From positions 248,001 through 312,000 of the forward strand of contig BDSI01000066.1 in the NCBI GenBank assembly GCA_003117195.1: a stretch of 64,000 bases of DNA. The letters run 5' to 3'. Origin of the DNA: Eudorina sp. 2006-703-Eu-15 (taxonomy: Eukaryota > Chlorophyta > Chlorophyceae > Chlamydomonadales > Volvocaceae). Both the position numbers and the translations under genes were made by a program. Under the pieces are notes generated by a model, which saw nothing but the letters and a program-made list of their open reading frames with translations, ran no database searches and was not told where the DNA came from. Every line of letters begins with the position of its first letter. The first letter of the stretch is position 1. Positions 1-64,000 of this stretch are shown one piece after another.

Positions 1-365
1 GGTGTTGGTGCCCGTCAGGCGCTCGGTACCGTGGGAAGAGTCTAGCCCCTAGCCCCCTTTCGTGCCATACGTTTGAGTCGGGTGGGGCGGTATTGCACAT
101 ATTTTTGACGGGGAGTTGATACCATGGATGTCCTACGTCCGAATCCGTCTTATCTACGTGCGAGGGTGAACGAGACCTGGGAGGCGCGAGCAAGGAAGCC
201 TTGTGCCCATACATCGTGTAGCCATGCGAGTCCAGCCCGCCGCCTCCTGACGTCTGATCGTGCTGCTAACATACGCCGCCGGACCCGTGCCTCGCCGCTT
301 TTGCCGTACTGCTGTACGATTTCCCGCCTGCGCAGCCGCCGACCCCGGCCGCCGCAGCCGCCCAG
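1..365 (+). other. Presumed upstream intron sequence of the TFIIIC-like gene
   Basis: No coding segment could be supported here. The 3' end is pyrimidine/CG-rich and has two CAG candidates for a splice acceptor, ending at 335 and 365. Either joins in frame to the long coding exon that follows. The protein encoded downstream looks like the C-terminal part of its family, so this stretch is best read as the end of an intron and possibly a small exon. The start of the gene is expected left of the window. Confidence 0.4.
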
Positions 366-3300
366 ATGGCGGCCCGCGACCTCTCGACCGTCGCCCCGGG
401 CCGCCAGGCCCTGCTGCTGGCGCCCTTCGTGCAGCCCGACGGCGCCGGCGGCTTCGCGGGCGCAGCGGCCGCCGACGGCCGCCGCCGCCGCGACAGCGAC
501 AGCGACAGCGAGGAGGCGGGCGCCGGCAGCGACGGCGCCGCCGGCGCCGACGCCGCCGGCGCCGCGGGCCCCATCGCCCGCGTGCCCAGCAGCGCCGCGC
601 CCGCCCGCGTCACCCGCATCCTCTGGACGGCCTCCGAGGACCGCGTCCTGCTCACCGAGTACGTCAAGCTGGCGGCGGACCTGGGCCCCCACATCCGCCT
701 GCCCTGGAAGTCGCGCGCCGGCGTGCTGCCCTATGCCACCACGTTCTGCATCCGCCACGTCCGCTACCTCAAGCGCCACTACCCCTCCTACACCGGCCGC
801 CTCGACGAGCTGCTGCGCCGCGCCGCCGACCGACGGGTCGACCTGGTCAAGCTGGAGGAGAAGGCCGAGGTGCGCATGCTGGCGTACCGGGAGCGGCTCA
901 AGCGTCGCCGCGCGGGCGAGGCGGTGCGGCCGCTGGGGCCGGACGGGCTGGAGGTTTCGGAGGAGGCCCGGATGCTGCCGCCGCCGCCGCTGCCGCTGTC
1001 CTCCCGGGATCCGTTGGAGGTCACACGTCAGATCGTGATGGGGGTTGGCGGCGACGCCGACGAGGACGCGGAGAGGGGAGCGACGGCCGCGGCGCCGCCG
1101 CCAGCGGCGGCGGAGCCGCCGCCGGTGACGCCGGCGGCGGCGCCGCCGGCCGGGGCCGCCGCCGAACCGGCGGCGGAGGCCGCGCCGGTGGTGGAGGCGC
1201 CGCCGCCGCCACCTACCGATCTCCAGCCGCCGCTGCCCGAGATCCCCGAGGACCCCGAGGAGCTGGAGTTGTTGCGGCGGCTGGCGCAGGAGGACCAGCA
1301 GCTGGCGACCGCGATCAAGGTTGAGCGGGAGGCCCTCATCACGGAGGCGCTCTCGCTCGTGGAGGACTTTGTGCTGGTCATCCCGCGCCGCTCCTCGCAA
1401 AAGCTGCGCGAGCGGCTGCAGCAGCAGGGTGGCCTGGAGCTAGGGGAGCGGCTGGCGGCCCCCATCTCGGAGGCGCAGACGCGCCGCCGCGCCGCGCTGG
1501 CGGTGCGGCGCAGCCTCGGCGGCGCGCTGCAGGCGGACGCAGCGGCGGACGCCGCCGCCGGCACCGCCGGCGGCACCGCCGCCCCCGCCAACGCCCAGAC
1601 CGCGGCCGCCACCGCGGCCGCGGCCGCCGCCATGGCGGCCCGGAGCCGCCGGCTGGTCGCCCCCGCGGCGCTCCCCGGCGCCACCGTCGCCATCGGGCCG
1701 GCGGTGCTGCAGCGCCTGGCGGCGTCGCAGGCGTCGCAGCTGCCGCGGCCCTCCGTGGCCGTCACGGCGGCCATGAGCATGTTGGTGTCGCTGCTGTTCC
1801 AGGTGCGCATGATCGGCGGCATGGCGGCCTGGATGTCCCGCCAGGTGGTGGAGACGCTGGCGGACTTTGGCCGCCGCTTCGCGGCCGACGTCAAGACCGC
1901 CGCGCTCAAGCAGATGCAGCTGCGTGGCTGGCTGGCGTCGTCGGGGCCGCGGCGGCACCTGGAGCTGACGCAGGCCTTCATGAACCGCCTCCACGGCACA
2001 GACCTGCCGCAGGGCCTGCTGGGCCGCTGCGCCGCGGCGGCGACGCGGCTTGACGCGCTGCTGGACAAGGCCGCGACGGCGGCGGCCGCGGCGGCGCGCC
2101 GCCGCGGCCGGGGGGACGCCGCCGCTGGCAGCGACGATGCCGACGACGAGGAGATGGAGGACGCGGCGGAAGGGGGCCAGGCCGCGGCCGCGGCCCCGGC
2201 CGCGGCGGCGGCAGCCGCCGAGCCCGACAAGGCGGCGGGTGCGGAGGTGGTGGAGCGGAGCTGCACCGTCGACGCGACCCGTGGGTCGTTGGTGTTGGAC
2301 TCGCAGGAGCAGCTCCCCAGTGAGCTGGTCGCGCTGACGCTGGCGCGTCAGGCGCTGGGACGCGTGGAGCTGCTGCCGGGTGCCGTGGAGATGTCTCCCG
2401 AGTGGGCGGGCCAGGCGGCCACGGCGGGCATGCAGATCACGTCCGTACAGCTGCTCATCGTGCCCGCGGCGGCGGCGGCGGCTGCGCCGCTGCCGCCGCC
2501 GGCCGCCGGCACGCGGCTGGTGGTCGCCGCGGGGCCGTACGGCAGGGGGACGGGCCTTGTGGGCGCTGCTGCCGCGGCGGCGCCGGCCGCCGCGCAGCGG
2601 TCCCACTCGCACGCCACTGGCGCCGGCGCCACCCAGACGTCATCTCGCCAGGATCCGGCGGCACCCTCACATGCGGGACAGCCCCACCAGCAGCCCCGGA
2701 AGGGCGGTCTCAACCCCGCCCTCCTCGCCCACGGCAGCGCCAGCGTGGCGCCGCCGGCGGCAGCCGGCGGCGGCTCCGCCGCCGACGGCACCGTCCCGAC
2801 CGAGCTGCCGGGCGAGCTGCCGGGAGCCGTGGTGCCGCTGTTCGCTTCGTCGGCGGTGGCCAGCGAGCCCGCCACCCGGGAGGCGGCCCGGGCGGCCTGC
2901 AGGGCGTACCTGGCGGCGGAGGCGCCGTCCTGTCCGGGCGTGGTGGAGGAGCTCATGGAGGCGGTGGAGGCGCTGCTGGGCGCGGCGGGGCCCGACGGCC
3001 TCACCCTGCCCGACCTGACCGCCAAGCTGAGCCAGGCGGCCAGCCCTGGCGGCCTGCTCCTCAACCTCAACACCCAGGAGATCGCCGCCGCAGAGACAGC
3101 CGTCGGCGGCGCCGCCGCTGCCGCTGACGGCGGCGGCGGCGACGCCGCCGGGGCCGCCGCGGTGGAGACGTCGGGTGGGATCGCGGCCGGCAGCCAGGGC
3201 GGCGGGGACAAGGCGGCTGCGACGGCGCCGCAGCCTGAGCGGCGGAAGCAGGCCCGGTCGCTGTCTCTGTCGCTGCCGGCCACTCAGTACCACGTGTCGC

Positions 3301-4091
3301 TGGTGCTGCGGGCGGTGGAGCTGCACGGCCTGGCCCGGCGGGTTGGCGGCTGGGACGAGACGCACTTCATCGCGGCGGAGCACTGCCTGGAGACCGTCGT
3401 GGAGGTGGGCAGCGAGGCCGGCGCCGCTGCCGACGGCGCGGCGGACACGGCGGACGGTGACGCCGCTGACGCCGCCACAGGAACGTCAGACACGGGTGCA
3501 GGTGGCGCGGGGGAGCCCGTCGCTGCCGTCGCTGCCGCGGCTGCGGGCCCCTCCCACGGCGGCGCCGCCGCCCCGGCCATGGCGGCCGCTGCGCGGCCCG
3601 CGGTCACCGCCGCCGCCGCCGCGGCGGCGGCGGCCCGCTTTCGCGCCGCCGCCGCGGCGGCGGCGGCGCGGGAGCGGGTCCTCCGCCCGTGGCTGGACCA
3701 CCGTGGCTGCGTCAACGTCAAGATTTGGGAGTCCCTCCTGCAGCGGCTGCTGGGTCTGGTGATGCGGCACCCGGGCATCCCCGAGGAGATCCTGGTGGCC
3801 TCACTCGACATCATTCCGCCGCAGGCGTGCAAGGAGCTGCTGCACCACCTGGCGAGGCACGGCCGGCTGGAGGTGCGGACCCTGCCGGCGCCTCCGCCGC
3901 CGCAGTCGCGGCCGCGCCGGCCGCTGCTGCTGCAGGTCGGCGGCGCCGGCGCCGGCGCGGGGGCCGAGGCGGGCGCCGGCGCGGGGCCGGGGTCGGGGCC
4001 GGCGCGCGCCCCGGGCGGGTCGTCCGTGTTCTACTTTCCGGTGTTGGAGCAGCTGGCGGGCGACGCGCTGCTGAAGGTGCCGCTGCCTTGA
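366..4091 (+). CDS. TFIIIC largest subunit (tau138/GTF3C1-like), C-terminal part
   Basis: Likely subunit of RNA polymerase III factor TFIIIC, which binds the B block of tRNA promoters in the nucleus. The last 1241 codons are one open exon. Residues about 86-150 (WTASEDRVLLTEYVKLAADL, then a Trp and a conserved Cys/Arg stretch) resemble the Myb-like segment of plant B-block binding subunits. Residues about 1110-1172 (MRHPGIPEEILVASLDIIPP and the following CKELL helix) match the conserved C-terminal segment, and the protein ends shortly after VFYFP as in plant homologues. Between these lie long Ala/Gly/Pro runs. The N-terminal B-block winged helix is missing, so Met366 is probably internal and the exon is probably entered by a splice at 336 or 366. 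The call rests on short family motifs and the left boundary is uncertain. Confidence 0.7.
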   Translation: MAARDLSTVAPGRQALLLAPFVQPDGAGGFAGAAAADGRRRRDSDSDSEEAGAGSDGAAGADAAGAAGPIARVPSSAAPARVTRILWTASEDRVLLTEYVKLAADLGPHIRLPWKSRAGVLPYATTFCIRHVRYLKRHYPSYTGRLDELLRRAADRRVDLVKLEEKAEVRMLAYRERLKRRRAGEAVRPLGPDGLEVSEEARMLPPPPLPLSSRDPLEVTRQIVMGVGGDADEDAERGATAAAPPPAAAEPPPVTPAAAPPAGAAAEPAAEAAPVVEAPPPPPTDLQPPLPEIPEDPEELELLRRLAQEDQQLATAIKVEREALITEALSLVEDFVLVIPRRSSQKLRERLQQQGGLELGERLAAPISEAQTRRRAALAVRRSLGGALQADAAADAAAGTAGGTAAPANAQTAAATAAAAAAMAARSRRLVAPAALPGATVAIGPAVLQRLAASQASQLPRPSVAVTAAMSMLVSLLFQVRMIGGMAAWMSRQVVETLADFGRRFAADVKTAALKQMQLRGWLASSGPRRHLELTQAFMNRLHGTDLPQGLLGRCAAAATRLDALLDKAATAAAAAARRRGRGDAAAGSDDADDEEMEDAAEGGQAAAAAPAAAAAAAEPDKAAGAEVVERSCTVDATRGSLVLDSQEQLPSELVALTLARQALGRVELLPGAVEMSPEWAGQAATAGMQITSVQLLIVPAAAAAAAPLPPPAAGTRLVVAAGPYGRGTGLVGAAAAAAPAAAQRSHSHATGAGATQTSSRQDPAAPSHAGQPHQQPRKGGLNPALLAHGSASVAPPAAAGGGSAADGTVPTELPGELPGAVVPLFASSAVASEPATREAARAACRAYLAAEAPSCPGVVEELMEAVEALLGAAGPDGLTLPDLTAKLSQAASPGGLLLNLNTQEIAAAETAVGGAAAAADGGGGDAAGAAAVETSGGIAAGSQGGGDKAAATAPQPERRKQARSLSLSLPATQYHVSLVLRAVELHGLARRVGGWDETHFIAAEHCLETVVEVGSEAGAAADGAADTADGDAADAATGTSDTGAGGAGEPVAAVAAAAAGPSHGGAAAPAMAAAARPAVTAAAAAAAAARFRAAAAAAAARERVLRPWLDHRGCVNVKIWESLLQRLLGLVMRHPGIPEEILVASLDIIPPQACKELLHHLARHGRLEVRTLPAPPPPQSRPRRPLLLQVGGAGAGAGAEAGAGAGPGSGPARAPGGSSVFYFPVLEQLAGDALLKVPLP

Positions 4092-4154
4092 GGAGGATCG
4101 ACTGACCGCATGCATGCACTGAGGGAGTGGGTAGGAGTGGGGTTGAGGCGCGCC

Positions 4155-4159
4155 TGTAA
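4155..4159 (+). promoter_or_regulatory. Candidate polyadenylation signal TGTAA
   Basis: TGTAA is the usual poly(A) signal in volvocine algae. This copy lies 64 bases past the stop codon of the TFIIIC-like gene and would give a short 3' UTR. Confidence 0.45.
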
Positions 4160-5552
4160 TAAGCAAATCGTGGAGTTGTGATGATGTCGTACACATATGT
4201 GATATCGTACAGGTTTCACAAAATATGGTGTTTGCGGTGCAGCGGTAGGCGCAGGCTTACGGTGCTGCATGGGATGGTGTCGCCAGGGTCCAGCGGGTAT
4301 CATACCGCAGCGGATCATAGTTTGGGTGGGGCGAGGAAAGAGGTGAGCGGGGGCGGGCCCATCTCTGACACGGGACGTGGGCAGTCGCCGCGGGGCTGTC
4401 AAGGCCTGGCCTGGCACAGGGAGTGTAGAGCGGACGTTGTTGGGGCGCTGTTGGGGTTGTTTTGAGGGTGAGCAGCGTGAGCTGGCACTGCTGGAGAGTA
4501 CATTTTGTATCCTTTCCAAAGGAGTGAGATGATCTGACTGCGTGGGTCTGTGTGGGTCCGAAGACTGATCTATGAACCCAGAACGGCATTGACCCACGTT
4601 GTCACAGGACAACCGGAGGACTTCCGACTGTTTTCGTACCGCAGTACCCGTCTTCAATCAAGACTCTTCCTAGGGTACTGCAGAATAGGCGCCCCCCTTG
4701 GGCTGCTGCTCGCAGCAGCATCACCACCATCCGGGTGCGCCTCGCCGTGCTTGCGGCTCTTCCTGTGAAAGACCTGCACTAGACGACATGTACGTCGTGT
4801 CGTACCGTGTGCTGTGCTGTTGGGCGCGCCCCGCCGGGTTGGCCGCCGTTCTGACTTATTGCTCGAACACCCTTTTGATTCCCTGACGGCCATCAGCTCC
4901 GTTCTCCCTTGCTGGGAGGTGTGCGCGGCCCACTGTACAGCCATGGGACAAGCCGAGGTCGGTACATCGCCCACCGCCGAGGGAAGGGAACTGTCCGTCG
5001 AATGGGCTTCACCGCTGCTCGTCGAAGGTCCGGAGCTGTGACGGTCGGTGCGCAACGAGTCGTGGCACAATTCGGTGTCTCGCTCGCTCGCTCTCGTGGC
5101 CTCGTTCGTGCTCAGCAGCCCCGGGCCCCGGCGTCTTTCCGCGGGCCTGCTGCTCCGGAACCACACGCGCGCCCGCTTGTGCTTGTGGACCCTCGCCTCG
5201 ATTAGTTTGCACCCTGTCTGAGGGTGCGTCAGCGGGGGATTGCGTCCCGGTACTTGCCCTCAGGACTACCCGCGGAGGCAGGTTCAGTGCTGCGTCCCAA
5301 CACCACCTCGGGGCGTCCGTGAGTGGTGCGGGTGGGTGCCTCTGTCACCAGGTTGCAATTCCAACGCCAGCCGATTGAACACCACCATCGCACCAGCGGG
5401 CATCAGGCTTGAAGGGGGTGGATAGCACGTGGAGGTGCCGGCCCTGGGCAGGTTGCAGCCTCGCGCGCGTCACAGCACGTCGCCGTGGCCTGTGGCGACG
5501 CAGCTGTGTAAGGCACCTCCATCTACACCGCCGCCAAAACGTACAGCTTTGG

Positions 5553-5617
<65 letters not shown>

Positions 5618-5955
5618 GTGCCACCATCCGATGTCCACCGTGTGTCGTGTGTCACTACCGGCACGCGGCGCGAACCCTAGGACCCCTCTCGGCTCCCGCC
5701 CGCCCGTCCGCCGTGCTCGCGCCTCACCTGCTCTAGCATATCACACAGCAGCCGCCTCCCTCCCGCACCGCAGCAACCACACACGCAGGCAAGGCCCCTC
5801 CCCGGCCCCCATCCACACCGGGGCGCATTCCAGTTCTTAGCTCCAGCCCGGGGTGGGGTCGGATGCGCAAGTCTGCCTGCGCACCGCGCGCGCGCACATA
5901 CACACACGCGCGGCCCAGTTGCTCTTATGACCTCCCAACACATGTGGCAGCTGTG
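4160..5955. other. Intergenic region between convergent genes
   Basis: This separates the 3' ends of the TFIIIC-like gene (+) and the YtqB-like gene (-). It holds a trinucleotide microsatellite at 5553-5617. Several chance open frames exist, but none has recognisable motifs, compatible splice sites or algal gene-like composition. No clear TTACA (minus-strand TGTAA) was found near 5956. Confidence 0.6.
5553..5617. repeat. (TCA)n microsatellite, about 21 units
   Basis: Uninterrupted TCA trinucleotide run of about 65 bp in the convergent intergenic region. Read as codons it gives runs of Ser, Ile, His, Asp or Met, which explains several spurious open frames here. Confidence 0.95.
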
Positions 5956-8202
<2,247 letters not shown>

Positions 8203-10122
8203 CTTGTTAGCTGCAGTTTAAGAGTTAAGCAATGCAGCGTCGGTGCCCAGGCTGGGCAGTGCCCAGCTGAAGTTTGTCGCCGAATTGAGGAAATACGGCA
8301 GTCTGTACTTTGTCACAATGCATGGTCATATGTCACAGGCAATTGTGAACAACAAGTCAACATCCATACCATACATTGAAAATTCATCCATCTAGCTTCT
8401 AGCATCATGCGTAGCAACTTCCACCACGCTCTACGCAGGCAGCTAGGTGTCCCATGAGCTATGCCATTCTAAACCGTATGAGTGAATGAAAGGTATACCG
8501 TGCACAAAGGGTTGATTGAAGTACATCGTTTCGACACAGTCTAGCATGTTTGACCAAAGCGCAAGCTCAGTCAGTTTGTTTACAAAGATTTTCACAGCTG
8601 GAAGATCAGAAGGAAAGACATTGCGTCTGACTCTTACCTGGACATGCTGGACCAACGGGGCGACGAATGCGCCCCAACCTCAAGGGCTGGGCAAGGGCGA
8701 ACACGTGGGATGGCTGGCTCAGGATGAGGGGACGAAAGCGAACGAAAGCCCAGCCCAGGTTGAAGTCAGGTGGCCATGACGGCCTCCAAGGGCATTGCAC
8801 CACGTTGAGGGATGCAGTGAAAGCCGCCGCAACACAACCGCCCCAGAGCAGCGGCATAGTGCTCCGGCGGACGGACGCGTCAGTCTTGGTGGTGAGCCGT
8901 GTGGGCTGCCGGCTGCTGCTGCCTAGTAGATGCAAGGTATGAACTAGCGTTTACCTTGCGGCGCCAGTGCCATGCCTACCGCCAGAGGTCGTACTTCGAG
9001 AAGGCGTCATGGACGCCCTCTGCACTACATGTTGCACGAAAGTGAGTGAAAGCTGCGCTACGAAGAATCGGTTGTTGAGCCGGCGAGGGCGCACAGCGTC
9101 TGGCTACATTCGATTAACAAGGCTACAGTGTTGAACCGCAAGCATAGCAAGTGAGCCCCTTTACATTGTCATGAACCTTGCACCGGATCGGCTGTACGAC
9201 TTAGAACTGGCGGCCGTACGGCATACCAGAGCTGACTCATAAATGGTTTAAGGATAAACCTCTTGCCTCTAATTTGCTATACATACAATCACTTCACTTT
9301 ATGTTAGTCTCTGGACTTGCATTACAAGACCAGCTCACCTGGTGTCTGCCTGGTGCTTCTGTTTGCCCTCTAAAACCAGAAATTTGTTTTGGGATAGTCC
9401 CAGCCAGTTGGCTGCACCTCAAACAATGCAGGCGAAATATTAATCAAGGTAAGCTGACTGCTCACAGCTCTCTGCGTGCGAAGTTTGCCCAAGGTTCGGA
9501 TGTGACCGCAACAGCTCGCCGACTTTGCGATAATTCATGCTGTTATAAAGTTATTGACTTAAAAAGTAATTAACTTCCATACTTGCGGCAGGGCCTTCAT
9601 GACGTCTTCTTGAGGTCTAGTCGCTAAGGACATGGTTGGCGCTAACACCGCAAGGTAAGAGCTGGTTTATGGGTTGGGGGCGCTCGAAACATCAAATCCA
9701 TTGCAAATTATATATAAGTGTAATGTGACGGGCGCGGTATCCTTTGCAAAGACCGAAACTAGTTTTCATGTCTAGTGGAGTTTCAGAATAACACTCTCTG
9801 CCCTATCAATCGCCGTAACAAAGACTGATTTCTTGATTTAGGCTTGGCCGAGACAGCGCGATGCTGTGTCTTCGCGTTTCCACCCGGCCACAGATTTGTC
9901 CCAGTCACGCAGGTGCAAGCGACGACATCAATGATATTGACAGGAACATCGTACACGGCATCATGGATAAACGTTATATCCTGTAAAATCATCAATCAAG
10001 GACATCACGTGTGAAATCATCGATAAAGGACATTTGAATGGCAACTGCAGGGCAACTTGACGCGATATATGCAACTTGTCGGAAGGTCGAACGGTTCCAA
10101 TCAGTTGAGCACTTCGATCCTA
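8203..10122. other. Intergenic region, AT-richer, no supported gene
   Basis: Upstream of the YtqB-like start (transcribed leftward), so the first few hundred bases probably include its promoter and 5' UTR. Base composition is clearly more AT-rich than the genes. Short open frames around 8443-8655 and 9274-9573 lack recognisable motifs or consistent splice sites. Confidence 0.5.
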
Positions 10123-10350
10123 GGCTACTGGTCGGAATGCCCCACGGATGGAAGGTGACGCGATGCGGGCTACTGGTCGGAATGCCCCACGGGTGGAAGG
10201 CGACGCGATGCGGGCTACTGGTCGGAACGCCCCACGGGTGGAAGGCGACGCGATGCGGGCTACTGGTCGGAACGCCCCACGGGTGGAAGGCGACGCGATG
10301 CGGGCTACGGGTGGAAGATGACGCGATGCGGGCTACTGGTCGGATTGCCA
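10123..10350. repeat. 45-bp minisatellite, four full copies plus partial copies
   Basis: Tandem units of 45 bp start near 10123, 10168, 10213 and 10258, each beginning GGCTACTGGTCGGA and containing CCCCACGGGTGGAAGG. A fifth copy near 10303 has lost about 18 bp internally, and a partial sixth follows. Unit length (15 codons) and the internal loss (6 codons) are both multiples of three, so both strands stay open and would encode 15-residue repeats. No flanking exon was found to make it coding. Confidence 0.9.
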
Positions 10351-10424
10351 CATTTCGGGAAGGTATCGTCGCAATCGTGTTGTTCCTTCGGTGTCTGACC
10401 CACCTGCTGGTATAGCAGGGACAG

Positions 10425-11030
10425 ACAGGCTGCGTAGCGTTCCTGGATAATGCGATAGCGAACGACACCTAGCACCAAGCCTTCCTTGTGGGCTTCATGG
10501 AAGCGCCGGGGGCAGGCGAGGGGCTGATGAAGTGGACCCGAACCCTCCTGTCGGAAACGTCTGTCAGGGCGGTGGTGATCGGGTACAAGTCGGAGCTAGT
10601 CCCCATGACGGCGGGGGTCAGGCAGGCTTGCCCACTAGCGCCAATCTTGTACCTGTCCGCGGCGCAGGCGTTGCCGTGCTAGCTCCAGCACTGCGGTACA
10701 AGGATCCGACTTGGGCCACAGGATACGAACCTACAACCGCGGTTCAAATCGCGGATGACACGGAAGTCGTACCGGAGGGGACCCAGGCGGTCCGTTCCTG
10801 GACTGTGCGGGTACGTACGCGAATGCCTCGGGGCAGCAACTTAACCTGGAGCTCTTGGTGGCAGGGGCGGTTAATGAATCGCGCGCAGTCGAGTTGGAGG
10901 GGCGGGGGAAACACAGTCGCAGGGCTGAAGGTCGGGCACCGCGCCACCGCGCGAAACCTCCCCTTTAGCAACCCAGGAGGCATTCCTGGCAGGCCCCTGA
11001 TGGTGGCTCTCGAGCCCCCGTCGCCTTCTA
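10425..11030 (+). pseudogene. Broken non-LTR (LINE-type) reverse transcriptase fragment
   Basis: Translation shows reverse-transcriptase landmarks in order. First comes a VAFLDNAIANDT stretch like the active-site AFLD block. Then GFMEAPGAGEGLMKWTRTLL, and the block AGVRQACPLAPILYL around 10610-10660. After a frame change near 10665-10685, IADDTEVVPEGTQAV follows at about 10748-10792, corresponding to the YADDT catalytic box (Tyr replaced by Ala). There is an in-frame TAG at 10470-10472, a stop at 10680-10682 and a frameshift, so it is not functional. No endonuclease domain or target-site duplication was recognised. Chlorophyte genomes contain L1- and RTE-like elements; the exact clade cannot be told from this piece. 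Confidence 0.75.
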
Positions 11031-12477
11031 AGACTCCGGGCCACCGCCGGCGAGTCTTGTTAATAGGTGGGTCCCGGGTGGTGTGGGTGCGGGGTGTGCT
11101 TCGGTGCACTTGTGAAGGTTGTCCGGTGCACCACGGTGGCGCGGTTTCGTTTCTGCAGTGTGTGGTGTGGAAGCTGCGGGTTTCACCGATGACCCGCGGA
11201 GTCCACAGTAACATCATTAATCACAAGCACTGAGGGAAGGTGACGGAACAGTTCAGTCAGGGTCTCAGGGAGGTATGTCAGGGAGCGGACTCCGGGTTCA
11301 TGCGCTTTCGGGCAGGAGGTTGGGTGGTCGGGTACCCGTGCTTTCCCGCACGCGCCATGGCAGGTTGGGGTACCGGAGCCTCCGCCTCAAGGGCAACAGC
11401 AGGCGCATCACAACTCACAAGCAACACGGGTGGCAGCGGCACAAGGGTCCCCCCCACAGCCTGGGCCCCTTGCCCGGAAGATGGACGCTGCCCGGTCGGT
11501 GCTCGGTCGTAGGACTCTGGAAGCCACAGCGGCTCGGCGGGGATCGCTCAACAGTGAAATGTTTTGCTGAACGCTCGACGTTTCATGTCGGGAACGGTCC
11601 GCGGCCTTCCTTGCCGCGCCGATGGTCTCGGCCAGAGTTCACGTTTGCGGTCGGCAAGCCGTGGCATGGTTTGGCTGCTCCCGGTGTCAGGGTAACTACC
11701 TAGGCTGGCCTCGCTTGGCTGCGCTTGCCTGTTTGCTGTTGAGAACACGGACGTGCGTCCGTAACCTTGGTGTCAAACGAGTGAATTCCGGACCCGTTCC
11801 TTCCCATTGCAGATACTGAATTGTGAGTTCGTTCGCTTCAGTCGACAGTTGCTTGACCTAGACGATTCCTACGCCGCACGGTGTCGAAGAAACCGCGAGC
11901 ATGCAGAGCCGATACGGTAGCTCGGTTTTCTTCAAGGGGCCATAACGTCCTTGTAGGTCTTCTGTTGTCGATGGTATGCCGTTGCAAGTAATTTGATTGA
12001 GTGTCCGTTTGGTCACCTACCCGTAAGCGATGCAACACCGACATGGCTTGGACAGAAGCGAAGGCAACATGAGTCTCACAGCTGAAGCGCGACAAAGTTG
12101 TACATATTAACTGATTTATACAACGCGCGCATCCCAGTTCGTGCTTAACGGAGTGGTTTCGGGGCGCTAGGTTAAAACACTATTGTATTGTTCATCGATA
12201 ATTCTTTGGGCCGGACTGGAAGCAGCTGATCGGCGGCAGAATGTTAGCTGACGAAGGGATTATTGTTGCAGAGCTCTAAATTCCCGACTCAATTGCTGCC
12301 GTTTCCTGGACAACGCGACTACTCTTATATGATTGAGTGATTATGTCTTACATGCAACCACCGTGGATAGGGCTCACTAACCTTCCAGATGGAAACGTGT
12401 CACCGTAGCAAGGTTAGGATTTCTCATCCGAATTACACGGCTTAGCACGTCAACGTTTCATACATTCATAGCCGCCA
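11031..12477. other. Intergenic region between LINE relic and kinase gene
   Basis: The left part may be further degraded retroelement sequence, since it directly continues the reverse-transcriptase relic, but no motif supports this. The right part should contain the kinase promoter and 5' UTR. An AT-rich segment at about 12090-12420 lies just before the start codon. No gene supported. Confidence 0.45.
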
Positions 12478-15462
12478 ATGGCTAAGTTTGGAGACTTCCC
12501 GGAGTATGGTGTCGCGGAGTTGTATGCGGCAACGGGTGGCTTTCACAAGCTCTGCCTGATCGGCGAGGGCGGTGAGTATCAGCAATTTGTCTGAAATGAT
12601 TGTTACAAACAAGTTGAAGGACGAGTTCGTAATGTGAATACGCGAACGTGGTCCCGAGACCTCAACGGTTCGCAGCGTAAACGTCCGTATTCGCAGCCGG
12701 CTCTCATAATACAGGCCTTGCGATCTTCCACTTTCATGCGCAAGCATGTTTGCAAGCGTAACGTTGCTTGTCAAGAACCTTGGTGCTGCTGCGGTTTTTA
12801 GCGTCTCCTCGGCGTGTTCTTGCGCCCACCCGGAAAACCCCCTCGTGGACGTCACTGCGGTTGGTTGCCCCTGTGCAATGCTTTGAACGCCTTGGCTGCT
12901 GCATGTGGCCGCTTGTGCGCTGTCCTTTCGTCCGGTCCTACTTCACCTTCGTGCGTCAAGGCGCTGTCTTCAAACCCCTGGCCGCGATACCGCCCCCGCC
13001 GCCCCACCACAACCTCCGCTGCCAGTGCCGCTTTCATGATCTGTCCAATGCATGGCCGCTACGCCACCCTTCCTCGCCCGACCAGGCGCAGTAAGATCAG
13101 TGCGCTGTGCTAGATCAGGTCCCCAACCGGGCCGCGTGAATACTCCGGCGCTGCTGTCGCCCCCCATTCCCCCCTCCCTCTCACCGTATTTCGCTTGAGA
13201 CCCCTCTCGGTTGCACCCACTACGGCGATGGCGATGGCGTTCATCTGGGCTGTTCTTTCTCTAAGCATCCTCCCAATTCATTCATTTATCCATCCGTCCG
13301 TCCCGGCATCACAGGGTTCGGCAAGGTGTACCGGGCCATGATCAACTACACCCCGGTGGCGATCAAGGTGGGTCGCTGACCCGCGGGTCGGTCCGGGTGG
13401 TCGGGGGGTTTGGTGGCACGGGCGATGAGGGCCTCTGAGTTCCGAAGTTTCGCGGTGGGGTTACTGTGGTTACTGGGGGGTGGGCCGCCGGGAGTCATCG
13501 GCTTCGTGGGATGCCCCGCCTCCCCACCCACGCAGCTACCGCACATGCCGCCCCTCCCAGTGTCCCGGTCACCGCTCTCCACGCACCCAAACCTAAACCC
13601 TGCCTGCTCGCTCAGTCTCCAACCCTTGCGCCCCTGGCCTCCTTCGGCGCACTCCCTGGCACAACCCCTAGGTACTGGATCCACAGGGGTTGCAAGGCAT
13701 CGCCGAGTTCAAAAACGAGATCCAGCTGGCCCGCAGCATCCACCACCCGCACGTCGTGCGGCTGCTGGGCTTCACCGGGGATGTGGAGCCGGGGGGCGGT
13801 GCGGACGGCGGCACTCAGTGCCTGGTGTATGAGCTCCTCACCAACGGCAACCTGGAAGAACGATTGCTGCGGCGGGTGGGGACGCGGGGGTGGGGACGAG
13901 GGGGTGGTTCCGGGATGTGAGGCGGGAAGAGGATGGCCGAGGATGGGTGTGGGGCCACGCAGTTAGGATGTGCATGGAGGTGACAGGGAAGGAGAGCCTC
14001 GCATTGAATTTTCGTCGCAAAGCCCGGAAGCCTGCAGACTGTATCCCCCTTAGACCTTGACCAGCTCTGAAGTGACTCAAGCAGCAAGGTAAACAGTATG
14101 GCTGCGGACGGTACCCCCGGCATCTCTACATGCAACCCCTCTCTCAACCCTTCTCTCGTCCTCCCGCCCTCCCCGTCCTGGGGCCCTCCGACCTGCCGCA
14201 GGCCGCCTCCACCCCGCCCCTGCTGTGGCCGGTCCGAGTGCGTATAGCCGCCCAGATGGCCGACGCGCTGGCCTACCTGCACTCCCTGGGCATCATCCAC
14301 CGGGACATCAAGCCCGCCAACATGTTCCTGGACGCCAACCTGGACGCCAAGCTGGGAGACATTGGGCTCGCGGCGCTGGATGGCTGGAGGGCAGGTGCGG
14401 GGAGAATCGGGGGACATCGGCGGGCCTCGGTTTGGTGCTTTTTTGCGGTTTCCCTGTCCCGACTGACAAATGGGACAGGGGAGGGCAGGGCAGGCGGAGC
14501 GGAGAGGGACCCCGGGGGGACGGCGGAGGCCCGGGGTCGGGGCCGTGCCGTGGCAGGGATCGCTTATGCGGGCTCTCGGGCCCTGGGGTGGTGCACCTGG
14601 GTCGCTGCCAACAACGGGGGCTGAGGCGGCCCTGGCACACCGGCCGAGCAGCACAGGACAGGACGCGGCCCTTCGCCAAAAGTAGGAAAGCACCAACAGT
14701 GCCGGTGCAGCTGGGCTTAGCGAGCAAACAAGCAGGGAAGCTTGGTGCGACGGGCGGAGTAGCAGGGAAGGCGTGAGGGGCGTTGGCGAGTTCAGTGCCC
14801 GAGAAAAAAGTAGAAGAGTCAGAAGGCAAACGAACGGACAACTGGACACGGGAGTGACTCCGAAGGGACGCTGCGGCGGCGGTGGTGGTGAGGAGCGAGT
14901 GAAGGCACGAGGAGTCGTGGACCTCCACGCACCGGCCATGCACGACGCGGGCGGGCCGGGCAGGGGTCCCCATTGGAAGCACGCTTTCGGGGCACCGCCC
15001 CATCACACGGGGTGCCTCTGCCCCCGCTCTCTGCCGCTCTGTCTGTCTGTCGGTCGCTCTGTTCCAACGCCCGCAGGCGCCCGCCGCGCCGCCGACGAGA
15101 GCGCCGTGGGCACGTGGGCCTACCTGGCGCCCGAGTACAAGTCCGGGGGCATAGTGAGCCCGGCCACCGACACCTGGGCGCTGGGGCTGTGCCTGCTGCA
15201 GCTGGTCACGGGGAGAGACCCGCGGGACCTTGTACGGCAAGTACAGGAGTCGCTGGAGAAATGCACGCTGCCCGAGGTAGGCCGCGCGCCATTGCGGGCG
15301 TCACCGCGTTGCGTCACGCGACTTGGGACCGTTGGTGTCTTTCGTGGGGAGGTAGGTCGATCGACCGGGACTGCGGGAAGCCTATTGGGCTTTTGGTCAG
15401 ACTGCCGCAGTGGCCACACCGTCCAAACCGTCCGCTTGTGTCCGACCTGAGTTGATTCATTC

Positions 15463-15494
<32 letters not shown>

Positions 15495-15837
15495 CTGCTG
15501 CTGCTGCTGCGGCGGCTGCTGCTGCTGCTGTTGTTGTTGCTGCTTTTACAGCATGCCGTTACGTCTGCTTTCGCTGCTGCTGCTGTTTGCCGCTTCCCAC
15601 CCGTTGTCTCTGTCTTTGACCGACGGGCGTGGTGGTGCGCAATGTGGACAGGTGGTGGATGCGACGGCGGGTGGCTGGGATATGAAGGTGGCAGAACGCA
15701 TGTTGAAGCTGGGGCTGTGGTGCTGCATGCAGGAGGCCCGGCAGCGGCCCCTGGTGTCGGCGGTGGGGGTAGAGCTGGCACGTCTGGTTATGGGCTTGCA
15801 GCAGCAGGGGCTGCTGGAGACCGGCACCCCGTCGTGA
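12478..15837 (+). CDS. Receptor-like/Pelle-family Ser/Thr protein kinase, kinase domain only
   Basis: Exons: 12478-12571, 13315-13367, 13672-13875, 14202-14394, 15077-15276, 15652-15837; 309 aa, all phases match. The start ATG lies in GCCGCCAATG with an in-frame TAG nine bases upstream. Landmarks: Gly loop IGEGGFGKVYR (28-38, split by intron 1), VAIK Lys49, alpha-C Glu65, HRDIKPAN with Asp152, DIG (170-172) in place of DFG, YLAPEY (197-202), SPATDTWALGLCLLQLVTG and the conserved Arg280. The sequence ELYAATGGF before the loop and the DxGLA activation start are typical of the plant RLCK/U-box kinase group. No U-box, signal peptide or membrane segment is present, so it is probably a soluble cytoplasmic kinase. 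All catalytic residues needed for phosphotransfer are present. Substrates unknown. Confidence 0.9.
15464..15543 (+). repeat. CTG-rich imperfect trinucleotide run in kinase intron 5
   Basis: About 80 bp of CTG/CGG/TTG triplets, mostly CTG, within the last intron (15277-15651). On the transcribed strand it would be a CUG-rich RNA. Confidence 0.9.
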
Positions 15838-16496
15838 GCCCCCGAGTGGGCAGGAGGGGGCGGTACTGGGGAAGCATGCAACCGGGGCACGCGGGGACGA
15901 TGGATCGCAGAATAGATGGGCGTCGAAGCGTTCTGCGTTGTAATATTCCTGGAGGTTTTGGTTGTCAGCCCGAGAACTTGGCGCATCGGTTTCCGCGCAT
16001 GCCAGGACTATCACGTACCGTTTTGCAATCTGGAGCTTGATTTCATGATCGCAAGTTCTTCTTCGCCGGCTGATTGAACAGACCCATACTTTTTATGATG
16101 AAGATAATTCAGTTGCATGCTTGGCATACATGCTCGATAACCTTTGCCTTGTCCTAGCAAGACTCAACGCAGGGCGAGAGGCCCAGCTACACTACTATGA
16201 ATTTTTTAGAAATCTATTGAATTATTTATTGGGCCGGAAGCTAAATTCTGATTAGGTTTCCTGGGTTGCTGGCGAAGAAAGTCCCCCGGGTCCTTCCGGC
16301 TGCCACTGCCAAAATTATTCTGTGGAAACCTGGCGCGCTTCCCAAGAACATAGGGGCCTCCAGGCGTCGTCGTGCACAGCGTCCTCAAGGGCGCTGGGCC
16401 CTCGGCTGGCGGTCTATTGTCCCGAGTCGGCCCCACCTCGGCTTCCGAGACAGCCTTGCAGGTCCTCTGGACCTTGTCGATAACCGTTAGAGCAGG
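15838..16496. other. Short intergenic region between kinase and Dam-like gene
   Basis: Holds the 3' UTR of the kinase and the promoter/5' UTR of the Dam-like gene, transcribed in the same direction. The middle (about 16030-16300) is AT-rich. Confidence 0.5.
15939..15943 (+). promoter_or_regulatory. Candidate polyadenylation signal TGTAA
   Basis: Located 102 bases past the kinase stop codon; fits the algal poly(A) signal consensus. Confidence 0.5.
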
Positions 16497-19400
16497 ATGG
16501 ACGTCCTGCTGTCAGCCGTTGAGGTGGTACGCAGGGATCCTGAGGACTTGGAGGGATGCGAGACACTTATTGTCGCGAACTATCAGCGCAACAACTGGTT
16601 AAAGGTTGGGGCAGCTCTGCTGGTGATTCATGACACAGCCCTCTTCAAGAAATCAGGCGCGGACTCGTTCTCAAACTACATTTCTACGAAGGCAGACTTT
16701 GGCTTCGGCCCTCGCCAAGCACTCCGCCTCCTTGCGGCGACGAAGCTTGCCAAGATATTTCCTCCGACAATTGCTCTCCCGACAAGCGAGCGCCAGGCAC
16801 GTCGGGCTTATTTCAAGGGGCTCTTCGCTTGGGCGTGGCCCATGGGCGCGTTCAACTCGAACCCCCACGAGAAGCATATTCTGCCCTCCTTTGGCGTCAT
16901 TATTATCAGGGACATCATTTCTGAGCTACTGATAGGCATTTGCGTGTCCTTGACGCGGTGGCGACAGCGCACTGCGTCTTGCGGTTGTAACCCGACGACT
17001 TCAGCGGAGGCGGCTAGCACCTTGGGTCGTGTGGCGTCAACTTGCTTGGACGATCATATGACGCCCACCATGCGGCATGTCCACCTCTTGAGACACACCC
17101 CCAGGCATGGAAAACCCGCAACCCTTTCCCACCCTGCTGATCATCACATGGCCCGTCGCTCCCTGCTCCCCGGTTCGCACGACATCTGACCCTCAGGTCC
17201 GCGCCTTGGTGGGTCTCGAGGCCCACAAGGCCATCAAGACCTGGGTGAAGGCCAACCTCATCAGCCAGGAGACCGGCGTGCCGCTGACTCACCGCCTGGT
17301 GGAATCGGTGCTCTCCAAGGACATCCCAGAGTCGTACCGAGCCGCCTGCGCGGACTGGCGCGACTACGTGAGCCCCGATTCGGAGTTTTATCGGACACCG
17401 TACCACATCGTGGCGGCCACCAAGCGCCTCTTTGGGGGCGCCATCGACCTTGACCCTTGCAGCGATGAGCTGGCACAGGTGTGTTTCTTAGGCAGGCAGA
17501 ACAGGAGTGCGTGACATGCGAGGGGCCGATAGGCGCCCAATAGCACAGGTGTGTGTTTGAGTATGTGTTAAGCGAGGAAACCCGCCCGACCCAAATCAGT
17601 TACCAGCGGCATACAGGTGTGTGATCCGCCGGAGGCCGTGGACTGCATCCACATAACGACATAGGACACTGGGGCCGGTGCCGGCCGGTCAGCATCCAGC
17701 TTGGTCTGGGTGGCCGCCCATTTGGGTTCCGACGGGGCGGCACCGCGGTTCGTGCACCTTCGGGAACCCGGTGAACTGCGACTGAGCCACGGCGGAAGTG
17801 CAGCTGTCTCACCCAGGACCCATTCCAGGAACCCCACTCCACCCTGCCTTGCCCCTATCTCCCCCCGCCCCGCCGCATGGCGGCCATCACGCGGCAGGTG
17901 GGCGTCCAGTCGGGCCGCTTCTACACCGCGGAAGACGACGGGCTGCAGCCGGGCAACCCCTGGTCCGGCCGGGTGTACGTCTTCCCGCCGGTGGGCATGC
18001 ACGGCAACAACATGCTGCAGGTGCGGAGGGCGCCGCTGTTCATGGTCTGTGGGGGGCCCGAGCGTGGGACGCGCGTCCAGGCTGCTCAGTCTGGGTCGGC
18101 ATGGGGCGTCCGAGCTCGCCAGGGCCCCCAGGCCTGCCTCCCGCCTGCCGCACGTGTTCATTACCCGCAGCGTGCCACGTACCGGTGCCCGCTTGTGTGC
18201 CCGACGCGGAGCCGCAGACGGGCTCGAGACCGCGTCAATCAGGGGGGCGTCATGTCCCGACACGTGGTCGGGGGGGTATGGATAGGGTCCCGCCGTGGTC
18301 GGGGGGGGTTTGTCATGTCCTCGTTAAGAGTCCACCTGGGTGACCCAGTTCGGCCCAGTAGAGCACCGCATTGGCGGCCCCCGCGAGGCCGGTGCGGCAC
18401 GACCGCAGTGCGGCCCACCGCGGGAGCGAGCGCGCGGCGCAGTCAGTCTTCGGGGCGGCCCTCACGCAGGGCGGTCGCCGCGTGGAGGTCAAGATCCAGG
18501 TGGGATCTGCTCACCGTGGGGGATCTGCTCCCCGTGCATCCCGCCTCCTCGGATGCACTCCGTCCACATCCCTCCCTACCCAACCCATCTCAGCGCCCCT
18601 CTCAGTACCCGTCTCCAATGAGCCCATTCACCTGCAACGAAGCCCATCCACCTGCCCTCCCCGCCGTCCGCCCGCCCGCTCGCCCCCAGGGCCTCTTCCT
18701 GGACCGGGCGATAAACGAGTTTAAGGCGGGCCGCGTGACGGAGGTGGTGCTGCTGCTCAAAGTGGCCATCGGCCAGAAATGGTTTGGCAAGGTGTTCGAC
18801 TACCCTCACTGCTTCCTGGCGGATAAGCCCATCAAACCGCAACCGTTGCCGCCGCCAGGCTGGGGCGTGCCGGAGCTCAACTCTCCAGCCGCGGCGCTGA
18901 TGGCGGCCACCACTGCGCTGCTGAGCGCGACGCCCGCTGCGAGTCCAGGGAGGGATGAGGACGAGAGGGGCAGTGGCGGTGCGGGAGGGGGCGGCGGCGG
19001 CGGGAGCGGCGGGGGCGGGGGCGGCGGCCGGGGAGGACGGGGCGGCGGGGGCGGCCGTGGCGGCCGGCGGAGGAGCAACATCCGCAACGATGATGACGAG
19101 GAGGAAGAAGAGGAGGATGGGGCGCCGTCGCGTGCGGCGGGACCGTCGAGCAGCCGCAAGCGGGAGGCGCCCGCGCCGCCGCCGGCGGAGGCGCCCCGTG
19201 CATCATCGCGGCCGCGTCGGTCCAAGGCGGCGGCCGGGGTGGCGGCGGCGGCGGCCGCGGCCGCGGCCGCGGAGGATGAAGAGCTGGAGGTGGAGTTGCC
19301 GCCTGCCAACCCCACGCCACGTCCCAGTGCTGCGGAGCGGGCCGCCGCGCGGGCGGCCAAGGCGGCGGCCACCGCGGCCGCAAAGCAGCGACAGCAGGAG

Positions 19401-22400
19401 CAAAAGCTGCTGGCGCAGCAGCAGCGGCAGCAACGGCAGCAACAGCAGCTCCAGGAGCAGCAGCAGCAACAGCAGGAAGAGGCTGCGCAGCAGCTGCTGG
19501 CGGCGCAGCAACAGCAACAGGACGCGGCGGCAGCCGCTGCCGCCGCCGCCGCCTCTGACCCTCTGGCGGCGGCGGCGGCCGCTATGGGTCTGGGCCCCAT
19601 ACCGCTCAAGACCGAGCCTCAGGTCCTGGGCATGATGGGGCCTCACGGCGAGATTTCGATGGCGGGTCATATGGACCCGGCAACCGCGGCGCAGTTGGCG
19701 GCGGCGGGCATACCGGGCTTCGGCGCCATGCCGGCCGGTATGTTCGGCGCGCCGGGCGGCCCCGGGCCCGGCGGCGTCGGGAACCCCATGCTGGGCCAAC
19801 CCGGCGGTGGCATGATCGCCGGCTTTGGACCCATGGGTCACGCGGTGCCGATGCACCTGGGCCACCCCATGGGTCTGGGCCTGGGGGGCTTGGGGCTGGG
19901 GACGAGCCAGCAGCTGGGCCTGTCGGGCGCGATGCAGATGCAGATGGGTATGGGCGTCGGACCCATGGGTCACCCCATGGATGTGCTGCAGCAGCCGGGG
20001 GGGGGCATGGGCGGCCTGCCGCCCGGTATGGCCCTCATGATGCCCGGCATGGGGATTCCGGGCGGACCCATGGGTCAGCTGGACCCGCAGGGCGCCTTCC
20101 CGGCGCTCGCGTTCCCCGGCGCGCAGGCGTTGGGCATGGGGTTGCCGGGCATGACGCTGCCGGGCCAGATGCACGGCGGGCTGCAGCAGCTTGACCCCCA
20201 GCAAGTCAACGCTGCGGCCGACGCCGCGCAGCACCAACAACAACAACAGCCTCCGCAGCAGCAGCTCGACCAGCAGCTCGACGCGGCCGCGGCAGCGGCG
20301 GCGGTGGCGGCGCAGCAACAGAACCACCACCAACAAGAACAGCAGCAACAACAGCAACAGCAGCTGCTGTACGCCGCGGCGCTGCAGCAGCATCACCAGC
20401 AGCAACAACAACAACAACAACAACAACAGCAGCAGCAGGCGGACGGGCTCACCGCGGCTTCCTTGCTGGACGCGGCAGCGCTCGCGGGCGTGACCCCCCT
20501 GGACACCTCCTCCCTGGCCGGGATGCACTCCCTTTCCCTGCCCCTTCCGCTAACCCTGGGGACCACCGCCCTCACGGGAGTACCCCCCTTGGACACATCC
20601 TCGCTGACGGGGGTAACCTCCCTGGACATGGACATGGACCAGGTGAGCATGACGGACGCGCTCACCATGGCGGCGGCGCAGCTGGCGGCACTGGTCGAGG
20701 GCGCGGGCGTGCTGGCGGCTCCGTCAGTGGACGGTCAGCTCGGAACGGGGACGGGGACGGGTGCGGAGGCGGCGATGGCGGCGGCGCAGGCGCAAGCGGG
20801 GCAGCTGGGGACTGGCGGCGTGCCGATGGTGATGGGGTCTGACGGCACCGGCGGCGGAGCGGGCGTCGGAGGGGGGCTGCACGGCCTGGCGGGTCAGGCG
20901 GGGGCCGCGGATGGCGGCGGCGGCGGCGGCGGCGGTGCTATGGGCGTTGACCTGTCGGTGGCCCCGCTGCTGAACGCGACTAGCCAGCAGCCCCTCCTGG
21001 AGCAGCACCAACCTCACCCTCACCCTCACGCTCACCAGCACCTCCATGACCAGCAACAGCAACATGAGGCGGCTATGGCCCAGGCGCAGGCGCAGCATCA
21101 GGCGGTGATGGTGCAGCTGCAGCAGCAACAACAGCAACTGATGTTAGAGCAGGTACAGCTGCATGCGGCGGCGGCGCAGCAGCAGCAGCACCTGTTGGCC
21201 TTAGAACAAGCCGCCGCCCAGCAGCAGCAGCAGCAGCAACTCCAACAGCAGGAGGTGTCTCTGGAGCAGCACCAGCAGCAGCACGCCGCGGCGATGCAGC
21301 AGGCGGGGACGCAGCTGGCGGTACTCAGCCAGGCGCACATGCAGATCCATTGCCAGGAGGTCGGCGTAGGGCAGCAGCAGCAACAACAACAACAGCCCCA
21401 CCATAGCCTCGTGCCGCTGGAGCAGCAACAGCAGCAGGAACAGCAACAGCCACAGCAGCAGCAGCACCACCACCACCACGACCACCCCCACCCACAATCG
21501 AACATCGACGCCGTCATGCAAGAGGCAGCTCTCGCAGCCCTGACCGCTCCCCCGGCCCCATCAGAACAGGAACCGGATGCGTCCGGCGGTGGCGGTGCGC
21601 AGGTCGGAGATGCGGTAGCGTCCATGGCGGCGCCCGTGGCGACGTCGCAGTCATCGGCGGCGGAAACAGCAGTGGCCACGGCTGCGGATGCCGCTGCTGC
21701 ACCCGGTGTGGCGGCGCCCGATATGGCAGGTGCGCCGCCGGAGCCCTCGGGTGCGGTCGCGGTCGCTGCGGTGGCTTCCGAGGCGGCCATGCTGCTGACT
21801 GCACCTCCAGGGGGCCTCGTGGCCAAGGTGGACCAGGGCGGGGTCCCTCAGGTGACCAATGCAACAGTTGGGCGTCTGGAAGCAGCCCAGGATGCCGCCA
21901 TGTCGCAGCCGGTTGCTGTCAAGATCGCGGAGGAGGCCGAGGAGGCCGCGGGTGCGGCGCCGGGACCCGCCCCGTCGGACCCCGCAGCGGCGGCGGTGGC
22001 GGGCGCTGCGGCAGCGACGGACGCGTCACCCTCCGCACAGGCCACCGAACCAGCTGAGCCCGGGGCGCCCCTGGTCCCCCCAACACCCCAGGGCGTCGGC
22101 GCCGGTCTGCATCCGGACGGCGCGGAGGCGCCGGTCGCCGCCGCCACTGCTGCCGCCGGCACCCCGCCGCCGGCGACGCTTCCCACCCCGCCGACCCAGC
22201 CGATGGACACCTCGCCTGGGCCCGGTGAGGCTGCGACGGCGGCGGCCGCCGGCCCCGCGAGTGAAGCGCCAACCGACCAGGCCGGCGAAGCGGGTTCGAG
22301 CTCCGCGGCCGGGCCAAGTGCGGGTGCGGTCAGGGGCGCTTCAGACGGCGGCGGCGCGGGCGGTGGCGGTGCTGGGCCGTCCAACGGCGGCAGCGCTGGG

Positions 22401-22619
22401 CCGTCCAACGGCGGCGGGGGCCGTACGCGGGGATCCGGCGCGGGGCTGCCGGCGCGGGAGCCGCGGCCCGCCAACACGGGCGGCCTGCCCACAGACCCGT
22501 CGGAGGTGTACAACCCGCGCGGCAGCGTGGTCGTCTACATCGGCAAGAACGCCAAGATGTTCTGTCAGATATTCTCGGAGCTGGGCCACATCCCGGGCTA
22601 CAACGCCTGGGCCAAGTAG
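16497..22619 (+). CDS. Dam-like DNA N6-adenine methyltransferase-fold protein with N-terminal helical domain and giant Gln/Ala-rich insertion
   Basis: Exons: 16497-16796, 17197-17478, 17898-18020, 18690-22619; 1544 aa. Intron 1 is GC-AG (CAG|GCACGT), chosen because it restores SERQVRALVGLE; in-frame TAG sits nine bases before the ATG. Residues about 15-125 resemble a helical domain common in phage and bacterial ParB/methyltransferase-linked proteins (NNWLKVGAALLVI; sFsnYistKadF; SERQVRALVGL). Residues 160-290 follow the phage Dam family: EFYRTPYHIV, IDLDPCSDELAQ (183-194), FYTAEDDGLQPGNPWSGRVY, then FPPVG (223-227) where active enzymes have NPPYG, then FKAGRVTEVVLLL and FDYPHCFL. The last 40 residues (SVVVYIGKNAKMFCQIFSEL) resemble the end of the same fold. 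Between them lie about 1,200 low-complexity residues: Gly/Arg, acidic, polyGln, Gly-Met-Pro and Pro/Ala. DIRS retroelements also encode Dam-like domains, but no reverse transcriptase or recombinase is adjacent. Catalysis is doubtful. Confidence 0.85.
19381..21490 (+). repeat. CAG/CAA-rich low-complexity coding tracts (polyGln, polyAla, polyHis)
   Basis: Within exon 4 of the Dam-like gene. Dense CAG/CAA runs at about 19390-19530, 20230-20440 and 21040-21475 encode Gln stretches with Ala and His. A Gly-Met-Pro-rich segment (repeated GPMGHP-like words) lies at about 19590-20180. CAA and CAG are mixed, and the frame stays open for nearly 4 kb. Confidence 0.9.
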
Positions 22620-25600
22620 CGGCGGGGGAGGCGGGGCGGCGGCCAGACCTGGGAGGGGGGAAGCCGCGGACCAGCGGCGCGGAGGCTGGGATGTGGAAGA
22701 GGGGTGGCGGCGGAGGGGCGCGGGGCACCCCAGCAACGATCCAGATTGGGAGCAGGGGGACGGGGAGGAGGATTGGTGTGCACGTTCAGAGGAGGCGCAA
22801 GGGGCCGTGACGCTGCTTCTTGAATGAACGACATGACAGGGCATGTGACATACCCGCGATATTATGCCCGCGATATGCCCGCGATGCGCATGCGCCGACA
22901 ACGCCTCGCAGTTTGGGCTGCAGGGGGCGGGTGCCCGCCGTAGCGGGATCAGGGGTGGCGGAACGGCGCGGACGAAGACGGGGCCTAAGGCCTTGTCTCC
23001 TCATGACTCGGGCCGCGTGCGAGACGCGCGGAGGCGCGGCGCTGACACCGCCCTGGGCAGGCGCCGCCGATACATCCCTAGAGGTTGGGACCGCGCGTGA
23101 GGTTCGGGAAGCCGCGCGTGGTGGGTGGCTGAGCGGCGGCTCCGGCTGATGCGAATGAGACTTCGAAGACGGCGGTGCAATGGCGGAACCGGTGGGGCGC
23201 GCGCGCCCTGGCAGGGTGATCACGACTACAGAACTGATGCAGGCAGGCAGGCAGGCAGGCAGGCTTTAGGTGTGTAGGGGGGGCCTCACAATAGGTTTGG
23301 TTTTGGCGATCGATCACTGGAAGGAGAGGAAGCGGTGGAGCCACGCTCGGCGATGCCGTACGACGGTGTACGACAGGCCCTGGCGGCCGTGGGGTCCGAG
23401 TGAAGGGCCCCACAGCCGGTGGATGGTGTCGATCCATCGGCTGGGCGGCCCTCGCCCCCAGGGGCAGGGGTGGTTGGGTGGCAGCCGGGCGGGGTCGGGT
23501 CCGATGTGCCGCCGCCACGTGTGTGTCGTACGACGACGAGTATGGATAGCGGCCGGCGACCACAGACAGGCAGCGGGGCATTGCGACGCCTGGCCCTACC
23601 TTTGTCATTTAGCAGAGGACCGGCCGCGATCACGATTGGGGCCAACCGACGGACAGCGGCACAGGCCCGCGGGTCACACCGCGACCACGCAGGAGCGGCG
23701 AGGGGCGAGGGGCGGCCCCGCGAACGCATCCGCATCGACGGTGAGCGGTCGAAGCGGACGAGCCGGGAGAACGGAGCACGTTGTGCCAGCAGCCCATCGC
23801 ACGTCGAACCAAGTGAGGCCCGTGGTGCGATACCGCGCGATTGATTCGAACGGCAAAAATGGCGGGGAAAGACGGCGGGGGAAAACGGCGGGGAAAGGGA
23901 GGGCCAACCCGGGCTGTGAGCGCGTTTCCGTGGGCTGGGACAGGTGCCGTACTGCTGGTCGTGCGGCGGTGTACGGTAACGAAGCAGGGACCCCGCATCA
24001 TGTTGGGGTAGTGGTGGTGGGGTTTGGTGGGCCTCAGCCGCCGTCAAGTGCATCGTTACCCCCCTGGGGGAGAGGGGGGGTAGGTGTCGGGGGCCGTCGA
24101 CGCGCGCATGGGCGACCAGCTCTGAGGCGGAGGTGTACGGCGCGTAACTGCCGTGAGGCTCCACCCCGCAAGGTTTTTTCGTGCCCGGGCTGTGCTCAGG
24201 GAGAGGACCCTTATTTTCTCGCGCGACTTGTGTAGGTCCGTCTGCACCCGACCCGACGTGGTGCTGTCTGTGTTCGACGAGAAGCCCACCCATAACCGCC
24301 CGCTGTCTGTGTGTTCGGGTATGTATGTATGTATGAATGTGGGGGCAAGCCCAGTCCGATAACGACGTCGTGATGATGCTCCGTATCACTTGCCGTACAT
24401 GGTCTTCGCCCTGACGGAACGGGAAGAGCGCCAACGGCCGGGCGCAGGGCCGGGTTCGGGATCGGCTGAAGTGGACGCTTGCGGTGATGGTGGGGGGGGA
24501 GAGGGGACCCGGTCGGGCGCGGTGGGTCTGTGGGATGCGCGGGAGCGTGGGTGCGTGCGTGGGGATTGGGGATTTCGACGCTGTGGGGAGCAGGACTCGT
24601 TCGAAGGCGCGCGCAGACGGTACAAAGGGCGTCGTGGGGGTCGCCAGCAGCGGCGTGCGTTCGGAGACCCGGGGGCCCGGCCCCGCTTTCCTCTCGGGTG
24701 GGGGTGGGGACGCATCGTCAGCGATGTGCGTATGCGGTACATCCCCCTCAGTGAGTCCATGAATTGGGTGGCATACCTTATGGGTACTGTGAGGTGGGAG
24801 GTGGGTGCTGGGTAGCCGAGTGATGGGCAGGCAGCGCGAACAGATGTTCGCGTGCACAGGTGTCGCCATCCCGAGGTGCGTGCTATATCTGTTGTGTAGG
24901 TGCTGGGCGGCCGCGTCGGGCCGCGGCGCAGTGCAGATGGTGGAGGGGTGGCGGTGTGACGCGATGCGGTGTGGTCGGTTCGAAACCCTGTCGAGGAAGC
25001 AAGGTGGTCCCAGGCGCGGGGTGTGCCGGGGGCGGCACCGGGATGGCCGGGGGAGGCTGTTCAGTGTCCGGGACCGGTTTCACACCGTGATGTGTGTGCA
25101 CCGCACCGCACCGCATCGCATCGCATGCGCCGCTGTCAAACATACGACATGCGTACATGTAAAAGAGCCTCCTTGCACCCTACGGTACTCTCCCCCGCTG
25201 GTGCCGTATTCCCGCTGCCCAAGGATGGATATGGGCACACAGGCACCTGTCGGGCGCTGCCGTGTCCGTCGCATGTCACGAATTCCTGCCTTGCGTGCGA
25301 ACACATACTCACACACGGGTGCTCCAGGGACAGCGACAGGACAGCGCACAATGGTAGGACTCCTCCCTGGTTCGCCTCACCCAAAGGCGCCTGCCTACAC
25401 TGCACTGCGCTGCGCTGCGCTGCACTGCACTGCCTGCCAGTTGACCGGTACAGATGGTGCGCAGTGGCGCTGTGCTCGGCTGTGCGTCGAGTGGAGAGGA
25501 TTGCGGCATACGTACAAAGCTACAATGATGTCGTGCCCTGTGGAGGATAGCCAGTTAGTCACGCACGCAAATAATGTTCCATGGCGTTTTTGCAGGGGCG

Positions 25601-26127
25601 ACCGACGACGAGGACGTCGGTGCCGATCGATCGACGAGGTGGGGCTGGGAGTGCTGCGTTCGCGGGTTCGCTGCAGCATGCTAACTGCGGAATTCGCAAT
25701 AATGAGGTGTCTCCAATCTGTCCGCAATTGAGAATATGCATTCCAGGCGCGAAACAGCCATCGCCGATCGGAGTCGAAACCGCCCTGTCGACGGCCTAAC
25801 AGAGGCTTCATACCAGGCGAGGAGGCGCGAAAATGTCTATGAATAACAAATATTTAATTTAATACTAGCAGGAACACATAGGGAAAGGGTCAGCGAACGC
25901 TTTCTCCCGGACCGGCCGATTGGCATTCTCAGGAATAACCCTAGGTCCCTAGCTCCATCGATATATATTTCAAATGTCTGTGCTAGTGCAAACCCTTATC
26001 TCAAGCGTGTCCTTTTTTGAAGGCGTTGGGAGTTAGTAGTACCCTGTAGTACGATGCATTGACTGGCTGTGACGTAGTTGTGACAGCACTGCGGCGTTTC
26101 GACCTGAAGCCAGTCACCAACGTGGCA
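22620..26127. other. Long intergenic region, GC-rich, no supported gene
   Basis: Contains the 3' UTR of the Dam-like gene at the left and the upstream region of the NYC1-like gene at the right. A (GCAG)n tract is at 23239-23264 and a short (TATG)n tract near 24320-24338. Long open frames on both strands (for example about 23.3-24.9 kb minus) come from high GC and have no domain motifs. From about 25.8 kb the sequence becomes AT-rich. No tRNA or other RNA gene could be recognised by eye. Confidence 0.55.
23239..23264. repeat. (GCAG)n microsatellite
   Basis: Six to seven tandem GCAG units in intergenic DNA. Confidence 0.85.
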
Positions 26128-26135
26128 TATAAATA
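26128..26135 (+). promoter_or_regulatory. Candidate TATA box of the NYC1-like gene
   Basis: TATAAATA, 238 bases upstream of the chosen start codon and within an AT-rich upstream segment. It would place transcription start near 26160 and give a 5' UTR of about 200 bases. Confidence 0.4.
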
Positions 26136-26365
26136 GTTTGTGCGATAGCGTTGACGGACGGCTCCACAACGCTTCGCGACGTTTGCCGCAGGAAGTTTTA
26201 GGACACACCGCGCCAAATTTTGCTTTCATCCTCTAAATCTCTGTGCTCAACACCCATATTGTGAGCCAAAACGCAAATTTCTTTCGTTTAGGCCTCCCTC
26301 GCTGCTCCGCAGTCTGCGCGCTTCGCCGCTCAAACCCTAACCCTCTCCGTCGAACCAAACCTACC

Positions 26366-29300
26366 ATGCAGCAGCGTCGCGCCGCCTTCAGCGCTGCGGT
26401 CGGCTCGGTCTCCATGGCCGCTCAGCCGCCTTCCATTCGCCCAATGCCGGTGCCTGCCCGCCGGAATCGCGGCCCCAAGCCGCTTCTTCGACGCGCCGCG
26501 CCCCAGAGCCCACGCGCCAGCAACAATTACAACAACAACAACAACAACGATGATGACGGCGACAGCGCCCCCTCTACCTCCGGTCGCACCAGCACCAGCA
26601 GCAGCCTGATGACGCAGCTGTTACGCGGACCGCGGCCCGACCTGTTCCAGGCGCACCCCAAGATCCGGCAGCTCCACCACATCCTCCGCGGCAACCACAG
26701 CCACCTCCGCGGACTGGAGCGGCCGCTGGGCACCGTGGTTCTGCCCGCCTACGTCTGGGGCATCGTGTCCTCCCTGCTGGGTGAGGGTGTGGGAGTGTGG
26801 GGGTGTGGGGATGGAGGAGTGAGGACGTGTGAGGGCGCGGGCGGACGTCGGCGTTGGGCGGATGATTGCACCGACGCGTGCGGGACGCGGAAGGGCCACA
26901 GCCCGCAGCCGATCTGTCCGGGGAAGCTTCGGACGTGTATGCGGTGCGGACATGCGGTGCGCGAGAGTGCGTCATGGTCTGGGCGACACTGTACGGTATT
27001 GTGTGACGTACGGTGTTGGGGTGTACGGCATTGGGAACGTCCCAGCGGATGCGCGGGGCATCCGATGCACTATCCGCTGCGCCTCCGCTGCGCGAAAGCC
27101 GAACCCGTTGCTCGTCCTTGATTCGGCGGCGGGCATTGACAGCGGCAGAAGCAGCAGCAGCAGCAGCAGAATCAACCCGTCCCGAATGGCGCTGGTTTTG
27201 CGGCACTAAGCCGGCGAGGCGTCCGGCCGTGTCGGCGCGCGCAACATTGATACCGCCTGCTCAAGTGCTCATCGTCACCACCCGTCGTCCCCGCCGCCCT
27301 GCCGCACCCCTCGCAACAGGTCTCCATTTCGCGGTGCCCGTGGTGTCGGGCGCCGCCGTGGGCGGCCTCTTCGCCGCCATCAACCGCTTCTGCAACCGCC
27401 ACCTGTGGCCCATGCCCCGGCAGCCCCTCACCGTCGTCATCACGGGCGGATCCCGCGGCCTGGGTAAGGCCCTTGCCCGGGAGTTCCTGGCGGCGGGGGA
27501 CAGGGTGCTCATCACCAGTCGTACACAGGAGGCCGTGGACCTTGCCGTACAGGAGTTGAGGGAGGAGGTGGCGGCGGCGGCGGCGGCCGCCGCAGCCGGC
27601 AGCGCAGGCGGTGCCGCCGCGGCGGCGGCGGCTGCGGCGGCCGGCGGTGCTCAGGTGGGGAGGACGGATGGGTGGGTGGGTGGCACCTGGGCAGCTCTGG
27701 AGACTAGCGGATGTGTACGACAGACGACATGGCCGAGTGCCGTACGGCGGGGATACTTGGATGCGCGGGGGCGGCTGTGTGGAGAGTTTCGTACTGTGGG
27801 CGACACCGCCCTGCGTCGCCGGAGCGAGAGTTGGTGGCTGGAGGGCAGGCAACGGAACCCTGGACTCTTTCGGTTGATGCACCTCACCTCACCACACCGC
27901 ACTGCGCCGCAGGTGGTGGGAGTGGCTTGCGACGTGAGCGACCCGGCGGGCGTGGCGGCGGTGGAGGCGGCGGCGGTGGGGGCGTTCGGACGTGTGGACG
28001 CCTGGATCAATAACGCGGGTTACTCGGGCTCGTTCCAAGTGATGATGGAGCAGAGGGACGAGCAGATAGAACAGGTGGGACGATATTCTATATAACTAAG
28101 GGTTCTGTCGTACATCCCGCAGTCGCACGTTGGCGCCACTTGGGTGATTCCAGTGCTGCGAGTCATGTCCACAGCGGTAATAGTACGACGACCGTTACAG
28201 CAACCTGCAGACATACGATCATCACACCCGCAATGCTTTCTCGAAAGGAGATTGACAGATTGTGTTGAGGGGATGCTTTGAGTGAACGCCAATTTGAGCG
28301 CTTTGAGCGCGCGGTTGGCCGCCAGGCTCTCCGCGAGACCAACCCATGGGTCCTCCTCGGCCGACCGATCCACCCGCCTCACCTCACCTCACCTCGCCTT
28401 ACCTCCCGGATGCCGACCTTCCTTCCTTCCCCCTACTCTCTGCGTCGCCACTCGCACCTCCCGCACTCCCAATGTAATGTATCCCCTTCTCCCTGCCTGG
28501 GGTTCCTTCTCCTCCTCCCTCTCCGGGGTTTTCCTTTCAACCTTCCCCTCTCCCTACCCGGGTTTTCCTTCCCACCCACCCACCCACCCACCCACCCCCA
28601 CCAGGTGGTCCGCACCAACCTGTTGGGGACGCTGCTGTGCACCCGCCAAGCCGTCAGCCTCTTCAGCCGCCAGCCGGGGGGCGGCCACGTCTTCAACATG
28701 GACGGCGCGGGCGCGGACGGCTTCGCCACGCCCAACTACGCCGCGTACGGCGCCACCAAGGCGGGTATCACTCACCTGACCGCGACGCTGCAGCGGGAGC
28801 TGTCGGGCAGCCGGGTGCGGCTGCACACCGTGTCCCCGGGCATGATCCTGACCGACCTGCTGCTGGAGGGGGCTACCGCCGCGAACAAACAGGTAGGGTA
28901 CCGGTACGTGTCCGCGAGGGTCAGACGAGGGAGACGGCGGGGACAACCCACTTACCCACTAACACTAACACGAGATGACGAAAATCTTTACATTGTTAAC
29001 GCCCCAACGGCCTCTCGATCAACTACCAACCCTCAACCGCCAGGCCTTCAACATCCTGTGCGAGCACCCGGAGACGGTGGCGGCCTTCCTGGTGCCCCGG
29101 ATCAAGTCCGCCCTGGCCCGGGACGCCTCCGGCACCTACACCCGCTTCCTGACCCCCACCTCCGCGCTCTACCGCCTCGCCACCGCGCCCGCGCGCCTCG
29201 GCCGCTTCTTCGACGGCGCCGGCCAAGCCGTGTATCCGCCCGAGCGCGACCGCATCCTGGGCCGTCACGCCAAAGTGACGGCGCGGCGGCAGGCGGCGGC

Positions 29301-29397
29301 GCGGCGGCAGAACGGCGGCCTGGCGCTGGCGTACAACCTGTCGGTGCTGGCGGGGGTGCTGGTGATGCTGGCGGAGGCGCCGGGCCTGCGAGGGTGA
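26366..29397 (+). CDS. NYC1: Chlorophyll(ide) b reductase, NYC1/NOL family short-chain dehydrogenase
   Basis: Exons: 26366-26780, 27320-27654, 27913-28074, 28605-28892, 29044-29397; 517 aa, all phases match. This plastid enzyme uses NAD(P)H to reduce chlorophyll b to 7-hydroxymethyl chlorophyll a, the first step of chlorophyll b breakdown. SDR motifs: TGGSRGLG (about 179-186), CDVSD, INNAG (282-286), FNMDGAG, and YGATK (Tyr352, Lys356). As in NYC1/NOL generally, Asp stands in the FNMDGAG motif near where classical SDRs have the catalytic Ser. TNLLGTLLCTR, LSPGM-like HTVSPGMILTDLLLEGAT and GTYTRFLTPTSALYR are family signatures. The first about 110 residues are Arg/Ser/Pro-rich and transit-peptide-like. 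Hydrophobic segments at about 127-160 and near the C-terminus favour membrane-bound NYC1 over soluble NOL. Exon 2 ends in an Ala/Gly run absent from plant proteins. Confidence 0.9.
28571..28600. repeat. (CCCA)n run at intron 3' end
   Basis: Seven CCCA units forming the pyrimidine-rich tract immediately before the CAG acceptor of exon 4 in the NYC1-like gene. Confidence 0.85.
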
Positions 29398-32300
29398 GGG
29401 TGAGGATGGGGGGCCGGAACAAAACAGGGGAAAACAGGGGTAGTGGGCTGGAGATGTGATGTGATGGTGAGGAATGGTGTGCCGGCCTAGAAGGGGAATA
29501 GACTGACAAAGAGAGGGCTGTGATTGGCACGGTTCAACAACAAAACTCCGCAGCTGATGCGACGCCGGAGGATGGCTGGGGCCGGGGTTGAGAGTTGACT
29601 GAGAGCTGACTGTGTCTTGGCCACCGGGGCTGCTGCCTGCCAGACAGCCAGACAGCCAGCCCCGGGGGGAAGGCCTGCTGGGGTGACCTGCAGAGCTAAC
29701 CGGCGGCGGCGGCGGCGGTCGAAAGCTTATCTCACAAACCAAATGTACATTTATCCAGACCGCGTTTTGTTCTGTGTTTGGTTCCTAGCTTGGACATGTG
29801 CGTGTGTCTGTGTTTAAAGAAGTGTGTGTGTGTGTGTTCTTCAATCCCGTTCGTCTGTTAAATGTACGTCGCCACGTGCGTGTGGGTTTGTGGAGTGAGG
29901 GTTCGCATCTGGCTACCCGGGGGTCGGAGGGTGGTTGAGTGCAGGTCGGTGAAGCTGGGACGCCTGTCTGCGGGAGGCAGGGGGTGTTGAGACGTAGTTT
30001 CGTTGCCAATATTGTGCTGCAGAGTCGGTTAACCACAGGTGGTGAACCACATCGGCAGGCTGTGCCCGGTGCTGCGTGGCGTTGTTCTGCACTCCACTGC
30101 GCTGGCTGCATGGCGGGGTGGGGCTGAAGACTTGGAGACGGGTGGAGTAGGTACTGGTATCCGCACTTGGGAGAGTTGAGCCTGAGCGCACCACCTGCTC
30201 AACAGACGCCCTCCCGGTGTGTTCTCAGGGCATGATTCGAAGCGCTGCTAGCTGCTGCTGATAATACTGACTCGATTATGACAAAACAGGCGGTTCGGAG
30301 GTCTAGGGTCGGTGGTCTGCGCAAACTCGCGGACTTGGGGACATCCGCGGCCCAATTCGTCCACAGATTCCCACAGACTGCCGAGAGAGCGTCCGTACAG
30401 GGGCGCGCGGTGGGGTGTGCAACCGGCTGGGGGGGAGAGGCCCGGAGCGGAGAGGAAGCCTGAGGGGAAGCCTTGTGTGTTGTGTGAGAGGAGCGCGTGT
30501 GCTTGGTCGATCGATGCGCGTTGTTTGGCGTAGCGTTGGGAGCTCGGTGAAGCCGGGGGAGGGAGCGGCCTGACAGCCACCTGGAGATGTGTGTGCGCAT
30601 CTTGGCGTGCGGGATCTTCAGGAGCCGTTCCGTTTCGCGGCTGTTTCCGAGGGCCTTCCAAGTGTCGGAGGAGTGGAAGAGATACAACAGACAGGTCGAG
30701 AGAGAGGGAGAGAGAGAGGGAGAGGGAGAGCGATTCGAGAGTGTGCCTGCTGCGCTGTGTGTGCGCGGTGCGGGGGCGAAGAGAGGGTTTGAGAAGAGGT
30801 CCGTCGACAAGTCCCGGGGGTGCGGTATCCGCTGTTGAGGAAGGAGCCCCAGGGAGGGATGTCGCCCCGAGGGCCGGAAGGCAGGCTAGAGCGCCGGGAG
30901 GTGGAGGCGGCGGGTCTCGCAGCCGGAGGGACGGGTCCTGTGCGCCGCTGTCCTGGAGGGGGGGCCATCCGGCCGCGATGCGCAGAGGGGCGCCCCGCAG
31001 CGGCGCCCCGCAGCGGCGTCCCGAGAGCGGAACAGAGAGGCCGTGGCCCCCGACCGCGGGACTGCATGCGGCGGCGTGTGGGGCCTGCACTGCCAGCGGC
31101 CGTGGATTCAACCATGTCTGCAGCACCGCATATCGTGCACTGTTGGACAGCGGCGATCCGGTGCGGTGGGCCCACGGTCCGGTAGCCCACCGGAGTTGTC
31201 CCGGTACTGGTACCTGTTCAGGTACCGTTGAGAGATGAGATGAGATTTGTTGTTCACTGCTGGATGGGCTGTTACATTCTAGGTCGATGGCTGTTTGCAT
31301 GTTGTGTCGACCGGCCAGCCGACCGCATGCGGGCCCGATGAGCGCTTCCACGCCCACCACCAGTCGACCGGCCCAGCGGCCGTCGAACCCCATCGTCGTA
31401 CAATCGCGCCGGTCACCCACATTGGGCGGCGGTGTGCGCCAGCCAGCGAGGTGGGTGGGGGTGGATTGTGGTTGAGCAGACTACGTTTGCGGATTCGAGA
31501 ACATGTTCTTTGCATCACGCGGTAAGAGGATGGGGGGAGCTCTCCCAGAAGAGACCAGCCGCGAGTAGGGGATGCGAGAATGGTGACACGTGGACAGGAA
31601 GGCCAGCACTGGGGAGAGGGTCAGGAGGGATAGGTACAGCGCCGCCTCCAGAGTGAGGTGTTGGCGGGACCTCCCGTCCTACGGGATTGTCCACTAGGCC
31701 GCGTTGTCGTACCGATTCTGCAGGTCGGTTGAGGGTTGCTGTAGCTAGGGTGTTGATGCGGTCCATTTTTCAGTGCCAACTGAGTGACGTCTGCAACGTA
31801 ATTCTTGTCGCACTGTCGACGGGCATTCATTTCTTCGTCCCACGGCCGGTGGCTACGGGCCCTGCTCGTGTCCACGAGATATGCATATCCGAAAGGTTGT
31901 ACCACACGTACGACATTCGTGTGTGGGGACTGGCAAGCAGTCGGATGGGTGTACCATTCTACCAAAGTTGGGTTTCTCGGAGGTGAGAAGAAGACGCCGG
32001 GCGTGTGTGCAGTCCACACGCACGTGCATGGTCAGCAGAAGGTTCTCGGTCTGGTTGGCAGATTTGGGACGTCGGTAATTGAGCGCTCAGGCAAATGAGA
32101 ACGGGTCCTCGACGATTTGGGTTCGGTGAATTGGTAGTTGGTACGGGGGGAGGAGGTATAGCAAGCGTCCGGCCTCGGGCTGTGCACGCCCGAACGTTCT
32201 AATTCTTCTAACTCAAAATTTGAGTCATCAGCATTCGGGCCGCATGCTGCTGGGCTGGTCCGCGAGGCGCGATTTTGGTTTGTGCGCATCCTCTTGTGTC

Positions 32301-33559
32301 CTCATCCGGCAAGCCGGATGGGAGCGCGGGACTGGGACGATGCGGCGAGGCCGCTCCCGCTGATGCAGTACGACGCAGCGAGGCAGCGCTGCAGACGAGG
32401 CAGCGCGTTGTGTACAAATTTTAACCTCCGGTGTCCTTCGACATGTCAAGACGCGGTTCCAGGCGGACTCCCCGGCTTTGCACGGTTCCGCAATGAACAG
32501 GACACAGGAAGAGCCGACATGTAACCGCTGACTCGATTGTGCTGTTGAATCAGTCGATGGTCAGCCGGTGATTGTCATCCAAACAGCACGTGACCAAGTG
32601 CGGAACGCAAAGCCTGCCCGCCCCAAACAGATCGTCAGAAGACGCAGCCGCGAAGCAAGGTACCCGCGTGCTAGCATAATCAAGCACGTGCTGGCACACC
32701 ATGTAACGTCCCACCTCTATTATAACTGACATAGTGCCGTCTTGACTTGTATGATGCCGTATTGATTGGCATAATGCCTTATTAACTGGCATGCGCACTG
32801 CGTCCAGCGTCTTGGCCATAACCTGACCCCCAACCCCCCTGCACTACTCACAGACTACTGCCGGCTGTGCGGCTCCTTCGTCATCAGCCTCCCTCCCTTC
32901 ACCCATACCACCCTTTCTTTGGTTTTCGGTGATCAAAGAAAGCCTTCCAAAAGTCCACTAATCGCACGTGTGCAAATAGACGGGACCGGAATCAAGCACC
33001 CCTGCATTTGGGAACACGCGCATGTACTAGGGCTGCCGGTGTGTTAGTCATCGGGATAGCTAGCAGCCACACCCCTGCCTAGACGAGAGATTCTTCGGAC
33101 GTACAGCCAAACAGACATTGTTCCCTGGCAAACTCAAGAGAATATTAATGAATCCGCCGCCTACCCGCCCGGGCCTCCATACCCAGCTGCCCTCAAGCCC
33201 GCCAGCAAGAGACCGACAGCTGGGCTGCCCGGCTGGAGTGAGCCGCTCCCGTCCTCGCCATCGCGCGTGTCCCAGTCACGAGTCCTCCAGCTAGCCAAAA
33301 TTGAATCGCAACAGCCGCACCCTGCAAACCCTGCAATCCGGGAACTCTCCGGGCGATCACAGCCGGGGCAGGGCCGCGCTGGCGTACACCCACCGCCCCC
33401 CTCCGAATCGCGATTCTTCTATGCTGAGAACCCCCTCTCGCTGCGAACCCCACCCACCTAAACCAACCGAGCCCAAACCCTGCGAGTAACGGCGGCTGTC
33501 CACCCGTCTTCCATCTTACCGGTTTGCGCTTGCCCTCCCCGCAGGCCCGGCCTGATCTA
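29398..33559. other. Intergenic region between convergent genes, no supported gene
   Basis: Lies between the 3' ends of the NYC1-like (+) and mid-SUN (-) genes. Holds a GA-rich run near 30696-30732, GC-rich chance frames at 30.2-31.4 kb on both strands, an ACTCAAAATTTGAGT palindrome near 32211-32225 and a decayed short tandem repeat near 32728-32794. No coding exon with consistent splice sites and no RNA gene was recognised. Confidence 0.55.
32728..32794. repeat. Degenerate approximately 21-bp tandem repeat
   Basis: Three imperfect copies of a unit containing GGCATAATGCC-like cores (ATAGTGCC, ATGATGCC, ATAATGCC), each followed by a T-rich tail and TTGA/TTAA. AT-rich intergenic DNA. Confidence 0.5.
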
Positions 33560-36500
33560 CTACTTCCCCAGCCCTCCCCTGGTCGCGGGGTCCAGCAACG
33601 CCACCACAAAGCCCATAGTCGCTTGCCGGTAGCCTTCCAGCGCCTCTCTGACCAACCCCGCGTGCAGAGTAAGAGCCGTCGCCCCATTCACGACGGCCAG
33701 GACCGCCACCAGCCACCGGACCGCCCACCATCGCCCGCCCGCCAGGACCGCCAGCGCCGCCGCCCCAAGCACGGCGCTGCAGTACATGAGGACCGCGGCG
33801 CCGTGCGCTTCCGACCGCGCCGCGCGCGCCTCCAGCTCCTCGATCCGCGCCGTCAGCGCCGCCAACGGGGCCACGGAGACCTCGCTGGCGCGCGCGGCCG
33901 CCTGGCTGACGGTGGCCAGCGATGCGTCCAGCAGCTCCAACTGCACAGCGGTTAGGAATATGAGGAACGACAGCGGCGGTTGACAACGGTCGTCAACGAC
34001 AACGGCCGAGGCAGGGGGCCTGTTCTTCTCATGCAGGACCGCGGCGGCCAAGGTCCGGCCGGTACACACTGCACAGGCACTTCTCGGGAGTCGGGCCCGG
34101 GCTGCCGCATCCGATCGCGATGACTGGCTTTATACCCTCCTATCAAGTCGAGCGCGCCCCCACTTGTTGTCCTCTCAACACAAGGACACGGCCCCCCCGA
34201 CACGCCCCCACCTTGTCCTCCACTGCCTGAGCGTCGGCCTCCAGCTCCTCGTGCCTCGCATTGAGCGCGTCCACCAGCGCATGGATGTAGGCCCACAGCC
34301 GCGTCTGGTTGAGCTTCAGCATCATCATCTCCTGTTTGATCACATCGAACAGATTCCCGGCCACCCGCGGCTTGCTGGCGGCACCGACGTCCAGCATGGA
34401 CAAGATGCTGTCCAGGGAGGCTGCTGCAGGGGCTGCTGCAGGGGCTGCTGTCCCCGGTCCCGGATTGGCAGGTGTGGGGTTGAGCATTGGAGCAGAGGGC
34501 TGCATGCTGGGAGCCGCGGCCGCAGCCGCAGGTTGCGCCTGCGTGGACGGCGTCGCCGCGGCAGGAGACGGCGGCGCTGACGGCGGTGCCGCGCCTGCAC
34601 CCTGCGCCGCTTCCGATGACGGCGTGGCCGACACCGACGCGGCAGCATTCGACGCTGCCGGAGCTGGCGCCCCCGCACCAGCTGGCGCTGAAGTCTCAGC
34701 TGTTCCCCCGACCAGCGGTGGCTGCTGCGGCTGCTGGGGGTGCTGCTCCTGCTGCTGCTGACCGGACACACCACCGCTCCCGGCAGACTGGGGTGCTGCC
34801 TCGGGAGCCAGCGAGGCACCGCCCTTGCCGTTTGGCTGTGTCTGGCTGACGCCAGGCTCAGGGCCGGTGCTCGGCGACGTCACGGTCTGCGGCCCCGGCG
34901 CGGCGCCAGCGCTCCCCGCCGCAGCTGCCGCCGGTTTCAGTGGACCGCTGTCCTCTGCCGAGCTACCCACATGGGACCCTGCCGTCTGCGTCCCCTCAGC
35001 ACCGCTCACAGCCGCGCGAACCGAGCCGCTGCAGCTCGCCGACTGCCCCCCCGCCGACTGTGCAGCCGCAGGCCCGTCCTCGGGGTCAACCCGGACCACC
35101 TCCCCCGCGGGACCGGCCCCACCGTCGTTCCTGCCTTCCGGCCGAACCCGCTCCGCTGCAGGTTCCAACTCCACGTCCGCGGCTGATGCGGGTGCCTCCG
35201 CGCCCGTCTCCGAGCGTCCTCCATCCCTCCCACAGGCGGACGGGCCCTTGTCAGGCGCAGACGCGCCTGGATTGTCCTCTGTGCTGAGCTTGCTGTCCAA
35301 CGTCCCAGGCGCGGCTGCCCCGGGGCAGGCCTGCGCGCTGCCCGCCGGTGATCCAGGCAGCGCCGAAGCACCGCCAAAGGCTGTGTGGGCTGCAGTTTCC
35401 GCGTCCGTGTCAGGGACGGCCGCTTCGGGAGTCGGCCCAGGCCGGGATGCCTTGCCAACAGCCAAGGAAAAGTTTTCAGGCTTTGCGGTGCAACCGTTGG
35501 AGGCCTCAGTGGGCAAATCGCCGTCCGGCAGTCCCTTGGCGGGTTGCGGGCCATCGACGCTGGGCTCAGACTCTCCCTCGCACTGCGACAGTACGCTGAC
35601 CGGGGCAATCCCCGCAGCCTCGGAATCAGCCGCCCGCACGCCACCGCCTGTCGGGGGAGCCGTGATCGCTGCGCCCACATCAGCAGCTTCCGCAGCAGGT
35701 CGGGGGTGCTGTTGACCGATGGCCGCATATGTACCCTCCGGGCCGCCGCTTGGGCTGCTGACGCTCACACTCGCGGCGCTGGTGCTGTTGCTGCTGCTGT
35801 TATGGAAGCTGGTGCTTGTGGCACTGCCATTACCTAGGCTACTGCTGTTGCCACCGCTAGTGCTCTTGCTGACGTCCTGCTCACCAGCTGCCGCCTCTTG
35901 CGCTGTTAACCCGCCGGCTGGCCCATGTGCAGCATCCGCAGTCGAGCCCGCATCCGGCTGCGGCGTTTCAGACCGGCCGGCGGCCCCGTGAGCTGGCATC
36001 GCCCCGCAAACTACCGCTGGGTTCACGGCACCATCCGCAGCACCCGCCGGCACCGCCCCTGGCCGCAACACCGAACCGGTGTCCCCATCACGAGGCTCCT
36101 CCTGAGGGTGTTGCGGCTGCTGTTGCGGCTGTTGCTGCAATGGCGGTGCAGGTTGAGGCTGCGGTGCCTGCGAAGCTGCTGGTGCTATCAGCGGTGCTGG
36201 TGCTGGCGCTGGCGCGGGCTGTGCCGCCGCCGCTGAAGGTGCTGACTCGGTTGCTCCAGGCACAGGCGCCGGCGTTTGAGCTGGCTGAGAGACCTGAACC
36301 GCGGCAACGGCCGCCGCCTCCTGGCTGGACAGCGAAGTGACTGTCACAGCTGCCCTTGGCGCCGCGGCGGCCGCCGCCGCCGCACTCGCTGCCGCCCGCC
36401 CCGCGGCCGCCGCCGCCGCAGCGGCAGCAGCCGCTGCTGCCGCGGCGGCCGCCGCCTGCGGGTGCGGATTCAGCGGCCGCGACAGCGCCGCCTCCAGCTC

Positions 36501-38886
36501 CTGTGCCGCCGTCACGCCCAGCACCTCCAGACTGTTGAGCGCACACATCTCCTCCGATCCGTAATGTGACAGCACCTGCAGCAGCAGGTACCGCACGCGT
36601 GCCTTGCGCGGCAGCCGGAACCGCTGGCTGCCCTTGCGGTTCTCGGCGTGGAAGCTGCCCAGAAGCTGCCAGCTGTCCAGTTCCAGCCCGCGCGCGTAGT
36701 CCGCCAGACCGTCCTTTTTGGGGTGTGACTGCCGGCCCTTGACCACGAACTCCCGCACCCGGGAGCTGTACATCTCCTTCATGGTCAACTCCACCTCATC
36801 GACGCGGCCCAGCTGGGACAGCTCCACAATGACCCACTTGGAGGCGGAGCAGGCGTTCTTCATGTAGGAGTCGTCGTCGCCGTCGATAAGCCGGTCCGGG
36901 CGCTTGGCCTCTTTGTTCGCCGCCACGATACTGGCGCCGTCCGAGGCGGAGGCCAAGTTGATCTTGCGGCCCTCATCCTCGTCGTACTCCAGGCCGGCCA
37001 GCTGCCCGGCCACGGACGCGCCAGCGGCGCCGCCGCTGGCGGTCGCGGCGCCGGCACCCGCTGCCGCGGCGCCGTGCGGCATCGTGCCAGCGCCGCTTCC
37101 CCCGGTGCCGCCCAAGCCGAGCTCCAGCCCGCCCGCAACGCCCAGTCCAGCCTCGCCGGCTGCCAAGCGCACGTCAATTTCGGCTGCGGACAACGACCCG
37201 GCCCCGGCGTAGCCCTCAAAGAAAATCTCCTCGCCCCCCGGGCCATGTTGTGTCGCAGGCTGGCCGCCGACCGAACCTGTCCCGTCCGCCGTGAGGACTG
37301 ATACGGACAGCTCGGACGCAGGCATGGCCATGACAAACTCGTCAGGTTTGGGGATGGCAGTGTGGGCGGAGCGCTTCCGATGCTGTTCCGGGTGCGCCGG
37401 CTGGGCGGGCTGCGCGGATGTTGAGGGCGGCGTCGGCGTCGGCATCGGTGGCGGTGGCTGCGGCGCCTGTGGGGCTATGGGGGGAGGCGGCGCCGATGGG
37501 ATGGGCTGCGGTGGCGCCTGTGGTGATGTCGGAGGTGGATGCTGCTGCTGCTGCTGCTGTGTCAGTGTGCGCGGCTGTTGCGCGGGCGGGGTGGGTGGCG
37601 TCTGCACCTCCAGCGAGGGTGCCTGCAGCTGGTTTTGCAACAGCGTCGCCTGAGGAGCAGGAGCCACGTCCGCCACTGACTGCGCGGGTTGCGCGTGCGG
37701 CACACCAGCCGCCTGCGCAGGCCCTGAACTCTGCGTTGTCGTTACCGGAATGGCTGCCTGTGCGGTTGGAGACTGGCCATGGAAAGCGGCATCCTGCTGC
37801 GTCACCACTACTGCATCCGCCGCTGAAGGAGCCGTCTCCGCCGCCGCCGCCGCCGCTGCAGAGACTATCGCCACAGAAGCATTAAGGCCCGCCCTGACAG
37901 TACCATTGGCGGCAGCGTCGGCAATTTCATTACCGCCGCGAGTGACCTCCCCGCCATCCGGCACTTGAACACTTGCATCTCTGCAAGACCTTTCGGACAG
38001 CTGCGGCGGCTGCGGCGGCTCAGCTGCCTGAGGCTGCGACTCAACCGCCGGCAGCTGAGGTGGTAATGACTGGACCTCACAGTCTAGTTGGATGGCACGA
38101 GATGGTGGATGCTGGCGCTGTAAGGCTAGCCGGCACTCAGAGGTCTCAGAGTCACTATCAACAGACGGTGTGGCTGCTGCATCCGCCATCGGCAGGTCTG
38201 TGGGCCCGGTCTTTGACCCCGCAGCATCCAGCACTCCTCGCGCCCCATTAGCAAGCACCGCATCGTCGAGGCCGTTTCTAGCGGCACAACTAACACCGCC
38301 ATCTGGGTTACAGCCCGGTTCACCAGATGTGCTCAATGTCTCGTGGGGTGTTGCCGGACAAGCCGCAGATGAGTTCCGCAGGAGGTCTGTAGGACCTGTT
38401 GTTCCTGCAGTTGCGTCGGAACCTGCAGGAGCCTGCAGGCAGCACGACACAACCCCGTTGATGAGCCGGTGATGAAACACGGGCCCTGCTGGACTTGGTG
38501 CCAAGCCGACGTCTCGCACTTGCCCGTTTGGTTGCAACGCAAAACGCGAAACGATGGAGCCTAAAGGCCGAAGCTAGGAAAATGGTAATATGGCATATAT
38601 TGCTGGGCTTCAAAAAAGGCCGTTCTGTGCCTTCCGCGACACAGCCAGCCGCTTTAACCAACACGATACTTACCCCTTCAAGGCCATCATGCACAGCAGC
38701 CTCTCCTTTGACATCTATGTTAACTGAAAGGAGAGAAGAGCAACCCAGATCACGCAACAGCAGCCCACGCGTGCACAACAAGTGACTGTTGCTCGACTCG
38801 CCGGGTACATCTTGGTCTCCAGCAGACCTCGTCACGCCGAGGATGAGAAAGAACAAGCACAGCGACTTAGCAAAATGAAGTTGCAT
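33560..38886 (-). CDS. Large mid-SUN domain membrane protein (SLP1/SUCO, plant SUN3-5 type)
   Basis: Exons (minus): 38886-38674, 38573-34212, 33940-33560; 1651 aa, phase 0 junctions (GTAAGT donor, TTCCTAG acceptor). Residues 1-21 (MQLHFAKSLCLFFLILGVTR) look like an ER signal peptide. The SUN domain, about 610-760, contains ANKEAKRPDRLIDGDDDSYM, CSASKWVIVELSQLG, the turn before FRLPRKARVRYLLL, and LSHYGSEEMCALNSLEVLGV, the pattern of mid-SUN proteins. After it come the conserved segment NLFDVIKQEMMMLKLNQTRL, a coiled coil (LELLDASLATVSQAA onward) and two C-terminal hydrophobic segments. Mid-SUN proteins sit in the ER and nuclear envelope and take part in folding or anchoring of membrane proteins. 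The segments on either side of the SUN domain are long Ser/Ala/Pro/Gln-rich tracts, making it much longer than plant homologues. Head-to-head with the LSD1-like gene. Confidence 0.88.
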
Positions 38887-39214
38887 ACGTCGAGGAAACC
38901 TTCGGTCTGTGCCCTCTCCAATATTGGGGATATGAGTGTGGCAGTATTTGCTTTGTAAGAGTTATGTCACAGAGTTATACAGTACTGGGGCATTCATGGA
39001 GAAGCGACGGTAATGAATTTGATTGCGGGTCAAGTTCGTTGTACTTTGTAGCCACCTTGTTCCTTTCCGCAAAGCTACCCGTCTCGCAGTTGTCATGTAA
39101 ATTGCCTTGCGAAACTCAATTCATACATGCGCTGGTTTTGTAGAATTTCTCTATTGCATCGATTTTGACAGTCTTGTGTACCTGCTAAGGAAACTTCCAA
39201 AAAGTAAAGGAGCG
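38887..39214. promoter_or_regulatory. Putative bidirectional promoter between mid-SUN and LSD1-like genes
   Basis: Only 328 bases separate the two start codons, which point away from each other, so both 5' UTRs and core promoters must lie here. The stretch is AT-rich compared with the flanking exons. No convincing TATA box was seen in either direction. Confidence 0.5.
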
Positions 39215-40335
39215 ATGTCTATGTATCAATTTCCGCACAGCGGTAGGTGTGCATCGTTACCGGTAACCTTGTGTGTTGGGTGGAGTGTAACTCACGGCTG
39301 CTTCTTGCAGGTGCGATGCCTGCCCCAGCTCAGTGCCACCTTGTGTGTGGCGGATGCCAACAACTACTCATGTATCCTCAGGTTAGATTTATGTGGGCTT
39401 GACGACCGAAGGTCTAATGCTGATAGGTGAGAGTGCCACCAACTGCAGGGAGCTTCAAATGTACGCTGCGCACGTTGCGACCACATCACGACAGCGCCGG
39501 CTTATGCCGGAGCGAACAGCGCGCAGATTGTTTGCAACGGCTGCAGGGTCCTGCTGTCCTACCCTCGAAACGCGCAGAGCGTCCAGTGCGCGTTGTGCCA
39601 TGCCGTGACCCAGGTGCGTTTGATGCCAAAAGAATGCACGACGGAGAAGACTCCGTTGGGATTGTGGGATCAGGGCGCCGTGTTGCCTCTCCGTTCTGTC
39701 GTACTCGACAGGCATCGGCAAGCAGGAGTGAAATTTGGAGGGTACGATTCTTCTGAGGTTTTTATGCCGTTGCCAACGATCCAACGCCGGATATCTGCAA
39801 CCTGATACCCCCACAGGTGCCCGTGTACGTCCACCTGGTATGCAACGGCTGTAGCGTCATGCTGCAGTACCCGGTTGGAGCGCAGAGCGTGAAATGCTCT
39901 GTGTGCCATTACGTCACACCAGTTACCTCAGCAACAGCGGGAGCAGTGTTGGCAGGTGCCGCATCAGCGGGGCCAAACAGCTCACAGCCACCACCCCGCC
40001 CGAAGCCGACGCAAACGGTGGTAGTGGAAAATCCCCCGTCGTACGACGACAAAGGCAATGAGGTGCGCCGACGTTGCTGCATCAGTGTTGGCTTGGGGAT
40101 GGACCTTGTTCAAGGACTACACGCGTGGATCAGTCCGAATAAGACCGTCGGGTGTCTGTCATGCACGTCGAAACCGTCAGGCAGTCAACGGCGTTGGCCT
40201 TGTTGCATCCCCCTCCTCCGACCGATGCGCTTTATGCGAAGTGTGTCCACAACGCATTCATTGCTTGTTCGCTGTGCGTACGCGGTCATCGCACAGGTCG
40301 CGAACATCGCCGTTGGCGTGAAGGCCGACTCGTGA
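39215..40335 (+). CDS. LSD1-like protein with three LSD1-type zinc fingers
   Basis: Exons: 39215-39242, 39311-39381, 39449-39613, 39817-40062, 40297-40335; 182 aa, all phases match. Three zf-LSD1 units of the CxxCRxLLxYPxGAxxVxCxxC type occur: CGGCQQLLMYPQGASNVRC, then CNGCRVLLSYPRNAQSVQC, then CNGCSVMLQYPVGAQSVKC. The C-terminus (VENPPSYDDKGNEVANIAVG) matches the short tail of plant LSD1/LOL proteins, so the length and architecture are complete. A start at 39316 is also possible; 39215 was chosen because splicing from it is in frame and gives an N-terminus of usual length. In Arabidopsis, LSD1 is a negative regulator of hypersensitive cell death and binds metacaspase AtMC1 and bZIP factors. 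Role here inferred. A type I metacaspase gene lies about 4.5 kb to the right. Confidence 0.92.
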
Positions 40336-42181
40336 GGAATGCGGGAGGCGCCACGCCTTGCTTGTCAAAGGGGGGCTGCATCCGTGGAGCGCTCAACAGG
40401 ATTTCGAGCGATGATGAGGGCGTTGCATCGGGTCGCCAAGGGCCAGGGGGTTCAGGGGCATCCCAACGCTGCTGACATGGCTGGGCAATCAGCGGGCCAG
40501 GATAGCTCGAGCGTGACAGAGCAGCTGTGGCGGGTGCTGATGCACCGTTGCGACCGTTGCCGACCGTTGCTGTCCTGTTGCCTGCTGTGGCGGTGCGTTC
40601 TGCGAGTGCACACTCTTGCTGGCCAGACTTCGGGTGAGAAGGGATCTGCGTCATTGGCGTCTGGGCCGGCGTTCCGTCTTTCGCAGCGCGTTTTGGTTGC
40701 CTGTGGGGTCATGCAGGGCGCATGGGCTGGGCGAGAAGCTGCACATCATCACACTTGCAGGCGCTGGGCATGACCTGTGTCACAAGTATGGATAATGGGT
40801 CTGCTGAGCTGCGCATTGCAGGACTAGGGGTTTTGACGCCAGTGACGGCTAACGGCCTTCACAGATGCGTAGGGGACACAGGGGAAGCCCACTTGGGATG
40901 CATGGGGAATTGCGGATTCGTGTTTTATGCAGTAGAGGGCCAGTAATGTGGCATTAGGTATTTTGGCCGCACGGCGTGGCCTTGCAGGTCGCTTTGCCAG
41001 CTGCGAGGCTCATGACATATGTTGCAAGTTAGGACGTTGAACGGTACTGCAGCGGCATCGAGAGTGGCATGAGGAGGGGTCGAAACCGCAGAACGTCGCA
41101 GAAGACGTTTCTGTTGGACACTTGCGTGCATTCATATTTGGTCACGCTGGACACATGTTTGCCCCGGGGCGCAGTTTGACAGGGTGCTTGTTGGTTTGGG
41201 CCTACCTCCGGTGGTATCAGGCGCGCGGAAGGTCATGCAGGCAAGTTGGCTGTGTTGAGTAGCCATCGGCAAGGAGTGGGGAATCAGGCCGCATGGTTCC
41301 GGGGCGGCATGGGACCCGACAATACTCGGAAGGCGCGTTGATAGACGTCGCCCAAAATACGCGTTCACAACACAACCTTCGGAATTTAAAACTCTTAATT
41401 TCTACTCTTAATTTCTACAGGTTTCCTTCGTTGGTGAATACAGACGGATTGCGGGGCTCCGAGCTCCTTAGGAGCCATACTACCGTCCCGAATCCTCCAG
41501 ACCGTCCAGTCACGCGGTTCATGCCTCTGGCCCGGCCTATACATGAACAGGCAGACCGCCGATGTGTGTAATGCGCGGCCGGACGTCGCGTCCTCACGGC
41601 CAAGCCGAGCAGTTGGCGCCATGAGCTAGCACGCAGAAGCCCTGGCGGTCACACGCCGTCACCAAAGCAAGATATCAAACCAATCACCACAAATCCTGTG
41701 CAGAAAGATCAACAAGGGACCACAGTTTACAACCCGCACAATGTCAAGTGCACCCTGAAAGCTGCCGAAACGCACCACCAGCAGCTTAGCAGCCACAACG
41801 ACGTCACTCTCCGCTACAAGCGGGACAGCTGCTTTGCGCAGAGATACCGCATCGGAACCGCCAACGCCCTTCCGATATGCGCCCACGTAACGCTTCTATT
41901 TGTACAACCACAATTATTACGACCTCTTTATCGTGCAAAACTTGACCACACTCTCATAAGGTATGCGGCTGCCAGTATGCCCAAACGAATTCCGCGTGAG
42001 CAGAGCGAGACGTAGAGACTGTCCGCGTTTTGCTGCCAATGCATGCCCCCAATGCCCTTCAGCCAGACGGGAAGGAATGCAGCCCGTATTTGGTTGCGCC
42101 TACTGCGTGTCATCTGGAAGCAAGGTGTACACTAAGCATGCCTGCGCCACTCCACCCTCCTGCGAGCACACAGCGCCCCTC
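40336..42181. other. Intergenic region between convergent LSD1-like and RAB5 genes
   Basis: Contains both 3' UTRs. No coding exon was recognised. A short direct repeat (CTCTTAATTTCTA twice) occurs at about 41391-41418. TTACA at 41727-41731 is a possible minus-strand TGTAA signal for RAB5. Confidence 0.5.
41727..41731 (-). promoter_or_regulatory. Candidate polyadenylation signal (TGTAA on minus strand) for RAB5
   Basis: About 450 bases beyond the RAB5 stop codon, the nearest TGTAA found on the coding strand. Confidence 0.35.
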
Positions 42182-43207
42182 TTAGCAGCAGCCACCCTTC
42201 CTGCTGGCCTGGGGCTGCTGGCTCTCGGAAAGAACGATGCCGCCTTGTGGCGGCCGTGGCGCCGCCTCCGGCTTGGGCAGTTTACGGGCGATTTCCTCAA
42301 AGAGCTCGTTCACGTGCGACGCCGTCTTCGCCGAAGTCTCCAAAAAGTACAACCCGTTCTCCGCCGCGTACGTCTGGGCCTCCTCCGTGGGAACGGCACG
42401 CTGGCTCTCCAGGTCCGCCTTGTTGCCTGCACAGATGTCCGAAGAGGTATGAGCACCTCAGCCCTACTGTCGCTCTGCTACCTAGCGGCCCACATCGCCC
42501 CATGTTAACACATCCCCTCGAATACACAGTCAAACTCCGGAACGGTGAGATGCCACCCTTGTTGGCGCCCCGTGCACCCCTCCCCCACGACCTCACCTGC
42601 AAGCGCCATGATCATGGCCGGGTTGCCTTGCCGCTGCAGCTCGCGCACCCAAGACTTCGCGCGCGTGAACGAGTCCGGGCTGGTAATGTCATAGACGATA
42701 ATGGCCGCGGCAGCGCCCCTGAAACGACACGAGCGCACGTCGCCAGTTGACCACACGACACGCAGTGTCACAAATTGGCAAGCTGCACCAACCTGTAATA
42801 CATCGGTGCGAGACTATGATAGCGCTCTTGGCCAGCAGTGTCCCTGCATCCAGAAGAACCTCGAACACAGTGAAGGACAGGCCAAACCCTGGTTGAGACC
42901 ACTGTCAACTGAGTCTTAACGTACCATATCTCAAACTTTACGTTGAGCTCCGGCAGAGTCTTTGTCAGGAAAGCAGCGCCAACCGTGGACGCCTGCAGAC
43001 GCGGTTGCACGGGCACGCGCTTAGCTTATTCAGGTCCCTCCATTGTAGTCAAAGCTGGCTCCAAGGCAAACGATGACCCACTTGATAGTCAAAGAACTGC
43101 CCTTTGACGTATCGCAGCACCAGAGACGACTTGCCGGAGCCCATTTCTCCTAAAAGCACAAGCTTGGCTACATTGACTTGAGATAACTCTGGAACTGGAG
43201 CAGCCAT
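42182..43207 (-). CDS. RAB5: RAB5 (RabF) small GTPase of early endosomes
   Basis: Exons (minus): 43207-43082, 42992-42925, 42843-42793, 42718-42597, 42426-42182; 203 aa, all phases match. A complete Rab: P-loop GEMGSGKSS (20-28), switch I with the effector Thr in [28 protein letters not shown] (65-84), NKAD (124-127), ETSAK and a double-cysteine GGCC C-terminus for geranylgeranylation. The switch region ([31 protein letters not shown]) and LQRQGNP are diagnostic of RAB5 rather than other Rabs. It regulates vesicle tethering and fusion on early endosomes or the prevacuolar compartment. The CC tail indicates the canonical RHA1/ARA7-like type, not the myristoylated ARA6 type. Convergent with the LSD1-like gene. 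Confidence 0.95.
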
Positions 43208-44808
43208 CGATGGAAGAGTCTATCACGGGCCGGGAAATGACAGGATGAGGTGGATGAGTACCCTCGGTTGCAGCCTAGAAGGAACGTAGCTTCCGTGTTT
43301 CAAACGCGTAGATCTAAAGTGACTATCGATGTGTGTTCAAGAGAAGGCAACTATGATGCGCGAGTACGGATACCGTTTTCCTCTGCGTCTGTCATTCCAG
43401 GCACTCATGAGGCGTTACCTCAGGACAACATCCCGTTCATTATCCATGTATTTTTGTAAACTGGGAATTTATAACGGTGCACAAGTGGTCATCCTTCAGT
43501 TCAGCAGGTACCGGAAGCCGTGTTCAAGACCGTTGGGCGTGTTAGGAGTCCTGGTAAGATGGCGCTGGAACAATCCTCCAAATCAACAAGCTTTCCATTC
43601 ACTGCGGCAATCAGTTGTACTCTGCATCCCGGGTGGAGAAAGGACGGAGATTGGCAACAACGGGCGATAACCATCTTGGTTAAGACTTGGCCTGCCCATG
43701 CTGCCGCCATGGGGCCCCCTGCGTGGAAACGTGTGAAAGGGCGGTGCATATCACCAATCACGGCACATCAGTCCTTATCGGATCGGTCGCCGGATAGGTT
43801 AGCCCGGGTTAGCAGGGGTTAGCTTGTGGCTTTGAACACTGCAAAGCTGGTCAGCGCTTGACTCAAGCCCGCCCAATTAAACCCTCAAATTTGAAAGTCA
43901 CTCGCAGACCGGAAATCCCGGCAACTCGACCAGTGCCTATCAGTACTGATGTGCCGGCAGGCCCGGCACCACCTGCTCAAAAACTTTCTTTGCGGGTAGG
44001 GCGCCCTTTTCGGGGGCATGACGGCAGGAGCAACCCCGAGCAATAAAGGCAAGTGTGTTTTATGACCGCATGCCTGCGAAAAAATTTCGAGCCGGTCGGA
44101 ATCCATCCCCTCGCCATTAACGGACACCGCATGAATGAATCATGCTACAGCGGACCCAACGGGACATCGGCGACCGCCGATGCCGCCTCACCCACTCGGC
44201 GACAGCCTGCGCGTATCTCCAACCGACACTGCCCGTGTGACCTCCCCCGTGCTTGGCTTTCTCCACCTTTGGGGATCCTGCCCGTTGCTGTGCCTATCCC
44301 TTTGGTGGTGGTGCCCCGCTGTGCGCCTCTGCTTGCGTAGGTGGGGCGGTGGTTTGTCTGGGCGGGGTTGCGGCCCTCCTGATTTTTTTGTTGTTCGCGG
44401 CGTTGAGGTCTGGGGTAACCTTGCCGCCTTGTCGATGGGGCCCGCAGGGACTTGCCCTGGTATTCACCGTTGATCCCCTTTTGGGGACCGCTATAACGTT
44501 CATTCATTCATTTCCCGACCCACCCACCCTAAAGTCAAGCAGAAAGAGTTCTGCCGCGAAGAAAAGCACAAAGCAAGACGGCCGCACACCAGATTTCCAC
44601 ACGTCGGAGGCACGCCCCACACACCACCACCACCCTCCGCTCCCTGCATATACAGACAACGTTGCAAGGCGAGGGAGGACACTCAGCGCGCTCGGGTCTT
44701 TCCCTGATGGGAGTGCACCGATGTTTTCTTTCGGGGAACCGCCGCAAGCTTCACGTCATTAACCCAGCCGTGAATGGGTTCCCCAATCCATATCACCCAG
44801 CCGTGCAT
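43208..44808. other. Intergenic region upstream of RAB5 and downstream of metacaspase
   Basis: Holds the RAB5 promoter (left) and metacaspase 3' UTR (right). A minus-strand open frame at about 43501-43761 reads like protein, but no family, start or splice partner could be assigned. No other feature recognised. Confidence 0.5.
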
Positions 44809-47800
44809 TTAAATCGAGAGCCTCATGCTGTACAGATCGACCTGTTTGTCACAGCTCAACACCGGCGTCTGGCCCCCTCCCGAGAAAGAGCCGCCCAACA
44901 GGAAGGCCGCCAGGAAGGAGGTCGCGGAGCCCACACCGGAGGAGCCGCCCGTGGCGGCACGCAGCGCCGTCATCATGTGGTTCAGCACCTGGCCGTACGA
45001 CTGCTCCACGCCGTACTTTTCGATGGCCTGGATGAAGCAGTACGTCGCAGCACCTGTGTAGGCGGTGCCGCTCAGGGCTTTGGTGTCCTGCGGAATGTCG
45101 GGGGGTGGGATTCGGAGGGTGTGCGGCAAAGGGGGCTAAAACAGGAAAACCAAACCCAGAAATGGCAACGGGGCCTAAAACAGAAAAGGCAAGGGGGACG
45201 GTGCGGGGGCCGCCGGTAGGTGCATGGGTTGAGCGAGAAGCCCACCCGAACCGGTCAACCTGCAATACGCTAACCAGAGAAGCGGCGAAACGTGCAATTC
45301 GCAGACAAACCCAGACGACCGCGCCACCACAGGTGTGCTTGTGTGCAAAAAGAAACTGAGCCGCGAGTATGTGTGTGTTCAACAAGAAGCCCACCCAAAA
45401 CCGCCAGGCCCGGATACTAACCAAAACCTGCGATTTACTTACGATTGGCAATACAGCAAGACAAATATGGCATGCAAGCAAGACGACCGCGCCACCACCA
45501 GGGCGCAGCGCAAGCACGGGCGTAGCTACAGTGAACTATGTATGTGAACTGTGTATGTGTGTGTGTGTGTGGGTGTGTGCCAGGACTGCGTCCCGTCGGG
45601 TGCTTGCAGGTGTGGCTCGCGGTCGCCCGCATTCCCACCCACGCACCTGAGCAACTTGCGAGTCCTTGCATGCACCGAACTGGAAGGCCGTACCTGCGGC
45701 AGCCAAACACAACGAACTCCCATCAGTCCGAGTTACAGCGTAACCAGCTGCTCGGCGACGCGCACCGCGGGGGAAGGGCGGCCGCACCCGTACTGCTACT
45801 CCGCTAGTCGCAGCAGTCGGACCCATGCCTGTGCCTCCGCACACTCACCTCCCGCGGTCATCTTGTCGTACCGCGCCCGCCCCTTCCAGTACCACCGGCC
45901 GCCGCCGTCCACCTTGGCTCGGAAGGGCAGGTCCAGCGCCGTGCCGCTGTGGCAGGCGTCGATGACCGCGTGTAGCGTCACGCCGGGCAGCAGCGGCCGC
46001 ACCATCATGCGGTTGAGCTCGTCGTCCACGATCTGACCCGCGTGCTTGAAGTCTGCGGGAAGGGACCACGCCGGGTGCGCGGGGTGCGTGCCCCCCACCC
46101 CATCCCATGCGGCCAGTGAGGCAGTACGGTAATCCGCGACCCGGGCAACGGCGCGTGGGGCTTCTGCACTCAGGAGCCAAGACGTACCCTGAAAGCCCGC
46201 GTCTGGAAGCCGTCGATGAAACCGGGAGGTCGGATACCCGGTACGAGTACGGTAAGAGTACCCGGTATCATCGCGCGGGGCGGCGGGGGGCTGCGGCAAG
46301 ACACGTGCGAGCCGGCACGCCCGACCAGCGTGGCCTGGGTGCTGGGAGACACGGCATTGCCCTGCAACAGCCACGACGCGCGGCTGGTGCGGGTGCTCCG
46401 GCTGTGCGGCGACCCGGCAGCGGGTCGGAGGCCCCACGGTCAACGCCGGATCAACCACCATCCGGCCCAGTCGTCCACCCCACCCAACCCTCCCACCCAC
46501 CCACCGGTCGGGCAGATGGTCTCATCGTAGCCGTCCTCCTCGTCGCCGTTGCGGTCGTACTGTTGGCTGCCGTGGCCGCTGAAGTGGAAGAACAGCGAGT
46601 CGCCATTCCGCTGGTCCATCATCAGCCACTGGATGGCCTGCAGGGGCCGTAACGGTACGGCAGGCCAAGGGCAGCCCGTACGGGATCTGTCACCCCCCCT
46701 CTTAACGACACGCCGTATCGACCTTGGCGCCCAACGGGCGCCCTCCAATGCTCTGATGAACGTGTTGCTAAATCTTCGGCCTTTTCTTCCACCACATCCG
46801 TCTGAGGTTTCACATTTTGTGAATTCTCGCTTGTAGTGCCCAATGGCTCCTGGCTGCCCGGGCCCCTTCCAGCCGGGCGGGCCGCGCCCCACTGCCCGCA
46901 TCCCAGGGAGACGCACCCCGAAGGAAACCCGCTCTGCTCACCGTGTGGCCCATTGCCACACTGGCACGCTTCCCCGCGTCCCCCGCCACCTCCCTGCCTT
47001 CCTGACTCCTGCGACTCCCCTGCCTCGTCCTCCCACATGGCACACACCCCACGCCCCTTGACCAGGTGTGCACAGATGCCCTCAAACAATACACCCGGTG
47101 TGGTGGAGCGCCTCGACTCCCCCCCCCGGTTCTCTCGCGTCGCAACACCCCCACCCCACCCTGTGTTTTCTTCTTAACCCCCCACCCCACCCTGTAGATG
47201 TTGGCCTTGGTGGACGTGAAGTCCGGGTTGCGGTGGTCGTCCCGCAGCACCACGATCTGCTGGTCCGTGAACCCGAACCGCTTCTGCAGGCAGAACTGCG
47301 GCGGCGGCGAGGCGGGGAAGGGGGACAACAACTGCACAGCTAGGTGCGGCAGGGGTCCGGGCGACAGGGCGTGGGACACTGCGGGAGGGGTCGATCGAAG
47401 CGAGGCGAGTGGTCCAACCGCTGCACCAAGGCTACGGGCTGGCGGCGAGCGACCAGGGCGGGCCCCCCTGGACCAGTACCGGTACCGCGGCGGAGGTCCA
47501 GCCCCCCCGGAGCACGACGGCAGCTACGCTCCCGGACTGTATACCGGGGAGACTAGACCGCGTGGTGGTCTGCTCGTCAGGGTACACGGGATTTGCGGTT
47601 CGGACCCGCGTCCTCTGTGGTCCTCTGTGGAACACACCCAGCCCCTGGTGCCCTCGTCCCGGGAAGAAGACCGCACCGCGCCGGAAACCCCGCTCCTCAA
47701 CCCCCACCCCTACGTCAAACGAGTGCAGTGCTGGGTGCGCCCCGGTTCGGTCCGGACTTGGCTTTTTCACCCTTCACCCTTCAACCCCAACCCCGACAGG

Positions 47801-48748
47801 CCATTCCGCTCGCCTCCCAAGTCCGCAGTCACGTCGTCTCCATGCCCGGTGGATTCTCCCCCGCTCTGGAGGCACCTGGATGCACTGCACGTCGTTGAGG
47901 CAGCCGTTCAGCGCGGCGCTTGAGCCCGGGTAGGAGCAGCCCACGAGCACAGCGCGGCGGCGCCGAGTGCCGTGACCCGGTGCCGGGGCGTAGGTCGTGG
48001 GAGGCATGTACGCCGTTGTCGGCACCGGCGCCGGGGAATATGCCGCAGCTGCCGCGGGCGCAGGCTGGTTGTAGGCGTACGGCTGGCCGTAGGTGTACGG
48101 CGCCGCCGCGCCGTACGCCGCAGCAGACGATGTCGGGGCGGCCGATTGGGGCCTCGTCAGGGCATCCGTGGCGGAGGAGGCGGCTGCAGCAGATGGATAG
48201 CCGCCGCTGCTGCCACCTACAGCCGGGTGCGCGGAAGCAGGCCGGGCTGAGCTGCCGGCCGCAGCGGTCCTGCTGTCCTGCGGCTGCGGCTGGCTGGCAG
48301 GCGGCACCGTCTGTTGCGGCGGGGGTGCGTTTAGGGACGGGTAGCTGCTGCTCGGCGCTGCCGGTGGCGCTGAAGGCGGCGGGGCCACGGGGGCGGCAGG
48401 TGGAGCGGCTGACGGGGCGGGCGTCGCGGCTGGGGCCGGCAGCATCGGCGGAGGCGCAGCGGCCGCGGCGGGCTGAGGCGCTGGTGCTGGCGCCGCAGCA
48501 ACTGGCGGTGCACCGTACGGCGCAGCATACCCGTAGGCCCCGTATGGAGATGGAGCTGGTGGAGGTGCGCCGTAGGGCGCTGGGTATGTCCCATACGGGG
48601 GAGGAGGTGCACCATATGCAGGTGCGGCCGGATAAGGGGCCGCGTAGGCCCCCCCATAAGGAGGGGGCGGAGCCCCGTACGCACCAGGCGCATAAGGATA
48701 AGGAGGCGCTGCAGGAGGGGGTGGTGCTCCGTAGCCGTAATTATACAT
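44809..48748 (-). CDS. Type I metacaspase with proline/alanine/tyrosine-rich prodomain
   Basis: Exons (minus): 48748-47876, 47295-47191, 46637-46505, 46052-45849, 45693-45647, 45087-44809; 546 aa, all phases match. A Ca2+-dependent, Arg/Lys-specific cysteine protease family involved in programmed cell death and proteostasis. The N-terminal about 265 residues are rich in PPYG, Ala and Pro (start [12 protein letters not shown]). The catalytic p20 region follows: [46 protein letters not shown] with His348, [13 protein letters not shown], and [15 protein letters not shown] with Cys404. The p10 part has [31 protein letters not shown] and a VDLYSM ending. The linker between p20 and p10 is short, as in type I. 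Unlike many plant type I metacaspases, the prodomain has no LSD1 zinc finger. Head-to-head with the golgin gene. Confidence 0.93.
45551..45583. repeat. TG-rich dinucleotide run in metacaspase intron
   Basis: Imperfect TG repeat (TGTGTATGTGTGTG...) in the last intron of the metacaspase gene (45088-45646). Confidence 0.75.
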
Positions 48749-49023
48749 TGCTTTTGGGGCGAGTAACTGAGAAGGCACTTGACGACTGTTTGACCGAACG
48801 GATCACTGGGAGTCGGTGTACACTTGGAATTAAAAGTTTTAATTTCCAATATTTGCGGATGCTTCGTATTGTGGCTAGGGTCAGCTTCCTTGGTACCATA
48901 GTACGACTGTCATGATTTCGGTTGAAATGAGTCGCACGGGACGACTTCCAGGCTTGTCGATGCAAAGTCTCACTATCAGCTGAGGATGTTGGAAAGGTCT
49001 AAGCTGCTGAATTGCCCCCTAAT
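48749..49023. promoter_or_regulatory. Putative bidirectional promoter between metacaspase and golgin genes
   Basis: 275 bases separate divergent start codons. Near its left part is a perfect palindrome, AATTAAAA-G-TTTTAATT, at 48828-48844. The palindrome sits about 80 bases upstream of the metacaspase ATG and could lie in a promoter or a 5' UTR. Confidence 0.45.
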
Positions 49024-52000
49024 ATGGCGTCTTGGTTAACTGCTCAGCTGAAAGCTGCCGAAGGGCTGCTTGAAGCTGTTGATAAGAGCGTTTCACGGAC
49101 TGTCGGAACTCTCGGCCTTGCAGAAGGTAACTCTTGGAGGGGGTTGCGTGCCCGTTGATCACCATAGACAAGATGTTGCCATGGACTTTGAGCGTTACAG
49201 TAGGGCATCGAGCGTGCCAACATGAAATTTAAATAACTGCGGCTTACTGTGTTTGGTTACGCAGGCGATGCGGAACAGCCTACACCCGAATATGGATACT
49301 CTCGGTCGGCAGCCAACCTCACGCAGGTGCGATTGAGGCAGGGTGTTGCAGCGTTTGAGCATTGTGTGGAAAGGTTATGCAAGGGAACGAGGGTGTTGTC
49401 GGTATGTACCGGAAATTGTTATTTTAGGCCTTGCCCAAAATGCGGTTTGTGGCGCAAGGTGAGACAGACTTGCTTGGGAAAGGCGGTGATTGCGGTTGGG
49501 TGGTTCTCCCGTCGGGTGGCTAGTTAGGTACGGCACCAGGCCGTGCGGGTGAGCCTCGCAGTTTGTTGGGCCGTTGCTCCTTGTTAGACATTGGTTTCCG
49601 TCTTCGCAGACGTATAATATAGTAGCGGTATTACTTCTGGTACAGTAACGGGCCGTTGATCGGGCGCCGCCTAGCAACAGAGACAGCAGCCTGCCGACCC
49701 GCGAGTTGTTTGTCTCCCGCCCGCCCCCCCCTCGTTCTTCGCGGCGCGTGTGCGGTTTTGGACCGTGCGATAGGTGTCTGTCCTTGGGGTTTGTGCGCCT
49801 TAGGTTAGGCCGGTCCCGGTGCGGGGGAGGTTTTGCCTTGACTCTGGTTCCCTTTTGCCTCCCCCTACGCCAGCCCGGGTCCGATCTCGCTCGAGGGAAT
49901 CAGAGGTGGCGCACGTGTCTGTTGGCCGGCCGGTGGGGTTGTCGGTGCGTTGTCTGTGGGTGGGTTTTGGCTTTCCGTGGCTTCTCCTGCGCACCTTCGG
50001 AGGAGCGTTGTTCTTGCCTCGCTTGGGGGGTGTGCCGTGCCGCAGGCTAGGCAGTAGTTGAGAGCCTTAGGCGGCAGAGCGTAGGTTGCCGCGCACGTGC
50101 CAGCGGAGAGAGAAAGGTTAGTAGCGCTGAAATAGAGCGCTCAGCTGGCGTGCAGTCTCGGCGGCGTGTTCTTTTACCCCCTTTTCTTGTTCACCTCCTA
50201 AGCTAGGGCGAGGCTGGGCGGTTGGTTGCGGTCGAGGCTTAGGGTTCTGTGCAGACGTTACACGAATGAGTGTACGTGTGATCGGGGTGGTGTAATTGGG
50301 GTTCGGGGTTAACACTGCCTGTCGAACCGCAGCAGATCACAAACCTCGGTACAGGTGCTGCAACACCGCAAACAGACCATTCCATCTCCTGCAGGGCCCG
50401 CCATCGACAGGGGCGTACCAGCAGCCATATGCATCAGCGTCCGCAATGTCTAATCTCGGCGCTGCGGTTACCCACGCACCTTGGGAGACTCGCTCATCTG
50501 CTTTCCCGGGCTCGGGGCCAAGCTCGGGCCGTGGCTTGTCAGTCGGGCGAGAGCCCAGTACCGGCGGCGCAGCGGCGGGGGGATTCACCATGAAAGTAGA
50601 TGCCCCAATTCCATTTGGCGGTCCGGCGGCTCCGCCAGCCCCGGCGGTTACCACAGCAGCTCCTCGCACACCCGCAGACACGGACAGCTCCATGGCCGTC
50701 AAGGCCGGGATCGCGCCGAGACCTGCAGCGGCCGCAGCGGACGCGGCCGCACCGGCAGCGGCGAGGGCGTCTCCGGCGGGTTTGCCTGTCGGGCCGGCCG
50801 CATCGCCCGCGCCTACGTTGGCAGCATATGCAGATGGGCCCGGCCCCGCCAATCCCCTGGAGGCGGGTTCTGCGGGTACGGCAGCAGGAGCGTTACCGCT
50901 GGGCTCTGCTGATCAATGGCCACGGGCGCCCGCCGCAGGCGTGGCCAGTGCGGCGCCGACGGCGCCGAGCCCCACCATCACCACCTGCGCCCGTGCCGCC
51001 GATAATGAAACTCAGCCTGCAGACGCCGCGGCGCGCCGAAGCCCAGGGTCTTCAAGCGATGGCGGCTCTCGCTCGCCCGCGGCCCCGGCACCGACAGCTG
51101 GGTCACGGCCATCGCGGTCGCCAGCATCCGGCCCCATGCCGGCGCAATCCGTGGCGTCCACGTCCCCAGCAGGCACCCATCTGCCCACGGCGGGTGCGTT
51201 GGTGGCCTCTGGCAGAGGCGGCGTCGCCGACCCAACGGAAGCCTCCAACGCATCTGCCGCATCTGCCGGCGCTACCACCCCGCACTCGGCCTCCACGGCG
51301 CAGCACCCGGCAGCCAGCGCCGGCTTGGGCTCCAGCCCCCCACCCGTGGCGGCCGCCTCCGCCTCGGCCGCAATTGCGTCCGCCACCAGCGCCGCGGCCT
51401 CGACGCTCGCCTCAGCCACCTCAGCCGTCACCCACTCGCTCTCCTTCTTCAACCTGGCCCTCGATGACGTCGACGGAGTGGCCGACGGCCCGGCCGCCGC
51501 CGCCGCTGCGTCGGCCTCGATGTCCGCCGCCGGCGGCGGCGCCGCCGCCGCCGCCCAACAGATCCAGGCCCTCAGCCGCACCTGCGACCAGCTGCGCAAA
51601 CGGCTCGAGGCCTCTCGCCTGGAGAACGAGCAGCTGGAGGACATGCTGGCCCGGGCGGAGGTCCGGGTGCAGCAAGAGGCGGCCCTGGTGACGTCGCTCC
51701 GGGAGGAGCTGGCGGGGCTGCAGCTGGCGCGGGCGGCGGCGGAGAGCTCGATGTCGGCGCAGCTGTCGGTGGCGCGGGCGTCGCTGGCGGAGGTGTCGGA
51801 CAAGTACGAGGCCAGTCAGCGGAGCGTGTTGGTGCTGGAGGGGCAGCTGGCGGCGCTGGAGGAGAGCAGCCGGCGGCTGCTGGCGCAGCAGAACGACCGG
51901 GAGGGGGGCATCGTGGAGGGTGAGGGTCTGAGGCAGGGTGGGGTTCCCGACGGGGGCGAGCTTCGACACAGTACAGATGGGGCGGGACCATGTCAACTTG

Positions 52001-54592
52001 GAGGTGGCGAGGTCGGGAGTACGGGACGGACGAGGCAGGGAGGGCTCCACAGGAGCGTAGGAGAGGTATTATCGTATGAAGTGTAGACGGGTGGAGGACT
52101 AGAATGCCTGGACGCTGACGCGCGACGAATTGGTCCCGGGGTAGCCGGCTGGGGCGGGCACGATTTGAGAGGCGCCCGACTGCCCAACACTCTTGATCGC
52201 ACCCCGCCACCGTTTCTTCCCGCACCTCACCTCACCTCAACCTCTTTCACCTGATTGTTCCCGCGCGCAGCGCTCCGTTCCGAGCTGGCAGCGGCGGAGT
52301 CCCGGCTGGCGGCGGAGAGTAAGGCCCACCAGGCCAGCCGGGCAGCGGCGGCCGCCCGCGAGATGGACCTGGAGCAGCAGATCGCCGGCAGCACCGCAGC
52401 GCTGGCGGACCTGACCCGCGGGCTGGAGGAGGCCAACCGGAAGTGCAGGGGTGAGCAGGGGCCGCAGCCCTCGTGCGCGCGGGTTGGAGGCGGGGGCCTG
52501 GATTGAGAATCCCCAACCCAGAACGACCCACCGGGGCACACCCAACGGCTGTAGAATGCTACCGTGACGGAGTACGGTACCCGCGGGGGGTCGTGACACG
52601 CGGACGGGGGTCGCGGAGTGCGTGATCGTCCTATCGGGTTGTTGCGTGAGGGTTGCGACACGTCCGACCGTTACCGTACGACATCGTACGTAGAGTGCGT
52701 GCGGGCGCTCGTGGTTGATGGAAGCGCGTGGAGGTGTCGGACGCGCTGTGTGTTCCAGGGCGCCTGCCTGGCAGCGCGTGGCCCCAAGGTACGGTACGGT
52801 GCGTTGCGGACTTGACGACCGCCGAGCTGCGGTGCGGGTAGCGGCTCCGCGCGACGAAGACAGACTGCTCGCAGCCGCCTCCTACTTGTCGGAACTGCCC
52901 CGATCTGCCCCGATCACCTGCAGCCGCTCCCGCCCGCCTCCTGGCGCATGCTGTCACCTTTCCCCTGTCTCGCGCCCCGGTCTCCCCCCCATGTGGGTCT
53001 CCGCCTGAGACAGGTATGGAGGAGGAGCTGGTGGCCGCGACCCGCACCCGCAACGAGCTGGCCGGTCAGGTGGGGGCCCTGCAGAGGCAGCTGGCGGACG
53101 CGGGCATCGACGCGGAGGGCAGTGGCGGTGGGGCGGCAGGCGGCAGAGCCGGCGCCGCGGCCGCGGCGGCGGCTGCGGAGCTCGAGGTGCTTCGGGCCGA
53201 GCTGGTGCAGCACCAGCGGGCGGCGCAGCTGGCCAAGCAGGCGGCGGAGGCGAGCCAGGCCCAGGCGGCGGCGCTGACTGCGGAGGTGGAGGCGCTGCGG
53301 CAGAGCGCGGAGCAGCACAAGGTGGGAGGGGCAGCTGGTGGGCGGTGGGGAAGCGGAAGCGGCACGGCGGCAGTGCTCGGCCGCCACGCGAGGCCGCCAT
53401 GCGAGGGCTGGGATAGCTGGTCTGGGTGTCCGACCGGCCCTGAACGCCACACGACCGGTGGGGTGTCTGTCAGTGAAGCACCGCGGTGTCCGGTCTCAAC
53501 CACCGATCTCTGATAAGGTCGGGCGGCGCGTTGATGCGTCCGCATACCGCTTCCTGCGGACTGGGGCGCTGGCCACTGTCCGCCTGCTCGTGCTGCCTCT
53601 CCCGCCTTCCTCGTCTACCTGGCCGCGACGCGCCGTGCCCAGCACCTCGCCACCTCCGCCCCCGCCCCTGGCAGCAGCGTAGTTTGAATATGTTGACCAA
53701 TTTCCTCCCCCGACCCCGCACCCGACCCTGCCCCCGGCCCCGCCCCGCAGGACACCGCGCAGCTGGAGGCGCAGCTGCGGGAGGTGTCCGACATGCTGTA
53801 CCTCAAGCAGACGCAGATGGAGCGGCTGGCGGCGGAGAAGGCGGCGCAGCAGCTCAAAACGGAGCGCGAGCTGGAGAGCGTGCGGCAGGTGCGGTTGCGT
53901 GCGCCCTTCGCCCAGCAAGCCGGCTGGCGGACCATGCGGGTTCGGTGGCCCTGGGGACTCCGCCGCTCCGTGCGCCTCCGCAATTCACACGTCTCTTGAG
54001 CATGGGCGGCTGTTAGCGCAGTTGGTGCACCTGGCCCACGAGCTCACGCGTCCGGGGCAGCAGGCAACGACGGACCAACTGATCTGGGGTTGGGGAACGC
54101 ACCAGCTGCCATTTCCACAACCACCACCGCCTGCTTTATATTCCCCCCCCCCACACACACCGCCTGTGCATGTCATGCATTCCTGCTTTGCCTGCTTAAG
54201 CAACACACACATACACACACACCCTGCAGGAGCTGTCCAAGGTCAACCGGCAACTGGTCCAGCAGGGCGGCGGCCGGGGCGGTGACGGGGCCGGAGGCGG
54301 CGGCGGCGGCGGTGCGACCCACGACGTCATCCCCATGGACGCCCTGGGGGAGCCCTACCAGCGACTGGTGAGGCACAACAACCGGGTGGGCCGGGCGGTG
54401 CGGGCGGCCGCCAACTTCCTGGACTCCACCGCCTCCACCACGTCCTTCGTGCTTCGGCAGTACCCGCTGGCGCGCCTCGTGGTGTTCGCGTACGCGCTGC
54501 TCATACACCTGTACATCTACCTGCTCATAGCGCGCATGCAGCGGCTGGCCACGCATCTCGAGGCGGCCGTGGCGGCGCCTACCGTGGGCTGA
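49024..54592 (+). CDS. Golgin-84 family Golgi coiled-coil tail-anchored protein
   Basis: Exons: 49024-49126, 49265-49326, 50395-51919, 52271-52450, 53014-53321, 53751-53888, 54230-54592; 892 aa, all phases match. The N-terminus MASWLTAQLKAAEGLLEAVD matches the start of plant golgin-84 proteins. After a Ser/Ala/Pro-rich region (about 56-430) a coiled coil runs from about 445 to 790 (Leu heptads with Glu/Arg/Gln). Exon 6 contains the conserved LREVSDMLYLKQTQMERLAA and EKAAQQLKTERELE. The C-terminal hydrophobic segment (about 855-873, LVVFAYALLIHLYIYLL) is a membrane anchor followed by a short tail, as in golgin-84 (GOLGA5, AtGC1/GC2), which tethers vesicles in the Golgi stack. The middle of exon 3 is unusually Ala/Pro-rich. 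Shares a 275-bp intergenic region with the metacaspase gene. Confidence 0.88.
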
Positions 54593-56650
54593 GGGAGGGA
54601 GTGGACGGCGGGTGCGGTGGGAAGGGGACGGTGATACTGGGCGGTGGGGTCGGCTCGGTGGTGGGTGGCAGCAGGCGGCAGCGCGTTGGTGTGGTGGGTT
54701 GGGGCTGGCAGGTGGGTTGGTGCGGGCCCTGGTTGGGAGGTTGCGTTGTGCGGACCGGACACCGCTGCAGGGTTGGTCCAGTCGGGAAGGATTTGACCTG
54801 GCGAAGGCTGCGACTGTGTTCCGAAGTGGGATGGCGCGGTGGGCGCTTTCCGGGCGAGGCAGGCCGTCCTTGATGCGCCGCCTGGGCACTGCAGTGCCAC
54901 GAACCCAGGATGTTCGTGTCGCCGTGAGCATGGTCAGGGCCCGATTGGGCTGCATGAAGCGTCACAAGACGCCCACAACAGGTGTACGGCAGGAGCCCCT
55001 GGACCCATGGACCCGCTTCCATCACCTCTTGGAAGATCGCTACCTGGACGGACGTGCGAGTCTTACACCGGGTGGACGCTGCATTTCGTCATGGCCCCGG
55101 GTGGACGTCCGGGCCATCGTCCCAGATACCCGGAGGGTTCCTAGAAAGACCCCACCGCACTCCCGAAGTGTCATACGAGGATGCGGGGCATTCCTGCATT
55201 CATTATAGTTGCGACCAGTTGGCTCAGGGGAGGTAGCCCCCGTGACGACCGCCTAGCGACTCACGCCGCACATTGCACGACAGGAAGCAAGACACACGTC
55301 GCGTTGGAAAAGAACCGCGAGGCATCTGCACCTGCATCCCCTGACCGGAGTGAATGAAATCCATCGCTGCACGTTTCACTGCAAGTTTCCTTTTGCCCAT
55401 GGTTTCATTGCCGGCACAATGCGTAAGCACGCCTCCCCCCTTCAGGCAGCCTTCACGACCCCCACCGTGAAGGAGGGCTGTTGCGCCGTGCAGATGGCGC
55501 AGACAGACCGAAGGGCCACCCGCAGTTGGCTGGACACTAACAAAGCGCGCGCACCGGGCAAGGGGTGCCCGGGCCTGTACCCCTTGCAAGCCCTCCCGCG
55601 CGCACGCGAGCATTGACAAGGGGGGGGCCTCCTCGCGCGAGCATGATCACACCCACCATGTAGACAACACTGATTACGTGCGGGTGCAGCCAATTCGTTA
55701 CGCGCAGTCACGCGCTCGCCCAACAGCTGTTCCATGCACCGCACGTGGGTCACGGCCCAACCGTCCTACGGTCCTGTGTTCGACAGCAACACCCGCAGCC
55801 GTCCGAAGAGGTCAAGCCGTCCTTACGACGTGCCCCGAGCGGCATGGCCCAGGGAACTGGGAAGAGGACAGTTACACCGTCTCTCCCCAACCCGCCCCAT
55901 GCCCGAGACCGCCCTCGCACGCCAATGCCCCTCGACACGCACTCTTGCACGGAAGGCCCCCACACCGTTTGACGGAGACGCACCCGCGCGCAGTCCCCCC
56001 ACGCCACAGATGGCTACGATGCCGCGGCCCCCCCTATGTGGGTATGCCCGGGTCTGGTTTTTCTCTTTTCCTTCCCTCAGGCCCCCATGTCCCTTACCCC
56101 AGACACCCCGCCAGTCGCCACCCAGCAGACAAGAACCCGAGTCCGCAGTCCCCAACTTCAAAGCCCACAGTTGATGACACAACCCAACTGTAACCCTAGT
56201 ATCCGGCAAATTGCTCTGGCAACCCTGCGCCCCACCCCTTTTGCCCGGCAATGCGCTCCCCCTCAGTGACTTCATGCGACACCGCTGGCCCTGCCCGCCA
56301 GCCCGACCCATCGCCACTTGCAGCAGACCGGCCATTCGCCTAACAAACCAAGGGGTCCACCCCCGCCACCCGAACAAGTGCAATCAATGGTGATGTCCGA
56401 ATGTGATTGTGTCACAGCGCTGCGTCACCTGCCGTACTATGCCGCCGTGGCCCCATGGACCTTCAACCCCCGGGTCGTTCTGGCTCGTGGCCCCCCGAGT
56501 CGCCAACGTCATAACGCATGAGCACCACCGGCACCACCACCACCTCCACTACCTCCACAATCGTTATCATATTCACTGTCCAATTACCGCACAAGTATTA
56601 GCCCTATGCCACGCAGTAACTCACTTCACCGCGCCTCACAGCACCGCGCC
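54593..56650. other. Intergenic region between convergent golgin and coiled-coil genes
   Basis: Contains both 3' UTRs. TTACA at 55872-55876 could be a minus-strand TGTAA for the right-hand gene, but it is about 775 bases beyond its stop. No coding exon, RNA gene or mobile element recognised. Confidence 0.5.
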
Positions 56651-63554
<6,904 letters not shown>

Positions 63555-63576
63555 CTGCGGGCGAGGTGGCCAAGGG

Positions 63577-63656
63577 GGAGGAGTAAGGAAGAGGAGTAAG
63601 GAAGAGGAGTAAGGAAGAGGAGTAAGGAAGAGGAGTAAGGAAGAGGAGTAAGGAAA
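63577..63656. repeat. 13-bp minisatellite (GAAGAGGAGTAAG), about 6 copies
   Basis: Tandem purine-rich units immediately upstream of the exon at 63554. On the coding strand it is a pure pyrimidine-rich run (CTTACTCCTCTTC) that can act as an extended polypyrimidine tract. Confidence 0.9.
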
Positions 63657-63787
63657 AGGAGAACAGATAGGGGGGGGTGCGCGCAAAGAGGGGGTTTCGA
63701 GGTTGGGTGCGGGCGCGGGCGCGGGCGCGGGAGCAGATAGCAGTGGCGATCTTGGCGGGTAAGCGCGGGAGGGAGGTCGAATGCAGC

Positions 63788-63811
63788 CCGCACTCCGCAC
63801 TCCGCACTCCG
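63788..63811. repeat. (CCGCACT)n short tandem repeat
   Basis: Three to four 7-bp units in presumed intron sequence. Confidence 0.8.
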
Positions 63812-64000
63812 CACCCACTCAATCCTCTCTGGCGCGTCGACGCACCGCAGGAGGCGACCTGCTCCCCCTTGCAGGCCAACCCGTCTCCGCCGTACGGCTG
63901 CGCCCGCCGGGGCGGGCGGCACGACGGTACTCCCCACCTGACCCCGGCCCCGCCCGGCCCCCCTGATGCCACCCCTCCCCCCCTTGCCACCTTGAAACCG

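Follow-up and report, generated by a model that had tools for sequence, protein, structure and literature searches.

In the methyltransferases tested, methylation depends on the first residue of motif IV, mutations of which are reported to abolish the activity of TspGWI (N473A; PMC2700111) and of RlmJ (D164A; PMC3814359), the latter source also describing a different motif IV in RNA dimethyltransferases. METTL14, with a degenerate EPPL and an occluded pocket, is described as an inactive partner of METTL3 with a structural and RNA-binding role (PMC5023411). Phytophthora infestans DAMT2, with EPPH, is reported to be active, in that one species, and hence caution is due in calling activity from the motif alone (PMC6211444). 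In green algae, 6mA is reported in Chlamydomonas, with MT-A70 enzymes treated as the eukaryotic writers (PMC12695648), and Volvox carteri is listed in a review with 6mA at GATC (PMC7076483).

The gene described here, B, lies in a stretch of 64,000 nucleotides (the window) of Eudorina sp. 2006-703-Eu-15. Like METTL14 and other degenerate m6A-writer subunits, its product keeps the methyltransferase fold with a degenerate motif IV, and like DAMT2 it is a eukaryotic adenine-methyltransferase paralogue in which that motif has changed. It differs from METTL14, a member of the MT-A70 family that lacks a ParB-like domain and is the stable partner of an active paralogue, and from DAMT2, which belongs to the Pfam family N6-adenineMlase (PF10237). 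To our knowledge METTL14 has no counterpart of the long insert of B. A further likeness is to two-part database proteins (e.g. P0016 and P0026), several of them named 'ParB family' or 'phage N-6-adenine-methyltransferase', in which a helical N-domain with [PT]SERQ.R.L is followed by a Dam domain; identity is about 30% over most of the length, but they have NPPY, a single open frame and no insert. No paper describing the B protein was found in our literature searches.

Gene structure and orthologues

As read from the window sequence, B occupies four exons within 16497-22619 of the forward strand, with the start codon at 16497, the stop at 22617-22619 and every intron in phase 0, and encodes 1544 amino acids. 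Exon 1 (16497-16796, residues 1-100) carries the first part of a putative ParB-like helical domain and is supported by its frame and by an orthologue match. Exon 2 (17197-17478, residues 101-194) contains the end of this domain, the TP motif and IDLDPCS, of which the block DLDPCS (17446-17463) is also kept in bacterial relatives. Exon 3 (17898-18020, residues 195-235) runs from RFYTAEDDGL to VYVFPPVGMHGNNMLQ, and exon 4 (18690-22619, residues 236-1544), open over its 3930 bases, encodes the remaining methyltransferase fold, a long insert, the closing strand and the stop.

A search with residues 1-290, under limits that admitted full-length proteins of about 850-2700 amino acids, returned two orthologues, P0073 of Volvox reticuliferus (1226 residues) and P0074 of Astrephomene (1018 residues), and no B-type protein from Chlamydomonas. 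Both share FPPVGMHGNNMLQ with the window protein, and in both a low-complexity insert sits at the equivalent position and the closing block is the same. Over the 290 residues of the head the window protein is identical to that of V. reticuliferus at 274 positions (94.5%; 146 of the first 150) and to that of Astrephomene at 266 (91.7%), the third pair sharing 262. Five partial database rows also look B-type by sequence (P0009, P0013, P0019, P0125 and P0126), with motif IV outside the coverage of all five.

The splice model of B rests on the orthologous gene models. The long open frame, four exons and clean start of the preliminary description are present in the window sequence, and the orthologues indicate that the gene is maintained. 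Exon 3, whose skipping had been raised as an objection, is represented by its residues in both orthologue models. Intron 1 (16797-17196) is of the GC-AG type, its donor being GC rather than GT (CAG/GCACGT ... CCTCAG/GTC), and P0073 joins the same residues at this junction (PTSERQ/VRALV). In P0009 and P0125 the intron appears to be read through, and the next residues are Ala-Arg. This would agree with a GC donor in these two and suggests that the donor is common to other B genes. Intron 1 of the paralogue A described below lies at the same residue position and has a GT donor.

Upstream of B, on the same strand, pieces of a protein kinase gene were seen at 14076-15450 of the window (PF00069, 48.9 bits on one piece and 24.8 bits, below the cut-off, on another). 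The window also has a tandem repeat with a unit of 45 bases at 10123-10302.

A Dam domain, a possible ParB-like domain and an interrupted fold

The spliced head of B matches the Pfam family Dam (PF05869), DNA N6-adenine methyltransferases of bacteria and phages, at residues 161-269 with 30.4 bits, above the curated cut-off of 28.1, and PHROG 111 'DNA methyltransferase' with 57.9 bits. This bears out the Dam-family domain that had been proposed, against the possibility, raised with it, that no profile would match; as the alignment with two database proteins extends across the entire head, the Dam match is more than chance. The likeness to the family comprises the DLDP, DDGL, WF and closing Y.G..F...F..G positions, and the difference from it FPPV instead of NPPY, the insert of about 1,200 residues and the four exons. 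The description as phage-type Dam holds for the Dam family, but not for phage Dam in the strict NCBI sense (TIGR01712, phage N-6-adenine-methyltransferase; cut-off 97.05 bits), in a scan of three database proteins: the orthologue P0073 scored 17.2 bits, the A-type P0001 28.1 and the bacterial-type P0016 49.5.

The motif IV of the catalytic form [ND]PP[YFW] is absent. FPPV is encoded (TTC CCG CCG GTG) at exactly 17982-17993, as the preliminary description had it, and is identical in P0073 and P0074. A sequencing error had been considered there, with orthologues keeping NPPY; as judged from the sequences FPPV is not such an error, because both orthologues, of V. reticuliferus and Astrephomene, carry the same stretch. 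The rest of the family framework is largely intact. Among 26 conserved columns (25 invariant or nearly so in a 52-row ParB-like/Dam alignment, plus residue 4 of the motif) the window protein keeps 23, having lost the two catalytic residues and, in a column common to all 52 aligned rows, an A changed to S. The V. reticuliferus protein departs at the same three columns; in that of Astrephomene the two catalytic residues are likewise replaced, and the third departure is a T changed to S. The D, L, D, P and S of DLDPCS, which we take to be motif I with the SAM role presumed for this class of enzymes, stand on columns common to 49-52 of the 52 rows and are kept in the window.

The preliminary description gave the Dam part and missed a separate ParB-like module at the N-terminus (residues 1-150). 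There is moderate support, from modelling, for a resemblance of the first 144 residues to ParB/Noc DNA-binding domains; the sequence similarity to those of ParB, Spo0J and Noc is below significance, and neither the 299-residue head nor the alignment of the N-domain gave a match to the ParB CTPase domain (ParBc, PF02195).

The insert (18882-22454, about residues 300-1490) lies inside the fold, ahead of its last strand, and its 1191 residues are 21% A, 15% G and 14% Q. In P0074 the matching region is modelled mostly with pLDDT below 50, with long helices at 426-483 and 517-539. Within the insert, a basic-then-acidic block (SRKREA..SRPRRSK..AEDEE, including an A-run; 19131-19316) is identical in 41 of 62 columns among three B-type proteins, and might serve as a nuclear-localisation-like signal. 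The closing strand and helix, with the stop (22491-22619, residues 1503-1544), are identical in 26 of 42 columns among the same proteins. In the P0074 model they appear as a strand at 988-993 and a helix at 997-1004, residues 991-1010 having pLDDT of 93-97, as expected from the earlier proposal that a strand at the C-terminus completes the fold beyond the long insert. The methyltransferase fold would then be interrupted by about 1,200 residues and closed by the last 42, a layout common to the orthologues.

Paralogue A, motif IV across the family and origin

The same genome contains a paralogue, A (contig C163), with four exons, 347 residues and the motif NPPS. Other A-type proteins belong to two Volvox species, Pleodorina, Gonium, Astrephomene, Tetrabaena, Edaphochlamys and three Chlamydomonas species. 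Both A and B are present in this genome, in V. reticuliferus and in Astrephomene. Over the methyltransferase part of A, the window species is closest, among seven compared, to Pleodorina (87.9%) and then to V. reticuliferus (83.9%).

Motif IV was surveyed in 146 database proteins, of which 26 were assigned to algae from their names or sequences. The motif is covered by 16 of the 26, the other 10 being dropped for non-coverage, and with the two genes of this genome the 16 give 18 algal motifs: NPPS in seven, FPPV in three, and NPPA, NPPC, NPPT, NPPY, HPPS, FPPI, HPPV and NAPG in one each. The single NPPY is that of the A-type protein of C. schloesseri, so the change is not universal. NAPG is that of P0087, from the more distant green alga Sanguina aurantia. 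The other 120 proteins, bacterial or without a species name (including P0015, of unassigned source), have NPPY (85) or NPPF (five), six other variants that have P in third place and Y or F in fourth (NAPY and NHPF two each, SPPY and NSPY one each), or ten further variants (NPPG five; NPPS, HPPS, IPPA, NPAF and NSPR one each), and 14 are gapped or not alignable at the motif.

In a tree of 22 rows, for which the motif was masked and Tetrabaena and P0014 were omitted, B forms one group (100/99) and A another (92/95); residue 1 of the motif changed at least three times and residue 4 at least nine times. Judged on these sequences, the change in B is part of a family-wide pattern. A grouping of B with P0006, which has FPPI, was rejected on the tree (p-AU 0.005). 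The algal group, with P0015, is fully separate from five bacterial-type relatives (100/99), the base of the tree being unsure owing to long branches. As the two-part layout is shared with the bacterial-type relatives, the comparison suggests that the two-part protein was acquired from bacteria or phages.

The methyltransferase part of B is 91, 86 and 84% identical in three species pairs in which that of A is 84, 69 and 65% identical (Fisher p 0.09, 0.0009 and 0.0006), the stretches compared being of 140 and 123-124 residues and the pairs sharing species; the N-terminal parts show similar identity in A and B over the same pairs. Hence B, devoid of the catalytic residues, is by this measure at least as constrained as A.

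Three intronless relatives of B with the motif NPPF were also seen in this genome (G000:C33:1073830-1075002, C47:2419-3591 and C533:16473-17531). They lie near contig ends, beside tandem units of about 1.45-1.5 kb that may be subtelomeric.

Possible functions of B

Catalysis has probably been lost in B. The altered motif, with most other family positions kept, is in line with the non-catalytic role that had been suggested, and the inactive first-residue mutants and the precedent of METTL14 lead us to consider B inactive and most likely a DNA-associated nuclear regulator, despite the case of DAMT2. We give a probability of about 0.55 to the reading that green algae have domesticated a ParB-like/Dam protein of bacterial type, B, which is probably inactive and serves as a nuclear DNA-associated regulator; its inactivity, its location in the nucleus, its binding of DNA, its regulatory role and its bacterial origin are all elements that we infer. 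An ancestor of these algae would have acquired a bacterial-type ParB-like/Dam protein, which was then duplicated, the B copy being retained for a non-catalytic job. In the nucleus B would bind DNA through its ParB-like helical domain, perhaps also through the methyltransferase fold, and would act on transcription or chromatin by means of its long, disordered Ala/Gly/Gln-rich arm. A bolder version, tentative and with a limited chance of being right, is that the fold, with an intact SAM-site motif and a replaced catalytic pair, makes a SAM- or methylation-sensitive DNA-binding module with an activation or condensate arm inside it, a new kind of eukaryotic regulator. If the domesticated-regulator reading is true, B would clearly exemplify the conversion of an enzyme to a structural or regulatory role, with the motif changed repeatedly in separate lineages. 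Volvocine algae serve as a model for how multicellularity arose, and Chlamydomonas as one for 6mA biology, and B offers a candidate for experiments in algae that can be transformed; an assay is needed before 'Dam' annotations of such green-algal proteins are taken to mean 6mA writers. The preliminary description's link to 6mA of Chlamydomonas is unproven: among proteins of about 850-2700 amino acids the search gave no B-type protein from that genus, and this genome has its own MT-A70 exon matches, on three contigs. Such enzymes are in our view the more plausible writers of 6mA in this lineage.

Non-catalytic roles of other kinds may be envisaged. B could position nucleic acid for paralogue A or for another methyltransferase, as METTL14 does for METTL3; the co-occurrence of A and B in three genomes and the whole methyltransferase fold retained in the P0074 model agree with such a partnership, but A is also devoid of the aromatic residue, here and in most species seen (NPPS/A/C/T), and the pair would therefore need an unusual chemistry; we hold this proposal unlikely. 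About as unlikely is a reader of 6mA or of DNA sequence, which would hold a base in its former active-site pocket without methylating it, and could sense SAM: DLDPCS and most of the framework positions are preserved, F and V might form the walls of a hydrophobic pocket, and 6mA is reported in Chlamydomonas and V. carteri, but in METTL14, the nearest precedent, the pocket is described as occluded. We regard it as very unlikely that B has remained an active enzyme despite its unusual motif IV, perhaps with a different substrate. The protein does keep the two prolines, motif I and the fold, conservation is strong, and RNA dimethyltransferases and DAMT2 provide examples of divergent motifs; against this, both the polar first residue and the aromatic one are gone, and TspGWI and RlmJ were inactivated through the first alone.

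A decaying pseudogene or a wrong gene model, which the non-canonical GC donor and the low complexity of exon 4 might suggest, is highly improbable given the open exon 4, a head 90-95% identical in three species and orthologue models that join the same residues. It is just as hard to credit that B is a piece of a DIRS retrotransposon, in which a methyltransferase domain adjoins reverse transcriptase/RNase H and a tyrosine recombinase. The genome does contain 68 Dam matches, and all 20 loci read look DIRS-like by eye, but a search of the genome with the B head gave 14 matches, all of them B, A or contig-end C copies, and B comes with an N-domain, introns and orthologues of its own. Its frames showed no reverse transcriptase or recombinase, and the DIRS-like methyltransferase domains follow, by eye, an RNase H-like end, unlike B with its own four exons. 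The DIRS-like loci differ among themselves at motif IV: nine (L001-L009) keep NPPF, and 11 (L010-L020; G000 contigs C44, C2, C10, C39, C147, C279, C70 and C132) have GCPPL and are identical to L010 at 372-375 of the 375 bases of the Dam match. In L012, a copy read by eye, reverse transcriptase-like and recombinase-like frames are open.
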